Source of the DNA: Pseudomonas sp. P5_109
GTDB lineage: Bacteria > Pseudomonadota > Gammaproteobacteria > Pseudomonadales > Pseudomonadaceae
Assembly (NCBI RefSeq): GCF_034009455.1
Contig: NZ_CP125380.1
Coordinates: 2,741,501 to 2,805,500, forward strand
Length of the DNA stretch: 64,000 nt
Reading direction: 5' to 3'
Under the pieces are notes generated by a model. The model was given only the letters and a program-made list of their open reading frames with translations, did no database searches and was not told the origin of the DNA. Made by a program: the position numbers and the translations under genes. Shown piece after piece: positions 1 to 64,000 of the stretch (positions within the stretch are counted from its first letter, which is position 1; every line of letters starts with the position of its first letter).

Positions 1-2021
1 AGCATCAGGTAGAGCTTCAGTGCGTTATAGGACTCGATGATGGACGCTACTTGCCGCTCATCCAGCCGGCCGAGCATTTCCTCGGACAACGAAAGCCCGC
101 CGGTGGTCGCCGACAAATCCGCGGCATCGCTCGCCGTGGCAGGGTTGCGCAGTGCCGTCAGCGCTTCGCCCCGTGCCTTGTTGGCGGCACCCTTGGCGGT
201 ACCGGTCAGGCGACTGGCGACATCAGCGCTGCTGCGCGGCAGGTTGTTCAAGCGGATCGGCAGTTTCTGGCCAGATGCGCGCGCTTTGACCGGGTCGGCC
301 TTGTTTGACGCAGGCGCAAAGCTGTTCTGCGCATCCACGGTCTTGGCGAATTCATTGAAGGCGCGCATCTGCAATTGCAGCTGCAGGTTGACCGGTTCCA
401 GTGCCTGGGTGCGCAGTTGCTGCAAGTAGGCGGTCTGCGCGACGCGGTAGATGTCGTCACCACGATACAGGCCGGCACCGAGTTGCAGTGGCACGCCTTT
501 GGCGCGGTGCTTCTCGATGGCCGAGAGTTGCTCGCGCAGCAGCTCCAGGCCCTGGCCCGAGGCGAGCAGCCCGGCACGGTCCGGGGACTGTTGCAGCTCG
601 CTCAGTTGCTCGCGCAATGTGGCCAGCCACTGACGGTTGTTCTGGAACGACAGGGCTTGCCAGCCAATGAACGCAACCCCGGCCAATACCGCCAGGCCCA
701 GCAGGGCAGGGCTGGCGGAGGTGTTCTTGCCAAGGCGCGACTGATAAAGGGTCAGGTCGCGATCCGGGAAGATCACCCGGCGGAACGTATCGGTGATGAA
801 GTAGCTGCGGTCGCTGATTTTCTTGCCGCTGCTTGGCTCCGGTTGCTCAGGCTCTGGTTGCAGGGCGAACGACTCGGCCAGGTCGTCTTCATACACCTGG
901 CTCAGTTGCTGGTCGGTCTGCAGTGCGCTGGTGAAATACAGCCCGCGCAGCAACAGCGGTGCACCGCTGCGACCGGTCTCGGCAAAGTGCTGGAGGAACT
1001 GCTCCAGCACGCCCGACAGCTCGGCGAAATAGTTCGGGAAATTCAGCAGCGCGCTGTTGGCATCGGCGCCCAGCGCAATCATCTGCGCGTCGACGTGGCG
1101 ACGAATATGGCCATGCAGGTTGGCCAGCTTGGCATCCAGTACCGGGCGCAGGCCCTGGTTGCGGATTTCGGACAAACCGAAGGTCATGCCCAGCGGTTGC
1201 TGGCGCTCGTTCAGGTCCAGGCCTTCAAACGCCTGGCTGAAGCCCGGCAGTTGATCGGTCTTGCTCAGCATCAGGTAGATCGGTGGATTGGCGTCCAGGC
1301 AATCGTTGTACTCCTCGATGCGCGACACCAGTTGCGCGGCCAGTTCGTTGCGCTCGGCCGCGCTGCACGCCAGCAGTTCAGGCAGGCTCACCACCAACAC
1401 CAGACCGTTGACGGCGGCCTTGCTGCGTTGCTTTTTCAGCATGCGCAGGAAGGCGGCGAATTCGCTGGCCGACGGATCGTCGCGCAGGTACCGGCCGGCC
1501 GTATCGATCATCACGGCCTCGGGGCTGAAATACCAATCGCAATGCTGGGTGCCGCTTTGTGTGTCGTTGGCGCTGCTGGCAATGCTCGCGGACAAACCGG
1601 AGCGGGTCAGCAACGAGGTCTTGCCGGCCGCGGACATGCCGATCACCAGGTACCACGGCAAATCGTAAAGCGCCGACGAACCGCCGCCGCCGGCCGAGCG
1701 GTCGGCGCGCAGCATCGCGATGGCGTGCTTGAGGCGTTCGCGCAGCACTTGCTGATCGCGGAACTCACCGGTGGACTTGAGCGAACGATCGACTTCGATC
1801 TGTACCAGGTTTTCAAGGTTGTGCTCCGCCCGGATACGCTTGTACTGACGCAGCACAATGATCAGCAGGTAGAAGGCGCTGACGATCGCCATCACCTCCA
1901 GCGCATAACCGCGCAACCAGCTCACGTGCGGCGCGACGAACCAGCAAACCGCCAGGCTCGCCAGCCACAGCACGGGGACGAGGAACCAAAAACTTTTTAA
2001 CGAGCGCAATAATGTCTTCAT
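1..2021 (-). CDS. tssM: T6SS inner-membrane protein TssM (IcmF), C-terminus cut by window edge
   Basis: The frame opens at an ATG at 2019-2021 and runs without a stop to base 1, so only about the first 673 residues of a protein that is normally 1100-1300 long are present. Two hydrophobic segments near residues 12-30 and 40-60 fit the IcmF N-terminal membrane anchor. A Walker A motif (GMSAAGKT, about residues 127-134) and a following VMIDTAG stretch (about residue 168) mark the cytoplasmic NTPase domain. TssM builds the trans-envelope complex with TssL and TssJ, its periplasmic part contacting the TssJ lipoprotein. It is the last visible gene of the operon, 30 bp after tssL. The C-terminal periplasmic domain and any genes further downstream lie outside the window. 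Confidence 0.93.
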   Translation of the reverse strand, partial: MKTLLRSLKSFWFLVPVLWLASLAVCWFVAPHVSWLRGYALEVMAIVSAFYLLIIVLRQYKRIRAEHNLENLVQIEVDRSLKSTGEFRDQQVLRERLKHAIAMLRADRSAGGGGSSALYDLPWYLVIGMSAAGKTSLLTRSGLSASIASSANDTQSGTQHCDWYFSPEAVMIDTAGRYLRDDPSASEFAAFLRMLKKQRSKAAVNGLVLVVSLPELLACSAAERNELAAQLVSRIEEYNDCLDANPPIYLMLSKTDQLPGFSQAFEGLDLNERQQPLGMTFGLSEIRNQGLRPVLDAKLANLHGHIRRHVDAQMIALGADANSALLNFPNYFAELSGVLEQFLQHFAETGRSGAPLLLRGLYFTSALQTDQQLSQVYEDDLAESFALQPEPEQPEPSSGKKISDRSYFITDTFRRVIFPDRDLTLYQSRLGKNTSASPALLGLAVLAGVAFIGWQALSFQNNRQWLATLREQLSELQQSPDRAGLLASGQGLELLREQLSAIEKHRAKGVPLQLGAGLYRGDDIYRVAQTAYLQQLRTQALEPVNLQLQLQMRAFNEFAKTVDAQNSFAPASNKADPVKARASGQKLPIRLNNLPRSSADVASRLTGTAKGAANKARGEALTALRNPATASDAADLSATTGGLSLSEEMLGRLDERQVASIIESYNALKLYLM

Positions 2022-2051
2022 GTCTTCCTGACTCGATTACCTGACCTGTTT

Positions 2052-2765
2052 TCAGGCACTGAACAGCTGGCTGATTTGTTCGGACAAAGCGGCTACGTCT
2101 TTGCCCAGCAGCCAGTCCAGCGTCAGGTAGACACCCGCGCAGACCAGCGCAATCAGCGCCAGGTAAAGCCAGAGGGGAACTTCATGGCGCAGCATTTGCG
2201 AGACCTGGTCGGGCAATGCCCAGTCAGGCGAGAGGGCCTTGGGCGTCTTGCGAAAACGCGCGATGTCCTGGCCCAGGGTATTGGCCAGGTAACGCAGCTG
2301 ATCCTTTTGCCCGAGGCTGAACTTGCCTTCGAAACCCAGGGCCAGGCACAGGTGGTAAACCTCGAGCACATCGAGGTTCTGTTTGACGTCGCCACGCAGC
2401 GCATCGATTTTTTCGAAGAAGCCTTCACCGGCCAGGTGCACGCCGAAATAGCGGAACTGCAGCGGCTGCAATTCAAAGTGCCGACGCAACTCGTTGTCCC
2501 CGGAGCGCAACACGCTTTCATCGAGGAACGCACACAGGGCGTACTGGGTGTCCTTCACCTGTTCAACGCTGTAGTTGGCGCTGCGGGCATCGCGTTCCAG
2601 CGCCTTGAAGAAGGTGTCGACGCTTGCCTCGAAGGCGCTGACCGACGTCACCTGGCGGCCTTTGCGCACGATCAGTGCCATGCTGATGAAGTCTTGCACC
2701 AGGTCTTTGAGGGTCGGTTTTTCACGGGCGGCGGCAACGGCGCCTTGCAATACGGCTTCGGTCAT
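2052..2765 (-). CDS. tssL: T6SS membrane-complex protein TssL (DotU/IcmH family), short form
   Basis: This 237-residue protein has the DotU/IcmH cytoplasmic domain (for example QYALCAFLDESVL and LEVYHLCLALGFEGKFS) and a single C-terminal transmembrane helix near residues 197-218 (LWLYLALIALVCAGVYL). There is no OmpA-like peptidoglycan-binding extension, so anchoring to the wall must come from another protein. In the family TssL dimerises in the inner membrane and links TssM to the baseplate protein TssK. Its start overlaps the tssK stop (ATGA), which implies translational coupling. Identification is firm from motifs and from its place between tssK and tssM. Confidence 0.93.
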   Translation of the reverse strand: MTEAVLQGAVAAAREKPTLKDLVQDFISMALIVRKGRQVTSVSAFEASVDTFFKALERDARSANYSVEQVKDTQYALCAFLDESVLRSGDNELRRHFELQPLQFRYFGVHLAGEGFFEKIDALRGDVKQNLDVLEVYHLCLALGFEGKFSLGQKDQLRYLANTLGQDIARFRKTPKALSPDWALPDQVSQMLRHEVPLWLYLALIALVCAGVYLTLDWLLGKDVAALSEQISQLFSA

Positions 2766-4105
2766 TTGAGTACCGCCATCAGTTCAAGCTTGAGGTTGGT
2801 GAACGCGCTGGGCGCATAGAAAGAGATGGCCTGGGCACTCATCATTCGCTCATACACCCGGCCATGGGGTTCGATGGAGAAGTAGTGATTGTCCAGTCGC
2901 ACCGGGATCGCATTGGGCAGGCGGGTCGAGTGATTGAGGGTGACGCCGGGCATGGCGCTGTTGACCACCACTTCGATGTCTTCCGGCGAGCCGACCTTGA
3001 ACGCCCGTGGCACCAGTTCCAGCAGGCTCGCGCCCGGCATGTCGGCGTGCACGGAGATGTAGAAGTCCGCCTCGGCCAGCCGTGGATCGTGCAACTGCCC
3101 TTGCCAGTACGAAGGCTTGGTCTGGGTCAGGTTGATCACCACGCACTGGTTCGGCACCACGTTGTCGAGCAGCACGCGAATCATTTCGTCGAGCTTGACC
3201 AGCGAAGCCGCCGGGTCGTGGTGGTCGTACTCGGGGATGTCGTTGAGCTGGGTGTCCAGCGAGAACGTCAGCAAGCCGCCGGCGAGTTCAGCCAGGAACA
3301 GGTACAAGCGCTCGGGGTGCAGGCGCGGATGCGCGAGCAGGTGCGCCAGGGCCGGGTGGGCACGGTTCACCGTGTTCAACAGCCAGAACAGGGTCACGTC
3401 GCTGGAGCCGAACTCGGCAATCTGGTCCGCACGCTCGCGACGACGGCCCGACAGCGCCTTGCTCTTGGATTGCAGGGCCCCGAGCAGACGCTTGCCCAGT
3501 CCGATCAGGGTGTCGTGGGTACCCAGGTGCAGCGTCGGGTGCACGAAATGCCCGTCGAGATTGAACCCACCAATGTTGTTGCGCGACAGCCGGGCAATCG
3601 GACACCAGGTGTAGCCATCGAGGTTGTCGCCGTCGATCAGCATCACCACGTTCAGGCGCAGGCTGGTGATTTCGTTTTCCAGGTCGCCTTCGTTGAGGTC
3701 CGGCAAAGTGTCGAACTGCTTGCGAAAGCGCCGCCCGGTCTTCTGTTCCTGACCGTCCTCGACGTAATTGAGGCCGAAGGGCTCAGGCAGTTTCAGCGCG
3801 GCGTAGACCTTCAGATCGTTGCCCTTGAGCAAGTCTTTCAGGTCACGGGCCGCTGGCAGCGGATCGTGCTGCGGCGCGTCGAACAGGCTGCCGTCGGGGA
3901 ATACCAGCTTCAGCCGCTTGAGTTGCAGGGAGCCGGTGGCGAGGGCTTCCTCGTCCACTTCCAGCAACTGCACGCCCCAGTGAAAAGGCGTGTTGCGCAG
4001 GGTCGCCTGCGCCAGCTGATGCTGGTGAAATTCATCCTGATACTGGAAATGTTGTGGCAAAAGGAACATGCCTTCGGACCACATCACCCGGCTTTGCTTA
4101 CTCAT
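2762..4105 (-). CDS. tssK: T6SS baseplate protein TssK
   Basis: The 447-residue protein begins with the typical TssK opening (VMWSEGMFLLPQHFQYQD, about residues 7-24) and has the usual family length. TssK is a trimeric baseplate component that connects the TssEFG wedge to the TssL/TssM membrane complex. The start codon overlaps the tssJ stop by four bases (ATGA) and its own stop overlaps the tssL start, so the J-K-L block is tightly coupled. Nothing in the sequence suggests damage. The family call rests on the N-terminal motif, the length and the context. Confidence 0.94.
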   Translation of the reverse strand: MSKQSRVMWSEGMFLLPQHFQYQDEFHQHQLAQATLRNTPFHWGVQLLEVDEEALATGSLQLKRLKLVFPDGSLFDAPQHDPLPAARDLKDLLKGNDLKVYAALKLPEPFGLNYVEDGQEQKTGRRFRKQFDTLPDLNEGDLENEITSLRLNVVMLIDGDNLDGYTWCPIARLSRNNIGGFNLDGHFVHPTLHLGTHDTLIGLGKRLLGALQSKSKALSGRRRERADQIAEFGSSDVTLFWLLNTVNRAHPALAHLLAHPRLHPERLYLFLAELAGGLLTFSLDTQLNDIPEYDHHDPAASLVKLDEMIRVLLDNVVPNQCVVINLTQTKPSYWQGQLHDPRLAEADFYISVHADMPGASLLELVPRAFKVGSPEDIEVVVNSAMPGVTLNHSTRLPNAIPVRLDNHYFSIEPHGRVYERMMSAQAISFYAPSAFTNLKLELMAVLK

Positions 4106-4857
4106 TGAGCGCCTTCCAATAATGAATTCAATTTCGAGTCCACGGCTTTTTGCGCGGAACCAACGGCTTTGTCCTGGGCCTTTTGCACCACGGCGTCCTG
4201 AACACGTTCGGTCAGTGTCGGCTCAGCCGGTGGGTCGGGCAGAGCGGAGGCCTTGGCGAGCTGCTCTTCGGACTTCGGTTTGTTCAGCACGTCGACGCCG
4301 CTGACGGCGGACACGGTGTTGTTGTCCACCAGCACCCGCAGGCCGTCGGAGGAGAACCAGATGCCGTCCTTGCGCAGGGAGTTGGCATCAAACGCGACCT
4401 TCCAGCGGCTGTTCTCGTCGCTGCGGAAAAAAGCCGCGACACCGACATAGCCTGCCGCCTGGTTCAGCGGCCACTTGTCGACTTGCCCCATGCCCGGCAA
4501 CAAAGTGATTTCGCGGTTTTCGATCAGGGTATTGCCGAGGGCTTTTTGCGGGTCGTCCCACAGCGAGTCGGCATCCACCGAGGCAAAACGCTCCAGCGAC
4601 GTCAGCTGGTACACGCGCAGCACCACCGAAAGCGGCGTGCCGGACGCGTCGGGATTGAGCTGGTTGCCGCCGTCGGAGGTCAGGATGACCTTCTCGTTGT
4701 CGTCGAACAGCATGTCACCGGCCCACGTGTCGTCGACGCGCTTGCCGACCCGGTCGGTGACGCCACAGGCGCTCAGTACCGCGATCATCGCCACCGCCGT
4801 GAGGCATTTGGCCAATGCCGTCTTTTCGGGACGCTTCCCTGAATATTTCTTGTCCAT
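4102..4857 (-). CDS. tssJ: T6SS outer-membrane lipoprotein TssJ with C-terminal extension
   Basis: A basic N-terminus and a hydrophobic helix (LTAVAMIAVLSACG) end in a lipobox, LSAC, with Cys at residue 31, so the protein is a lipoprotein. The centre (SVVLRVYQL, DDPQKAL, YVGVAAFFR) is a typical TssJ beta-sandwich. The roughly 70-residue C-terminal tail (LTERVQDAVVQKAQDKAVG and following) is rich in Ala, Lys and Gln, likely helical, and longer than in most TssJ proteins. I chose ATG 4857 over a GTG at 4863 because the upstream AGG is too close to the GTG. TssJ anchors the membrane complex to the outer membrane through TssM. Confidence 0.9.
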   Translation of the reverse strand: MDKKYSGKRPEKTALAKCLTAVAMIAVLSACGVTDRVGKRVDDTWAGDMLFDDNEKVILTSDGGNQLNPDASGTPLSVVLRVYQLTSLERFASVDADSLWDDPQKALGNTLIENREITLLPGMGQVDKWPLNQAAGYVGVAAFFRSDENSRWKVAFDANSLRKDGIWFSSDGLRVLVDNNTVSAVSGVDVLNKPKSEEQLAKASALPDPPAEPTLTERVQDAVVQKAQDKAVGSAQKAVDSKLNSLLEGAQ

Positions 4858-4880
4858 GACCACTACCTGTAAATGCCCGA

Positions 4881-7484
4881 TCAGATCAGGCGATAGGCGA
4901 AATCGCCGTCGCTGCCCAACTCGATGTTCAAACTCTGAATCGGTTTGTCCTGCGCCATGCGCTCCAGCACCCGTTGCGCCAGTTCCGGCATCAGGGTCTT
5001 GGACAGAATGTTGTCGATGTTGCGCGCGCCGCTGTCGACTTCCGTGCAGCGCGAGGCAATGGCCTTGACCAGCGCCTCGTCATAGCTCAGGACGGCTTGA
5101 TGATTGCGCTCGAAGCGCTGGCGAATGCGCTCGAGTTTGAGCGCGACGATGCGCTCAAGAATCGCGTCCTTGACCGGGTAGTAGGGGACGATGGTCAGGC
5201 GGCCGAGGAAGGCGGGCTTGAACACCTGGTTCAACTCGTCACGCAGTCCTTCGACGATGTCTTGCGGTGTCGGTTGCTGCTCAGCGTTCAGGCACCAGTG
5301 CATGATGCGGTCGGTGCCGGTGTTGGACGTGAGGATGATCACGGTATTGCGGAAGTTGATCTCGCGACCTTCGCCGTCATCCAGCACGCCTTTGTCGAAC
5401 ACCTGGAAAAACAGTTCGAGCACATCCGGGTGGGCTTTTTCCACTTCATCGAGCAGCACCACGCTGTACGGCTTGCGTCGCACCGCTTCGGTCAGCACGC
5501 CGCCCTCGCCATAACCGACGTATCCCGGCGGCGAGCCCTTGAGGCTGGAGACGGTATGGGCCTCCTGGTACTCGGACATGTTGATGGTGATGACGTTGCG
5601 CTCGCCGCCGTACAGGGTGTCGGCCAGCGCCAGTGCGGTTTCGGTCTTGCCGACGCCGCTCGGGCCGAGCAACAGGAACACGCCGATCGGCTTGTTCGGG
5701 TCTTCCATGCGGGCGCGGGAAATCTTGATGCGCTTACCGATTTCCTGCAGTGCGTGGTCCTGGCCGAGCACCCGTTCGCCCAGCAACGCCGGCAGGCGCT
5801 GCACGGTTTCGATTTCGTCGCGCAGCATCTTGCCCAGCGGGATGCCGGTCCAGCCGGAAATCACTTCGCCGATGGTGCCGCCATCCACCAGGGCATGCAC
5901 CAGCGGTTGCTCACCCTGGACGCTGGCCAGCTCGGCGCGCACCGCGGCAATCTCCTGGGTATCCGGTGCCTGATTCTCCGGGTGGCTGAGGGCGCCGAGT
6001 TTTTCCACCAGTTGCAGCTCGCGTTGCCATTGTTGTTCGAGGGCATCGCGGGTCTGCTGTTCGCTCAGCAACTCGGCATTCAGAGTGGTGAGGCGGCGAG
6101 CATGGTCGCTGCCTTTGGCGGCTTCCTGCTCAAGCACCGAGATTTCCGCCTGCAAATTGTCGATCTGGCGCTTGCAGTCTTCCAGCGGCCCCGGCTGTGC
6201 CGATTGCCCCAGGGCGACCCGGGCGCAGGCGGTGTCCAGTACGCTGACGGCCTTGTCCGGCAACTGGCGCCCGGTGATGTAGCGATTGGACAGGCGCACG
6301 GCCTGCACCAGCGCTTCGTCCATCACCGTGACCTTGTGATGTTCCTGCATCTTGGCCAACAGGCCGCGCAGCATGTGGATGGCCTTGTCTTCGTCCGGCT
6401 CCTCGACCTTCACCACCTGGAAGCGGCGGGCCAGGGCGGCATCCTTCTCGAAGTACTTCTTGTACTCGGCCCAGGTGGTCGCCGCGATGGTGCGCAATTC
6501 GCCGCGAGCCAGGGCTGGCTTGAGCAGGTTGGCGGCATCGTTCTGCCCGGCCTGGCCACCCGAGCCGATCAGGGTGTGCGCTTCGTCGATGAACAGAATG
6601 ATCGGGTGCAGGCTGCGTTTGGTTTCTTCAATCACCGACTTGAGGCGGTTTTCGAATTCGCCTTTCACACCGGCACCGGCCTGTAACAAACCCAGGTCGA
6701 GGGTGTGGATGGCGACGCCCTTGAGCACCGACGGCACGTCCCCTTGAACGATGCGCAGGGCCAGGCCTTCGACCACGGCGGTTTTGCCGACGCCGGCTTC
6801 ACCGGTGAGGATCGGGTTGTTCTGGCGGCGGCGGGTGAGGATGTCGACCATCTGCCGCACTTCGAACTCGCGACCGAGCACCGGGTCGATCCGGCCTTCG
6901 CGAGCGCTTTGCGTGAGGTTGACGGTGTATTGGTCGAGGGCCGGGGTCTTGCCGCTGCCTTTTACCGTGCTGGCGCTGGCGACTTCGCTAGAGCCCAGTG
7001 GTTTGGCCTGTTTCGACTCGGCGCTGCCTTCAACCAACGCATTGAGGTTCAGGCGCAAGTCGTCGGCGTTGATTTTTTCAAGCTCGGCGGCGCCAGCGAT
7101 CACCACCCGGCGCAGCTCATCGTCATCGAGCAGGGCCTGCAACAGATGGCCGGTGCGGATCTGTGCCTGGCCGAACTCGATGGAGGCCAGGACCCACGCC
7201 TGTTCGATCATGCGGGTCAGGTGCGGCGACAGCGCCGGGGTGCGCGTATTGCCTTTCTTGAACGTCCCCAGTGCCGTCACCAGTTGCGCCTGCAAGCGCT
7301 CAGGCACTACCTCGTAATGACGCAGGATGGCCGGCAGGTCATTGTCGTAGCTGTCAAGCAATTGCAACAACAGGTGCTCGATTTCGACATCGTAGTGGTG
7401 TTCCGACAGGCACAGCGCCGCGGCGCTTTCAGTGGCGGCGCGGCTGGTGTCGTTCAGCTTGGCAAACAGGGACTTCAGGTTCAC
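4881..7484 (-). CDS. clpV: T6SS sheath-recycling AAA+ ATPase ClpV (TssH)
   Basis: At 867 residues this is a complete ClpB-like unfoldase of the T6SS branch. An N-terminal Clp-N region comes first. Walker A of the first AAA domain (GEAGVGKT) lies near residues 226-233 and Walker B ([15 protein letters not shown]) about 70 residues later. Walker A of the second domain (GPSGVGKT) lies near residues 606-613, followed by [14 protein letters not shown]. ClpV extracts and disassembles contracted TssB/TssC sheath so that the subunits can be reused. The start is a GTG at 7482-7484 that overlaps the tssG stop. The next gene, tssJ, begins 23 bp further on. Confidence 0.96.
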
Positions 7485-8542
7485 AGGGAGACCCCATCAA
7501 AAGGAATGTGGAAGAGGGCGCAGCGCGAAGGTTCGACGTCGACGCCTGGTCGCTTGAGCCAACCGAGCCGGCCCAGCGAAACGCTGCCCAGGCGGGCGAC
7601 CGGCACGGCCTTGGGTTTGAGCTTGGGCGCCAACTGGAAATCGAGTTCCGCACCGACATAGAAACGCACCAGTTCCACCAGTTTCTGGTAGTCCTCGGTG
7701 CCTGGCTGGAAGCGTTGATAGTCAGCCAGCTCCAGTGGGCCCAGCTCGATGCGCACGCATGACTGATAGTCCCAGACCCGGTTGCCGGCGACGGCGCTTT
7801 GCCCGAGCACGGCGTTCTTGCGCCCCAGCTGCGTACATTGGCTGGCATCGAGCTTCAGCCAGCGACCGGCAAACGGCTTGACCTTGAACGGCAGGGAAAA
7901 ATAGAAAGTCAGCATCGCTTCAAGGTTCAACGCGTTGCGTGGTTTCTGGGCGAACAGGCCGGAGAAATAGCTGAACAATTCGCGGCGCAGGGGCGAGCCT
8001 TGCTTGTCGAATTTCTGCTTCTGCGCCTCGGGGCCGAAACCCACCAGGTTGAGCAGGTAGCGGTCGAAATCCGAAGTGCCGTTGCGTTCGTACTCGATGT
8101 AGAACTTGTACTTCTGCCAGGCCTCGTAGAACAGCGTGGTCATGCGGTGCGAAAAAATGTCGAGGAACGCGTGGGCCGCGTCATCCCGGTACTGGATGTG
8201 CCGCTCGATCAACAGCTCGGTGTACGGGCGCGGCAGCACACCCGACGGCCCGACCAGGCCCATGAAGGTGACTTGCACTTCGGACAGCGGCAGACCGGCC
8301 ACGGACACCTTGCCGTCACGCTCGAACTGCAGATCGCTGACTTCACTGGCCGGGAAGTTCAGCGACAGCTGCGAGCGAAAACGCAAAGGGTCTTCGTGCG
8401 GTCGGGTTTCCAGGTCCATGCGCCCGGTTCTGCTGTAATGCAGGCGAAGCAGGCGCACCAATTGGAAAAACTCGAATCGGTGCGGCTCAGCCCTTGCCTG
8501 GTCGATCAGACCAGGGGTTGATCGCCGGTTCGCGGTGGCCAT
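7481..8542 (-). CDS. tssG: T6SS baseplate protein TssG
   Basis: The 353-residue product carries the TssG N-terminal signature (RFEFFQLVRLLRLH near residues 22-35) and the conserved stretch VTFMGLVGPSGVLPRPYTEL. TssG joins TssF and TssE to form the baseplate wedges around the VgrG spike. Its chosen start lies inside the end of tssF, giving a 37-bp overlap, which is longer than the other overlaps in this operon. No better downstream start precedes the conserved block, so I keep it. Its stop overlaps the clpV GTG start by four bases. Confidence 0.93.
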   Translation of the reverse strand: MATANRRSTPGLIDQARAEPHRFEFFQLVRLLRLHYSRTGRMDLETRPHEDPLRFRSQLSLNFPASEVSDLQFERDGKVSVAGLPLSEVQVTFMGLVGPSGVLPRPYTELLIERHIQYRDDAAHAFLDIFSHRMTTLFYEAWQKYKFYIEYERNGTSDFDRYLLNLVGFGPEAQKQKFDKQGSPLRRELFSYFSGLFAQKPRNALNLEAMLTFYFSLPFKVKPFAGRWLKLDASQCTQLGRKNAVLGQSAVAGNRVWDYQSCVRIELGPLELADYQRFQPGTEDYQKLVELVRFYVGAELDFQLAPKLKPKAVPVARLGSVSLGRLGWLKRPGVDVEPSRCALFHIPFDGVSL

Positions 8543-10338
8543 TGGACGACTCTCTTTTCGCGCTGCAAGCTGCGAAGGGTTAATTGGGTAAAGCTGTTCA
8601 TCGAGCAGTACTGACCAAAGAAGTGATCGAGCACCATGCCAAACAAAAACACACCGCTGCCGGTGTATTGGCTTTCATCGAAATTGAGGGTGATGCCGAC
8701 GCCGCGCACGAAGTTCGGTCGTGGGTGGCCGATGCGCGCGACCACGGGTTCGCTGCTCACCGAGACGATGCCGTTGATCTGTTTGCGGATCGCCGACACG
8801 TTGCGGTAGTTGTAGAGCGACAACAGTTCCAAGAGCACTTCGCGACCACGGGACACCAGCGACATGTGGTTCAGCGACAGGTGCGAAATCAGCCGCCAGA
8901 TCACGCCGTTGCCCAGCGGCACACGAGCGGTGGCGGTGGGTTTGCGCAGGCAGCGGATGTCCTTGATCACCGAATTGCCCGGGATATTGAAATCGCCGCG
9001 TTCGCCACCGAACGGCAGCATCAGGGGCAGGTCGCGGTTGCTGCAAGTCAGGCGGATGCTCAACGTATCGTTGTTGGCCTCCATCAGCCCCAGCTCACGA
9101 TCCACCACCCGGATAAACACGTTTGAGCCATCGCGCTGGCCGGTCTGTACCGCGCGGCGCCGGGCAATCCAGAAACTCTGGCCCGGGCCTTGATCGCCAC
9201 GGGGCTCGAAAAACGGATGGCAGGTGCCGACCTGATCGATACCGCCGACCTTGCGCACCCGCCGCACGCGATCGATGGACACCACTTCCGCCGAGCTTTG
9301 CAGGCGCACATCCGGCGTCACCGCGTACTCGTGCTGGGCGTGGGTCAACTTGATCGGCTCGGCCTGCTGGCGGAACAGGTTGATGATCGGCGTGCAATTG
9401 AGCTTGAAGTTATTGCGCCCGATGTTCTGCGTCAGACGCGCCAGGCGGTCGCTCAGGTCGTAGTCGGAAAAGTAGAAGTTGATCTCGACTTTCTCGACGT
9501 CCTTGCCCGCCAGAATCCGCGCAAAGCCCGACAGGTCGAAGAACATGAATTTGTCGGGGAAGGTGAAGTACTCGTGGAGCAGGCGATAACCGAGGAACGA
9601 GCGCTCTGAGTAGTCGACCAGGCCTTCGTCCAGACCGTAACCGACGGCTTTGAGGGAGTTGGCCGGCAAGGTGACCTCGCGGGTGCGGCCCTGATCTTCG
9701 AAGCTCAGCGTGGCCTTGGCCAAATTGTTGAACAGCAGCTCGTACAGTTGCAGCATCAACGTGCTTTCGCCGTCGAGGAAGAAGCGCAGGCGGTCCAGTT
9801 CCAGCTTGCCGAACAGCACGTCGGAGGTCGCCACCAGGCCGATGCGCAAGCGCGCGACCAGGTCGGCGCTGTGACCGTTGAACGCCGAGCGTTCCATCTC
9901 GATGAACGACGCCTGTTGCACCGACACCGGCCACAGCTCGACCGGATAGCAGGTGCGGAATTTACACACCACGCCATCGATCGGGTTGGCGCTGATTTCG
10001 GTATGCCGGGGCACACGGAACGCTTCGGTGACTTTTTCCTGCTTGCCCAGGTTGAACTCGACGATCGACATCGACGGGGTAGGGCGCAGGTAGTGCGGGT
10101 ACAGCACCTCGAGAAACGACTCGACGATTTCCGGCAGCTCGTCATCGAGTTTTTTGTGCACCCGCGCCGACAGGAACGAGAAGGCTTCGATCAAGCGCTC
10201 GGTGTGCGGGTCTTCGCAGTTATCGCCCTCGATGAGCAACCGCGAAGCGATTTTCGGGTACTGGCTGGCGAACTCCTGGCCCAAAAAGCGCAGGTGCGAC
10301 AGTTCCTTTTCGTAGTAGGGCAGCAGATCGTCGAGCAT
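8506..10338 (-). CDS. tssF: T6SS baseplate protein TssF
   Basis: This 610-residue protein opens with a TssF signature (LLPYYEKELSHLRFLGQEFA, residues 5-24) and continues with GDNCEDPHTERLIEAFSFL and SFLEVLYPHYLRPTPSMSI. Family length and order fit a complete baseplate subunit. TssF pairs with TssG in a TssEF2G wedge. The start ATG overlaps the tssE stop by one base (TGATG), which favours coupled translation. The 3' end reads 37 bp into tssG. Confidence 0.95.
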   Translation of the reverse strand: MLDDLLPYYEKELSHLRFLGQEFASQYPKIASRLLIEGDNCEDPHTERLIEAFSFLSARVHKKLDDELPEIVESFLEVLYPHYLRPTPSMSIVEFNLGKQEKVTEAFRVPRHTEISANPIDGVVCKFRTCYPVELWPVSVQQASFIEMERSAFNGHSADLVARLRIGLVATSDVLFGKLELDRLRFFLDGESTLMLQLYELLFNNLAKATLSFEDQGRTREVTLPANSLKAVGYGLDEGLVDYSERSFLGYRLLHEYFTFPDKFMFFDLSGFARILAGKDVEKVEINFYFSDYDLSDRLARLTQNIGRNNFKLNCTPIINLFRQQAEPIKLTHAQHEYAVTPDVRLQSSAEVVSIDRVRRVRKVGGIDQVGTCHPFFEPRGDQGPGQSFWIARRRAVQTGQRDGSNVFIRVVDRELGLMEANNDTLSIRLTCSNRDLPLMLPFGGERGDFNIPGNSVIKDIRCLRKPTATARVPLGNGVIWRLISHLSLNHMSLVSRGREVLLELLSLYNYRNVSAIRKQINGIVSVSSEPVVARIGHPRPNFVRGVGITLNFDESQYTGSGVFLFGMVLDHFFGQYCSMNSFTQLTLRSLQREKRVVQWPPRTGDQPLV

Positions 10339-10820
10339 CAGTTGAGGTTCTGCACTTTGTATTCCTGGGTGTTGACCTGCAGCACCGCGTCGAAGGACAC
10401 CTGACGGGTGACGTCTTGCAGGCGCAGGACCGCGTCCACGCGAAAGGTCAGCATGCGTTGGCCGGTCTGTTGGGCGAGCAGTTGCACTTTGACGCTGCGA
10501 AAGCGCCGGTCACCGACCGTGATCGCTTTCTCCAGTTGCCGCTGGATCAACAGGCGATCCTTCGGATCAAGCACGCTGCGACTGGTGAAGTCCGGCATGC
10601 CGTAGTCGAGGATGCTGCCGCTGAGGTTGACGAAACCCTCCAGCTCGTTGGCGACCAGGGACTGGCGGGTGTTGACCAGGATTTCCAGGTCGCGAACGAT
10701 GCTGGCCTTGTAATCGGCCAGCGAACACAAGCGTTGCGATAACGCTTCGCTGGACTGATGCGGACGATCGTCCAGCAATCGGTCCAGCAGTGATGGCAAC
10801 AGCTTGTGTTGACTGGTCAT
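10338..10820 (-). CDS. tssE: T6SS baseplate protein TssE (gp25-like)
   Basis: The 160-residue protein matches the gp25/lysozyme-like baseplate family in length and in the core stretch VANELEGFVNLSGSILDYGM, with DFTSRS just after it. TssE starts sheath polymerisation from the baseplate. It begins with the leader LLPSLLDRLLDDRP common to TssE proteins. The gene lies 25 bp after tssC and touches tssF. The call is from motifs plus position in the operon. Confidence 0.92.
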   Translation of the reverse strand: MTSQHKLLPSLLDRLLDDRPHQSSEALSQRLCSLADYKASIVRDLEILVNTRQSLVANELEGFVNLSGSILDYGMPDFTSRSVLDPKDRLLIQRQLEKAITVGDRRFRSVKVQLLAQQTGQRMLTFRVDAVLRLQDVTRQVSFDAVLQVNTQEYKVQNLN

Positions 10821-10845
10821 GGTGCCTCCGTGGCAATGTGCCCGA

Positions 10846-12348
10846 TCAGCCGCGGGTCGATTGCGGCAATTCAGCGACCAGGCGCAACGAAGCAGTCAGC
10901 TCGTCCAGTTGGTAGTGCGGGCGCAGGTAGGTCACGGCCTTGTACACACCCGGCTTGCCCGGTACCTCGAACACCTCGGCGCGGGCTTCGCGCAACGGGA
11001 ACTTGGCCTTGGCTTCCTGGCTCGCGGTGTCGTCCAGCAACACGTAGCTCGACAGCCACTTGTTGAGGAACATCTCGACGTCCTTGCGCGAGGCGAAGCT
11101 GCCGATCTTGTCGCGCATGATCGCCTTCATGTAGTGGGCGATGCGCGAGGTGGCGAAGATGTACTGCAACTGCGCGGAAAGCCGGGCGTTGGCATTGGCG
11201 ATGTCGGTGTTGTACTGTTTTTGCTTCTGCGCCGACTGGGTGCCGAAGAACGCGGCATAGTCGGTGCCTTTGCAGTGCACCAGCGGAATGAAACCGAGGT
11301 CCGACAGCTCTTTCTCGCGGCGGTCGGTGATGGCGATCTCGGTCGGGCACTTGAGGGCGATTTCGCCGTCATCGGTCTTGAACGTGTGGGTCGGCAGACC
11401 TTCCACCAGGCCGCCACCCTCGACACCGCGAATCGCCACACACCAGCCGTAGCGGGAAAACGCATCGGTGACCCGGGTGCCCAGCGCGTAGGCGGCGTTC
11501 ATCCACAGGTACTTGTTGTGGTCGCGGCCATCGACGCTTTCGACAAAGTTGAATTCCTCGACCGGCGTGGTATCCGGGCCGTAAGGCAGGCGACCGAGCA
11601 CGTGGGGCAGGGTCAGGCCGACATAACGCGAGTCTTCGGAGGCGCGGAACGACTTCCACTTGGCGTATTCGACGGTGTCGAAAATCTTCGCCAGGTCCCT
11701 TGGGCCAGACATGTCGGTGAACGAATCCCAGCCGAACAGCTCGGGCGAGGCCGCCGAAATGAACGGTGCGTGGGCCGCCGCGGCGACGTGGGAAATCTCT
11801 TCGAGCAGGTACATGTCTTCCGGGCTGCGGTTGAACTCGTAGTCACCCAGCAGCATGCCGAACGGTGCACCACCGAAGGTGCCGTATTCTTCTTCGTAGA
11901 TCTTCTTGAACAGCGCGCTCTGGTCGAATTCGGAAGCGGCCTTGAGGTCGCGCACCAGGTCTTTCTTCGACGCATTGAGCAAGTGGATCTTCAGCGTGGT
12001 GCTGGTCTCGGTCTGGTCCACCTGATACTTCAGGCCGCGCCAGGAGGACTCCAGCTGCTGGAACTCACTGGCGTGCATGATCTCGTTCATCTGCTCGGAG
12101 AGCATCGCGTCGATCTCGGCGATGCGCGCATCGAGTACGGCGATCAGGTCCTTGCTCGGCGTCATTTCGCCTTCGAGGATCTGGTTGACCAATTCACCGA
12201 TCAGGTCGCGGGTGCGGGTGCGCTCGGTCTCGGAGCGGGCCACGCGGCTTTCGGAAATGATGCTGTCGAGCAACGAGGATTGCGCGGTGAAGCTGTCCAC
12301 TTCCACCAGCGTGCTGTCCTGTTGAGTCACGGTTTGCTTGTCGTTCAT
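10846..12348 (-). CDS. tssC: T6SS contractile sheath large subunit TssC
   Basis: A full-length TssC (500 residues) with the conserved blocks LESSWRGLKYQVDQTETSTT, EEYGTFGGAPFGMLLGDYEF, AAHAPFISAASPELFGW and the C-terminal LSSYVLLDD...AKFPLREA. TssC forms the outer sheath with TssB. Contraction of the sheath drives the Hcp tube and VgrG/PAAR spike out of the cell. The gene follows tssB by 10 bp. It is one of the safest assignments in the window. Confidence 0.97.
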   Translation of the reverse strand: MNDKQTVTQQDSTLVEVDSFTAQSSLLDSIISESRVARSETERTRTRDLIGELVNQILEGEMTPSKDLIAVLDARIAEIDAMLSEQMNEIMHASEFQQLESSWRGLKYQVDQTETSTTLKIHLLNASKKDLVRDLKAASEFDQSALFKKIYEEEYGTFGGAPFGMLLGDYEFNRSPEDMYLLEEISHVAAAAHAPFISAASPELFGWDSFTDMSGPRDLAKIFDTVEYAKWKSFRASEDSRYVGLTLPHVLGRLPYGPDTTPVEEFNFVESVDGRDHNKYLWMNAAYALGTRVTDAFSRYGWCVAIRGVEGGGLVEGLPTHTFKTDDGEIALKCPTEIAITDRREKELSDLGFIPLVHCKGTDYAAFFGTQSAQKQKQYNTDIANANARLSAQLQYIFATSRIAHYMKAIMRDKIGSFASRKDVEMFLNKWLSSYVLLDDTASQEAKAKFPLREARAEVFEVPGKPGVYKAVTYLRPHYQLDELTASLRLVAELPQSTRG

Positions 12349-12358
12349 CGTCAGGCTC

Positions 12359-12892
12359 CTACGCTTTGCCGTCGGTGGCTGGAACGGCGGCTTCGCGACC
12401 GAATTCCTTGCCCAGGGTTTTCAACTTCTCGGTGTTCTGCAGCACGTCCATCAGCAGCTCTTCGAGCTTGTCGTTGCCGCCCATCTTGTTGCGCAGGTCC
12501 GCCAGCTTGTTGCGCACTTCCAGCAGCTTGCGCAGCGGCTCGACCTGCTTGACCACGTTCTGCGGTTCGAAGTCTTCGAGGGCATTGAAGTTGAGCTCGA
12601 CGCCCAGCTGCGTGCCGTTCTTGGCCAGGGTGTTGTCGACGCGGTAGGTCAGGCGCGGCTTGATGCCCTTGAGCACACCGTTGAAGTTGTCGCGGTCGAT
12701 GAAAATGAACTTGCGGTCCTTGAGCTTCGGCAGCGGCTCCAGCGGGTTGCCGGAGAAATCGCCCAGCACACCGACGACAAAGGGCAGCTCTTTCTTTTCC
12801 TGAGCGTCACCGATATCCACGTCGTAGGTGATATGGACCCGAGGCGCGCGAACGCGGTCGAGTTTGTGCTGGGTACTTTCCTTCTTCGCCAT
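12359..12892 (-). CDS. tssB: T6SS contractile sheath small subunit TssB
   Basis: I start at the ATG at 12890-12892 (MAKKESTQHKLDRVRAPRV) because AGGAG stands six bases before it on the minus strand. An upstream in-frame start would add eight residues without a ribosome site. The 177-residue protein has the TssB motifs VHITYDVDIG and LPFVVGVLGDFSGNP. TssB interlocks with TssC to form the sheath, and in some systems TssC carries the site that ClpV recognises. It is the first structural gene after the unrecognised leader gene at 12961-13713, 68 bp away. Confidence 0.95.
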   Translation of the reverse strand: MAKKESTQHKLDRVRAPRVHITYDVDIGDAQEKKELPFVVGVLGDFSGNPLEPLPKLKDRKFIFIDRDNFNGVLKGIKPRLTYRVDNTLAKNGTQLGVELNFNALEDFEPQNVVKQVEPLRKLLEVRNKLADLRNKMGGNDKLEELLMDVLQNTEKLKTLGKEFGREAAVPATDGKA

Positions 12893-12960
12893 CGTGATCT
12901 CCTGTGCGAACAATTCGCTGCAAGTCGTTTGCGTGTCGGTTCAATGGGTGGCCGAGCGCG

Positions 12961-13713
12961 TTACATTCCTTCGATCGTCAGCAGCAGGCGCTGACGGATT
13001 TCATCGTTCATTTCCATGATGTTGGCGTGGCCCACCAGCTCTTCGAAGCTGGTGTTGCCGGCGATCTGGGTGCTGCTGCGGATCACCGCTTCGTCGGGCA
13101 ATTGCGAACGAACAGGCGAGCTGATCACGCAGAAGGGCAGGTCGCCGAAGTCCTTCAAACGTTCGAAACTGACGGGAAAACGCAGGCCTTCGAGCAAGCG
13201 GCCGAGGCCCGGTGACTTGCTCAGGCAGTAGAACAGCACCAGGTAATGCACGACGAAACGGTGCAACTCGGCGCTGCTGCGATCGGGGTCCTTGATCACA
13301 CTGCGAAAACGCGCCAGGTCGAACGAACTGAAGCCGACCACCCAGCGCACGGGGCTGGTGATGCGAATGGATTGACCGCTTTCGGACAGCACCTTGTCGT
13401 ACTCCAGCGCAAACAATTGCGGAGTGGTACTGAGCAGGTTGAGGGGCACTTCGAGTTCGTTGACCAACCGGAACGGAGCGGCCGAGCCGATGCGATCGTA
13501 AAGCTCCTTGAGTTCCTTGAAGTGGTGCTGGGTCTCGCGCCCGCTGCTGCGTTGCGCGCCCTGCAGGTACTCACCGAAAAACGCCTGTGGACGAATCAGC
13601 AAGGCCAGGGTCGCCAGATAATCCGAGGCCTGCGCCTTGAGCGCATCGGAAATGGCCCGGGTCTGGCTTCGCAGCTTGATCAATGCTTCAACATCAAAAA
13701 ACGTCTGGGTCAT
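12961..13713 (-). CDS. Unrecognised protein heading the T6SS operon (position usually held by tssA)
   Basis: The best start is ATG 13713 (MTQTFFDVEALIKLRSQ), with AAGGA about ten bases upstream. That gives 250 residues, soluble and without signal peptide or membrane helix. The gene is the first of the T6SS operon, where tssA often sits, but I see no ImpA-type N-terminal domain and it is shorter than most TssA proteins. It may be a lineage-specific accessory protein of this T6SS subtype. I do not assign a function. The operon position, high GC and normal codon use argue that it is a genuine member of the system rather than an insertion. Confidence 0.8.
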   Translation of the reverse strand: MTQTFFDVEALIKLRSQTRAISDALKAQASDYLATLALLIRPQAFFGEYLQGAQRSSGRETQHHFKELKELYDRIGSAAPFRLVNELEVPLNLLSTTPQLFALEYDKVLSESGQSIRITSPVRWVVGFSSFDLARFRSVIKDPDRSSAELHRFVVHYLVLFYCLSKSPGLGRLLEGLRFPVSFERLKDFGDLPFCVISSPVRSQLPDEAVIRSSTQIAGNTSFEELVGHANIMEMNDEIRQRLLLTIEGM

Positions 13714-14229
13714 CGGTACATCGTCCTTGAACACTCCATGCCTTCCTGGGTAAAAAACCGGGGCATGTCGAGTGACTGATTTCTCGAGGGAACACTCGTC
13801 CACGAGAGGTGATTGCTATTGTTCGACATCAAAAAAAACACACTGCCGGGAATAACCGAGAGTGTGATGCTGGCATATGGATATTGAGTTGCCAGTAACG
13901 TCGTGTATGGCAACACGTTGTATGGAAAAGTTCATTCGGGAGCGGATTTTTTCTCGTTTTTGTTACATGCCGCAATGATGTCGGCTTGCCACTACTTGTG
14001 GGAAGTGTCTGTCGGATAGTTCTGAAACCCAGTTAATTCAATGGTTTCAGGCAGGTTGTGGATCCAATTTTTAATTGAAAATAATTTGAAAAAGGTGAAC
14101 CGGTTCACCCAGGTCGGGATTGATTGGTGTTTACGGAGTTATTGCAGTGCAAGTGTCATATTAATCGGGAGGGGATGATGGCATTGGCGCGTGGCGGGAA
14201 TGCGGCAGGCGTTCTTTTCGCGGATTTTG
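13714..14229. other. Intergenic region upstream of the T6SS operon
   Basis: This roughly 500-bp AT-richer gap separates the minus-strand T6SS operon from the payload island and should hold the operon promoter. No convincing sigma-70 or sigma-54 promoter could be picked. It contains an inverted repeat (GTTGCCA at 13888-13894, TGGCAAC at 13908-13914) and the first copy of a roughly 90-bp direct repeat (about 13974-14068). Short open frames here have no ribosome site and no coding signature. Confidence 0.6.
13974..14068 (+). repeat. Direct repeat copy 1 flanking a small gene
   Basis: A block around CTTGCCACTACTTGTGGGA (inside it) recurs at about 14583-14673 with scattered mismatches over some 90 bp, including GTGTCTGTC and AATTCAATGGTTTC. 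The two copies are in the same orientation, about 610 bp apart, and enclose the small minus-strand gene at 14230-14547. This suggests a duplicated upstream region or a recombination scar. Confidence 0.75.
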
Positions 14230-14547
14230 TCAGTCAGTTCCGGACGACCGAGCCATCTGGGCTTTCAGTCGGAGTAGCGTCGGGGATTCTCCGCCAGTCA
14301 GTTCGATTTTAAACTCGGCAAAAGCCAACTCAAGTTCTGCGTATTGCTGCAAGCCGTCTTCAGTGAACAGAAAGCGTCCAGGAATATCTCGCCACTCCAG
14401 AGGCGTGCGGATTTGACCACGATCAGCCCTGTCCATCAGGGGCGCCAGCTCTTGATCCAGTCTAGTTACAGCAGGGTCCATTGCCTTCAATGCATCGATG
14501 GCCGACCGTAGCTTCAGGGTTTTTTCTTTCAGTTTTTCGGTATCCAT
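14230..14547 (-). CDS. Small helical protein of unknown function
   Basis: The 105-residue product starts MDTEKLKEKTLKLRSAID and is rich in charged residues and Leu, so it is probably alpha-helical or coiled-coil. No signal peptide or membrane helix is visible and I recognise no family. It lies alone on the minus strand between the T6SS operon and the plus-strand effector genes, enclosed by two direct repeats. That position is common for accessory or immunity-type genes, but this is inference. GC and codon use are compatible with the host. Confidence 0.6.
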   Translation of the reverse strand: MDTEKLKEKTLKLRSAIDALKAMDPAVTRLDQELAPLMDRADRGQIRTPLEWRDIPGRFLFTEDGLQQYAELELAFAEFKIELTGGESPTLLRLKAQMARSSGTD

Positions 14548-14998
14548 GGGAACGGATCTTTCTGGGTTTTATTGCTTGGTACAATGATGTCTGCTTGCCA
14601 CTACTTGTGGGATGTGTCTGTCAGATAGTTCGGAGATGCAGCCAATTCAATGGTTTCGGCAGATGATGGATTCCCGAATTAAAAATACCGGCTTGACACT
14701 TGGTGTTGCATAGGTGTTTCCTTTCGCACGTGCTCAGGTGGCGATTAAAAAATGTGACGCAGTTCTATTTTTGTTGAATTCCTTCGGCACTTTATCCGCA
14801 TGGTGGTTGTCGCACCCACGGGTCATTATCCGCCGTTTGTGATTCAGGAAGACAATCGCAACAGCGGTTTTTTTTCGTGATGGTTGATGGGGCAATGCTC
14901 TTTGAGCGGAGCATGGCTCATGAAAAGTTCGTCGGTTGTTGCACGGAGTTGGTTTTGCCGAAGATCTTTTCGGGAAGGCGGTATCAGGAGAAAGGAAC
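14548..14998. other. Intergenic region upstream of the effector gene
   Basis: About 450 bp without a convincing gene. It holds repeat copy 2 (about 14583-14673) and a TTGACA hexamer at 14693-14698 without a good -10 at standard spacing. A ribosome site (AGGAG) at the right end serves the gene starting at 14999. Open frames on both strands here have no start signals or recognisable sequence. Confidence 0.55.
14583..14673 (+). repeat. Direct repeat copy 2 flanking a small gene
   Basis: Second copy of the block described at 13974-14068, sharing CTTGCCACTACTTGTGGGA and AATTCAATGGTTTC in the same orientation. It begins about 35 bp beyond the 5' end of the small minus-strand gene. Confidence 0.75.
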
Positions 14999-16009
14999 AT
15001 GGATGAAAGATTTTTACCCTGCACAGTGGCCAACCCTCGTGGAACGCGCCAGCAAGCCGGATTGATTGCTGGCGGCAATCTTTCATTTCCCAGCGAGATC
15101 GCCTCGCGGTCTTTTCCGATGCCACAAAATTTTGCCGGTTACTACGCGACCAGCGATTACAACGCGGCGATGTTTCTTGCTCATGAACTGGCTTCGCCCG
15201 AGCTGGATATGTCGCCGAGTGAGGCGCAAGAGTCCTTACAGTTGCTGCGTTCGTTAATCAGGAACCTGGGTACGGCAGCGAATGTTTCCGTTGAGGCGCT
15301 GAAAGAACTGCAAAAAGCCGCCCAATCAATCCCGGAGATAGGGGACTTGATGTTTTCTCCGGCGAACTTGCCTGGGACCTTGGTCAGTGCCGGTACCAGC
15401 GTGGCAGCATTTTCCAAGTCGAAGTCGGTTGTAGACTTGCTGGATCTCTCCGCGGCCGACAAGAAAAAGCTGATCAAGTGGGCCAATAGTCGTGGAACAG
15501 CGAGCTCGACCTCGGCTAAAAAAGCCTTCAAGGGCCGGATAAAACTGATTCGGGTTGCGGGGCAGTTGCATTTTGAAGTGCCGATTACTGCTCAGGCACA
15601 AAGTTATAAGGTGCTCAGTCAGGTTGGGGCGCAAGTAGCTCATCTCCCGGCTTATGGAACGAAGGGGGCACTTAATCAGCGTGCCATGCTCCACGCCGGA
15701 GGCGCAACGGGTGGCCTCAAGTTTATGACGGGTAATACGGTGGGGGTGGCGTTAGCCATTGGGCCGCAGGCGTATCTAGATTATTCAAGCTCGACAACGA
15801 TGGACGAATTTTACAAGAAGTCTGCTTATAGTCAGCCTACTAATATAGCGGCGTTTGCTGGTGGCGTCATTGTGACTATTGCGTTGACCTCGGCATCAGC
15901 ACCGCTAGTTGTTGTTTTGATGCTTGGATGGGCAGGTGGAATGGTGGTTCAGTCAGTCATGAGCAAAAGCGGTGCTGATAAACAAATTGGGGATTTTCTA
16001 ACAAAGTGA
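14999..16009 (+). CDS. Putative T6SS effector with C-terminal membrane segments
   Basis: I start at ATG 14999 because AGGAG lies eight bases before it, which gives 336 residues. The N-terminal two thirds are soluble and partly helical. The C-terminal third holds hydrophobic stretches (about residues 295-325, for example FAGGVIVTIALTSASAPLVV followed by VLMLGWAGGM), as in membrane-acting toxins. I recognise no named family. It is followed at 9 bp by two paralogous membrane proteins and then by vgrG, the classic layout of a VgrG-linked effector with immunity genes, so a membrane-damaging T6SS effector is inferred. No PAAR or Rhs part is present, so loading would be directly onto VgrG or by a chaperone. 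Confidence 0.6.
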   Translation: MDERFLPCTVANPRGTRQQAGLIAGGNLSFPSEIASRSFPMPQNFAGYYATSDYNAAMFLAHELASPELDMSPSEAQESLQLLRSLIRNLGTAANVSVEALKELQKAAQSIPEIGDLMFSPANLPGTLVSAGTSVAAFSKSKSVVDLLDLSAADKKKLIKWANSRGTASSTSAKKAFKGRIKLIRVAGQLHFEVPITAQAQSYKVLSQVGAQVAHLPAYGTKGALNQRAMLHAGGATGGLKFMTGNTVGVALAIGPQAYLDYSSSTTMDEFYKKSAYSQPTNIAAFAGGVIVTIALTSASAPLVVVLMLGWAGGMVVQSVMSKSGADKQIGDFLTK

Positions 16010-16018
16010 ATATCTATT

Positions 16019-16744
16019 ATGTTTAACCCAGATGCGGATGCTATTAAAAAAGGGCCTTGGATTGCTTTTATAATGGTGGCTTTTTTTGGTGCTTTTGGAT
16101 CGTCTGGAATCCCAGGTTATTGGTGGGTATATTTATTTGTTGTTGTTGTTGCATTAGGTTTTGTCCTGTATTTGGTGTATTTTTGTGAGCGATACACATT
16201 TTATGTCTCCACGCTTTTTTTAAGTCTTGTTGGTACGCTTGCCTATTTGTTTAGTAGTTTTGCTTACCTGTCTGCATCGGGCACTTGGGGTGCGGCGAGC
16301 TTTGAGGCTGTTACAATGGGGTTAGTGCCGATAGTCTCCGTGGTGCTCGTATATTATGCGATAGTGCTTACGAAGTCAGCGCATTTTCCATTTGAATGTG
16401 CAGGTTTAAAGGTTGCTTTACGAGAGGTAGCGAAAAGTCAAAGTGCTTACAGTGTTGGTATTATCGCTGGTGTGACGACCTTGACGGGTAGTATGTTTCT
16501 TAAGTCGGTTGATGCGTTGACGAGTGAAGTCGTTATTGTTTTGGTTGGGAGTCTTGGTTGCTTAGCACTACTGATCAATTTTCGCCACACGATCCGTGGT
16601 CTTCGTACCCTTCGAATCCAAGAACGTAGTATGCCGATCCCTTATACCTTCATGCGAATTGATGAAATTCGCGAGGCCCGCCACCGCTGGTGGTTGGGCA
16701 GGTTTTTTAAGTGGATACTTTCTTTGCGCGAGTCTCATGATTAA
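16019..16744 (+). CDS. Polytopic membrane protein, candidate immunity protein (copy 1)
   Basis: The 241-residue protein has about six hydrophobic segments and a conserved cytosolic-looking tail (IRGLRTLRIQER, then IDEIREARHRWWLGRFFKW). The GC content is clearly lower than in the surrounding core genes. It is paralogous along its whole length to the next gene, which overlaps it by eight bases. Immunity proteins against membrane-targeting T6SS toxins are often polytopic membrane proteins encoded next to the effector, so it may protect against the product of the gene at 14999. That role is inference. The family itself is not one I can name. Confidence 0.65.
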   Translation: MFNPDADAIKKGPWIAFIMVAFFGAFGSSGIPGYWWVYLFVVVVALGFVLYLVYFCERYTFYVSTLFLSLVGTLAYLFSSFAYLSASGTWGAASFEAVTMGLVPIVSVVLVYYAIVLTKSAHFPFECAGLKVALREVAKSQSAYSVGIIAGVTTLTGSMFLKSVDALTSEVVIVLVGSLGCLALLINFRHTIRGLRTLRIQERSMPIPYTFMRIDEIREARHRWWLGRFFKWILSLRESHD

Positions 16745-17459
16745 TGCACAAACTATAAAAAAGGGCGGCTGGATTAACGTCGTTGCAGTTGCCTTTTTTG
16801 GTGTTTTTGGACCATTAACCTATGAAGGTTGGTGGTGGTATTTATTTCTTGTCGTTATTTCTTTTGGCTTCAGTCTGTATTTGATTTACTGCTGTGAGAG
16901 ATTTGTTGTGTTTCTGACGGCGGTGTTGTTGGTTGGGGTAATTACTTTTCCTTATATTGCCGGCTGTTTGGCGTACTTGATCGCTTCAGATTTTTTTGGG
17001 AGGGGTGATCTTCGGTCTGTATCCATTGGAATAACACCGATTATCATCGTGTTTTTGGTATTTGTAGTGATTTTTTATAGTAAAGAATCGTTTTTTCCTT
17101 TCGAATGCGTAGGCAATAGGGTTGCAGGCCGGCCAAAAAAAGTTGTGAGCGCCAAGAGCTATAATCTCGGATTAATTTCCGGTGTGACGACGCTCACAGG
17201 CAGCGTGTTTCTGAAGTCTGTGGGTGCAGACACGGGCGGCATGGTTGCGGTGGTACTTTGCACGCTGTGTTCTGTAATTATGTTGTTTTACTTACGCCAC
17301 AGCATCCGCGGTCTCCGAACCCTACGTATCCGAGAGCGCAAAATGTCCACGCCCTACACCTTCATGCAAATCGACGAAATACGCGAAGCCCGCAGCCGCT
17401 GGTGGCTGGGTCGGTTATTTAAATGGATGGGTTCCCTGCGCCAGTCCACAGGTTCTTGA
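16737..17459 (+). CDS. Polytopic membrane protein, candidate immunity protein (copy 2)
   Basis: The start at ATG 16737 overlaps the end of the previous gene (ATGATTAA), and the 240-residue product aligns with it from the first residues (TIKKGGWINVVAVAFFGVFG against AIKKGPWIAFIMVAFFGAFG). Shared landmarks are FPFEC, ISGVTTLTGSVFLKSV and the tail IDEIREARSRWWLGRLFKW. The pair arose by tandem duplication and then diverged considerably. Such duplication is common for immunity genes that face several toxin variants. A stand-alone membrane function cannot be excluded. Confidence 0.65.
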   Translation: MINAQTIKKGGWINVVAVAFFGVFGPLTYEGWWWYLFLVVISFGFSLYLIYCCERFVVFLTAVLLVGVITFPYIAGCLAYLIASDFFGRGDLRSVSIGITPIIIVFLVFVVIFYSKESFFPFECVGNRVAGRPKKVVSAKSYNLGLISGVTTLTGSVFLKSVGADTGGMVAVVLCTLCSVIMLFYLRHSIRGLRTLRIRERKMSTPYTFMQIDEIREARSRWWLGRLFKWMGSLRQSTGS

Positions 17460-17511
17460 CTGCCAAGCGTTAATGCGGCAGTAGCCCGAATATTGATTCC
17501 AGGAGTTGCAC

Positions 17512-19362
17512 ATGACAATGGATCTTTCATCCCTGTTCACCGCGCAGAACCGGCGCCTGTTCAAACTGAACATGCCGCTCAAAAGTGGCCAGGAACTGCT
17601 GCTTGAGTCCTTCGTCGGGCATGAAGGCTTGTCGATGGAGTTCGGCTTCCAGTTGGACCTGTTGTCCGATGATGCCAGTGTAAAACTCAAAACCGCCATG
17701 GGGCAGTTGGCGACGATCGAGATCGAACTGTCTACGGGCGCAAGTCGCTACATCAACGGGCATGTATTGCGTTTCGGCAGTAATGGCAGCGACGGTGGGA
17801 TGTGTCGTTATTCGGCGCTGATCGGCTCCTGGCTCAGTTTGCTAGAGCAGCGGTTCGACTCGCAGATTTTCCAGGACCAAACGGTCGAACAAGTGATTAC
17901 CAAAGTATTCAGTCGTTATGAAGGGCTGGCCAAGTTCGAGTTTCGCATCAACCGCACGCTCAAACCCCATAGTTACATCACTCAGTATCGGGAAAGTGAT
18001 CGCCATTTCGTGACGCGCCTGCTGGAGCACGAAGGACTGTTCTTTTACTTCGAGCACACCGCTGACAGTCATACGTTGATCATCATGGATGACTCAACCC
18101 AGTTGCCTGCGCTGCCAGAGCAGCCGCAAGTGCGTTTTCATACGGCGTCCATTACTGAATCAGCGGATTCCATCACCCATTGGAGTGCAGAGCGGGAGTT
18201 GCAGTCGAGCAAGATCGCGGTTCAGACTTTCGACTACCGTCAGCCTCAAAACCGTCTTCCAGTGGCCATGAACAGCCTAAATCAGCAGGGTGATGTACCG
18301 GCTTACGAGATTTACGATTTCATGGGGCAGTACACCCATGGGAACTACGACGACGGCGAAGTGCTGGTGCGCAATCGTATCGAGGCACTGGAGCTTAAAG
18401 GCAAGGAGTTTTCCGGTGCTAGCAATTGCCGGGCGATGCGCCCCGGCTACACGTTCGAACTCACACAGCACTATGAACACGACAGTGGCTCAGTCGAAGA
18501 TCGCCAGTTTTTGTTGATGAGCATTCAGCACCGGGGCAGCAATAATTATCTTTCGGGCGGGCAGGCGGGTTATGCAAACAACTTCTTTTGTGTACGCAAG
18601 AAAATCAAGTTCCGACCGCAGCTCGACACTCTAACGCCAACGATTTCCGGCCCTCAAACCGCCATCGTCGTCGGCCCGCCCGGCGAGGAGATCTACACCG
18701 ACGAACTCGGCCGGATAAAAGTGCAGTTCCACTGGGACCGTTACGGTGAGTTCAACGACAAGAGTTCCTGCTGGGTCCGTGTCGCCCAGTCCGGTGCCAG
18801 TGGCGGTTTCGGTAGTGTCTTGATCCCTCGCGTTGGCGATGAAGTGGTCGTGGCTTTTCTTGATGGCGATCCAGACCGCCCACTGGTCATGGGCAGCCTC
18901 TACAACAGCCAGAACACCCCGCCGTGGTCGCTGCCGGCGAACAAGACCCAGAGCGGGTTCCTGACCCGGTCGATGAAGGGTGACGGCGGCACGGCGAACT
19001 TCTTCCGCTTCGAAGACAAGTCCGGCGCCGAGCAGATCATCATGCATGCCGAGCGCAACATGGACACCGAGATCGAGGTCGACGAGACCCACAATGTCGG
19101 CAGCAACCGCACGATCACGGTGGGTGGCACGCACACCGAAACCATCAAGAAAGACACGGTGATGAATGTCCAGGAAGGCTCGCTGACGATTCAGGTCGAC
19201 AACCAGTTCATTCAGGTCAGTGCCAAGCAGCACATCATTCTTCAGGTGGGCGGCAGCAGTATCAAGCTGACGCCTGAAGGTATCGAAATAAAGGGCGACG
19301 CCATCGATATTCTTGGCAAGAACACCTACGTCCACGGTGACCGTGTCGATATCAACAAATGA
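17512..19362 (+). CDS. vgrG: T6SS spike protein VgrG (TssI)
   Basis: ATG 17512 is preceded by AGGAG at six bases, giving 616 residues. The N-terminal half is the gp27-like domain (for example RYEGLAKFEFRINRTLKPHS and TQYRESDRHFVTRLLEHEGL). The gp5-like OB fold spans about residues 383-463 (ELGRIKVQFHWDRYG, GSVLIPRVGDEVVVAFLDGD). A beta-helical C-terminus follows (HNVGSNRTITVGGTHTETIK), ending without an extra effector domain. VgrG trimers cap the Hcp tube and carry PAAR effectors. It sits between the membrane-effector cassette and the Eag/Rhs cassette, and the next gene overlaps or abuts its stop. Confidence 0.96.
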   Translation: MTMDLSSLFTAQNRRLFKLNMPLKSGQELLLESFVGHEGLSMEFGFQLDLLSDDASVKLKTAMGQLATIEIELSTGASRYINGHVLRFGSNGSDGGMCRYSALIGSWLSLLEQRFDSQIFQDQTVEQVITKVFSRYEGLAKFEFRINRTLKPHSYITQYRESDRHFVTRLLEHEGLFFYFEHTADSHTLIIMDDSTQLPALPEQPQVRFHTASITESADSITHWSAERELQSSKIAVQTFDYRQPQNRLPVAMNSLNQQGDVPAYEIYDFMGQYTHGNYDDGEVLVRNRIEALELKGKEFSGASNCRAMRPGYTFELTQHYEHDSGSVEDRQFLLMSIQHRGSNNYLSGGQAGYANNFFCVRKKIKFRPQLDTLTPTISGPQTAIVVGPPGEEIYTDELGRIKVQFHWDRYGEFNDKSSCWVRVAQSGASGGFGSVLIPRVGDEVVVAFLDGDPDRPLVMGSLYNSQNTPPWSLPANKTQSGFLTRSMKGDGGTANFFRFEDKSGAEQIIMHAERNMDTEIEVDETHNVGSNRTITVGGTHTETIKKDTVMNVQEGSLTIQVDNQFIQVSAKQHIILQVGGSSIKLTPEGIEIKGDAIDILGKNTYVHGDRVDINK

Positions 19363-19958
19363 GAAATCAGACCATGGTCAGGACCAGTATCTACGATCGT
19401 ATTTCCGAGAAGCGGCTTGCGGCCGAGGCACTTGCGCGACAGCAGTTACAGGAGGCTGCCGAGGCTTCGCTCGCTGTCATCGAGCCCGAGCCGGTAGCGG
19501 TGCTACCGCTTCAATTGACGCGCAATGAATTGAAAGTCGCGGGACTGAATCTGGTAATGCCGCAAGGCTTCAACTTCCGCGACATCGATACAACGCTCGA
19601 AAAACATGGGCATCCCGTCACGTTCAGTGCCAAGCGTCGTCCTGCACCCGAAGGGCTGACGCTGCAACGCTCGCTGCAGTTGTATGTGGAGAACCTGCGC
19701 AAGAACCACCCCGACGTCACCATTGTGCGCCAGAGCGATTGCCTGCTGGCAGGCAGTCCGGCGATTACCCTGGATTATATATTCACGGCGGGACAGGAGC
19801 GTCGCCACGGCAGAGCGACCAGCGCAGTCATCCAGCCCGGCAATGGTAACGAGCGCCAATGGTTGAGCATGTCGACGATGATCAATCCCGCACATGCAGA
19901 GCTTGCCGATTGGTTGATCGAGTTCGAGACGATGCTCGAAAACATCAGCGCTGACTAA
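19359..19958 (+). CDS. DUF1795/DcrB-like Eag-type chaperone with N-terminal extension
   Basis: The 199-residue reading starts with an ATG overlapping the vgrG stop (ATGA). A second ATG at 19374 is also possible. About 50 charged, Ala-rich residues precede a DcrB/DUF1795-like domain (NLVMPQGFNFRDIDTTLEKH onward). Proteins of this family (EagR/EagT6) bind the N-terminal transmembrane helices of PAAR effectors and keep them soluble until loading on VgrG. It is followed by a second, shorter DUF1795 gene and then by a PAAR-Rhs toxin with such helices. Why two chaperones exist is unclear. One may serve the other effector of this island. Confidence 0.72.
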   Translation: MRNQTMVRTSIYDRISEKRLAAEALARQQLQEAAEASLAVIEPEPVAVLPLQLTRNELKVAGLNLVMPQGFNFRDIDTTLEKHGHPVTFSAKRRPAPEGLTLQRSLQLYVENLRKNHPDVTIVRQSDCLLAGSPAITLDYIFTAGQERRHGRATSAVIQPGNGNERQWLSMSTMINPAHAELADWLIEFETMLENISAD

Positions 19959-19997
19959 GCATTTTCCCCTTTTACGTATTTACGGAACGCACGCCCA

Positions 19998-20465
19998 ATG
20001 GACTATCAGCTTCAGGAAGGATCCATCACGTTGCCGGAAGGTTTTCAGGACCGCACGGTGAACATGTTTGTGCTCGGCACCAGTATTCCTGCGCCGCTGA
20101 ACATCACACTGTCGCGCGACAACATGCTGCCGGCAGAGGATCTGAAGGCTTACATCGAGCGCCAGGTAAAACTCATTGCCGCCAAACTGCGCGGCTATAC
20201 CTTGCTCAGCAAGAAGCCGGCAGCGCTGTCCGGGGAGCAGCCGTTCCCCGGCATCCAGGTGGATGCCTACTACATGAATGATGGTCGACCGGTTTACCAA
20301 CGACAGGCAGCGTTCGAAATCGAACCCGGTCGCATCCTGGTGTTTTCCACGACCAGCCAGGCTGATTTCAGTGTCAAACAAAACCAGAGTTGGCTGGATC
20401 TGCTGGCAAGTTTCAAACCGCGCCAGGCCGATACGGTGTCCACCGACAGCGCCGAACAGGAGTAA
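19998..20465 (+). CDS. Eag-type T6SS chaperone (DUF1795/DcrB)
   Basis: A 155-residue protein of normal EagR length with typical sequence (ITLPEGFQDRTVNMFVLG, LTQ-type beta strands, ILVFSTTSQADFSVKQNQSW). It ends 3 bp before the Rhs gene, which is the usual chaperone-effector order. Eag chaperones bind the hydrophobic pre-PAAR region of their cognate effector and are needed for its stability and export. The following Rhs protein has exactly such helices, so the pairing is strongly supported by context. Confidence 0.88.
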   Translation: MDYQLQEGSITLPEGFQDRTVNMFVLGTSIPAPLNITLSRDNMLPAEDLKAYIERQVKLIAAKLRGYTLLSKKPAALSGEQPFPGIQVDAYYMNDGRPVYQRQAAFEIEPGRILVFSTTSQADFSVKQNQSWLDLLASFKPRQADTVSTDSAEQE

Positions 20466-20468
20466 CCC

Positions 20469-23400
20469 ATGTTCGAAGCTGCGCGTTGGGGCGATGAAAT
20501 TGAACACACCAGTGCGCTCGGCGGCTTTCTCGCCGGCGCGGTGATCGGGCTTGCGATTGCGACGGCTGCCGCATTCACGATCTGCACGGCGGGGCTCGGC
20601 GGAATTCTGCTGGGGATTGCCGTAGGGCTGGCTGCCAGTTTCGTCCCCATGATTGGCGAAAGCATAGGGTCGGCAATGAGTTCGCCCGCCGGGGGGATCA
20701 AGCTCGAAGGCTGCTCGACGGATGTGTTCATCAACAGCCGTAATGCCGCCCACGCAAAATTGAGCATGGGTATTTGCGATAAACACCCAGCGCCGGTCAT
20801 GGTTGCCGAAGGCTCTTCCAATGTTTTCATCAACAATGTGGCGGCATCGCGCAAGGGTGACAAACTCACCTGCGGCGCGAAGATCTCCAGCGGCTCGAAC
20901 AATGTGTTCATTGGCGGCGGAACTGAGCGCTATCTCGATGTCGACGAAGAAATTCCCGGCTGGCTGCGGGTCACCGTCGACGTGCTGATGATCGTCGCCT
21001 CGATGGGCCGCGCAATAGGTCCGATCTTCAGGCTGGGCATGGTGCAAGGTCTGAAGGCGGCCGGACCTTGCGCATTGAGATTTGGCGCGACCGTGGCCGC
21101 CAGCTACCTGGCCGGTCGCTTTGTCATCGGTCCGGCCGTTGAGCGCGCAATCGGCGGTTTGAGCGGCAATCCCGTCGACCTTACCAGCGGGCGCAAGCTG
21201 TTGCTCGAGTCGGGAGAAACCGACTTTGCGCTGCCGGGGCTCATGCCGATTGAATGGTCGCGCTTCTATGCCAGCGATCTGACCGTCGACAGCGTGCTCG
21301 GCAGAGGCTGGGTCTTGCCTTGGGAGCAAAACCTGCGCAGAAGCGGCAGCTTCGTCTACCTCACGGATAACCAGGGGCGCAGCGTGCCCTTTGTGGATGT
21401 GGAGCCAGGCGATCGCATCTATAACCCCTATGAGCAGCTCCACCTGGTCCGCACCGAAGGCGGCCACTACCTGCTGCAAACCCTCGACAACCTGTTCTTC
21501 TACTTCGGCGAGGTGCCGGACGACAACAGCGATGTCCCGCTGCAACGCCTGGAAAATGCCCTTGGGCATTACCTGCATTTCACCCGCACGGCAGAAGGCC
21601 GGTTGACCGACATCAGCGCCACTGGCGGGGTTCGGGTGCACCTGCACTATGACAACCCGCTGGGGCGCCTGACCGACGTCAAGCGCGTCGTCGACAACCT
21701 GGCGGTTGAAACCCTGGTGCAGTACCGCTATGACGACAACGGCCAACTCATCGAGGTGATCAATCGCAACAGCGATTCGATGCGCCGCTTCAGCTACGCC
21801 GATGGGGTGATGGCCAGCCACAGCAACGCCCTGGGCCTGAGCTGTCATTACCGTTGGGAAACCATTGATGACCAGTTGCGTGTGGTCGAGCACTGGACCA
21901 GCGATGGCGAACACTTTCACTACCGCTACGACTTCAAGCAGCGCACCTCGTGGGCCACTGACGCACTGGGCCGTGAGCTGCAGATCCACTACAACGACGA
22001 TCGCCGCGTGATTGCCAGTCGCGACTTCGGCGGCGAGCAGTACGCTATCGACCTCGACGAAGCCGGCAACATGACCGGTCTCAAGCTGCCGGATGGCAAC
22101 CGCTTGGGGTTCAAGTACGACGACTTTTCGCGTTTGCTTGAAGAAACCGACCCACTGGGCCGCAAGATCAAATACAAGTACCACCTCGGCACTACCCTGG
22201 TCACCGAAACGACCTTCCTCGACGGCAGCACCTGGCAGGCCCGCTACGACGCCAAGGGCAACTTGATCGCCGAAGTCGACGCCCTGGGCAATAAAACCGA
22301 ATACCTCAACAGCGACGACGGCCTTCCACACACCATCATCGATGCGACCCACAAGTCCAAATACCTGTGGTGGAACACCCAGGCCCAGGTCGAACGCTTC
22401 CAGGATTGCTCGGGTAAAAACACCACGTACCGTTTCGACGAGCGCCAGCATCTGGTCGCCGTCACTGACGCGCTGGGTCAGACCACCACGCTGGAGCGCA
22501 AGCCTGACGGCGAAGTGCTGCGCATCAATCACCCGGACGGCAGCGCCGAGTCGTTCACCTACAACGCCCTCGGCCAGGTGCTCAGCCATACCGACGGCAA
22601 AGGCCAGACCACCCGGCTGTTGCGCACCGCTCGCGGCCTGCCGAGCAGCCGCCAGGACGCCAAGGGCCAGCGCATCCGCTACGAATACGACCCGGCGATT
22701 CGCCTGACTGCGCTGATCAACGAAAACAACGCGGCGTACCAGTTCGCCTACGATGCGTCCGACCGGTTGATCGAAGAAAAACGCATCGACAACCTGACCC
22801 GACGCTTCAGCTACAACCTCGGCGGGCATCTGACCCAGGTCGACGAAACCGGCTACGGCGAACGCGGCGAGCGGCCACAACGCCGCACCGAGTTCGAGCG
22901 CGACAGCATTGGCCGACTGCTGGCCAAACTCAATGCCGATGCGCGTCAGGATTATGTGTACGACGACGCTGATCGCCTGCTGTCGATCCAGCGTCTGCCG
23001 ACCGGGCAGGGCAAGCAACTGGGTGTCAGCGAAGAAACGCTGGAATTCGCCTACGACCTGCTCGGCCGATTGGTCCAGGAGACCACGGCGCAAGGCGCCT
23101 TGTCCTACGAATACGACCCACTGAGCAACCTCACCACCCTGACGTTGCCCACCGGCCAGCACCTCAATCACCTGTACTACGGCAGCGGCCACCTGCACCA
23201 ACTCAATCTCGACGGCCAACTGATCAGCGACATCGAGCGCGACGACCTGCACCGTGAAGTCCTGCGCACCCAGGGCACGCTCACCAGCTGCTTCGGCTAC
23301 GACGCCCTGGGCCGCAAGAGCTGGCAGTTCGCCTCGCGCCTGCCGGCGGAAAAACTCTCGAGAATCCACAACCCCGGCATCCAGCCCGACCTGCTGGTCG

Positions 23401-24704
23401 AGCACGCCTACAACCCAATCCATCGCCGTCACCAGTACGACCCGGCCGGCGAGTTGACCCGCACCCTCGACAAACTGCGCGGCGAGATCAAGTACGAATA
23501 CGAAGCCAACGGCCAACTGCACAGCCGCGACACCGGCCAGTTGCTCGACAGCGAAGAATTCCGCTACGACGCCGCGGCGAACCGGCTGAACTTCAACACC
23601 AGCCAGTTTGATCACGTCAAAGACAACCGCCTCAAACGCTGGCGGGATCAGGAATATGCCTACGATGCGTGGGGCAACCTGATTGAAAAACGCAGCGGCA
23701 TGGGCACGCTGCAGACGTTTGGTTATGACTGTGAAAATCGGTTGGTGCGGGCTGAGACGTTGGTTAACGGCAAGCTGGAAAGTACCGGTGCGTATCGGTA
23801 TGACAGTTTGGGGCGACGGGTTGCCAAGGTTTCAGAGGTCAACGGCAAGATCGAGCAGAAGCACTTTTTGTGGCAAGGCTTGCGGATGCTGCGTGAGGAG
23901 CGACCGGGGCAGAGTAGTTTGTACCTGTATGAGCCGGGGAGTTATGCGCCGTTGGCGCGGGTGGATCAGGCAGAGGGGGAAGAGCAGCAGCTCTATTACT
24001 TCCATACCGATCAGATTGGTACTCCGTTGGAGATGACTGACCGTGAAGGGCAGATTGTCTGGCAGGCGACGTACAAGGCTTGGGGGGCTGTTGAAAGGCT
24101 GGCGGTCAATGATGTCGAGCAGAATCTGCGGTTTCAGGGGCAGTATTTTGACGATGAGACGGGGCTGCACTACAACACGTTTCGGTATTACGATCCGGAG
24201 GTGGGGCGGTTTGTTACGCAGGATCCGATTGGGTTGATTGGCGGGGCAAACCTGTATCAATACGCTCCTAATTCCATAGGTTGGAGCGATCCGTGGGGGT
24301 GGAGTTGCAATCGTCCCGGCGGCTACAAAGCTGGTGATGTTGATGCCCACGGTAACCTGTCTCCAGGTGTTAATAGGGCATCGGGCCACAAAAATATTTC
24401 GGAAGATAAACTAGTTCAGTCACACCATTTTATCCAAGATGAGTGGGCGAAAAGAAATGTCACAGGGTATAAGAGAAACGAGGCGCCTGCTATTCTTCTA
24501 AAAAGCTCTTCGGGAGAACCTCATGCGATTGTCTCATCGCTTCAGCGAACTAGACGGCGAATTTCTGGGTTTGGTGGAACGATTAAGGAAGAGTTTGGTG
24601 TCGCCTACAAAGAATTAATTGACGCTGGCGTTGATCCTGGCGCTGCGAAAAAGGCTGCCAGTAGGTCGTATAAATATTTTGACTCATTAGGGGCGTTTCA
24701 ATGA
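20469..24704 (+). CDS. rhs: PAAR-Rhs T6SS toxin with SHH-type nuclease-like C-terminus
   Basis: The 1411-residue protein has pre-PAAR hydrophobic helices (about residues 17-60), a PAAR domain (about 75-158), a second hydrophobic region (about 167-225), an Rhs N-terminal linker (NPVDLTSGRKLLLESGETDF) and a long YD-repeat core. The core ends at DPIGLIGGANLYQYAPNS (from residue 1251) and DPWGW (about 1274), the latter replacing the common DPWGL. The last 135 residues are a separate AT-rich toxin tip. It carries S1318-H1319-H1320 (QSHHFIQDEWAK) and resembles HNH/Endo VII toxins with an SHH signature, so DNA cleavage is inferred. The stop overlaps the immunity gene start (ATGA). The toxin is presumably loaded on the nearby VgrG with the Eag chaperone. 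Confidence 0.93.
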   Translation: MFEAARWGDEIEHTSALGGFLAGAVIGLAIATAAAFTICTAGLGGILLGIAVGLAASFVPMIGESIGSAMSSPAGGIKLEGCSTDVFINSRNAAHAKLSMGICDKHPAPVMVAEGSSNVFINNVAASRKGDKLTCGAKISSGSNNVFIGGGTERYLDVDEEIPGWLRVTVDVLMIVASMGRAIGPIFRLGMVQGLKAAGPCALRFGATVAASYLAGRFVIGPAVERAIGGLSGNPVDLTSGRKLLLESGETDFALPGLMPIEWSRFYASDLTVDSVLGRGWVLPWEQNLRRSGSFVYLTDNQGRSVPFVDVEPGDRIYNPYEQLHLVRTEGGHYLLQTLDNLFFYFGEVPDDNSDVPLQRLENALGHYLHFTRTAEGRLTDISATGGVRVHLHYDNPLGRLTDVKRVVDNLAVETLVQYRYDDNGQLIEVINRNSDSMRRFSYADGVMASHSNALGLSCHYRWETIDDQLRVVEHWTSDGEHFHYRYDFKQRTSWATDALGRELQIHYNDDRRVIASRDFGGEQYAIDLDEAGNMTGLKLPDGNRLGFKYDDFSRLLEETDPLGRKIKYKYHLGTTLVTETTFLDGSTWQARYDAKGNLIAEVDALGNKTEYLNSDDGLPHTIIDATHKSKYLWWNTQAQVERFQDCSGKNTTYRFDERQHLVAVTDALGQTTTLERKPDGEVLRINHPDGSAESFTYNALGQVLSHTDGKGQTTRLLRTARGLPSSRQDAKGQRIRYEYDPAIRLTALINENNAAYQFAYDASDRLIEEKRIDNLTRRFSYNLGGHLTQVDETGYGERGERPQRRTEFERDSIGRLLAKLNADARQDYVYDDADRLLSIQRLPTGQGKQLGVSEETLEFAYDLLGRLVQETTAQGALSYEYDPLSNLTTLTLPTGQHLNHLYYGSGHLHQLNLDGQLISDIERDDLHREVLRTQGTLTSCFGYDALGRKSWQFASRLPAEKLSRIHNPGIQPDLLVEHAYNPIHRRHQYDPAGELTRTLDKLRGEIKYEYEANGQLHSRDTGQLLDSEEFRYDAAANRLNFNTSQFDHVKDNRLKRWRDQEYAYDAWGNLIEKRSGMGTLQTFGYDCENRLVRAETLVNGKLESTGAYRYDSLGRRVAKVSEVNGKIEQKHFLWQGLRMLREERPGQSSLYLYEPGSYAPLARVDQAEGEEQQLYYFHTDQIGTPLEMTDREGQIVWQATYKAWGAVERLAVNDVEQNLRFQGQYFDDETGLHYNTFRYYDPEVGRFVTQDPIGLIGGANLYQYAPNSIGWSDPWGWSCNRPGGYKAGDVDAHGNLSPGVNRASGHKNISEDKLVQSHHFIQDEWAKRNVTGYKRNEAPAILLKSSSGEPHAIVSSLQRTRRRISGFGGTIKEEFGVAYKELIDAGVDPGAAKKAASRSYKYFDSLGAFQ

Positions 24705-25294
24705 CTCTAAGTTATACAGAAGTAAATCCGCCTGCGTCGGCAGCGATGATTAATGAAGCGGTCTGCTTGTTGGGGGTCGATGAGGATGTATGGGTTGCCA
24801 GGTTTTGGGCTCTCTATAATGGAGCTTTGCTTGATGATCAAGTGCTGATTTATTCGACGGAGGAAATAGTTGAGCGCAATAAAACATATGATATAGACAA
24901 GGACTTTCCAGGGCAGCTTTTGGTGGGTGATGACTCTGGTGGCAGGCTTGTTCTGATCGATAGATCTGCCGAAGATAAATTTTATCTCATAGGCTCTGGT
25001 GATCCATTTTTAGACGGTGCGGAAATATTTTTCTCAGTTGAAGAATTGGTAGCGTATGTCCTTGAAGATGGCAACCAATTGCCGGACTCCATAAGTATTT
25101 TGGCAATAGGTAAAGCTAAAGCCACTTTGCAAGAAATTCTGGAAATCAAGAAAGGGTTAGGGTTGAGCGATTCGGTGAAAGATCTGAAAAAAAAACTCGA
25201 AAAAGAAAATGAGGTAGTTCTGAAAGAGGTAAAAGCTGCCAAATACGAGAGTGTATTAGCTAGATATCGACATCTGATTCGGTTCGATAACTAG
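24701..25294 (+). CDS. Cognate Rhs immunity protein, SUKH/SMI1-KNR4-like
   Basis: The ATG overlaps the Rhs stop by four bases. The 197-residue, AT-rich, acidic protein has a SUKH-like core (FWALYNGALLDDQVLIYSTE, then LLVGDDSGGRLVLIDRS). A Lys/Glu-rich helical tail follows (about residues 145-185, VKDLKKKLEKENEVVLKEVK). SUKH proteins are known immunity partners of HNH-type polymorphic toxins, which agrees with the SHH-type tip of the preceding gene. The low GC matches the toxin tip, so tip and immunity probably moved as one module. Confidence 0.8.
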   Translation: MTLSYTEVNPPASAAMINEAVCLLGVDEDVWVARFWALYNGALLDDQVLIYSTEEIVERNKTYDIDKDFPGQLLVGDDSGGRLVLIDRSAEDKFYLIGSGDPFLDGAEIFFSVEELVAYVLEDGNQLPDSISILAIGKAKATLQEILEIKKGLGLSDSVKDLKKKLEKENEVVLKEVKAAKYESVLARYRHLIRFDN

Positions 25295-25351
25295 TTGGGG
25301 CGCTGATCTAGGGTTTGTGCTGATGATCTTCTAGAAAATACCCTTGGCATC

Positions 25352-25801
25352 AGCCCAACACCTCAATCACCTGTACTACGGCAGCGGCCACCTGCACCAA
25401 CTCAACCTCGACGGCCAGCTGATCAGCGACATCGAGCGCGACGACCTGCACCGCGAAGTCCTGCGCACCCAAGGCACCCTCACCAGCTGCTTCGGCTACG
25501 ACGCCATGGGCCGCAAGAGCTGGCAGTTCGCCTCGCGCCTGCCGGCGGAAAAACTCTCGAGAATCCACAACCCCGGTATCCAGCCCGACCTGCTGGTCGA
25601 GCACGCCTACAACCCGATCCATCGCCGCCACCAGTACGACCCGGCCGGCGAACTCACCCGCACCCTCGACAAACTGCGTGGCGAGATCAAGTACGAATAC
25701 GAAGCCAACGGCCAGTTGCACAGCCGCGACACCGTCCAGTTGATTGAAAGCGAAGAATTCCGCTACGACGCCGCCGCGGACCGGCTGAATTTCAACTCAA
25801 C
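25352..25801 (+). pseudogene. Displaced Rhs core fragment
   Basis: From about 25356 to 25799 the sequence is nearly identical to the Rhs core at about 23158-23602, including ERDDLHREVLRTQGTLTSCF. It then breaks off into unrelated sequence. It has no start of its own, no PAAR region and no toxin tip. It is a relic of recombination at this locus, either an old rhs copy or a donor for core exchange. The downstream 55 codons to a stop at 25856 are not Rhs-like. Confidence 0.88.
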
Positions 25802-26089
25802 CTGCAGAGAAAGATTGCTATACCGGTTAGACCGTTTATTTCTTTCCGTTATTTAAATAGATGCAATCTGCATATCCATAACCGAATAATCCACGTCATG
25901 TTTTTCACCTTGTCCGTGATCGAATCGAATCGTTCGTCACAACAGAAACAATCCTCCTGCCTGCCTCGTTAAGCCTGCCGCGACATCGACTTTGGCTGTT
26001 TGATCGCCAGCTTGTCGCGCCCGGCCGATTCCCTAGAATCCGCCTCCATCAGCTTCGTCCAACTATCCAGTCCTTCAGGGAACAACACC

Positions 26090-26599
26090 ATGATGAATGC
26101 CATGCAGATGCAAATGCCGATGAACGCCAACATGCCGATGATGTCGATGATGGGCATGCCGATGATGATGGCGACCATGTCCTGCGACATGATGGACGAC
26201 GGCATGATGTGCAAGATGATGCCGGCCGCTGGCATGGACATGGCCATGTTCAGGAACAGCGCTGAAATGATGCAGTTGATGATGAACTGCGGCATGCCGA
26301 TGATGATGCACTGCGGCAACATGAGCATGATGTGCATGTCCCCGGCGAGCATGGCCATGCCGATGATGAACATGATGATGTCGATGCCAGTGATGGGCAT
26401 GCCGATGCCGTCGATGAAGTGTGTTATGGAATGCACGCTCATGGCGGACTGCATGATGTGCAAAATCATGCCGATGGCCGGCATGAACATGGACATGATG
26501 AAAAACTGCTGTGCCCTGATGATGAAAATGATGAACGACTGCAGCATGCCGATGATGATGAGCTGCAACGGCATGCCGCTGATGTGCTGCACTTGCTGA
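26090..26599 (+). CDS. Extremely Met- and Cys-rich protein with an internal duplication
   Basis: ATG 26090 has AGGGA about nine bases upstream. The 169-residue product has about 69 Met (roughly 41%) and 16 Cys. Residues from about 18-83 and 97-167 are two copies of one module, seen in CMMCKIMPMAGMNMDM against MMCKMMPAAGMDMAMF, then MPMMMSCNGMPLMC against MPMMMHCGNMSMMC. There is no signal peptide. Thioether and thiol density suggests binding of soft metals such as Cu(I), or an oxidant sink, but this is inference. The dense ATG codons also make the opposite strand an open, His-rich frame, which I judge to be a shadow. Confidence 0.7.
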   Translation: MMNAMQMQMPMNANMPMMSMMGMPMMMATMSCDMMDDGMMCKMMPAAGMDMAMFRNSAEMMQLMMNCGMPMMMHCGNMSMMCMSPASMAMPMMNMMMSMPVMGMPMPSMKCVMECTLMADCMMCKIMPMAGMNMDMMKNCCALMMKMMNDCSMPMMMSCNGMPLMCCTC

Positions 26600-26633
26600 T
26601 CGCCGCACTGCACCTGCACCTGTACCTGTACCT

Positions 26634-26731
26634 GTAGGAGCGAGCTGGCTCGCGATGGACGCAAGGCTGGCGCGTTTTTCCAGAAAACCCGCGTTATCGT
26701 TGACGTCCATCGCGAGCAAGCTCGCTCCTAC
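26634..26731. repeat. REPIN, GTAGGAGCGAG family
   Basis: Two inverted REP sequences (GTAGGAGCGAGCTGGCTCGC and its partner ending GCTCGCTCCTAC) enclose about 50 bp. It lies between the convergent Met-rich gene and the XRE-cupin gene and can act as a bidirectional transcript-end structure. Confidence 0.9.
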
Positions 26732-26743
26732 AAGAAGGGGGTT

Positions 26744-27430
26744 TTAGTCCAGGCGTTCGGGGTAGGTCACTACAAGATAGGCCACGGCCTCACTGTCGGC
26801 GGGGTTGCGATAGCGGTGGGGCTGGTCGGCGTAAAACAGGATCGAGTCCCCCGTGGATAGCAGGTAGCGTTCATCGTTGACGCTGATTTCCAGGACACCC
26901 TGCGCCACCACCAGGTTTTCCTGGACACCTGGGCCATGGCCCTGCGACTGGTCCTCTCCCAACGCGCTCAGGCGCAGCTCGTAGAATTCCGATTGGCGCG
27001 CCACGTCAAAGGGGAACAGGGCGCGGCTGACAAAAGCGCCGTTGGCACTGACCAGGCGTTTGCTCTGGCTCGCCGACAACAGGGCCACACCTTCGAAGGC
27101 CCGATGCTCCAGAAACGCCGCCACCGATACCTTCAAGCCTTTGGCGATTTTGCACAGCACCTTGATGGACGGCACACTGCGCCCCGATTCGATTTGCGCC
27201 AGCATGGCGCGGCTCACGCCGCACTGTCGGGCCAGGGCATCAAGGGACAGATGGCGCTTGCTGCGCAGACGCAGCAGGTTTTGTCCGACCCGCTCGCAGA
27301 TCGGGTCCTCTTCCGGGGCATCCGGATTGTTCAGGTCCAGCACAGGCTCGTCCGCGCTTATCAAAAAGCGCGAGGGTTCGTGCGCGTTCACGCCTGACGT
27401 GTCTCGGTAGACCGAGACGCCTGAATCCAC
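26744..27430 (-). CDS. XRE-family regulator with C-terminal cupin domain
   Basis: The 228-residue protein has a helix-turn-helix domain at about residues 45-102 (LDALARQCGVSRAMLAQIES) and a cupin sensor at about 150-225 (NLVVAQGVLEISVNDERYLL, FYADQPHRYRNP). XRE-cupin proteins repress or activate small metabolic operons in response to a ligand bound in the cupin. The start is a GTG at 27428-27430, inside the 3' end of a small upstream frame. The perfect inverted repeat at 27401-27418 lies in its first codons and could be an autoregulatory operator. The target genes are not evident from the neighbourhood. Confidence 0.88.
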   Translation of the reverse strand: MDSGVSVYRDTSGVNAHEPSRFLISADEPVLDLNNPDAPEEDPICERVGQNLLRLRSKRHLSLDALARQCGVSRAMLAQIESGRSVPSIKVLCKIAKGLKVSVAAFLEHRAFEGVALLSASQSKRLVSANGAFVSRALFPFDVARQSEFYELRLSALGEDQSQGHGPGVQENLVVAQGVLEISVNDERYLLSTGDSILFYADQPHRYRNPADSEAVAYLVVTYPERLD

Positions 27431-27549
27431 TGCAATGCCTGTAATCCGGCGTTACGTGCGTACATCTCCCACATGGCCCGTGCCCGTTGCTGAGCTTGTT
27501 TGCGTTTGCGGTAGCTGGCGAAATCGATGAGGTTGTCAGTCGGATTCAT
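27388..27549 (-). CDS. Small basic protein overlapping the XRE-cupin start
   Basis: A 53-codon frame runs from ATG 27549 (MNPTDNLIDFASYRKRKQAQ, then QRARAMWEMYARNAGLQ) to a TGA at 27388-27390, overlapping the next gene by 43 bp. The product is rich in Arg, Gln and Ala, with a run of basic residues. Codon use is host-like, but the ribosome site is weak. The overlap suggests co-translation with the XRE-cupin regulator. Function unknown. Confidence 0.5.
   Translation of the reverse strand: MNPTDNLIDFASYRKRKQAQQRARAMWEMYARNAGLQALQWIQASRSTETRQA
27401..27418. promoter_or_regulatory. Perfect inverted repeat, possible operator
   Basis: GTCTCGGT-AG-ACCGAGAC is a perfect palindrome with eight-base arms and a two-base centre. 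It lies in the overlap of the small frame and the first codons of the XRE-cupin gene. It could be an operator for that regulator or an RNA hairpin coupling the two frames. Confidence 0.4.
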
Positions 27550-27812
27550 GGGGCACTTCACTGTGGTGATGAATGACGGGATGACTGGAGAGTACGCTTC
27601 TATTTTTATAACGATAAATACTTAATTTTCATTTATTAATTCTTTTTGGTTCTTATTGGTGGGCGATTTTCAGGCGCTTATGAATGCCCTTTATATTTCC
27701 AAATGGTCTAAACATGTAATTATATATTCCTTTTGGTGTTGGCTGATGCGGTGCATCTTGAGGGCCTGCCCATCCATGCGGATGGTCTCGACGCCAGACA
27801 GGAAGCCTTATC

Positions 27813-28028
27813 ATGACCATCAAAGCGATCAACGTCCGTAACCAGTTCAAGGGCGTCATCAAGGAAATATTCGAAGGCGAAGTGGTCTCCGAAATCGACG
27901 TGCAAACGGCCTCCGGGATCGTCACTTCCGTGATTACCACGCGTTCGGTGCGCAGCCTGGAGTTGAAGGTGGGCAGCGAGGTGATTGCCTTCGTCAAGTC
28001 GACGGAAGTCTCCATCGCCAAGCTTTAA
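27813..28028 (+). CDS. Mop-type molybdate/molybdopterin-binding protein (TOBE domain)
   Basis: The 71-residue protein is a single Mop/TOBE domain (NQFKGVIKEIFEGEVVSEID, SVITTRSVRSLELKVGSEVI), the usual length for stand-alone molybdate-binding Mop proteins. These form hexamers that store or buffer molybdate in the cytoplasm. The sequence AGGAAG precedes the ATG at about nine bases. The gene stands alone behind an AT-rich upstream region (27550-27812). Its Rho-independent terminator has been split by an insertion sequence. Confidence 0.9.
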   Translation: MTIKAINVRNQFKGVIKEIFEGEVVSEIDVQTASGIVTSVITTRSVRSLELKVGSEVIAFVKSTEVSIAKL

Positions 28029-28082
28029 AAGCCTGAATCATTGATAGTTGACGGGTGATCTGCGGGTTTAAAAAAGTCATGA

Positions 28083-28101
28083 AAAAACCCGGCTGATCAG
28101 G
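28083..28101. terminator. Left half of a bidirectional terminator split by an IS
   Basis: Left arm AAAAACCCGGC (28083-28093) and loop TGATCAG are followed by the IS at 28102. The matching arm GCCGGGTTTTT lies at 29539-29549 after the IS. Joined, they form an 11-bp perfect stem with T-runs on both strands, serving the convergent mop and repeat-protein genes. The 10-bp target duplication GCTGATCAGG (28092-28101 and 29530-29539) covers the loop. Confidence 0.9.
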
Positions 28102-28152
28102 CTAATGCCGATCAGTTAAGCCTTCTCGCTTGACCTTTGGCCGCAAGAAATC

Positions 28153-28187
28153 AAAATCCGATGCCTGTACTGGCATCGGATTTTTTT
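28153..28187 (+). terminator. IS-borne Rho-independent terminator at the left end (copy 1)
   Basis: AAAATCCGATGCC pairs with GGCATCGGATTTT around the loop TGTACT and is followed by a T-run. It lies 51 bp inside the IS, pointing in the direction of the transposase gene and immediately before ATG 28188. It would stop transcripts entering from the mop gene. Confidence 0.85.
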
Positions 28188-29519
28188 ATGCGTCTCGCTC
28201 GGGCACTGGAACTGACCCACAACATCGCCTCCACTCCCAACGCCATCGATGGATTGGATTCCTTACTCGACCCTTCTTTGGTCGAACAGGCACTTGAGCA
28301 GGCCGGTGTAGCGACCCTGCGCAAGCGGCGTTTGCCGCTGGAAATGATGCTTTGGTGCGTGATCTCCATGTCGTTCTTTCGACGTATGTCGGCCTGGGAT
28401 GTGGTCAGCCGCATGAACATCATGCTGCCGGGACAGCGTCCGCTGGTAGCGCCCAGCGCCGTAGTCCAGGCCCGTCAGCGATTAGGCAGCGAAGCTGTAC
28501 GACAGGTCTTCGATCTGACTCAGAAAAGTTGGCATGAAGCGGCCGCTCATCCAACTTGGGCCGGTTTGCGCTTACTGGGCGTCGACGGTGTCGTCTGGCG
28601 AACACCCGATACCCCCGAAAACCGTGCGCGTTACGACTCGGCCAGTAACCAGCATGGCGACACTGGTTTCCCTCAGGTGCGCATGGTCTGCCAAATGGAG
28701 TTGACCAGCCACTTGTTGATCGGCAGTGCGTTTGACGGCTACCGCAGCAACGAAATGAAGCTGGCAGAACAACTGATCGAAACCACGCCCGATCACTCGT
28801 TGACGCTGTTCGATCGCGGCTTTTATTCCTTGGGTTTGCTGCACCAGTGGCAGCAGGCCGGCTCCGAGCGCCATTGGCTGATGCCATTGCGCAAAGGTGC
28901 GCAGTACGAAGTGGTTCAGCGTCTGGGTCGCCAGGATGCGGTGGTTTCGTTAAGCACTTCGCCGCAGGCTCGCAAGCAATGGCCGGGGCTGCCGGAGCGT
29001 CTGACCGCGCGACTCCTGAGCAAAACCGTCAAAGGCAAGGTATGTCAGATCCTGACCTCAATGGCCGACCCGCTGCGCTTCCCGCCCGACGAAATCGTTG
29101 ATCTGTACAGTCAGCGATGGGAGATCGAATTAGGCTTTCGGGAAATGAAACAGACGCTGCTCAACAGCAGCTATACGTTGCGCAGCAAAACGCCCGAGAT
29201 GATCGAGCAGGAATTATGGGGAGTGTTGTTGGGCTACAACTTGTTGCGCTATCAAATGGTGGAAATGAGTCGCCACTGCCCCGGCATTTACCCATGTGAA
29301 ATGAGTTTTACCGCCTGCACCTGGGCGATCCTCGGGTTTATCAACAGCGTCTCGGCCGACCGCTCCGGGAACATCCCCAAGTACCTGGCCGAGCTGCATG
29401 CCTCAGCCCCGCAGTATGTACTGCCTCATCGACGGGCGGAGCGCATTTACCCCCGGGCCATCAGGCTCAAATCCCCGAAGTATCCGATCAAAAATAAAAA
29501 TGCCAGTCAGCTTAACTGA
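28188..29519 (+). CDS. IS4-family DDE transposase (copy 1)
   Basis: From ATG 28188 ([15 protein letters not shown]) the product has 443 residues. In-frame TTG 28137 or ATG 28161 would add residues but read through the terminator hairpin. The IS4-family YREK signature is intact: Y-x2-R-x3-E-x6-K in [15 protein letters not shown]. Further DDE-region blocks are [16 protein letters not shown] and [14 protein letters not shown]. No ribosome site is obvious, which suits a gene kept at low expression. The TGA stop lies inside the right terminal hairpin (29499-29527). A weak TTGACC (28130-28135) with a poor -10 could start transcripts within the hairpin. Confidence 0.94.
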
Positions 29520-29576
29520 CTGGCATTAGGCTGATCAGGCCGGGTTTTTGTTGGGCGTTGTGGCGACGCGGTTTGT

Positions 29577-29939
29577 TTATGCGACGCGATTCTGCAGCAG
29601 CTTGTCAGAACCACCTTCAGCGACGCGGTTCTGCAGCAGTTTGTCGGAACCGCCTTCAGCGACGCGATTCTGCAGCAGTTTGTCAGAACCACCTTCAGCG
29701 ACGCGGTTCTGCAGCAGTTTGTCAGAGCCACCTTCGGCAACACGGTTCTGCATCAGCTTGTCGGAGCCATCCGCAGCGACGCGGTTTTCGATCAGGCGGT
29801 CGGAACCACCCTCGGCCACACGGCTTTCAATCAGACGATCCGAGCCGCCTTCAGCGACCACAGGTTGAGCAGAGGTAGCGGCAAAAGCGCTAACTGCGAA
29901 AACCGAGAAAGCGATGCTGAGGAGGGTCTGGCGTTTCAT
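29577..29939 (-). CDS. Exported protein with tandem 13-residue repeats
   Basis: The 120-residue product has a signal peptide (LLSIAFSVFAVSAFA, cleavage near residue 21). Then come seven tandem 13-residue units of the form VAEGGSDKLLQNR, the first ones diverged (DRLIESR, DRLIENR). The last units are almost identical at DNA level, so copy number is probably unstable. Similar Pseudomonas proteins exist under vague names, but I know no proven role. A mature periplasmic or secreted repeat protein is the safe description. The gene converges on mop, and the shared terminator is split by IS copy 1. Confidence 0.82.
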   Translation of the reverse strand: MKRQTLLSIAFSVFAVSAFAATSAQPVVAEGGSDRLIESRVAEGGSDRLIENRVAADGSDKLMQNRVAEGGSDKLLQNRVAEGGSDKLLQNRVAEGGSDKLLQNRVAEGGSDKLLQNRVA

Positions 29940-30064
29940 GATCGTGTGCTCCGGGGTACTTATGGGTTGGTATGGAGCAGATGTTACGCCGTGGATTTTT
30001 TAAGAGAACTTCATTGAGTCAATGGTGACTATCGATGCAGTCAATGGATGATTTGCTGACCATT

Positions 30065-30152
30065 GTGGGAGCGGGCTTGCTCGCGAAGGCGTCGGCATTG
30101 CCAGCAATGTTGTCGACTGACACAACGCCTTCGCGAGTAAGCCCGCTCCCAC
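30065..30152. repeat. REPIN, GTGGGAGCGGG family
   Basis: Inverted REP pair (GTGGGAGCGGGCTTGCTCGC and its partner ending GCCCGCTCCCAC) about 88 bp long, located just downstream of the response-regulator gene. Confidence 0.9.
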
Positions 30153-30184
30153 AGGTTTTTGCAGTGAACACAGGTTTCGAGGTG

Positions 30185-30817
30185 TCAGCGGGAGATGAGG
30201 CCGTGATCGAGGGCGTATTTGACCAGCGCGGCCGGTTTGTCGATGTTGAGTTTGCGCCGGATGCTCAGGCGGTGTGTCTCCACCGTGCGCACGCTGATGT
30301 CCAGTTCCCGGGCCATTTCCTTGTTGTTCAAGCCTTGCGCCATCTTCGACAAGACCTGGCTTTCCCTCGGGGTCAGTTCGTTGTCGGTGTTCTTGTCGGC
30401 GATCAGGCGCTGGGCGATTTCGGCGCTGTAGAAGGTTCCGCCGCTGGTGATGGCTTCGATGGCGGCGATGATTTCCCGCGACGGGGCGTTCTTCAGCACG
30501 TAGCCGCTGGCGCCGGAGCGCACTGATTCACTGACGTACTCGTAATTGTCGTACATGCTCAGCACCAGCACCTTGAGCGACGGGTACTGGCTGCGCAGCA
30601 CGCGGGTCAGTTCCAGGCCGTTCATGTCTGGCAGGCTGATGTCGACCAGCAGCAGGTCGGGCTGGCAGCGTCCGACCATTTCGATGGCCTCGGCGCCGTT
30701 TTCCGCTTCGCCGACCATTTCCAGGGGCGACATCACGGCCAGCAGCGCCTTGATGCCGTCGCGGACCAGGGAGTGATCGTCGACCAGGGCGACGCGGATC
30801 GGGGAGGGCAGGTTCAT
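30185..30817 (-). CDS. NarL/LuxR-family response regulator
   Basis: The 210-residue protein has a receiver domain with Asp59 as phosphoacceptor (LLVDISLPDMNGLEL). It ends in a LuxR-type HTH (ELTPRESQVLSKMAQGLNNK, REL-DISVRTVETHRLSIRRKL). It forms a two-component pair with the kinase gene 34 bp upstream. The pair is transcribed divergently from cstA-ybdD. A 32-bp perfect palindrome in the shared intergenic region is a plausible binding site, so control of cstA by this system is inferred. Confidence 0.93.
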   Translation of the reverse strand: MNLPSPIRVALVDDHSLVRDGIKALLAVMSPLEMVGEAENGAEAIEMVGRCQPDLLLVDISLPDMNGLELTRVLRSQYPSLKVLVLSMYDNYEYVSESVRSGASGYVLKNAPSREIIAAIEAITSGGTFYSAEIAQRLIADKNTDNELTPRESQVLSKMAQGLNNKEMARELDISVRTVETHRLSIRRKLNIDKPAALVKYALDHGLISR

Positions 30818-30851
30818 CGCAGCTATTCACTCTTGTAGTTTTTGGGCCGGC

Positions 30852-32216
30852 TCAGCGTTTTGCGCCAGGTTTCATCGGCAGCAGCACGTCCAGCTCACTT
30901 CTGCCCGGCATCGAGATCAAATCGAAGCGCCCGCCAAAATGTTCGACGCGTTCGCGGATGTTACGCAAGCCAATGCCGGCTTGACGACGTTCGACCTGGG
31001 CGACGTTGAAACCGATGCCGTCATCGACCAGGGTCAGCCGCACGGACTCGTCGCAGCCGCGCAGTGTAATGGACACGTTTTTCGCCTGCGCGTGGCGTTC
31101 GATGTTGGTCAGGCCTTCCTGGACGATGCGGAACAGCGAAACCGCCGCGCCGTCGACCAGCAGGCAGTCGAATTCATTTTCGTCATAGGTCACGGTCAGC
31201 CCGCTGCGCTGCTCGAATTCGGCGGCCAGTTGGCCGATGGCCGCCGGCAGGCCGAGGGTGTCGAGCAAGGAGGAACGCAGGTCGTGGGAGAGGCTGCGGA
31301 CTTCACCGATGGCATCGCCGAGGCGCTCGGTGGCGTCTCTGAGGGCGTTCAAACCCTTGTCGTCGGCTTGTCCGCGTTCCAGCAGATGGCTGGCCAGTTC
31401 GAACTGGAACTTGATCGAGACCAGCACCTGGCTGATGCCGTCGTGCAGTTCGCGGGATACCCGTGATCGTTCTTCCTCCTGCAGGCTGACGATGCGCTGG
31501 GTCAGGCGCTGCAGTTTCTTGTCCGCCAGGCGATGTTCGCTGACGTTGAGGGTCATGCCGGTGGCGAATACGAACAGCACCGCGACGAGGGCGACCACGG
31601 CAATCGCCATCATGGTCTTGCGGATGCCCATGGCCACTTCGGCGCGGGCCTGCTGGGTGGCGCGCTCGACGTCTTCGAGGTAGATGCCGGTGCCGAGCAT
31701 CCAGCCCCAGCGATCGAGCATCACCACGTAGGCGAGCTTGTCGGTCACCTGGCCGGAGGAGGGCTTGTTCCAGGCGTAGCGCTGGAAGCCTTCTCCCGAT
31801 TGCGCGCTTTGCAGCAGCGCCTGAATCACCGGCAGGCCGTGGGGGTCTTTCATGTCCCAGAGGTATTGGCCCACCAGCTCCGACTGCCGCGCGTGCATCA
31901 GGCTGCGGCCTTCGTGGTCGTAGACGAAGAAGTAGCCGTTGATGCCGAAGCTGAGCTTGCGCAGTTCTTCCAGCACCTGTTGCTGGGCGCGGGCATCGCC
32001 GTGGCCGTCGTCGTACAGGGGGGCGATCAGGCTCTGGGCCATTTCCACGTAGTTTTTCAGCTCCGCGCGCTTGCTCGCCAGAATGCTGTCTTCGATCAGT
32101 TGCGCCTGTTGATCGCCCAATTGGCGGTTGAGGGAAATCACCAGCGCGCAAATGACGGCAATGGCCAGCACCAGCGGCAGAATCCCGAGGGCGACGATCT
32201 TGTGTTTGAGCTGCAT
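30852..32216 (-). CDS. Membrane sensor histidine kinase with Cache domain (HisKA_3 type)
   Basis: The 454-residue kinase has a first transmembrane helix at about residues 9-29 and a periplasmic Cache-type sensor (FGINGYFFVYDHEGRSLMHA, YVVMLDRWGWMLGTGIYLED). A second helix lies near 202-222. A HisKA_3 dimerisation domain follows with the phospho-His at 258 (SRELHDGISQ), then an ATPase domain (VDDGIGFN, GIGLRNIRERVEHFGG). Cache sensors of this type often read small carboxylates, which would suit the neighbouring CstA transporter, but the ligand is not visible here. It is the first gene of the kinase-regulator operon. Confidence 0.93.
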   Translation of the reverse strand: MQLKHKIVALGILPLVLAIAVICALVISLNRQLGDQQAQLIEDSILASKRAELKNYVEMAQSLIAPLYDDGHGDARAQQQVLEELRKLSFGINGYFFVYDHEGRSLMHARQSELVGQYLWDMKDPHGLPVIQALLQSAQSGEGFQRYAWNKPSSGQVTDKLAYVVMLDRWGWMLGTGIYLEDVERATQQARAEVAMGIRKTMMAIAVVALVAVLFVFATGMTLNVSEHRLADKKLQRLTQRIVSLQEEERSRVSRELHDGISQVLVSIKFQFELASHLLERGQADDKGLNALRDATERLGDAIGEVRSLSHDLRSSLLDTLGLPAAIGQLAAEFEQRSGLTVTYDENEFDCLLVDGAAVSLFRIVQEGLTNIERHAQAKNVSITLRGCDESVRLTLVDDGIGFNVAQVERRQAGIGLRNIRERVEHFGGRFDLISMPGRSELDVLLPMKPGAKR

Positions 32217-32315
32217 GTTGATTCCTGCCCGCGCGAAGGCTCGGGATCATATGCCAAAGAGGCAAAGCCTTGTAGGACCGAATGACCATTGGCCGGGGTG
32301 AAATGCAAAACCAAT

Positions 32316-32403
32316 GTGGGAGCGGGCTTGCTCGCGAAAGCGCTGGGTCAGCTGACATCAATATTGACTGATCCGCCGCCTTCGCGAGCAAGCCCGCTCC
32401 CAC
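32316..32403. repeat. REPIN, GTGGGAGCGGG family
   Basis: Inverted pair of GTGGGAGCGGGCTTGCTCGC-type REPs about 88 bp long, in the divergent region upstream of the sensor kinase. Confidence 0.9.
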
Positions 32404-32411
32404 AGGGGATA

Positions 32412-32443
32412 GTGGCGTCTACGTAGTACTACGTAGACGCCAC
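32412..32443. promoter_or_regulatory. 32-bp perfect palindrome, candidate operator
   Basis: The half site GTGGCGTCTACGTAGT is followed directly by its exact reverse complement, with no spacer. ACGTACGTAGTA follows at once, so TACGTAGT-like words are repeated. It lies about 120 bp upstream of cstA. A dimeric NarL-type regulator binding site is a reasonable reading. Confidence 0.55.
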
Positions 32444-32563
32444 GTACGTAGTAACGCGGATTTATTTGTGGACGGCATGCGTGGATATTGGGCCAGCTCC
32501 GCATCGCGGACACAATTATAAAAATTACCGCCGCAGTCACTGGCTGTCGGCAGGAGACACGCT

Positions 32564-34621
32564 ATGCCCCGTCTGGCTAAACACCTCGCCTGGTTTGCCG
32601 TGGCTGTCCTGGGAGCGATTGCGCTGAGTGTCGTGGCCCTGCGCCGCGGCGAAGCGATCAACGCCCTGTGGATCGTAGTCGCAGCCGTCGCCATCTACCT
32701 TGTTGCCTACCGCTACTACAGCCTGTTCATCGCCAATAAAGTGATGCAGCTCGATCCCAATCGGGCCACGCCGGCTGTGCTCAACAACGATGGTCTGGAC
32801 TATGTGCCGACCAACAAACACGTACTCTTCGGTCACCACTTCGCGGCCATTGCCGGCGCGGGTCCGCTGGTCGGCCCGGTGCTGGCGGCGCAGATGGGCT
32901 ACCTGCCCGGCACGCTGTGGCTGATCGCCGGCGTGGTGCTGGCCGGTGCAGTGCAGGACTTCATGGTCCTGTTCATGTCCACCCGCCGCAACGGCCGGTC
33001 CCTGGGCGACATGGTTCGCGAGGAAATGGGCCGCATCCCCGGCACCATCGCGCTGTTCGGTTGCTTCCTGATCATGATCATCATCCTCGCGGTGTTGGCG
33101 CTGATCGTGGTCAAGGCCCTGGCGGAGAGCCCGTGGGGCATGTTCACGGTGATGGCGACCGTCCCGATCGCGATGTTCATGGGCGTGTACATGCGCTACA
33201 TCCGCCCGGGCCGCATCGGTGAGATCTCGGTGGTCGGCGTGCTGTTGCTGCTGGGTTCGATCTGGCTCGGCGGGCAGATTGCCGCGGACCCGGTGTGGGC
33301 CAAGGCCTTTACCTTTACCGGTCTGCAGATCACCTGGATGCTGATTGGCTACGGTTTTGTCGCGGCGGTGTTGCCGGTGTGGCTGATCCTGGCACCCCGT
33401 GACTACCTCTCCACCTTCCTGAAGATCGGCACCATCGTTGCCCTGGCCATCGGCATCCTGGTGACCATGCCCGAGCTGAGAATGCCGGCCCTGACCCAGT
33501 TCATCGACGGCACCGGCCCGGTATGGAAGGGCGGTCTGTTCCCGTTCCTGTTCATTACCATCGCCTGTGGCGCGGTCTCCGGTTTCCATGCGCTGATCGC
33601 CTCCGGCACCACGCCGAAGCTGCTCGCCAGTGAAGGGCATGCCCGTTACATCGGTTATGGCGGCATGTTGATGGAATCCTTCGTGGCGATCATGGCCATG
33701 GTTGCAGCCTCGGTGATCGATCCGGGCGTGTACTTCGCCATGAACAGCCCGGCTGCCGTGGTTGGTGCCGATGCGGTGACCGTTGCACAAACCGTCAGCA
33801 GCTGGGGCTTTGCCATCACGCCGGAAGCCCTGCAAGCGGTCGCCCATGACATCGGTGAAACCACCATCCTGGCCCGTGCCGGTGGTGCGCCGACCCTGGC
33901 GGTGGGGATCGCGCAGATCCTGCACCACGTGTTGCCGGGCGAGAACACCATGGCGTTCTGGTACCACTTCGCGATCCTGTTCGAAGCGCTGTTCATCCTG
34001 ACTGCCGTGGATGCCGGTACCCGTGCCGGTCGCTTCATGCTCCAGGACTTGCTCGGCTCGTTCGTACCGGCCCTGCGCCGCACGGAATCCTGGACCGCCA
34101 ACCTGATCGCTACTGCCGGTTGCGTGGCGATGTGGGGTTATCTGCTGTACCAGGGCGTGATCGACCCACTGGGCGGCATCAACACCTTGTGGCCGCTGTT
34201 CGGCATCTCCAACCAGATGCTGGCCGGTATCGCGCTGATGCTCGGCACCGTGGTGCTGATCAAGATGAAGCGCCAGCGTTATGTGTGGGTGACCTTGCTG
34301 CCAGCCGTATGGCTGCTGATCTGCACCACCACCGCCGGTTTCATCAAGCTGTTCGATGCCAACCCGGCGATCGGCTTCCTCGCCTTGGCCAAAAAGTACA
34401 GCGATGCCCTGGCCAACGGTCAGGTGCTGGCCCCGGCCAAGAGCATCGACCAGATGCAGCACGTGATCTTCAACGCCTACACCAACGCGACGCTGACCGC
34501 GCTGTTCCTGTTCGTGGTGTTCAGCATCCTGTTCTTCGCGCTCAAGGTCGGTATCTCCGCCTGGGGCAGCAAAGAGCGTACGGATAAAGAAGCGCCATTC
34601 CAGGCTGTGCCGAATGCGTAA
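32564..34621 (+). CDS. cstA: CstA-family carbon-starvation transporter
   Basis: The 685-residue protein is a full-length, strongly hydrophobic CstA with the typical blocks [34 protein letters not shown] and [21 protein letters not shown] stands seven bases before the ATG. Family members import peptides or pyruvate under carbon limitation in enterobacteria, so the substrate here is not certain. It is followed at 14 bp by ybdD. Divergent placement from a Cache-sensor two-component system suggests substrate-responsive control. Confidence 0.96.
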
Positions 34622-34635
34622 GCGAGGAGGGCAGC

Positions 34636-34833
34636 ATGTTCAATGACTTGAGTCGCCTGGGTAAATACCTTGGTCAGGCTGCGCGCCTGATGGTCGGCAT
34701 GCCCGACTACGACAACTACGTCGAGCATATGCAGAACAAGCACCCGGACAAACCGGTGATGGACTACGAGGCGTTCTTCCGCGAGCGCCAGGAGGCCCGT
34801 TACGGCAGTAAGGCCGGACCGAAGTGCTGTTGA
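34636..34833 (+). CDS. ybdD: YbdD-family small protein, CstA partner
   Basis: A 65-residue protein with the YbdD/DUF466 core ([20 protein letters not shown]) that is nearly always found directly downstream of cstA and is thought to assist the transporter. GAGGAGGG lies just before the ATG. The end is Cys-Cys. The operon terminator downstream is split by IS copy 2. Confidence 0.93.
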
Positions 34834-34840
34834 GCGAGTA

Positions 34841-34859
34841 AAAAAACCGGCCCCAAAGG
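34841..34859. terminator. Left half of the cstA-ybdD bidirectional terminator split by an IS
   Basis: Left arm AAAAAACCGGCC (34841-34852) and loop CCAAA are followed by the IS at 34860. The right arm GGCCGGTTTTTT lies at 36295-36306. Joined, they form a 12-bp perfect stem usable on both strands, between ybdD and the convergent gene at 36324. The 9-bp duplication CCCCAAAGG (34851-34859 and 36288-36296) is centred on the loop. Confidence 0.9.
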
Positions 34860-34910
34860 CTAATGCCGATCAGTTAAGCCTTCTCGCTTGACCTTTGGCC
34901 GCAAGAAATC

Positions 34911-34945
34911 AAAATCCGATGCCTGTACTGGCATCGGATTTTTTT
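34911..34945 (+). terminator. IS-borne Rho-independent terminator at the left end (copy 2)
   Basis: Identical in sequence to the hairpin at 28153-28187 (stem AAAATCCGATGCC, loop TGTACT, T-run), although the following transposase gene has diverged. It can end transcripts coming from ybdD. Confidence 0.85.
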
Positions 34946-36277
34946 ATGCGTCTCGCTCGGGCACTGGAACTGACCCACAACATCGCCTCCACTCCCAATT
35001 CAATCGAGGGACTGGATTCTTTACTCGATCCTTCTTTGGTCGAGCGGGCCCTTGAACAGGCCGGTGTGGCGACCCTGCGCAAGCGGCGTTTGCCGCTGGA
35101 AATGATGCTCTGGTGCGTGATTTCCATGGCGTTCTTTCGACGCATGTCGGCATGGGATGTGGTCAGCCGCATGAACATCATGCTGCCGGGCCAGCGTCCG
35201 TTGGTGGCACCCAGCGCTGTGGTTCAAGCCCGTCAGCGGTTGGGCTGCGAGGCTGTCCGACAGGTCTTCCATCTGACTCAGAAAAGTTGGCATGAGGCTG
35301 TGGATCACCCAACTTGGGCAGGCTTGCGTTTGCTGGGCGTCGACGGTGTGGTCTGGCGAACACCGGATACCCCGGAAAATCGGGCGCGCTACGACTCGGC
35401 CAGCAATCAGCATGGCGACACTGGCTTTCCTCAGGTGCGCATGGTCTGCCAAATGGAATTGACCAGCCACATGCTGATCGGCAGCGCGTTTGATGGCTAT
35501 CGCAGCAACGAAATGAAGCTGGCCGAACAACTGATCGACACCACGCCCGATCACTCGTTGACCCTGTTCGATCGCGGTTTCTACTCCTTGGGATTGCTGC
35601 ACCAATGGCAGCAAGCAGGCACCGAACGGCATTGGCTGATGCCACTGAAAAAAGGCACGCAGTACGAAGTGGTTCAGCGTTTGGGCCGTCAGGATGCGGT
35701 TGTCTTGTTAAGCACTTCGCCGCAGGCCCGCAAACAATGGCCGGGGCTGCCCGAGCGCCTGACTGCGCGACTCCTGAGCAAAACCGTCAAGGGCAAGGTG
35801 TGTCAGATCCTGACGTCGATGACCGACCCGCTGCGCTTCCCGTCTGACGAAATAGTCGACCTGTACAGCCAGCGATGGGAGATCGAATTGGGCTTTCGGG
35901 AGATGAAACAGACGCTGCTCAACAGCAGCTATACGCTGCGTAGCAAGACACCCGAGATGATCGAGCAGGAACTGTGGGGTGTGTTGCTGGGCTACAACTT
36001 GTTGCGCTATCAGATGGTGGAAATGAGTCGTCACTGTCCAGGTATTTACCCGTGTGAAATGAGCTTTAGCGCGTGTACCTGGGCGATTTTAGGGTTTATC
36101 AATAGTGTCTCGGCCGACCGTTCCGGGAACATCCCCAAGTACCTGGCCGAGCTTCATGCCTCAGCCCCGCACTATGTCCTGCCTCATCGGCGAGAGGAGC
36201 GTATTTATCCTCGCGCCATCCGGCTCAAATCACCGAAGTATCCGATCAGAAATAAAAATGCCAGTCAGCTTAACTGA
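34946..36277 (+). CDS. IS4-family DDE transposase (copy 2)
   Basis: A 443-residue transposase from ATG 34946, intact, with the YREK signature ([15 protein letters not shown]) and the same domain order as copy 1. Differences from copy 1 are mostly conservative (for example VARPLEQ-type changes early on, and LKKGTQYE for LRKGAQYE). Both reading frames are open, so selection appears to have kept them functional. As in copy 1, the stop lies in the right-end hairpin. Confidence 0.94.
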
Positions 36278-36323
36278 CTGGCATTAGCCCCAAAGGCCGG
36301 TTTTTTATTGGTCTGTCCGCAGG

Positions 36324-36482
36324 TCATGGAGCCTTGTCACCCTTGCGTCCGGGGGGCTGACTGTCCGGCTTGGCGATCTTGAGCGCCCGGTCGGCGACCT
36401 TGGCGTTATGTACCAGGCGACAGAGCACGGCGACGACGATGATCGCCAGCACTACCCAGATGACAATGGCTTTGACGTACAT
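36324..36482 (-). CDS. Small single-span membrane protein
   Basis: ATG 36482 has GAGAGG seven bases upstream. The 52-residue product starts MYVKAIVIWVVLAIIVVAVL, one transmembrane helix, followed by a basic cytoplasmic tail. Function unknown. It converges on ybdD, and the shared terminator is interrupted by IS copy 2. Confidence 0.7.
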   Translation of the reverse strand: MYVKAIVIWVVLAIIVVAVLCRLVHNAKVADRALKIAKPDSQPPGRKGDKAP

Positions 36483-39127
<2,645 letters not shown>

Positions 39128-39322
39128 GATTACCCGGTAGATGTGTTCCGCATGCTTCCAGGGTTCTTAGCTGAAGGCCCACCCAGAGAGCGGATTGCTC
39201 TCCAGGATTTCATCCTCGACTGCGTCCTTAAGTGCATTGCGCGACTAGTTATCTTGAATCAATATGTTTTTCAGAAATTGCCCTGCCATGCAGGGTGGTG
39301 TGAAGCTTTTCAAATATATGGA

Positions 39323-39901
39323 GTGTTAAAGGTGCAATCAGGGATAAAGTTTGTAAAAGCGAAAGTGCCCTATTTTTTTCTTGCATTTACGTTGTTGCCA
39401 ATTTTCTTTTTTTCAATTCTTGTTCCAGCGTACGCGAATACGTCATTTTACTCTGCTCTTGATAGTGATATTGATAGATATTTTTTCGGGAGTGTGGGTT
39501 TTGGCTCGTCTAATTTTCCTCTGGTTTCCAAGGTTGTCGCCAACTATATTTGTTTGCTTGCACCGTTTTTTGCGCTGGGCTACTCGTATTTAATTATAAG
39601 TAAATCGAAATTTACAGCGTCTAATTTTGAAGACGCACCACTACGCGTTTTTTTGATGTTGCCGTTTTTGTTGGTTTTGCTTTCTTTTTTTGTGATTTAT
39701 ATTAATTATCTTGATTGCACTAATCTAATTGCTAAAAAGAAAATGAGTTTTTTCGGGAGGAGCGAGTTTTTATACGCGATTTTGTCATCCGGCATAATGT
39801 ATTTGATATATAATCTGACGCTTGTAAATATTCTGTTTTTTAGATATTACCCGGTCGCGGCATTCATTCGATTTCGTCGGTTTATGTCGCGAGTGCGATA
39901 A
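39323..39901 (+). CDS. AT-rich four-helix membrane protein of unknown function
   Basis: An open frame continues upstream to 39143, but coding character begins near GTG 39323 (or GTG 39332). That gives about 192 residues with four hydrophobic segments (for example FFLAFTLLPIFFFSILVPAY, LMLPFLLVLLSFFVIYINYL). The GC content is far below the host average. No family is recognised. It lies inside the 1.7-kb block bounded by the katG 3'-end repeats, so it is likely an acquired accessory gene. The start is uncertain because no good ribosome site is present. Confidence 0.55.
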   Translation: MLKVQSGIKFVKAKVPYFFLAFTLLPIFFFSILVPAYANTSFYSALDSDIDRYFFGSVGFGSSNFPLVSKVVANYICLLAPFFALGYSYLIISKSKFTASNFEDAPLRVFLMLPFLLVLLSFFVIYINYLDCTNLIAKKKMSFFGRSEFLYAILSSGIMYLIYNLTLVNILFFRYYPVAAFIRFRRFMSRVR

Positions 39902-40224
39902 CCTGAGTCTCGATAATGATTTTATGCAGCTGCGTTTAGTAGCGTCAGTCTAAAGCGCTAGAAATTTACAGGCCTCGCTATATGCGTAATGCTGTTCACT
40001 TAAGCGAATGTGGTCCTTTGTAGGAGCGAGCTTGCTCGCGATGGTCGTTAACGATAGCGCGTATTTACTGGCTAAACGCGGCGCTCTTGAGTCCATCGCG
40101 AGCAAGCTCGCTCCTACAATTTCCTTAACTGAACAGCATTACGCTATATGCAGGGCTTTTTCGTTTTCGGCTCCACAACACCCATCGCTGCGAACGCGGA
40201 GTGCAGCTGGGGCCGATCTTTTAT
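39902..40224. other. Intergenic region in the katG-flanked cassette
   Basis: About 320 bp holding a REPIN (40020-40117) and no gene. It separates the membrane-protein gene from the convergent hicB gene. Confidence 0.65.
40020..40117. repeat. REPIN, GTAGGAGCGAG family
   Basis: Inverted pair GTAGGAGCGAGCTTGCTCGC ... GCGAGCAAGCTCGCTCCTAC, 98 bp, between the convergent membrane-protein and hicB genes. Confidence 0.92.
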
Positions 40225-40650
40225 TCAGACTGCTTCGACAGACACTCGTATACGTTTGCCCAGGGCTGCCAAAGCTTTCTCGATGGCTTCCATCTTCGAG
40301 GTGTGCAGGAAGTCGACCAGGCGATCCCCTTGGGTCTGAGCCAGTCCGAGTAGGCGGCACAAATCGGCCTTGCACATATCGCGCGCCATCATCTCGTTCC
40401 ACAAAACGATCTTGGCCACTGTCACCGCAGGTAAGTGAATGACTTCCTCTCCGGTCTCTGGCGCAGATGAAGCGGGAATAGCCAGGCGCTGATCGACAAA
40501 GATAGACAGGGTTGTTTCGATGGCATCCACGGCTTCGCTGATGGCGTGCTCTCGGTCATCGCCATAGCTATTGAGTAAAGGAAGATCCCGGCAGTAGACC
40601 GCCAGGCCTGGACACGTGTCTTTCTCAAAACGGATTGCATAGTCGTACAT
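40225..40650 (-). CDS. hicB: HicB-family antitoxin (orphan)
   Basis: ATG 40650 has AAGGAG five bases upstream, giving 141 residues. The N-terminal RNase-H-like HicB domain (PGLAVYCRDLPLLNSYGDD) is followed by a helix-turn-helix-like part (MARDMCKADLCRLLGLAQTQ) for DNA binding. In intact modules it neutralises the mRNA interferase HicA and represses the operon. Here the upstream hicA is reduced to its C-terminal end, so HicB appears to be an orphan antitoxin. It could still act against related toxins from elsewhere. Confidence 0.88.
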   Translation of the reverse strand: MYDYAIRFEKDTCPGLAVYCRDLPLLNSYGDDREHAISEAVDAIETTLSIFVDQRLAIPASSAPETGEEVIHLPAVTVAKIVLWNEMMARDMCKADLCRLLGLAQTQGDRLVDFLHTSKMEAIEKALAALGKRIRVSVEAV

Positions 40651-40701
40651 GGTCACTCCTTGGAGGTGATCGTCCAGCGTGCAGATGGGGTGAAGGGGCT
40701 C

Positions 40702-40800
40702 TCAGAGACCCAGTTGTTTAATGATCGCCCTGCGGGTCGGTTCTGGCATTTCCTTGCTACCGTGACATAAAGCTGTCTTTACATAGCCAAACCGAGCCAT
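40702..40800 (-). pseudogene. hicA: Truncated hicA toxin remnant
   Basis: On the minus strand a 32-codon frame ends HGSKEMPEPTRRAIIKQLGL, which matches the usual C-terminus of HicA toxins. The N-terminal part, including the region of the catalytic His in the double-stranded-RNA-binding-like fold, is missing. The preceding residues do not look like HicA. The break lies within 100 bp of the second katG 3'-end repeat (40844), suggesting loss during the event that formed the repeats. It stands 51 bp upstream of hicB, the normal order. Confidence 0.72.
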
Positions 40801-40843
40801 ACAAACCCAGAAGTAGGCTTTTTGACCCCTAGGGGTTGCCCTT

Positions 40844-40950
40844 CAAAGTGATGAACCTGAATCATTTCGATCTGAAATAGGGGAGGTTGGCGTAACGCTG
40901 GAATGACTTGCCCTCTGGCTCCTGCATCAGCGGAGGGCATCCAGCGACCA
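40844..40950 (+). repeat. Direct repeat copy B of the katG 3' end
   Basis: It repeats the last katG codons (ATGAACCTGAATCATTTCG, then the TAG stop) and the hairpin, in the same orientation as 39021-39127 and with the same length. Upstream of it there is no katG sequence, so this is an isolated 3' fragment. Confidence 0.92.
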
Positions 40951-40982
40951 TGAACCGAAAGCTGAAGTGTGTTGCTCGCAAG

Positions 40983-42065
40983 TCAGCTTTGAATAAACGA
41001 GAGGTTTTCTTCTCGAATGGCGCTGGCCGCTTCATCGTATAGAAACGGCAGAAACATATAACGGCGACCCTGGGTTACAGAAGTGGCTTCGTGCAGTAGT
41101 GAGCACGAAAACACCACAGCCCCTCCTGTGGGGGCGTTGTAAAGTGCTTTTCCGTACTCCGGGAAACGCAGGAAACCACCTTCGAACTCTCCCGAATTAA
41201 GAAACAGCGAAACGGCAAAACGCCGATGCGCCGTGCCCTTCGTGGTGTTATCCCTGTGGGGTCGGAAATAGCCGCCTTCCTCGCTGTTGTAGCAGGACAC
41301 CAGATAGCGTTCCATTCGAGTGGCATTGAACTGGAACGCTTTTTGTAACTCTGGAAGCAGGCGGTTGGTAATACGCGATGAACATGCTTTGGATAGAACT
41401 TCATCTTCAATGACGCAGTCACGACGATGTTTGTGGCTGTGGTCTTTGATGTGGACGGTTTTACCCGATTGCTCTGTCATGAACCCGGATTCCTCTCCAC
41501 CGCGTTCGTCGTAATAACTGATAAGTGCTTTACACAACGACGGTTCGAATATACGCGGAACCACCAGGACGGGGGCGTGTGGCGTGGCGGCATGTGGTGC
41601 AGCCAGTGCAGGCAATTTATCCAGAAAGCGCACTAAAGAGGGGACATGGTTATCAATCGCTGCCTCTATCGGGACGATGGCCAGGACTCGTAGCGCAGGA
41701 TCCAGCACATAGGTCATTTGCCTGATGCTGCCGTCTGGCTGCAAGACACCGTAGAGTTGACTGACTGCCCGATCGAAATCCCAGATGAAGCGTATGCCGG
41801 GTATCAAACTTTCCACGCGCTTGAGCTTTTCATCATCCGGATCGACGGAAACACCAAAGAAGCAGACTTGAGCATCATCGAACCGCTGGCGATGGGCCTG
41901 GATACTGTCCAGTATTTCAGTGGCTGCAGGATCAGCCGCAGACCCGAAAAAACACAGCACGACATACCGACCGGCAATGGTATCGAAGCAAAAGCGTTCT
42001 CTGAGTTGAGTGCGACAATGGAACCAAGGGGCTGGCTGGCCGACTGAAAATGCCGTGGCACGCAT
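40983..42065 (-). CDS. Peroxiredoxin-like domain fused to a 2-oxoglutarate/Fe(II) oxygenase
   Basis: ATG 42065 follows GGAG at five bases, giving 360 residues. Residues about 1-155 have a thioredoxin/peroxiredoxin-like fold (VVLCFFGSAADPAATEIL, FFGVSVDPDDEKL). The peroxidatic Cys expected in the loop after FFGSA is absent. Residues about 165-355 form a prolyl-hydroxylase-like oxygenase with H-x-D (YFRPHRDN), GGFLRFPEYG and a distal His/Arg (LLHEATSVTQGRRYMF). The fused architecture suggests protein or small-molecule hydroxylation linked to redox sensing, but the substrate is unknown. It lies just downstream of the katG 3'-end repeat. Confidence 0.85.
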   Translation of the reverse strand: MRATAFSVGQPAPWFHCRTQLRERFCFDTIAGRYVVLCFFGSAADPAATEILDSIQAHRQRFDDAQVCFFGVSVDPDDEKLKRVESLIPGIRFIWDFDRAVSQLYGVLQPDGSIRQMTYVLDPALRVLAIVPIEAAIDNHVPSLVRFLDKLPALAAPHAATPHAPVLVVPRIFEPSLCKALISYYDERGGEESGFMTEQSGKTVHIKDHSHKHRRDCVIEDEVLSKACSSRITNRLLPELQKAFQFNATRMERYLVSCYNSEEGGYFRPHRDNTTKGTAHRRFAVSLFLNSGEFEGGFLRFPEYGKALYNAPTGGAVVFSCSLLHEATSVTQGRRYMFLPFLYDEAASAIREENLSFIQS

Positions 42066-42167
42066 CACAACTCCTTGCCGGTTGGCAGTGGATCGCTGGC
42101 AGGAAGACCTTGCCTGTAAAGCTAGTTCAGTCTTGGCGACGCTGCCCGGAGTGCTGAAGGTCAGCGT

Positions 42168-42743
42168 TCAGCCCGCGTCTGTTTTTTCGGCGTCGGCAGA
42201 CCACGAATCGATCACCGATTGCAGGAACTGCTCCGACAATCGCGGGTTGTCCAGGGCTCTGGCGATCAGTATCGCCCCGGTGATCGATGACAGGATGCGC
42301 AAGGCTTCCTGGTGTTTTTCCTCATCGGTTTCGCCGTCGACCAGTGGCAGCAATGTATCGATCAGGGTCTGCACGCCCTGGGTGAACGAGTGGCTGACGG
42401 CACCGCCATTGCGCGCGACATCGGCGCCCAGGGCAGGGATCGGGCAGCCTTCGCTCCAGTTTTTCAAGTGGCCCTGGGTCAGGTAACCCTTGAGCAGTTC
42501 GGGGATGGATCTGGCCGCTCGCCAGTCTGCGATGTTGGTTTCGAACGTGCGGCTGACCGCCTCTGACGCCAACTGCTCCTTGCCTCCCGGGAACTGTCCG
42601 TAGAAGCCGCCGTGGGTCAGGCCTACCGAGCGCGACAGCTCGCCGATCCCGATGCCGTCGATGCCTTTTTCCCGGTACATCTTCGAGGCCGCGCCGAGGA
42701 TCGCTTCCTTGTTGGCGGCTGCCTGGTCTTTCGTCACTTTCAT
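42168..42743 (-). CDS. TetR-family repressor beside the RND pump
   Basis: The 191-residue protein has a TetR N-terminal HTH (GIGELSRSVGLTHGGFYGQF) and a C-terminal ligand domain of the type seen in AcrR-like regulators (WSEGCPIPALGADVARNG). It is divergent from the mexT-like remnant and the pump genes. Palindromic words lie in both nearby intergenic regions: TTATGATGATCGTAA at 42801-42815 and ATGATAGCTATCAT at 43229-43242. These are candidate operators for itself and for the pump. Control of the pump is inferred from position. Confidence 0.88.
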   Translation of the reverse strand: MKVTKDQAAANKEAILGAASKMYREKGIDGIGIGELSRSVGLTHGGFYGQFPGGKEQLASEAVSRTFETNIADWRAARSIPELLKGYLTQGHLKNWSEGCPIPALGADVARNGGAVSHSFTQGVQTLIDTLLPLVDGETDEEKHQEALRILSSITGAILIARALDNPRLSEQFLQSVIDSWSADAEKTDAG

Positions 42744-42800
42744 GAGCGGGTCCTGCCATCCGATGAGCGCCCTGGCAAATATTCGCCGGGGGGCTGGTAA

Positions 42801-42815
42801 TTATGATGATCGTAA
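42801..42815. promoter_or_regulatory. Candidate TetR operator
   Basis: TTATGAT-G-ATCGTAA is a palindrome with one mismatch, 58 bp upstream of the TetR start in the divergent region. Confidence 0.4.
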
Positions 42816-42892
42816 TATAAATTCGCGGTCATGGTTTTGCCAGTCCCGAGCCAGTGGCTCGAGTCGAACCACCGCAAAGGGTGCTTTTACCC

Positions 42893-43186
42893 ATGAAACG
42901 TAATGATCTGCGCAGTATCGACCTCAATCTGCTGGTGGTTTTCGAGGCGCTCATTCAGGAGCGCAATGTCACTCGGGCCGCAGCAAGACTGTCCCTGGGC
43001 CAGCCGGCCGTCAGCGGTGCATTGGGTCGTCTGCGAAGACTGTTCAACGACCCTCTGTTTAAACGCATTGGCCACAAAATGGAACCGACCACCCGTGCCT
43101 TGCAGGTCGCGCAAGCGCTTGGGCCCGCGCTGGACTCCATTTGTTCCGTCATCAGTCTGACGGATTCCAATAAAAAACCCTGCTAA
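42893..43186 (+). pseudogene. mexT: Truncated MexT-like LysR regulator
   Basis: Only 97 residues are present. They begin MKRNDLRSIDLNLLVVFEAL and cover the LysR HTH (NVTRAAARLSLGQPAVSGAL) up to MEPTTRALQVAQALGPALDS, then stop after a short unrelated tail. MexT, the activator of mexEF-oprN in P. aeruginosa, starts very similarly and sits in the same place. The roughly 200-residue effector-binding domain is missing, so it cannot act as a normal LysR activator. It could still bind DNA. It probably represents regulator decay after control passed to the TetR neighbour. Confidence 0.8.
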
Positions 43187-43228
43187 TTCATAGGCTTGAT
43201 TCGAACATTGGTTTTTTTGCGGTTAAAC

Positions 43229-43242
43229 ATGATAGCTATCAT
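43229..43242. promoter_or_regulatory. Perfect 14-bp palindrome upstream of the pump operon
   Basis: ATGATAGCTATCAT is followed by a further half site ATGATAGC at 43248-43255. It lies about 95 bp before the pump adaptor gene and is a likely repressor operator. Confidence 0.5.
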
Positions 43243-43337
43243 TAATGATGATAGCCAAGTTCACTCCATTCAATTCGTCGCTGCCCCCCGTGAGGCCGAG
43301 AATTTTCCAACCCCTAACCGTCTGGCGGACACCCCCC

Positions 43338-44579
43338 ATGGAACAGTCACTCAAACCTTTGCGTTATCCACTTGCTGTCCTGACCCTGGCAGTCATCACG
43401 GCCTGCGGTCACGCACCCGATGCCGCCAAGGCGCCTGGTGCGCCCTCTGTCACCGTCGCAAAAGTCCTTGAGCAACCCATTACCGAGTGGGATGAGGTCA
43501 CCGCCCGTCTGGAGGCGCCGGAAACTGTCGTGGTTCGCCCGCGGGTGTCGGGGCAGATCGATCGCGTGGCCTTCACCGATGGCGAGTCGGTGAAGAAGGG
43601 GGATTTGCTGTTCCAGATCGATCCACGGCCGTTCGAACACGAAGTGCACCGCCTTGAAGCACAATTGCAACAAGCTCGCGCCGCGCTGCTGCGAACCGCC
43701 AACGAAGCGCAACGCGGCCAGCGCCTGTTGAGCAGCAATGCCATCTCCGCGGAGCTGGCCGACACGCGCACCACCACCGCCCAGGAAGCCCGGGCGGCCG
43801 TCGATGCGGTGCAGGCACAACTCGATCTCGCACGCCTGAACCTGAGCTTCACCCGCGTCACCGCGCCGATCAGCGGCCGGGTCAGCCGTGCCGAAATCAC
43901 CGCCGGCAACATCGTCACCGCCGACACCTCGGCGCTGACCAGCGTGGTCTCCACCGACAAGGTCTACGCCTATTTCGACGCGGACGAACGCCTGTTCCTC
44001 AAGTACGGCCAGCTCTCCCGCCAAGGCCAGCGCAGCCAGTCCACGCCGGTGTACATGGGCTTGTCGAACGAGGAGGGCAATCGCCACCTGGGGCAGATGA
44101 ACTTTGTCGATAACCAGGTCAATCCCAAGACCGGCACCATCCGCGGCCGTGCGGTGTTCGACAACGCCGACGGCCAATACACCCCGGGGTTGTACGCCCG
44201 ATTGAAACTGGTGGGCAGCGCGGCCTATGCCGGCCTGCTGATCAAGGACGAGGCGGTGGGCACCGACCTGGGCAAGAAGTTCGTGCTGGTGATCGACCAG
44301 GACAACAAGGCCGTGTACCGCAGCGTCGACCTGGGGCCGAAGCTCGAAGGCTTGCGCATCGTGCGCAGCGGTTTGCAGAAGGAAGACCGCATCGTCATCA
44401 ACGGTCTGCAGCGGGTCCGTCCCGGCGCGGTGGTCGCGCCTCAGGACGCGCCGATGGCCGATGCACAAACCGTCGCCACCCTGGCCCGTCAACGGCAGGC
44501 CATCGAGGCGGGTAATCAGCCCGTCGCTCCGTCACCGGCGCTGGTGAAAACCGATGCTGCCGTTTCGCCTCGCGGATAA
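43338..44579 (+). CDS. mexE: RND efflux adaptor (membrane fusion) lipoprotein, MexE-type
   Basis: I start at ATG 43338 because it gives a clean lipoprotein signal (YPLAVLTLAVITACG, Cys at residue 23). The longer reading has no signal. The 413-residue protein has the adaptor lipoyl and hairpin parts (VVVRPRVSGQIDRVAFTDGE, ADTRTTTAQEARAAVDAVQA) and ends with the membrane-proximal domain. It bridges the RND transporter and the outer-membrane channel. It is followed by mexF at 12 bp. Confidence 0.93.
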   Translation: MEQSLKPLRYPLAVLTLAVITACGHAPDAAKAPGAPSVTVAKVLEQPITEWDEVTARLEAPETVVVRPRVSGQIDRVAFTDGESVKKGDLLFQIDPRPFEHEVHRLEAQLQQARAALLRTANEAQRGQRLLSSNAISAELADTRTTTAQEARAAVDAVQAQLDLARLNLSFTRVTAPISGRVSRAEITAGNIVTADTSALTSVVSTDKVYAYFDADERLFLKYGQLSRQGQRSQSTPVYMGLSNEEGNRHLGQMNFVDNQVNPKTGTIRGRAVFDNADGQYTPGLYARLKLVGSAAYAGLLIKDEAVGTDLGKKFVLVIDQDNKAVYRSVDLGPKLEGLRIVRSGLQKEDRIVINGLQRVRPGAVVAPQDAPMADAQTVATLARQRQAIEAGNQPVAPSPALVKTDAAVSPRG

Positions 44580-44591
44580 AGGAACACAGCC

Positions 44592-47500
44592 ATGAAGTTC
44601 TCCCAGTTCTTTATCACGCGGCCGATCTTCGCCGCGGTGCTGTCGCTGCTGATCCTGATTGCCGGCGGCATTTCGCTGTTCCAGTTGCCGATCAGCGAAT
44701 ACCCGGAAGTGGTGCCGCCCACCGTGGTGGTCCATGCCAACTACCCGGGCGCCAACCCCAAGGTCATCGGCGAAACCGTGGCCGCGCCGCTCGAACAAGC
44801 CATCACCGGCGTGGAGAACATGTTGTACATGTCTTCGCAGTCCACGGCGGATGGCCGGCTCACGCTCACCGTGACCTTTGCCTTGGGCACCGACCTGGAC
44901 AACGCCCAGGTGCAGGTGCAGAACCGCGTGACCCGCACCGAGCCCAAGCTGCCGGAGGAGGTGACGCGCATCGGCATCACCGTCGACAAGGCCTCGCCCG
45001 AGCTGACGCTGCTGGTGCACCTGGTGTCGCCGGACAAGCGCTACGACATGCTCTACCTGTCCAACTACGCAATCCTCAACGTCAAGGATGAGCTGTCGCG
45101 GTTGAACGGTATCGGTGACGTGAAGATGTTCGGCATCGGCGATTACTCGCTGCGCATCTGGCTCGACCCGAACAAGACCGCGTCACGCAACCTGACCGCC
45201 ACCGACGTGGTCAATGCGGTGCGTGAGCAGAACCGTCAGGTCGCGGCCGGCCAACTGGGCTCGCCGCCTGCACCCAACGCCACCAGCTTCCAGATGTCGA
45301 TCAACTCCCAGGGGCGGCTGGTCACCGAAGAAGAATTCGAAAACGTCATCGTGCGCAGTGGCGCCGATGGCGAGATCACCCGCCTCAAGGACATTGCCCG
45401 GATTGAACTGGGCTCCAACCAGTACGCACTGCGCGCACTGCTCAATAACCAGGAAGCGGTGGCGATGCCGATCTTCCAGCGCCCGGGTTCGAACGCGATC
45501 GACGTGTCCGACCAGGTGCGGGCGAAGATGGCCGAACTGAAGAAGAGCTTCCCGGAAGGCATGGACTACGAGATCGTCTACGACCCGACCATCTTCGTGC
45601 GCAGCTCGATCGAGGCGGTGGTGCACACGCTGTTCGAGGCGCTGATCCTGGTGGTGCTGGTGGTGATCCTGTTCCTGCAAACCTGGCGCGCGTCGATCAT
45701 TCCGCTGGTGGCGGTGCCGGTGTCGCTGATCGGCACCTTTGCCGTGATGCACTTGCTCGGCTTCTCGCTCAATGCGCTGTCGCTGTTCGGCCTGGTGTTG
45801 GCCATCGGCATCGTGGTCGACGATGCCATCGTGGTCGTAGAGAACGTCGAGCGAAACATCGAAACCGGACTCGAACCGGCCGAAGCCACCAAAAAAGCCA
45901 TGGGCGAAGTGACCGGGCCGATCATCGCCACGGCGCTGGTGCTGTGCGCGGTGTTTGTGCCGGCGGCGTTCATTTCCGGGCTGACCGGGCAGTTCTACAA
46001 GCAGTTCGCCCTGACCATCGCGATCTCGACGGTGATCTCGGCGTTCAACTCCCTGACCTTGTCGCCGGCGTTGGCAGCGGTACTGCTCAAGGCTCACGGC
46101 GCACCGAAAGACCGTTTCTCCAAGGTGCTGGACCGCTTGCTCGGTGGCTGGTTGTTCAAGCCCTTCAACCGTCTGTTCGAAAAGGCCGGTCACGGCTATG
46201 TGGTGGCGGTTGGAAAAATCATCCGTGGCAGCAGCGTGGCGTTGCTGGTTTACGCCGGCCTGATCGCCATGACGTACATGGGCTTCAGCACCACGCCGAC
46301 GGGGTTCGTGCCGACCCAGGACAAGAAGTACCTGGTGACGTTTGCGCAATTGCCGGACGCCGCCAGCCTGGACCGCACCGAGTCGGTGATCCGGCGCATG
46401 AGCACCATTGCCATGAACGAGCCGGGTTTCGACAGTGCCGTGGCCTTTCCGGGGCTGTCGATCAACGGCTTCACCAACAGCCCGAACGCCGGTATCGCGT
46501 TCATCGGCTTGCGGCCATTCGATGAGCGCAAGGACCCCAGCCTGTCGGCCGGGGCGATTTCCGCTTCGTTGAACGCCAAGTTCGGCGGTATTCAGGACGC
46601 CTACACCGCGGTGTTCCCGCCACCGCCCGTTCAAGGCCTGGGCACCATCGGCGGTTTCCGCCTGCAGATCGAAGACCGCGGCAACCTGGGTTACGACGAA
46701 CTGTACAAAGAAACCATGAACATCATCGGCAAGAGCCGCAGCGTTCCCGAGCTCGCCAATCTGTTCACCAGCTACACGGTCAACGTACCCCAGGTCGAGG
46801 CCGCCATCGACCGCGAAAAAGCCAAGACCCACGGCGTGGCGATCAACGACATTTTCGACACGCTGCAGGTGTATCTGGGCTCGCTGTACGCCAATGACTT
46901 CAACCGTTTTGGCCGTACCTATCAGGTCAATGTCCAGGCTGAGCAACAGTTCCGTCAGGAGCCGGAGCAGATCGGCCAGTTGAAGGTGCGCAACGACCGT
47001 GGCGAGATGATTCCGCTGGCGACCTTCGTCAAGGTCAGCCCGACGTCGGGGCCGGACCGGGTCTCGCATTACAACGGCTTTGTCACTGCGGAAATCAACG
47101 GCAGCGCAGCCCCGGGCTACAGCTCCGGCCAGGCGCAGGCGGCGATTGAAAAGCTGCTCAAGGAAGAGCTGCCCAACGGCATGACCTACGAGTGGACCGA
47201 CCTGACCTACCAGCAGATCCTCTCCGGCAACACGGCGCTGCTGGTGTTCCCGCTCTGCGTATTGCTGGCGTTCCTGGTGCTGGCAGCGCTGTATGAAAGC
47301 TGGAGCCTGCCGCTGGCGGTGATCCTGATCGTACCGATGACGCTGCTGTCGGCGATTGCCGGGGTGATCATTTCCAAGGGCGACAACAACATCTTCACCC
47401 AGATCGGCCTGATCGTACTGGTGGGGCTGGCCTGCAAGAACGCGATCCTGATCGTCGAGTTCGCCAAGGACAGACAGGACCAGGGCCTGTCACCGCTGGA

Positions 47501-47783
47501 CGCCGTGCTGGACGCCTGCCGCATGCGCCTGCGGCCGATCCTGATGACCTCGTTCGCCTTCATCATGGGGGTGATTCCGCTGGTGACGTCTACCGGTGCC
47601 GGTTCGGAAATGCGCCGGGCCATGGGCGTCGCCGTGTTCTCCGGGATGCTCGGGGTGACCTTCTTCGGCCTGCTGCTGACGCCGGTGTTCTTTGTCCTGA
47701 TCCGTCGCTACATCGAACGTAAAGCCGCGCGCAAGGCGGCCCATGTTCACTCGCTCAACGTTATTGATCCGGAGGCACACTGA
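44592..47783 (+). CDS. mexF: RND multidrug efflux transporter, MexF-type
   Basis: The 1063-residue inner-membrane pump is very similar to MexF from the first residues (FFITRPIFAAVLSLLILIAG). It keeps the RND features: twelve transmembrane helices, paired Asp in helix 4 (GIVVDDAIVVVENVER), and a Lys in helix 10 (GLACKNAILIVEFAKD). The family exports chloramphenicol, fluoroquinolones, trimethoprim and some signalling precursors, using proton flow. The gene overlaps the next by one base (TGATG). Confidence 0.96.
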   Translation: MKFSQFFITRPIFAAVLSLLILIAGGISLFQLPISEYPEVVPPTVVVHANYPGANPKVIGETVAAPLEQAITGVENMLYMSSQSTADGRLTLTVTFALGTDLDNAQVQVQNRVTRTEPKLPEEVTRIGITVDKASPELTLLVHLVSPDKRYDMLYLSNYAILNVKDELSRLNGIGDVKMFGIGDYSLRIWLDPNKTASRNLTATDVVNAVREQNRQVAAGQLGSPPAPNATSFQMSINSQGRLVTEEEFENVIVRSGADGEITRLKDIARIELGSNQYALRALLNNQEAVAMPIFQRPGSNAIDVSDQVRAKMAELKKSFPEGMDYEIVYDPTIFVRSSIEAVVHTLFEALILVVLVVILFLQTWRASIIPLVAVPVSLIGTFAVMHLLGFSLNALSLFGLVLAIGIVVDDAIVVVENVERNIETGLEPAEATKKAMGEVTGPIIATALVLCAVFVPAAFISGLTGQFYKQFALTIAISTVISAFNSLTLSPALAAVLLKAHGAPKDRFSKVLDRLLGGWLFKPFNRLFEKAGHGYVVAVGKIIRGSSVALLVYAGLIAMTYMGFSTTPTGFVPTQDKKYLVTFAQLPDAASLDRTESVIRRMSTIAMNEPGFDSAVAFPGLSINGFTNSPNAGIAFIGLRPFDERKDPSLSAGAISASLNAKFGGIQDAYTAVFPPPPVQGLGTIGGFRLQIEDRGNLGYDELYKETMNIIGKSRSVPELANLFTSYTVNVPQVEAAIDREKAKTHGVAINDIFDTLQVYLGSLYANDFNRFGRTYQVNVQAEQQFRQEPEQIGQLKVRNDRGEMIPLATFVKVSPTSGPDRVSHYNGFVTAEINGSAAPGYSSGQAQAAIEKLLKEELPNGMTYEWTDLTYQQILSGNTALLVFPLCVLLAFLVLAALYESWSLPLAVILIVPMTLLSAIAGVIISKGDNNIFTQIGLIVLVGLACKNAILIVEFAKDRQDQGLSPLDAVLDACRMRLRPILMTSFAFIMGVIPLVTSTGAGSEMRRAMGVAVFSGMLGVTFFGLLLTPVFFVLIRRYIERKAARKAAHVHSLNVIDPEAH

Positions 47784-49201
47784 TGAACGCTTTCAAGCTG
47801 TTTTTACCGAGTCTGCTGGTCACCGCGTTGGCCGCCTGCACGGTCGGGCCGGATTACAAAACCCCGGACACGGCACCTGCCCATGTCGTCTCGGCGCAAG
47901 GAGCCAACTACGATCAATCGCGTTTCGAAACGGTGTGGTGGCAGCAATTCGATGACCCCACACTGAATCAACTGGTCGGCAAAGCGCTCAATGGCAACCG
48001 CGACCTGCGCGTGGCCTTCGCCCGCTGGAAGGCCGCCCGGGCCATCCGCGATGACGTCAGCAACGACAACCTGCCGGTGGTCACCAGCCGGGTCAGCAGC
48101 CAGCAGGGCAAGTCGCAGGTGCCGGGGCAGACAGAGCATCGGGTCAATACCGACCGCTACGATCTGGGCCTGGACATGGCCTGGGAGATCGACCTGTTCG
48201 GGCGCATCCAGCGCGAACTGGAATCCAGCGATGCCCGGGAAGATGCCACGGCGGCGGACCTGTACCAACTGCGGGTGAGCATGATCGCCGAGTTGGTGGA
48301 CGCCTATGGTCAGCTGCGCGGTGCGCAACTGCGGGAAAAAATCGCCCTGGCCAACCTCAAGAATCAAAGCGAATCGCGCAGCGTGACGGTGAGTCTGCGT
48401 GACGCTGGCGTGGGCAACGAACTCGACGTGGTGCGTGCCGATGCGCGGTTGGCGGCCGTCGAGGCGAGCGTGCCGCAACTGCAGGCGGAGCAGGTGCACC
48501 ACAAGAACCGCATCGCCACGTTGCTGGGTGAACGCCCGGACGCGCTGGGCATCGACCTGAGTCCAAAAGACTTGCCGGCCATCGCCAAGGCGTTGCCGAT
48601 TGGCGACCCGGGCGAGCTGCTGCACCGGCGTCCGGATGTGCTCGCGGCGGAGCGTCGGTTGGCGGGGTCAACGGCGGATGTCGGCGTGGCCACCGCCGAC
48701 CTGTTTCCACGGGTGAGCCTGAGTGGCTTCCTCGGGTTCACGGCGGGGCGTGGTTCGCAAATCGGTTCCAGCGCCGCCCGCGCCTGGAGCCTGGGGCCGA
48801 GCATCACCTGGGCGGCGTTTGACCTGGGCAGCGTGCGGGCGCGTATTCGCGGGGCCAACGCCGACGCCGAAGGGGCATTGGCGACCTATGAGCAACAGGT
48901 GTTGCTCGCACTGGAAGAATCGGAAAACGCCTTCAGCGACTACGGCAAGCGCCAGCAACGCTTGCTGTCGCTGATCAAGCAAAGCGAGTCGAGCCGTGCT
49001 GCGGCCGACCTGGCGGCGACGCAATACAAAGAAGGGGTGGTGGATTATCTGGTGTTGCTCGACGCACAACGCGAGCGGTTGAACGCCGAGGATGCCCAGG
49101 CACTGGGTGAAACCGATCAGTACCGCGCGATTGTCGCGATCTACAAATCCTTGGGCGGTGGTTGGGACAGCGGCGAAACGAAGCTGGCAAAAAACAACTG
49201 A
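47783..49201 (+). CDS. oprN: Outer-membrane efflux channel lipoprotein, OprN-type
   Basis: A 472-residue TolC-like channel with a lipoprotein signal (LLVTALAACTVGPDY, Cys at residue 19). It contains the conserved blocks WWQQFDDPTLNQLVGKAL and LLHRRPDVLAAERRLAGSTA. It completes the adaptor-pump-channel operon at 43338-49201. Its place directly after mexF and its length support OprN rather than another NodT channel. The operon ends in two REPINs. Confidence 0.93.
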   Translation: MNAFKLFLPSLLVTALAACTVGPDYKTPDTAPAHVVSAQGANYDQSRFETVWWQQFDDPTLNQLVGKALNGNRDLRVAFARWKAARAIRDDVSNDNLPVVTSRVSSQQGKSQVPGQTEHRVNTDRYDLGLDMAWEIDLFGRIQRELESSDAREDATAADLYQLRVSMIAELVDAYGQLRGAQLREKIALANLKNQSESRSVTVSLRDAGVGNELDVVRADARLAAVEASVPQLQAEQVHHKNRIATLLGERPDALGIDLSPKDLPAIAKALPIGDPGELLHRRPDVLAAERRLAGSTADVGVATADLFPRVSLSGFLGFTAGRGSQIGSSAARAWSLGPSITWAAFDLGSVRARIRGANADAEGALATYEQQVLLALEESENAFSDYGKRQQRLLSLIKQSESSRAAADLAATQYKEGVVDYLVLLDAQRERLNAEDAQALGETDQYRAIVAIYKSLGGGWDSGETKLAKNN

Positions 49202-49216
49202 TGGACCCGGTGTTGT

Positions 49217-49314
49217 GTAGGAGCGAGCTTGCTCGCGATGGACGTTAACGAAAACGCGTGCTTGCTGGCTAAGCGCGGCGCTCTTGAGTCCATCGCGAGC
49301 AAGCTCGCTCCTAC
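49217..49314. repeat. REPIN, GTAGGAGCGAG family
   Basis: 98-bp inverted REP pair directly downstream of oprN, GTAGGAGCGAGCTTGCTCGC and its complement. Confidence 0.92.
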
Positions 49315-49340
49315 AGGGTTTGTAGGTCACGCGGTCTCGT

Positions 49341-49438
49341 GTAGGAGCTGGCTTGCCAGCGATGGTCGTCAACGATAACGCGCATGATCCGGATAAACGC
49401 GGCGCACCTGAGCCCATCGCCGGCAAGCCGGCTCCTAC
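49341..49438. repeat. REPIN, variant GTAGGAGCTGGC
   Basis: A second 98-bp pair, 26 bp after the first. The hairpin core is GTAGGAGCTGGCTTGCCAGC at the left and GCCGGCAAGCCGGCTCCTAC at the right. It sits between the convergent oprN and aldehyde dehydrogenase genes. Confidence 0.9.
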
Positions 49439-49468
49439 AGTTTTACGGGATTGCTTGAATAACCTTTT

Positions 49469-51034
49469 TTATTGCCCGTCCACAAGGCGTGGCAGCCCCA
49501 ACGGATTGCCCTCGCGCAAGGGCTCCGGCAGCAACGCATCCGGAAAGCCCTGGTAAGCCACCGGACGCAGGAAGCGCTCGATGGACGTCATGCCCACTGA
49601 GGTAAATCGGCTGTCGGTGGTCGCCGGAAACGGCCCGCCATGCACGGTGGCAAAACACACTTCCTGCGGATGGGCGAAGGCGTTGACCACGATGCGCCCG
49701 GTGCGTCGCTCCAGGGGCGGGAGCAAGCGATGGGCCAGTGGCAAATCGTCCTGTTCCAGATGCAGGGTCGCGCTGAGTTGCCCCTTGAATGAGCGCGCTA
49801 CCTGCAACAGTTCTTCTTCATCCCGGACCTTCACCAGCAACGCGGACGGGCCGAACACTTCCTGTGCAAGCAACGGCTCAGCGAGAAAACGCTCACCCTC
49901 GACTTCGAACAGCGCCGAGCGGCCATCCACTTCAGCGGTCGCGGTTGCGCCCACGGCGACAAGACTGGCACCGGCGCTTTCCATGTTGCACAGACCCTTC
50001 AAGTACGCCCCGTGGATACCCGGTGTCAGCATTGTGCGGGCCGGCGCTTCGCTCACGCGTTTGCTCATGGCGTGGCGCAGCGCGGCAAAACCAGTCCCTT
50101 CGACGGCAACCAGAATCGCCGGTTTGAGACAGGCTTGCCCGACATTGACCAGCATGCGCTCAACAAAGCCATCGCCAATCGGCGCACCCCGTTCGGCAAG
50201 TGCCCGGGGCAGGATGAAGGTCGGGTTGACGCTGGTCATTTCGGCGAAGACCGGAATCGGCTCGGGGCGTTGTTGTGCGCGCCGGTACAGCGCCATGCCA
50301 CCTTGTTCGGAACCGGTGAAGGTCACGGCCTTGATCAGCGGATGATCGACCAGTGCTTCGCCGATGGCATTGCCGCTGCCACGCACCATCGAGAACACGC
50401 CTTCGGGCAGTCCGCTGTCTTGCACCGCTTGGCGGATGGCACGGGCCTGGATTTCCGAGGCGCCGGGATGCGCGTTGTGCGCCTTGAGAATGACCGTCGA
50501 ACCCGCCGCCAGTGCCGAGGCGGTATCGCCGCCGGCCACCGAATAAGCGATGGGGAAGTTGCTCGCGCCGAAAATCGCCACCGGGCCGATGGCGATTTTC
50601 TGCAGGCGATGGTCCATGCGCGGGCGCGGCTGGCGCTCCGGTTGTGCAGGATCAATAGCCAGTTGCAGGAAACGCCCCCCGCGCACGACATCGGCGAATT
50701 GGCGGAACTGGGTGGCCGCCTTGATTGCCTCGCCTTGCAGCTGCGCCTCGGGCAGTCCGGTTTCCAGGGCCGCCCGTGCCGCCAGCGCTTCGCGAACGCT
50801 GTCGAGATTGTCGGCGATGCGCTCGAGAAACGCCGCACGCTCGGCGAGCGAGGTATGGCTGTAGACATCGAATGCGTCATCGGCCAGGGTCGCGGCGCGG
50901 TCGACATCGGCCACGCTACCTAGCGCAAACGCCGGTTCGATCGGTTGGTTCGTCGCGGGATTGAGCGCCTTCAGGGTGCCTTCGCTGGCGGCGACATCGC
51001 TGGCGCCGATCAGCAGCTTACCGGTCAACTGCAT
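49469..51034 (-). CDS. Aldehyde dehydrogenase, 2,5-dioxovalerate (alpha-ketoglutarate semialdehyde) type
   Basis: The 521-residue enzyme belongs to the aldehyde dehydrogenase superfamily. It resembles alpha-ketoglutarate semialdehyde dehydrogenases by length, by IAIGPVAIFGASNFPIAYSV and by the active-site region NVGQACLKPAILVAVEG with catalytic Cys. The general-base Glu lies in FAEMTSVNPTF. Such enzymes oxidise 2,5-dioxopentanoate to 2-oxoglutarate at the end of sugar-acid or hydroxyproline breakdown. The ATG shares a base with the stop of the upstream hydrolase gene. With that partner, the true substrate may be an unusual nitrogen compound. Confidence 0.86.
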   Translation of the reverse strand: MQLTGKLLIGASDVAASEGTLKALNPATNQPIEPAFALGSVADVDRAATLADDAFDVYSHTSLAERAAFLERIADNLDSVREALAARAALETGLPEAQLQGEAIKAATQFRQFADVVRGGRFLQLAIDPAQPERQPRPRMDHRLQKIAIGPVAIFGASNFPIAYSVAGGDTASALAAGSTVILKAHNAHPGASEIQARAIRQAVQDSGLPEGVFSMVRGSGNAIGEALVDHPLIKAVTFTGSEQGGMALYRRAQQRPEPIPVFAEMTSVNPTFILPRALAERGAPIGDGFVERMLVNVGQACLKPAILVAVEGTGFAALRHAMSKRVSEAPARTMLTPGIHGAYLKGLCNMESAGASLVAVGATATAEVDGRSALFEVEGERFLAEPLLAQEVFGPSALLVKVRDEEELLQVARSFKGQLSATLHLEQDDLPLAHRLLPPLERRTGRIVVNAFAHPQEVCFATVHGGPFPATTDSRFTSVGMTSIERFLRPVAYQGFPDALLPEPLREGNPLGLPRLVDGQ

Positions 51035-51666
51035 CACGCACCTGCCTGTGCCAGTGCGGCAACCAGTTCATCGGTGGTCACGATGGCGTGAGCGAAGGTC
51101 GGGCCGTTCAGTTCATGGGCCCCGTGCATCATCTCCGGCTTGAAGGCGGCGGTTGCATCGCGTACCAGGGTGACGTGATAGCCGAGTTCCTGAGCGTAAC
51201 GGGCAGTCGCCTCGATGCAGGTATTGGCCAACAGGCCGACGATGATCACGTGGGTGATGCCTTTCTGTTTGAGGCGAAAATCGAGGTCGGTGTTGGCAAA
51301 ACCGCTCGACCCCCAATGCTCCTGCACGACGATATCGCCGTCCTTCGGCGCAAAATCAGGGTGCCATTCGCCGCCCCATTCGCCCCGTGCGAAGTGATGC
51401 ATGTGCATGATCTTGCACTGGGTGGGGCTTGGGTGATCCCAGTTTTCGTAGTCGCCTTTTTCCCAGCGGTGGTGCGGTACGATGACCACCGGGATGTTGA
51501 GCGCGCGGATGGTGCGATCAAGGGTGCGCAGGTTGTCGAGCAGGCCGACTTGCTTGGCAATGGGCTCGATCAACGGATAGATCTTTCCGCCCTCCGAGAG
51601 AAAGTCGTTGTAGGGGTCGACCAGCAGATAGGCAGTCCGGTCAAGAGGGTAGATGGCGTTGGACAT
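51034..51666 (-). CDS. Isochorismatase-family cysteine hydrolase
   Basis: ATG 51666 has GGAG seven bases upstream. The 210-residue protein has the catalytic Asp near the start (LLVDPYNDFLSE) and the nucleophile Cys in HVIIVGLLANTCIEATARYA. Family members hydrolyse amides or vinyl ethers. Co-translation with a semialdehyde dehydrogenase suggests that it releases an acid or ammonia upstream of that step. The operon is divergent from the HxlR gene. The exact substrate is not deducible. Confidence 0.88.
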   Translation of the reverse strand: MSNAIYPLDRTAYLLVDPYNDFLSEGGKIYPLIEPIAKQVGLLDNLRTLDRTIRALNIPVVIVPHHRWEKGDYENWDHPSPTQCKIMHMHHFARGEWGGEWHPDFAPKDGDIVVQEHWGSSGFANTDLDFRLKQKGITHVIIVGLLANTCIEATARYAQELGYHVTLVRDATAAFKPEMMHGAHELNGPTFAHAIVTTDELVAALAQAGA

Positions 51667-51727
51667 GACGGTTCTCCGCAAAAAAATCCGTGGATGGTGA
51701 AGTGTAGTTGCTCAAAATTTACGCAGA

Positions 51728-51740
51728 TATGATAATCATA
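51728..51740. promoter_or_regulatory. Palindrome in the hydrolase/HxlR divergent region
   Basis: TATGAT-A-ATCATA, perfect with six-base arms, lies 25 bp before the HxlR start and 61 bp before the hydrolase start. It is a likely operator for the HxlR regulator. Confidence 0.5.
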
Positions 51741-51765
51741 GTAACTAGGAAAGAGGCAATACCGC

Positions 51766-52260
51766 ATGTCGGTGAAAACAACCGTTTCTGAAACCCTGTG
51801 TCCGATTTCCCGGGCTGAAGCCGTCGTGGGCGACCGCTGGACGGTGCTGGTGCTGCGCGAATTGTTCATGGGCAGCCATCGCTTCGATGAAATCCAGGCG
51901 CAGACCGGCGGTACGCCGCAAATGGTCGCGGCGCGCTTGAAGAGCATGGAAGCGGATGGGCTTGTAGAGCGACGCGCTTACAGCGAACGGCCAAAACGCT
52001 ACGAATATCACCTCACGGAAAAGGGCGACGCGTTCCACTCGGTGGTCCTGGCGCTGCGGGCCTGGGGCGAAACCTGGTGCAAATCACCCGAGGAAGGCCT
52101 GGCGGTGGTGTATACCCACCGCAGCTGCGGCGAACCGGCCGGACTCGGGCCGCTTTGCGCGCATTGCGGACAGCCCCTGCGCCGTGCAGACCTGATCAGT
52201 GAGCCGAGTGCAGCCTATGTCGCCGAACGCAGCGCCCGCCGCGAAGCGTTCAAGGGCTAG
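51766..52260 (+). CDS. HxlR-family regulator with C-terminal zinc-knuckle-like motif
   Basis: The 164-residue protein has an HxlR winged helix (CPISRAEAVVGDRWTVLVLR, GTPQMVAARLKSMEADGLVE) with a conserved N-terminal Cys. It is about 45 residues longer than simple HxlR proteins and ends with C-x8-C-x2-C (CGEPAGLGPLCAHC), which may bind zinc. The gene is divergent from the hydrolase/dehydrogenase operon and probably controls it through the palindrome at 51728-51740. Confidence 0.87.
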   Translation: MSVKTTVSETLCPISRAEAVVGDRWTVLVLRELFMGSHRFDEIQAQTGGTPQMVAARLKSMEADGLVERRAYSERPKRYEYHLTEKGDAFHSVVLALRAWGETWCKSPEEGLAVVYTHRSCGEPAGLGPLCAHCGQPLRRADLISEPSAAYVAERSARREAFKG

Positions 52261-52435
52261 CGGTGCCCGCTACGACGGGTTTGTATCCGCAGGTATCCGC
52301 AACGCCCGCCGTTACCCGAACATACAAAACCCGGGCTTCCCGACACCCTGGCGATACACGGCGGCCTTCAAATGCAATCACCGGCACCGCGTCACTTTCG
52401 ACGCGGCCGAGCATGGTTCAACTGGAGGCAAGGCT

Positions 52436-52888
52436 ATGTTGCGTATCAACACCCGTCACACCATCGGCAAGCTTGGCATCGCCCTGGCAGCAGCGGGGCT
52501 GGCGACCTTCGCGAGCCTCTCGCAGGCCCAGGAAGTACAGCCGGCCCCGGCGATGAAAAGCTGGCAGCAGGGCCTGCATCGAACCGATCTGGTACGCGAA
52601 GACCTGGGCGCCGCCGATTGCGAAGTCCTTCAGGTGCTCGTGGACTTCGATCCGGGCGTGACGTCGCCCAAACATGCCCACCCGGGCGTAGAGGTGGCGC
52701 ACGTGATCAGCGGCATCTTCGAGTATCAACTGGAAGGGCGGGCACCGGTGACGCTCAAGGCCGGCGATTCGTTGTACATCCCCGCAGGCGTTGCGCATGT
52801 GGCGAAGAACGTAGGCCAGGACAAGGCATCGGAACTGGCCACCTACATCGTCAAGAAAGGCGAGCCGCTGCTGATCCTCAAGCAGTAA
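52436..52888 (+). CDS. Exported cupin-domain protein
   Basis: ATG 52436 follows GGAGG. The 150-residue product has a signal peptide (LGIALAAAGLATFASLSQAQ) and a single cupin with metal-ligand-like His and Glu residues (PKHAHPGVEVAHVISG, PAGVAHVAKN). Small periplasmic cupins of this sort are common in Pseudomonas, and their reactions are mostly unknown. It lies 175 bp after the HxlR gene and ends next to a REPIN. Confidence 0.88.
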   Translation: MLRINTRHTIGKLGIALAAAGLATFASLSQAQEVQPAPAMKSWQQGLHRTDLVREDLGAADCEVLQVLVDFDPGVTSPKHAHPGVEVAHVISGIFEYQLEGRAPVTLKAGDSLYIPAGVAHVAKNVGQDKASELATYIVKKGEPLLILKQ

Positions 52889-52889
52889 T

Positions 52890-52987
52890 GTAGGAGCGAG
52901 CTTGCTCGCGATGGACTCAAGAGCGCCGCGTTCAGTCAGGACGCACGCGTTATCGTTAACGACCATCGCGAGCAGGCTCGCTCCTAC
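52890..52987. repeat. REPIN, GTAGGAGCGAG family
   Basis: 98-bp inverted REP pair two bases after the cupin stop, between that gene and the convergent LysR gene. Confidence 0.92.
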
Positions 52988-53001
52988 GTTTTCCGCTGGC
53001 G

Positions 53002-53886
<885 letters not shown>

Positions 53887-54213
53887 GGAATGGGTTCCTG
53901 TGGGAGCGGGCCCTGTGGAGTGGGACCCCTGTGGATAGGGACCCCTGTGGTGAGGGGGCTCTGTGGATAGGGAGTTCTGTGGCGAAGGGGCTTGCCCCCG
54001 TTCGGTGGCGAAGCCGCCGTAAATCCAGGCGACTTGGTCTGCCTGAAGGATCGCTGGGGGCTGCTTCGCAACCCAACGGGGGCAAGCCCCCTCGCCACAG
54101 GGCCCGCTTCCATGATGGCGTTGTATGCACGTATTAAGTGCAACTGCTGCGTCTTCCGCCATGGTATGGCCGGGCTTAGGCTCGGTACAACCTGTTTGCG
54201 GAGTCACGAGAAA
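53887..54213. repeat. REP-derived repeat cluster between LysR and MFS genes
   Basis: The left part (about 53895-53978) has five degenerate 16-bp tandem units of the form CCCTGTGGATAGGGAC. The right part (53979-54098) is a GTGGCGAGGGGG-family REPIN whose inner sequence has diverged. The last about 115 bp lead to the MFS start, with GGAG about ten bases before the ATG. No gene is seen. Confidence 0.75.
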
Positions 54214-55614
54214 ATGAAATCCCTATCGATTCGAGGCGCCTTGGCCAGCCTGTCGTTATCCATGTTGCTGGCATCCCTGGGCACCAGCATTGCCAACGTT
54301 GGATTGCCGGCATTGGCCGAGGCGTTTTCTGCGTCGTTCCAGGCCGTGCAGTGGGTGGTGCTCGCTTACTTGCTGAGCATCACCGCGCTGATCGTCAGTG
54401 TCGGCCGGCTCGGCGACCTCATGGGGCGGCGGCGCTTGCTGTTGATTGGCATTGCCGTGTTTACCGTCGCCTCGCTCCTCTGCGCCCTGGCGCCCGGCCT
54501 GTGGTTGCTGATAGCGGCCCGGGCCCTGCAGGGCGTCGGCGCGGCCACCATGATGGCGCTGACCCTGGCGCTGGTGAGCGGGGCGGTGCCCAAGGAAAAA
54601 ACCGGCAGCGCGATGGGCGTGCTCGGCACGATGTCGGCGATAGGCACTTGCCTGGGGCCGACGCTGGGCGGCGTGTTGATTGCTCAGGTGGGCTGGCAGG
54701 GGATCTTTCTGCTCAGCGTACCCCTGGGTGTGTTGGCGTTCGGACTGGCCTGGCGCTTTTTACCGGTGGATCACCACGAAATCACCTCCACCCGCCCGGA
54801 CTTCGACGCACTCGGCACGCTGGTCCTGGTCCTGACCCTGTTGGCTTACACGCTGGCCATGACCCTTGGACGCGGCAGCTTCGGTCCGCTCAATACCGCA
54901 CTGCTGCTGGTCGCGGTGATCGGCCTGGTCCTGTTCGTGTTCGTCGAGCAAACGGCTGCGTCGCCGCTGGTTAACCTGGCGATGTTGGGCAGTCCGCTGC
55001 TGAGCGCCGGGTTCGCCATGAGCACCCTGGTGACCACGGTCGTCATGGCCACCCTGGTGGTCGGCCCGTTCTATTTGTCGGGTGCGCTGGGGTTGAAGGC
55101 GGCGAGTGTCGGGCTGGTGATGTCGGCCGGCCCGCTGGTGGCGGCACTGGCCGGCATGCCCGCCGGACGCCTGGTCGACCGGCTGGGCGCGCAGCGTTCG
55201 GGTGCACTCGGGCTGATTGCCATGTTGACCGGCGCGTGCATCCTGCCTGTCATGCCGATGAGCGTCGGCATCCCTGGTTACCTCGCGCCAATGGTGGTCC
55301 TCACGGCCGGCTATGCGCTGTTCCAGGCGGCGAACAATACCGCCGTCATGCTGCAAATCGAGGCGCAACAGCGTGGTGTGGTTTCCGGCCTGCTCGGGTT
55401 GTCGCGCAATCTCGGCTTGATCACGGGCGCCTCGGTGATGGGCGCCGTGTTCGCCTTCGGCACGGCCAGCCAGGATATCTTGCAGGCGCAACCCGAGGCT
55501 ATCGCGCAGGGGATGCGGTTGACGTTTGCGGTGGCTGCGGGGCTGATTCTTTTGGCGCTGGTGCTGGGAGCGGTCAGCAAAATCGTTTCACGTCGCTTGA
55601 TCGCGCCGTGCTGA
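54214..55614 (+). CDS. MFS drug-resistance-type transporter (14-TMS DHA2-like or related)
   Basis: The 466-residue protein has at least 12 hydrophobic helices, starting [20 protein letters not shown]. It carries the MFS loop motif [13 protein letters not shown] and the antiporter motif C-like [19 protein letters not shown]. These features fit proton-driven exporters of the EmrB/QacA group. ATG 54214 is chosen because the sequence before it is repeat DNA. The divergent LysR gene is the probable regulator. The substrate is unknown. Confidence 0.9.
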
Positions 55615-55679
55615 AAAACGGCGAGACTGTCGTGAAAACGACCTGTTTGCGCTGAACGCGAAGCCTTGTGAGTTTTCTG

Positions 55680-55695
55680 TTGAACGAGTGTTCAG
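55680..55695. promoter_or_regulatory. TetR-type operator upstream of the aminotransferase-ABC operon
   Basis: TTGAAC-GAGT-GTTCAG matches the TTGAAC-GTCT-GTTCAA palindrome at 61702-61717 in arms and spacing. It lies 77 bp before the operon start. Confidence 0.65.
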
Positions 55696-55771
55696 TCTGG
55701 ACTATGTTGGGGGCCACCTTCCCCCGGCTGGTTGCGGGCTTGCGTTTCTTCAATTCGAACGAGGCAATGGC

Positions 55772-57775
55772 ATGCGGTTTTCACCCTTTGTTGAACGGAT
55801 CAGTGGCCAGGGCGTTGCCGCCTGGGATATTCACTACGCAGCCAACGCGGCACAACGCAACGGCGAGGACGTGATCATCCTCAGCGTCGGCGACCCGGAT
55901 TTCCCCACCCCCGATTTCATCACCGACGCCGCCATCCACGCCCTGCGCGAAGGGGACACCCACTACACCGAAATCGCCGGCCGCCAGGCCTTGCGCGAAG
56001 CCATCGCCGGCCGCTATAGCCAGTCGATTGGCCGCGAACTGCAGGCCTCGAACATCATTCTCACGGCAGGCGCGCAGAACGCCCTGTTCGCCACCTCGAT
56101 GTGCCTGCTCGGTGCCGGCGACGAAGTGATTGCCTTCGATCCGATGTACGTCACCTACGAAGCCACGCTCAAGGCCTCCGGCGCCACGCTGGTGCGGGTG
56201 CCCTGTGCGGCGGACTCGGGTTTCCGCCTCGATGCCGCCGTGCTGGCCAAGGCCATTACCCCGCGCACCCGGGCGATTTTCTTCTCCAATCCGAACAACC
56301 CCACCGGCGTGGTGCTGGGTGGCGAAGAGCTGCAAGCCATCGCCGACCTCGCCATCGCCCATGACCTGTGGGTGGTGGTGGACGAGGTCTACGAGAGCCT
56401 CGCCTACGAGCGAGAACACCTGAGCCTGGCAGCGTTGCCGGGCATGGCCGAGCGCTGCGTGGTGATCGGCAGCCTGTCGAAATCCCATGCCATGACCGGT
56501 TGGCGCATCGGCTGGGTCATGGCCAATGAAACCCTGGTCAACCATGTCGAAACCCTGGTGCTGAGCATGCTCTACGGCTTGCCCGGGTTTGTCATGGAAG
56601 CGGCGCTCAAGGCCGTGCAGTCCTTTGATGAAGTCACCCACGGCATGCGCGAGATCTATCGTCGGCGCCGCGACCTGGTGGTGTCCGGCCTGGCCGATTG
56701 CCCGGGCATCAGCGTGCTCAATCCCGATGCCGGCATGTTCGTGCTGGTGGACGTGCGCGGCACCGGCCTGACCTCGCTGGAATTCGCCTGGCGCCTGCTG
56801 CGCGAGGCGGGTGTCTCGGTGCTCGATGCGGCGGCGTTCGGTGAGCCGGCCCAGGGGTTTGTGCGGCTGTCGTTCACCCTCGGTGAAGAGCGCCTGGCCC
56901 AGGCCTGCCAGCGCATTCGCGGTTTTGTCCAGGTGCTCAATGGTGAGGCGCCGAGGCCGGTGCTCGGCACGATGACCAGCACCGCAACCGTCGAACCGGC
57001 TGCGGCCAGGACCATGATCGAGGTCGATGGCCTGCACAAACGCTTCGGCAATATCGAAGTGCTCAAGGGCGTTTCCCTGACCGCCCGCGAGGGCGAAGTG
57101 ATCTCGCTGATCGGGGCCAGCGGCTCGGGCAAAAGTACCTTGCTGCGCTGCATCAACATGCTCGAAGTGCCGGATCAGGGCCGCATCCTGGTCGATGGCG
57201 AAAGCATTCACCTTAACCAGAACCGTCCCGGCGCACCGCTGGTGTCGGACGCCAAACAGCTGGTGCGCATCCGTTCCAGCCTGGGCATGGTGTTTCAGAA
57301 TTTCAACCTCTGGCCCCATCGCACCGTGCTGGAAAACCTCATCGAAGCGCCGACCCAGGTCCTGCGTGAAAGCCGTGCGGAGGCCACCGAACGGGCCGAA
57401 GCGCTGCTCGAGCGCGTAGGTCTTGCGGCCAAGCGCAACGAGTACCCGGCGTTTCTCTCCGGGGGACAGCAACAACGGGTGGCCATCGCCCGGGCCCTGG
57501 CCATGCGGCCCAAGGTCATGCTGTTCGATGAACCCACCTCGGCACTCGACCCGGAACTGGTCGGGGAAGTGCTGCGGGTGATCCGCTCCCTCGCCGAAGA
57601 AGGCCGGACCATGATCCTGGTGACTCATGAAATGGCCTTCGCACGCGATGTCTCTTCCAAGGTCGCCTTTTTGCATCAAGGGCTGATCGAGGAAACCGGT
57701 TCGCCGGACGAAGTGTTCGTACACCCACGCAGCGAGCGTTGCCGACAATTCGTCAACGCTCATCAGACTCGCTAA
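55772..57775 (+). CDS. Fusion of a class I aminotransferase with an amino-acid ABC transporter ATPase
   Basis: One 667-residue frame from ATG 55772 (GAGG upstream) joins two enzymes. Residues about 1-395 are a PLP fold-type I aminotransferase ([12 protein letters not shown], and the PLP Lys in [16 protein letters not shown]). Residues about 415-667 are a polar-amino-acid ABC ATPase with Walker [10 protein letters not shown], signature [15 protein letters not shown] and Walker [15 protein letters not shown] roughly 20-residue linker ([17 protein letters not shown]) connects them. The following genes supply the binding protein and two permeases, so the ATPase half completes a transporter while the other half may act on the imported amino acid. 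No frameshift evidence was seen. Confidence 0.92.
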
Positions 57776-57802
57776 CTCATCATAAAAAGACGGGAAAACA
57801 AC

Positions 57803-58585
57803 ATGGGAAATCGACGTTTTGCAAACTGGTTGACCGGTGCAGCCTGCGTATTGCTGGCTGGCATGAGTGCGGCGCAAGCACAGCCGATCAGGTTCGCGGT
57901 GGCCGCCGAACCCTATCCGCCGTACACCGAAAAGCAGGCCAACGGTGAGTGGAAGGGTTTCGAAGTCGACCTGATCCACAAGCTGTGCAGCGAAATGAAA
58001 GCCGATTGCGAGATCAAGGAAGTGGCGTGGGACGGCATCATTCCGTCGCTGCTGGCGAAGAAGATCGACGTGATCTTTTCCTCGATGTCGGTGACCGAAG
58101 AGCGCGAAAAACAGATCGCCTTCAGCAAGGCCTACTACGACTCGGCGATTGCCGTCGTCGGCCCGAAAGAAGCGTCGGTGAAGAAGTACCCGGATGACCT
58201 CAAGGGCAAGATCATCGGCGTGCAGAACTCGACCGTCAGCGCCAGCTACCTGAAGACCTACTACGAAAAAATCGCCGACGTTAAGTACTACGACACCCAG
58301 GACTCGGCCAACGCCGACCTGATCGCCGGGCGCATCGACCTGATGATGGCCGACGGCACCGCCATGGCTTCGTTCATCAAGACCCCGGATGCCAAGGACC
58401 TGGCCTACCTCAGCACCGTGCCCTACGACCCGATCTTCGGCAAAGGCGTAGGCGCTGGCATGCGCAAGGACGACACCGAACTCAAGGCCAAGCTCGACAA
58501 GGCCATCCAGCAGTTGCTGGCGAGCAAGGACTACGACGACCTGTCCCAGAGCTACTTCGGCACCAGCGTGAAGCCTGCGTTCTGA
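57803..58585 (+). CDS. Periplasmic polar-amino-acid-type binding protein
   Basis: A 260-residue solute-binding protein of family 3 with a signal peptide (WLTGAACVLLAGMSAAQA) and the family motif GFEVDLIHKLCSEM. It resembles Lys/Arg/ornithine or opine binding proteins (SSMSVTEEREKQIAFSKAYY). It lies 27 bp after the ATPase fusion and before the permeases. The ligand is likely a cationic amino acid or a derivative. Confidence 0.92.
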   Translation: MGNRRFANWLTGAACVLLAGMSAAQAQPIRFAVAAEPYPPYTEKQANGEWKGFEVDLIHKLCSEMKADCEIKEVAWDGIIPSLLAKKIDVIFSSMSVTEEREKQIAFSKAYYDSAIAVVGPKEASVKKYPDDLKGKIIGVQNSTVSASYLKTYYEKIADVKYYDTQDSANADLIAGRIDLMMADGTAMASFIKTPDAKDLAYLSTVPYDPIFGKGVGAGMRKDDTELKAKLDKAIQQLLASKDYDDLSQSYFGTSVKPAF

Positions 58586-58609
58586 CGACGGGTTAAACGT
58601 AGATCCCCT

Positions 58610-58696
58610 GTGGGAGCGGGCTTGCTCGCGAAAGCGGCGTATCAGATACATAAATATTGACTGACATACCGCTTTCGCGAGCAAGCCCGCTCCCAC
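58610..58696. repeat. REPIN, GTGGGAGCGGG family, inside an operon
   Basis: An 87-bp inverted REP pair between the binding-protein and permease genes. Placement here can stabilise or end the upstream mRNA and so raise binding protein over permease. Confidence 0.9.
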
Positions 58697-58731
58697 ATGG
58701 GAAGGTGCAGATCCGCCAACTGGAGACTGAA

Positions 58732-59445
58732 ATGCCGGCAATGTTCGATCTGATCAATTTCACCGAGCAGGGATGGGGCAGTGCGCTGCTGAAGGGGCTG
58801 TGGATGACCCTGCAGATTTCCGCCGGGGCCTTCGTGCTCGGGCTGGCGATCGGGCTGGTGGTGGCGTGCCTCAAGCTGGGCGCACCAAAACCGATTGCCG
58901 CACTGATGCGCGGCTACACCACCTTGTTCCGCGCGGTGCCGGAACTGCTGCTGATTCTGTTGCTGTACTACGTCGGCTCCATGCTCCTCAATTCGCTGAT
59001 GACCCACCTGGGCTACGGCGTGGTCAATGTCAGCGGTCCGCTGGCGGCCATCGTGGTGCTGGGGCTGGTGCAGGGCGCCTACGCCTCGGAGATTTTCCGC
59101 GCGGCGATCCAGGCGATTCCCTTCGGCCAGATCGAAGCGGCCAAGGCATTCGGCCTGAGCGGTTTCGGGCTGTTCCGCCGGGTCACGCTGCCGATCATGG
59201 CGCCGTACGCCATGGCCGGGATGGCCAACCTGTGGATCAACCTGATCAAGGACAGTGCGCTGATCAGCGTGGTCGGCACCAACGAACTGCTGTACACCGC
59301 CAAGCAAGGCGCGGGTTCGACGCGCCACTATCTGTTGTTCTACCTCACGGCTGCCGCGCTGTATTACGCGGTGACCTTGGCGTCGAACTATCTGTCGGGT
59401 CGGCTGGAGCGACGTATTCGTCGCTGGATGCCTCTTGTTGACTGA
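58732..59445 (+). CDS. Amino-acid ABC transporter permease (HisQ type)
   Basis: ATG 58732 follows GGAG. The 237-residue protein has about five transmembrane helices and the His/Glu/Gln permease signature (GYTTLFRAVPELLLILLLYY, QIEAAKAFGLSGFGLFRRVT). It pairs with the next permease to form the channel of the transporter whose ATPase is fused to the aminotransferase. Confidence 0.93.
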   Translation: MPAMFDLINFTEQGWGSALLKGLWMTLQISAGAFVLGLAIGLVVACLKLGAPKPIAALMRGYTTLFRAVPELLLILLLYYVGSMLLNSLMTHLGYGVVNVSGPLAAIVVLGLVQGAYASEIFRAAIQAIPFGQIEAAKAFGLSGFGLFRRVTLPIMAPYAMAGMANLWINLIKDSALISVVGTNELLYTAKQGAGSTRHYLLFYLTAAALYYAVTLASNYLSGRLERRIRRWMPLVD

Positions 59446-59463
59446 ACCGGCTGAGTAAATGAA

Positions 59464-60162
59464 ATGATTCCAGCGTGGATAATTGAATACGCGGCACTGT
59501 TGGGCCGGGGCTTGCAAACCACCCTCACGATTCTATTGATCGCCAGTGTGTTCGGGTTTGCCCTGGCGGTCCTGGTGGCCCTGGCGCGGATCTCGAAAAA
59601 CAAGGTGATCGCCAAGGTCAGCCTGTTCTACACCAGCGTCACCCGTGGCACGCCGTTGCTGATCCAGATCTACATCTTCTATTACGGCCTGGGCAGCCTG
59701 TTTGCCCAGTTCCCGCTGATTCGCGGCAGCTTCCTCTGGCCGTACCTGCGCGACGGTTACTGGTACATCGTGTTCGCCCTGGTGGTGTCGGTCGGCGCCT
59801 ATGTCGGCGAAGTGATTCGCGGCGGCCTGCTGGCGGTGCCCAAGGGCGAGATGGAAGCGGCTTCGGCCTTCGGCATGACCAAGCGCCAGTCCTTGCTGCG
59901 GGTACGGTTGCCCCGGGCGATGCGCCTGTTGCTGCCGACCCTGGCCGGGGAAACCGTGATGCTGCTCAAGTCCACGGCGCTGGCCTCGACCATCGCCGTG
60001 ATCGATCTGCTCGGCGCCGCCAACGTGGTCCGCGCACAAACCCTGCAAGTGTATGAACCCCTGTTGCTGGTGGCCGGTGTCTACGTCTGCCTGACCTTCC
60101 TGATCGAGGCGCTGTTTGCCTTCGCCGAACGGCGCGGCACGCCGGTGCGCAGGTCGGCCTGA
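59464..60162 (+). CDS. Amino-acid ABC transporter permease (HisM type)
   Basis: The 232-residue protein has the same permease fold with TSVTRGTPLLIQIYIFYYGL and the EAA-like loop KGEMEAASAFGMTKRQSLLR. It is 18 bp after the first permease. Its stop overlaps the start of the EamA gene (ATGA), extending the operon. Confidence 0.93.
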   Translation: MIPAWIIEYAALLGRGLQTTLTILLIASVFGFALAVLVALARISKNKVIAKVSLFYTSVTRGTPLLIQIYIFYYGLGSLFAQFPLIRGSFLWPYLRDGYWYIVFALVVSVGAYVGEVIRGGLLAVPKGEMEAASAFGMTKRQSLLRVRLPRAMRLLLPTLAGETVMLLKSTALASTIAVIDLLGAANVVRAQTLQVYEPLLLVAGVYVCLTFLIEALFAFAERRGTPVRRSA

Positions 60163-61166
60163 TGAGTTCGTCAAGGGTTGACCGCTCGCTGCAAGGCATT
60201 GGCCTGTGCGTCCTGGGCTATGCGTTCCTGTCGTTTCAGGATGCGCTGATCAAATGGCTGGTGGCCGACTATTCGGTGGTCACCATTCTGTTCTGGCGCG
60301 CCGCCGTGGTGGTCGTGGCGGTGCTGCTGGCAGGCCGTCTGCGCGTCATCCGCCGGGCCTGGCATTCACCCAGCCGGCGCCTGCTGGTGGTGCGCGGTCT
60401 GCTGTCGATCGTGGCCTGGGTGCTGTACTACACGGCGGCCCGCGACCTGACCCTGGCCGAGATGACCACCCTGTATTTTTCCGCGCCGATCATGGTCACG
60501 ATGCTGGCGGCGGTGATCCTCAAGGAGCGCGCCAGCGGCTGGCAGTGGTTCAGCCTGATCATCGGTTTTATCGGGGTGGTCATTGCCTGTCGCCCCGACA
60601 ACATGACCGAGCCGTTGCCCATCGTGCTGACCTTGTTGGCGGCGGTGTGCTGGGCATTCACCTACATCCAGTTGCGTCAGGTGGACGAGCAGACCTCGGT
60701 GCTGGAGCAGATGCTGATCACCAACGTGGTGTTCGTGATTTGCATGGCGGTGGCCCTGCCGTGGACTCACACGCCTTCGCCGACACCCGCCTGGCTGGGC
60801 ATGCTCGGCGCCGGCCTGGTGGGCGGCATCGGTCAGTTCCTGTTGTTCGCCAGTTTCCGCCGCGCCACCGCGACCTTGCTCGCGCCGTTCGAGTACACCG
60901 GGCTGATCTGGGCGTTCGCCCTGTCGAGCCTGGTCTGGGGCACGCTGATGGACACGTCGCTGATGATCGGCGCCGGGCTGATCGCCGTCAGCGGCACCCT
61001 GGCGATGATCTTCGGCCGGCACGCATCACAGGACGTCGTCGGTGCTGAATGCTCCGTGACGCAGCCCCTTTATCCAGCAACGGCAGATGTGGAGACCGTT
61101 GGCGGCGCTGAAGGTCTCGGGGTTCAGGCACCACTCGAGCCAGAGACCGTCGAGCATCGCCGATAA
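60162..61166 (+). CDS. EamA/DMT-family transporter with C-terminal extension
   Basis: The 334-residue protein has ten predicted helices in two EamA repeats (GYAFLSFQDALIKWLVADYS, TFTYIQLRQVDEQTSVLEQM region). Such proteins export amino acids or metabolites. The last 45-50 residues after GTLAMIFGRHASQ are not membrane-like. They overlap the convergent TetR gene by 141 bp, so the stop codon seems to have been lost and the frame extended. It is co-translated with the upstream permease. Confidence 0.87.
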   Translation: MSSSRVDRSLQGIGLCVLGYAFLSFQDALIKWLVADYSVVTILFWRAAVVVVAVLLAGRLRVIRRAWHSPSRRLLVVRGLLSIVAWVLYYTAARDLTLAEMTTLYFSAPIMVTMLAAVILKERASGWQWFSLIIGFIGVVIACRPDNMTEPLPIVLTLLAAVCWAFTYIQLRQVDEQTSVLEQMLITNVVFVICMAVALPWTHTPSPTPAWLGMLGAGLVGGIGQFLLFASFRRATATLLAPFEYTGLIWAFALSSLVWGTLMDTSLMIGAGLIAVSGTLAMIFGRHASQDVVGAECSVTQPLYPATADVETVGGAEGLGVQAPLEPETVEHRR

Positions 61167-61661
61167 ACCGATGGCCGCCAGCCGGGTGTCGTGAATCACG
61201 AAACCTTCGCTGGCGGCCAGGCCGTCGAGCAACTGGCGGATCAGGTCGAGGTAGGCGCGGTAGCTTTTTTCGTGGGACTGGCTGACGTGTTCGGAGTGAC
61301 GGATCAGGCTCCAGAACACCACCCACACGCCAAGCAGTTTCGGGTCCATGACCCTGGGCGAGAACGAGCCGACCAGGAAGGCGTCGATCTTCTGCGCGGG
61401 TGTCCCGGCCTGCTCGATTTCCAAGAGCAGGGCCGTGGTCAGTTCGCTCGCGAGCCGCTGGTAGGTGTCGGCGATCAGAGCCTCGATGCTGCCAAAGTGA
61501 TGGTTGAGCAACCCCACGGACACCCCGGCTTCGGTAGCGATGCGTCGCACGGAAATCCCGGCGTGACCGTCGCGGCCCAGGCAGCGCAGGGTGGCGGCCA
61601 CCAGCATTTCGCGGCGGTCTTCGGGTTCGGCGCGACGGTTCTTCGGGGCAACGGTTGGCAC
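61026..61661 (-). CDS. TetR-family regulator of the transport/catabolism cluster
   Basis: The 211-residue protein has a BetI-like TetR HTH (GISVRRIATEAGVSVGLLNH) and a BetI-like C-terminus (LDGLWLEWCLNPETF). It is convergent with and overlaps the EamA gene, and divergent from the deacylase gene. A TTGAAC-N4-GTTCAA palindrome lies in the divergent region, and a near copy stands before the aminotransferase-ABC operon, so it probably represses both units. The ligand may be the imported amino-acid derivative. Confidence 0.9.
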   Translation of the reverse strand: MPTVAPKNRRAEPEDRREMLVAATLRCLGRDGHAGISVRRIATEAGVSVGLLNHHFGSIEALIADTYQRLASELTTALLLEIEQAGTPAQKIDAFLVGSFSPRVMDPKLLGVWVVFWSLIRHSEHVSQSHEKSYRAYLDLIRQLLDGLAASEGFVIHDTRLAAIGLSAMLDGLWLEWCLNPETFSAANGLHICRCWIKGLRHGAFSTDDVL

Positions 61662-61701
61662 AAGGCTGTCCTTGGGTGAGATTCCACGCAGTCGAGCTTA
61701 G

Positions 61702-61717
61702 TTGAACGTCTGTTCAA
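61702..61717. promoter_or_regulatory. TetR-type operator in the tetR/deacylase divergent region
   Basis: TTGAAC-GTCT-GTTCAA is a perfect palindrome with six-base arms, 41 bp before the TetR start and about 60 bp before the deacylase gene. Confidence 0.7.
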
Positions 61718-61778
61718 TCACCAGCCTCGACAGCAGCGATACAGCGTTTTTCAACGGTCATGACGGGAGGGAAAGCCA

Positions 61779-62795
61779 ATGCCGCAGGATATTTCGTTCA
61801 GTGTTCGTAACAACAACGGTGACGCCGTGCGGGTCGGTGCCTGGCGTTACGCAGGCGACGGCAGCGGGCCCAACGTACACCTGCAGGCCGGCGTGCATGC
61901 CGATGAAATCGCCGGGATGCTGGTCCTGCACCTGCTGATGCAAAGGCTGCAAACCGCCGAGGCCCAGGGCCGGCTCAAAGGCAACATCACCGTGGTGCCG
62001 CAGGCCAACCCGCTGGGCATCGGGCAGTTTCGCCAGGGGCGGATCCTCGGGCGTTACCACGACGCCACCGGGCATAACTTCAACCGCGCGTTCGACCAGT
62101 CGGCAGCCATGGAGCGACCTTCGACCTGCGTCCAGCAATGGCAAAAGAAACTGGTGCAACTGGCCGCCCCGGCCGACGTGATGCTCGACCTGCACACCGA
62201 TGACGAGGCCTTGCCGTACCTCTACGTGCACCGCAGTTTCCAGACCCGTGGCCGCGAACTGGCGGCGGCGATGAAGATGGACGTGGCGATCATCTGGGAT
62301 GACGGCGGCGACGGCTCCTTCGAGGAAACCATCATCGCCCCGTGGCTGCGCGAAGGCGTCACCGAGCACCGTATGGCGGCGACCCTTGAGTTGCGCGGGC
62401 AGGGCGATGTCAGTGATCGTTTCGCCGAGTCGGATGCCGAAGGGCTGTACAACTGGCTATGCAGCTGCGGCGTCATCGATGAGTCAGTGGCGCCTGCAGA
62501 CTGGCCCGTCGAAGCCGTGGAAATGGGCCACATGGAAACCATCATCGCCCCGCAACCCGGCGTGCTGATCTTCGAAAAGGAGCTGGGGGATTTCGTCGAG
62601 GAAGGCCAGCGCTTTGCGCGAATCCTCAGGACCCCGGGCGATCCATCCTCCGAAGTGGTGCTGCATGCCGAGCAAGCGGGGCGCCTGGTGACGCGCTATC
62701 GCGATCGCCTGATCCCCCAGGGCATGGGCGTGGCGAAATTCACCGGCAGCCGGGTGTCGCGAAACTGGAGCGGCGGGTTGCTCGACCCGAACTAG
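61779..62795 (+). CDS. AspA/AstE-like zinc deacylase (M14 family)
   Basis: The 338-residue protein has the aspartoacylase/succinylglutamate desuccinylase zinc motif (GVHADEIAG, His and Glu ligands near residues 40-43) and the substrate-binding GHNFNRAF. The second zinc His lies in MLDLHTDDE. A GGGAGG ribosome site precedes the ATG. Relatives remove acyl groups from N-acyl amino acids, for example N-acetyl-diaminobutyrate in ectoine breakdown. Beside an amino-acid importer and aminotransferase, it could deacylate an imported N-acyl amino acid. The exact compound is unproven. Confidence 0.87.
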   Translation: MPQDISFSVRNNNGDAVRVGAWRYAGDGSGPNVHLQAGVHADEIAGMLVLHLLMQRLQTAEAQGRLKGNITVVPQANPLGIGQFRQGRILGRYHDATGHNFNRAFDQSAAMERPSTCVQQWQKKLVQLAAPADVMLDLHTDDEALPYLYVHRSFQTRGRELAAAMKMDVAIIWDDGGDGSFEETIIAPWLREGVTEHRMAATLELRGQGDVSDRFAESDAEGLYNWLCSCGVIDESVAPADWPVEAVEMGHMETIIAPQPGVLIFEKELGDFVEEGQRFARILRTPGDPSSEVVLHAEQAGRLVTRYRDRLIPQGMGVAKFTGSRVSRNWSGGLLDPN

Positions 62796-62824
62796 CAATC
62801 CCCCAACATCAAACACACAAACCC

Positions 62825-64000
62825 TGTGGCGAGGGGGCTTGCCCCCGTTGGGTCGCGTAGCGGCCCCGCTTTTCTTCAGTCAAACAGTGCAATCAGGTTT
62901 TGCGACGGCTTCGCCGCCGAGCGGGAGCAAGCTCCCTCGCCACAAGGGCGGTGTTAGCTCCAGAGTTAGCGTCTGCCAATGAATCAGTGCGATGTAAGTG
63001 TTGTTGCGCCAATTGAGCCTGCCGACATTTGTGGCGAGGGGGCTTGCCCCCGTTGGGCTGCGAAGCGGCCCCGCTTTTCTTCAGTCAAACAGTGCAATCA
63101 GGTTTTGCGACGGCTTCGCCGCCGAGCGGGAGCAAGCTCCCTCGCCACAAGGGCGGTGTTAGCTCCAGAGTTAGCGTCTGCCAATGAATCAGTGCGATGT
63201 AAGTGTTGTTGCGCCAATTGAGCCTGCCGACATTTGTGGCGAGGGAGCTTGCTCCCGCTGGGCTGCGAAGCGGCCCCGCTTTTCTTCAGTCAAACAGTGC
63301 AATCAGGTTTTGCGACGGCTTCGCCGCCGAGCGGGAGCAAGCTCCCTCGCCACAAGGGCGGTGTTAGCTCCAGAGTTAGCGTCTGCCAATGATTCAGTGC
63401 GATGTAAGTGTTGTTGCGCCAATTGAGCCTGCCGACATTTGTGGCGAGGGGGCTTGCCCCCGTTGGGCTGCGAAGCGGCCCCGCTTTTCTTCAGTCAAAC
63501 AGTGCAATCAGGTTTTGCGACGGCTTCACCGCCGAACGGGAGCAAGCTCCCTCGCCACAAGGGCGGTGTTAGCTCCAGAGTTAGCGTCTGCCAATGATTC
63601 AGTGCGATGTAAGTGTTGTTGCGCCAATTGAGCCTGCCGACATTTGTGGCGAGGGGGCTTGCCCCCGTTGGGCTGCGAAGCGGCCCCGCTTTTCTTCAGT
63701 CAAACAGTGCAATCAGGTTTTGCGACGGCTTCGCCGCCGAGCGGGAGCAAGCTCCCTCGCCACAAGGGCGGTGTTAGCTCCAGAGTTAGCGTCTGCCAAT
63801 GATTCAGTGCGATGTAAGTGTTGTTGCGCCAATTGAGCCTGCCGACATTTGTGGCGAGGGGGCTTGCCCCCGTTGGGCTGCGAAGCGGCCCCGCTTTTCT
63901 TCAGTCAAACGGTGCAATCAGGTTTTGCGACGGCTTCGCCGCCGAACGGGGGCAAGCCCCCTCGCCACAGGGTCAGCGTTTGCCACAGAATCAGTGATTA
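62825..64000. repeat. Tandem array of 205-bp REPIN-containing units
   Basis: Units begin at 62825, 63030, 63235, 63440, 63645 and 63850, the last cut by the window end. Each unit has a GTGGCGAGGGGGCTTGCCCC-type hairpin, about 60 bp of middle, the inverted partner hairpin, then about 85 bp of linker. The units are nearly identical. Unit 3 has a variant first hairpin (GGGAGCTTGCTCCC for GGGGGCTTGCCCCC) that keeps pairing. Short open frames of 80 codons in each unit are repeat artefacts. No gene is seen in this 1.2 kb. Confidence 0.93.

Follow-up and report, generated by a model that had tools for sequence, protein, structure and literature searches.

The 64,000-nucleotide stretch of Pseudomonas sp. 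P5_109 DNA analysed here (the window) bears two insertion sequences on its forward strand, each 1426 bp long with the tips TAATGCC...GGCATTA: copy 1 at 28103..29528 and copy 2 at 34861..36286. The initial annotation is confirmed for the two elements and for the terminators that they split, with two corrections: the copies, said there to differ at many bases, are 90% identical, and the duplications, given as 10 and 9 bp, are 12 and 11 bp once the tip is set at TAATGCC...GGCATTA. Copy 1 divides its terminator into a left half (28083..28102; no strand assigned to any of the halves), which carries at its 3′ end the 12-bp target duplication GGCTGATCAGGC (28091-28102), and a right half (29529..29550), which begins with this duplication (29529-29540). 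Around copy 2, the left half (34841..34860) ends in the 11-bp duplication GCCCCAAAGGC (34850-34860) and the right half (36287..36306) begins with it (36287-36297). These duplications are approximately centred on the hairpin dyad, the best hairpin being offset by at most 1 bp, and each copy sits at the terminator dyad, which bears out the proposed insertion of both inside bidirectional terminators. Rfam matched no family over 27000-37500.

Copy 1 is flanked by a TOBE-domain gene on the left (27813-28028, plus strand) and a PtrA-like gene on the right (29577-29939, minus strand), and copy 2 by a Sel_put/YbdD-like gene (34636-34833, plus strand) and a 52-codon open reading frame (36324-36482, minus strand). 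The siting between convergent genes described earlier therefore holds for both window copies, but it is not a rule: the copy at 5438249 of the same genome has codirectional neighbours, a CheR and a flagellar-rod gene, and four of eight terminator or hairpin events in Escherichia coli are likewise between codirectional genes (ogrK, typA, bamD and glcA).

Each element encodes a DDE transposase on the plus strand, at 28188..29519 in copy 1, with the YREK motif and a start at the ATG that follows a T tract, and at 34946..36277 in copy 2, with domain and motif matches. The IS4 N-terminal and DDE transposase domains (PF13006 and PF01609) are found in both copies with E values of 9e-27 or better, and NF033592 scores 299 and 298 bits against a cut-off of 115. 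The Y(2)R(3)E(6)K motif and the DDE residues are present, with Y307, R310, E314, K321, D133 and D209 invariant among 23 sequences; D133 and D209 are presumably catalytic. A profile search against solved structures gave no match up to E=1. The IS4-subgroup end signature, -AATR--------WTW (Table 1, PMC2266710), is matched by TAATGCCGATCAGTTAAGC, and the duplications (12 and 11 bp) and size (1426 bp) fall within the 10-13 bp and 1400-1650 bp of the subgroup. The window elements belong to the IS4 subgroup of the IS4 family, and agree with its description, in the passages of PMC2266710 consulted, in transposase domains, YREK and DDE residues, end signature, length and 10-13 bp duplications. The type element, IS4 of E. 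coli, is 52% identical to them. A class-wide sample of 185 genomes yielded, outside the own genome, only distant relatives (29% identity for the best-scoring match) and was left unused.

Target sites across the gammaproteobacteria

From 215 loci examined, 99 distinct insertions were retained whose duplications are 8 bp or longer; 56 of them have a length of at least 800 and 43 are short. The 56 are transposase-carrying insertions with intact duplications from Pseudomonas and other gammaproteobacteria: 5 from the own genome, 50 from a protein scan in which the best 80 of 99 relatives were used, and 1 from the pattern-matched loci, for which 100 regions were hand-picked among the matches listed, a listing that covered at most ten places per genome, and places near contig ends were omitted. 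Several sites come from one genome (nine are from Thaumasiovibrio), and the flanks of L060 and L105 are nearly equal. Single-end loci were dropped, and scoring left out 46 pairs of ends that lack a duplication; by eye, among 40 such pairs listed, terminator halves are seen at several (L065, L094, L115 and L188), with none at L126, L140 and L149. Pre-insertion sites were reconstructed from the flanks, and the terminator thresholds, set in the present analysis, were identical for sites and background.

Fifty-two of the 56 insertions lie within 1 bp of the centre of a bidirectional terminator, compared to 0.98% of flanking positions, and 34 of these 52 are at offset 0; the remaining four sites (L047, L057, L068 and L101) have no qualifying hairpin. 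This count supports the earlier proposal that terminator hairpins are the target, and the check that it had called for, on where other copies lie, found them mostly in such hairpins in this sample, including all five copies in the own genome. The observation on terminator-hairpin insertion holds and extends beyond the window copies. A larger set of 72 sites adds 16 distinct left flanks, of which L261 and L267 are probably a single event; nine of the 72 fail the strong criteria, although L085, L255 and L274 among them resemble long-loop or off-centre hairpins by eye. The terminators used are bidirectional in 62 of 63 cases, compared to 15 of 34 neighbouring terminators (p=4e-10), and one-way terminators account for 1 of the 63 against 19 of the 34. 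With respect to the longer tract, neither orientation is preferred over the 72 sites (28 versus 31, with 13 ties).

Similar siting is seen for IS4 of E. coli, where seven of ten insertion events by score, and eight by eye, are at bidirectional terminator dyads, the tdk/adhE terminator having received insertions in both orientations. The own IS4 copy of E. coli K-12 and a copy in bcsG have no qualifying hairpin. The notion that this target choice spares genes stands as a tendency but not without exception, given that in E. coli bcsG is interrupted by one copy and the copy of K-12 lies outside any terminator. The short MITE-like relatives (n=43) are much looser in their target choice than the transposase-carrying copies, with 19 in bidirectional terminators, 8 in unidirectional ones, 9 in a hairpin only and 7 in none of these.

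Proposed reading of the terminator dyad

The cuts are approximately symmetric about the hairpin centre and usually fall 2-4 bases within the A tract on one side and the T tract on the other; the spacing between tract and cut is nearly constant on both sides. An A at position -6 is present in 56 of 56 sites and a T at +6 in 53 of 56. Stem positions 1-4 covary on both the outer and the inner side (shuffle p of 0.0005 to 0.001). The two targets had been described as sharing structure but no loop sequence: the stems do covary and no common primary sequence explains them, but the A/T tracts constitute a partial sequence component. The length of the duplication, 9-14 bp and in the 56 transposase-carrying elements 9-13 bp, follows the hairpin. 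Its parity equals that of the loop in 39 of 52 sites, against an expectation of 25.2 from shuffling within groups (p=5e-5), and the tract-to-cut distance is less variable than with shuffled lengths (p=0.003, 51 sites). Taken by themselves, the 9 Thaumasiovibrio sites show a marginal parity fit (p=0.048) and the 16 Pseudomonas sites no significant one (p=0.31); even loops accompany 11 of the 29 odd duplications.

These features suggest that what the IS4-subgroup transposase probably recognises, at the level of DNA, is the dyad of symmetric intrinsic terminators, those that work in both directions. Each half of a transposase dimer would dock on one half-site of A tract and stem, and the paired stem would also be read, as bent, supercoil-strained or extruded DNA. 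The main competitor to this proposal is linear recognition, in which only spaced A-tract/T-tract half-sites are read, as a minor-groove or bending signal, and hairpins are struck since such tract pairs occur in terminators. The invariance of the A at -6, kept in 71 of 72 sites of the larger set, and the A-rich left arm that persists at sites without a qualifying hairpin both speak for it, and the retention of this A at such sites indicates that the tracts may outweigh the hairpin. However, when the A/T arms are held fixed, at least five of six stem pairs still form in 32 of 56 sites compared to 22 of 1654 background positions, and with strict arms on both sides pairing is found in 25 of 37 sites compared to 5 of 50 background positions. 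Stem covariation and the tracking of loop parity by duplication parity also argue against it, and as judged from these comparisons an explanation by arms only is weakened and appears unlikely.

Of the two mechanisms initially offered, DNA dyad recognition fits better than transcription-linked targeting, by which the element would be guided to a paused or terminating RNA polymerase, an R-loop or a nascent RNA hairpin. That the targets are terminators, and that the terminator sites in E. coli are directly downstream of genes, would accord with guidance by transcription, but the symmetry of the terminators used (62/63 versus 15/34 bidirectional among neighbours) and the lack of preference for either orientation with respect to the longer tract favour the DNA dyad; furthermore, REP-like palindromes serve as duplications in 7 of the 43 short relatives. 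Guidance by transcription is consequently the less probable of the two rivals considered thus far, and quite improbable in itself. It is scarcely credible that insertion is random and purifying selection spares only the copies in harmless terminators. Terminators are non-coding, so insertion there leaves genes intact, but the remaining intergenic DNA should be just as harmless, and selection is not expected to yield centring to within 1 bp, near-constant tract-to-cut distances or the avoidance of one-way terminators. The selection-only and random-intergenic explanations were set aside on account of the precision of centring.

Inward-facing hairpins and relation to known systems

Terminator-like hairpins facing inward are conserved at both ends of these elements, the left one overlapped by a promoter-like pair. 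In copy 1, a putative internal promoter-like pair (TTGACC-N16-CAAAAT; 28130..28157, plus strand) reaches with the end of its second hexamer 2 nt into the ATCCG of an inward-reading, terminator-like leader hairpin with its T tract (28153..28187, plus strand), located at the left end immediately 5′ of the ATG, and the right terminal repeat folds as an inward terminator-like hairpin (29499..29527, minus strand). The equivalent features of copy 2 are at 34888..34915 (putative promoter-like pair, plus strand), 34911..34945 (leader hairpin and T tract, plus strand) and 36257..36285 (right terminal repeat, minus strand). The ATG is immediately 3′ of the leader-hairpin T tract in 37 of 40 cases, the hairpin displays compensatory pairs, and the fold energy is below -8 for 43 of the 47 leaders and for 45 of the 47 right ends. 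An initial scan for hairpins detected one on the right in 78 of 78 elements and one on the left in 48 of 78; it gave none on the left of E. coli IS4, where another method reveals one, and the counts stated above are therefore preferred. In 38 of 41 distinct leaders the TTGAnn-N16 pair is the top match, but its scores are only slightly above shuffled scores in these AT-rich leaders, so the case for it rests on the constant spacing.

Insertion splits the host terminator, and the element's own inward-reading hairpins would provide a presumptive terminator at each end. As the promoter-like pair spans the 5′ arm of the left hairpin, outside transcripts would form the full left terminator and be blocked just 5′ of the transposase ATG, while internal transcripts would begin within the hairpin and escape termination. 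The expected outcome is a near-neutral insertion with self-limited transposase expression. IS10 and IS50 are protected from outside transcription by a leader structure formed only in outside transcripts; unlike these, the window elements feature a terminator-like leader whose T tract immediately precedes the ATG, plus a second hairpin at the other end. A more far-reaching proposal, with somewhat less than an even chance of being right, is that the IS4-subgroup transposase recognises a hairpin, extruded or strained, within double-stranded DNA, and that the geometry of this target places both cuts, so that the target and not the enzyme would set the duplication length, and that the exchange of a host bidirectional terminator for two inward ones, one overlapping a promoter, may be a general strategy of silent spread across gammaproteobacteria.

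Insertion sequences that target hairpins are already known, and bidirectional-terminator targeting is a variant of that theme. According to the passages of PMC4923244 consulted, IS1272 and TnSha1 of the IS1182 family target hairpins, many of them transcription terminators, in both orientations and without a primary-sequence consensus. The window elements share the hairpin or terminator targets and both orientations, but those elements are of a different family and delete part of the stem-loop without duplication (PMC4923244), whereas the present ones have duplications, such that the resemblance lies in target choice only. In ISRm22 (IS4Sa subgroup) and the REP-targeting insertion sequences, as described in part of PMC1525189, an IS4-family relative likewise inserts at the symmetry axis of a palindrome, but the target is the repeated REP sequence, whereas transposase-carrying copies here use a variety of terminators bearing A/T tracts. 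Group IIC introns are also mobile elements with terminators as targets, but in the account drawn on from PMC3522654 they retrohome downstream of the terminator, whereas here a DDE transposase, and not intron RNA with a reverse transcriptase, acts at the dyad. The word "terminator" is absent from the main text of PMC2266710, and the passages of it consulted draw no connection between the length of the duplication and a hairpin. No statement of IS4 insertion in terminators was found in the literature searched, which included passages of PMC2718517, PMC6382973, PMC9208149 and PMC7373316 and covered subscription literature only slightly.

For the name-giving IS4 subgroup, these results amount to a simple target rule, bidirectional terminator dyads, and link duplication length, usually regarded as a property of the enzyme, to the structure of the target. 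The combination of a terminator target, a terminator at each end and an insulated promoter suggests a coherent low-harm design. The target rule predicts the landing sites of new copies and suggests a tool for intergenic DNA insertion, and terminator targeting together with the elements' own stop signals may be a reason for their multiplication with little harm to the host.

Insertions of the window and their relatives

Copy 1 (28103-29528) and copy 2 (34861-36286), the two IS4-subgroup insertion sequences of the window, are each 1426 bp in length, share 90% identity and encode transposases of 443 aa with IS4 N-terminal and DDE domains, in which D133, D209, E314 and the Y(2)R(3)E(6)K motif are invariant across 23 relatives. 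Their end, TAATGCCGATCAGTTAAGC, agrees with the IS4-subgroup signature given in PMC2266710, and a tip set by it gives target duplications of 12 bp (GGCTGATCAGGC) and 11 bp (GCCCCAAAGGC), correcting the 10 and 9 bp of the initial annotation. Both split sites run in the order A tract, GC-rich stem, loop, stem, T tract, and the earlier placement of each copy inside a split terminator between convergent genes holds for both. The 6.96-Mb genome of Pseudomonas sp. P5_109 carries five full copies, all with flanks that are halves of such A-tract/stem/loop/stem/T-tract terminators; since the copy at 5438249 sits between codirectional genes (CheR and flagellar-rod genes), convergence is not required.

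A PtrA-like protein (29577-29939) with seven near-identical SDKLLQNRVA-type repeats adjoins copy 1, and the predicted product of an ORF at 26090-26599 is strikingly rich in Met and Cys and matches nothing in Pfam at E 0.01; a metal-binding role would be a guess. Inverted pairs of REP-like palindromes (tgtgggagcgggcttgctcgcga type), which we take to be REPIN-like, occur at 30064-30153, 32315-32404 and 58609-58697, the former two bracketing two-component genes (30185-32216). A perfect 32-bp palindrome (32412-32443) upstream of a cstA-like gene is perhaps an operator.

A total of 215 loci were pooled from this genome, from Pseudomonas genomes searched for the end pattern (151 of 398 had matches) and from a protein scan (best 80 of 99 relatives kept) extending to Vibrio, Colwellia, Alteromonas, Idiomarina, Thaumasiovibrio and others; they yielded 99 distinct insertions with duplications, comprised of 56 of at least 800 bp and 43 short MITE-like elements. 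The long insertions derive from the five own copies, the protein scan (50) and one other source, with one genome contributing several. A bidirectional terminator hairpin, with an A tract on one side and a T tract on the other, is centred within 1 bp of 52 of the 56 (exactly in 34 of those), against 0.98% of positions in the same flanks; the excess at other copies that the initial annotation proposed as a check is thus present. The short elements, about 80-220 bp with the same ends as this IS and found at many Pseudomonas loci (L014-L043, L124-L223), are less strict, with 19 bidirectional terminators, 8 unidirectional, 9 hairpins only and 7 sites with none. REP-like palindromes (GGGCTTGCCC type) serve as duplications in 7 of these 43.

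The type element, E. coli IS4, has a transposase 52% identical to that of the window. Ten insertion events were counted by reading 18 records, and seven pass terminator scoring: pdeA/nupC, tdk/adhE (each orientation), typA/yihL, bamD/raiA, rraA/zapB and glcA/gsp, of which only the last has a second tract that is weak. At ogrK, an off-centre terminator is seen by eye. Two sites are not terminators: that of a copy within bcsG and the one close to nanX in K-12, which 7 of the 18 records share. The tdk/adhE terminator is a recurrent IS4 target, struck in both orientations in different strains (loci L261 and L271). Among relatives from a plasmid collection, four of five pass strong terminator criteria and the Vibrio one (L274) fails.

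Features of the target

Complementarity of the outer 1-4 and inner 1-4 column pairs exceeds that of shuffled partners (p 0.0005 to 0.001) while the bases at these stem positions vary between sites. The initial claim that targets share only structure stands for the stems, to which the tracts add a partial primary-sequence component: A occupies -6 in 56/56 and T occupies +6 in 53/56 long insertions. Retention of the A-rich left arm at sites without a qualifying hairpin, together with A at -6 in 71 of 72 sites of a larger set, leaves room for the A/T tracts alone to define the target. With the arms fixed, however, pairing of at least 5 of 6 is still seen at 32/56 sites versus 22/1654 background positions (25/37 versus 5/50 with strict arms), so both tracts and stem pairing appear to count in target choice. 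If targeting were linked to transcription, use of one-way terminators and a bias in insertion orientation would be expected, but under strong criteria 62 of 63 used terminators are bidirectional, compared to 15 of 34 neighbouring terminators under the same criteria (p=4e-10), and the elements display no orientation preference relative to the longer tract (28 vs 31, 13 ties).

Duplications span 9-13 bp in the long insertions, and 14 at one E. coli site. Arms containing AAAA and TTTT occur at 46 of 56 sites; there the cut lies 2-4 bases from the tract in 43 cases on the left and 44 on the right, a distance constant over duplication length (rho -0.12). Duplication parity equals loop parity in 39 of 52, with 25.2 expected under within-group shuffling (p=5e-5; mixed group (24), p=0.005; Thaumasiovibrio (9), 0.048; Pseudomonas (16), 0.31). 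These patterns suggest that duplication length follows the target.

Terminator-like ends of the element

A hairpin and then a T tract lie directly 5' of the transposase ATG (window 28153-28187; -21 kcal/mol, z -6.9). Its pairs 5-10 show compensatory changes across 40 distinct leaders, in 37 of which the T tract abuts the ATG; a first scan saw this left hairpin in 48 of 78 elements. The right terminal repeat forms a second inward terminator-like hairpin (-20.4), with energy below -8 in 45 of 47. A scan of 41 distinct leaders, many of them related, with A and T imposed at two positions of the second hexamer, gave a promoter-like TTGAnn-N16 pair as the top hit in 38; its scores barely exceed shuffled ones in AT-rich leaders. 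By hand count, the end of the second hexamer overlaps the hairpin ATCCG by exactly two bases in 36 leaders, and two have a differing hairpin motif. Judged from form, transcripts arising internally from this pair would miss most of the hairpin 5' arm and those from outside would fold the full leader hairpin. The nearest precedent for such an arrangement is the shielding of IS10 and IS50 from outside transcription.

Relation to known targeting systems

IS1272 is known to target terminator hairpins (PMC4923244), ISRm22 targets REP dyads (PMC1525189) and group IIC introns target terminators (PMC3522654). For the IS4 subgroup, striking arm specificity is reported in a main text that lacks the word terminator (PMC2266710), and IS4-family insertions were counted as under-represented between divergent genes (PMC9208149), which fits a terminator preference. 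No statement that IS4 targets terminators was found in the literature searched, where journal coverage was incomplete; given the known targeting elsewhere, the IS4-subgroup case would thus be a new form of it. What sets it apart is that a DDE element which duplicates its target generally prefers bidirectional terminators, has a duplication length that depends on the target and itself carries terminator-like ends.
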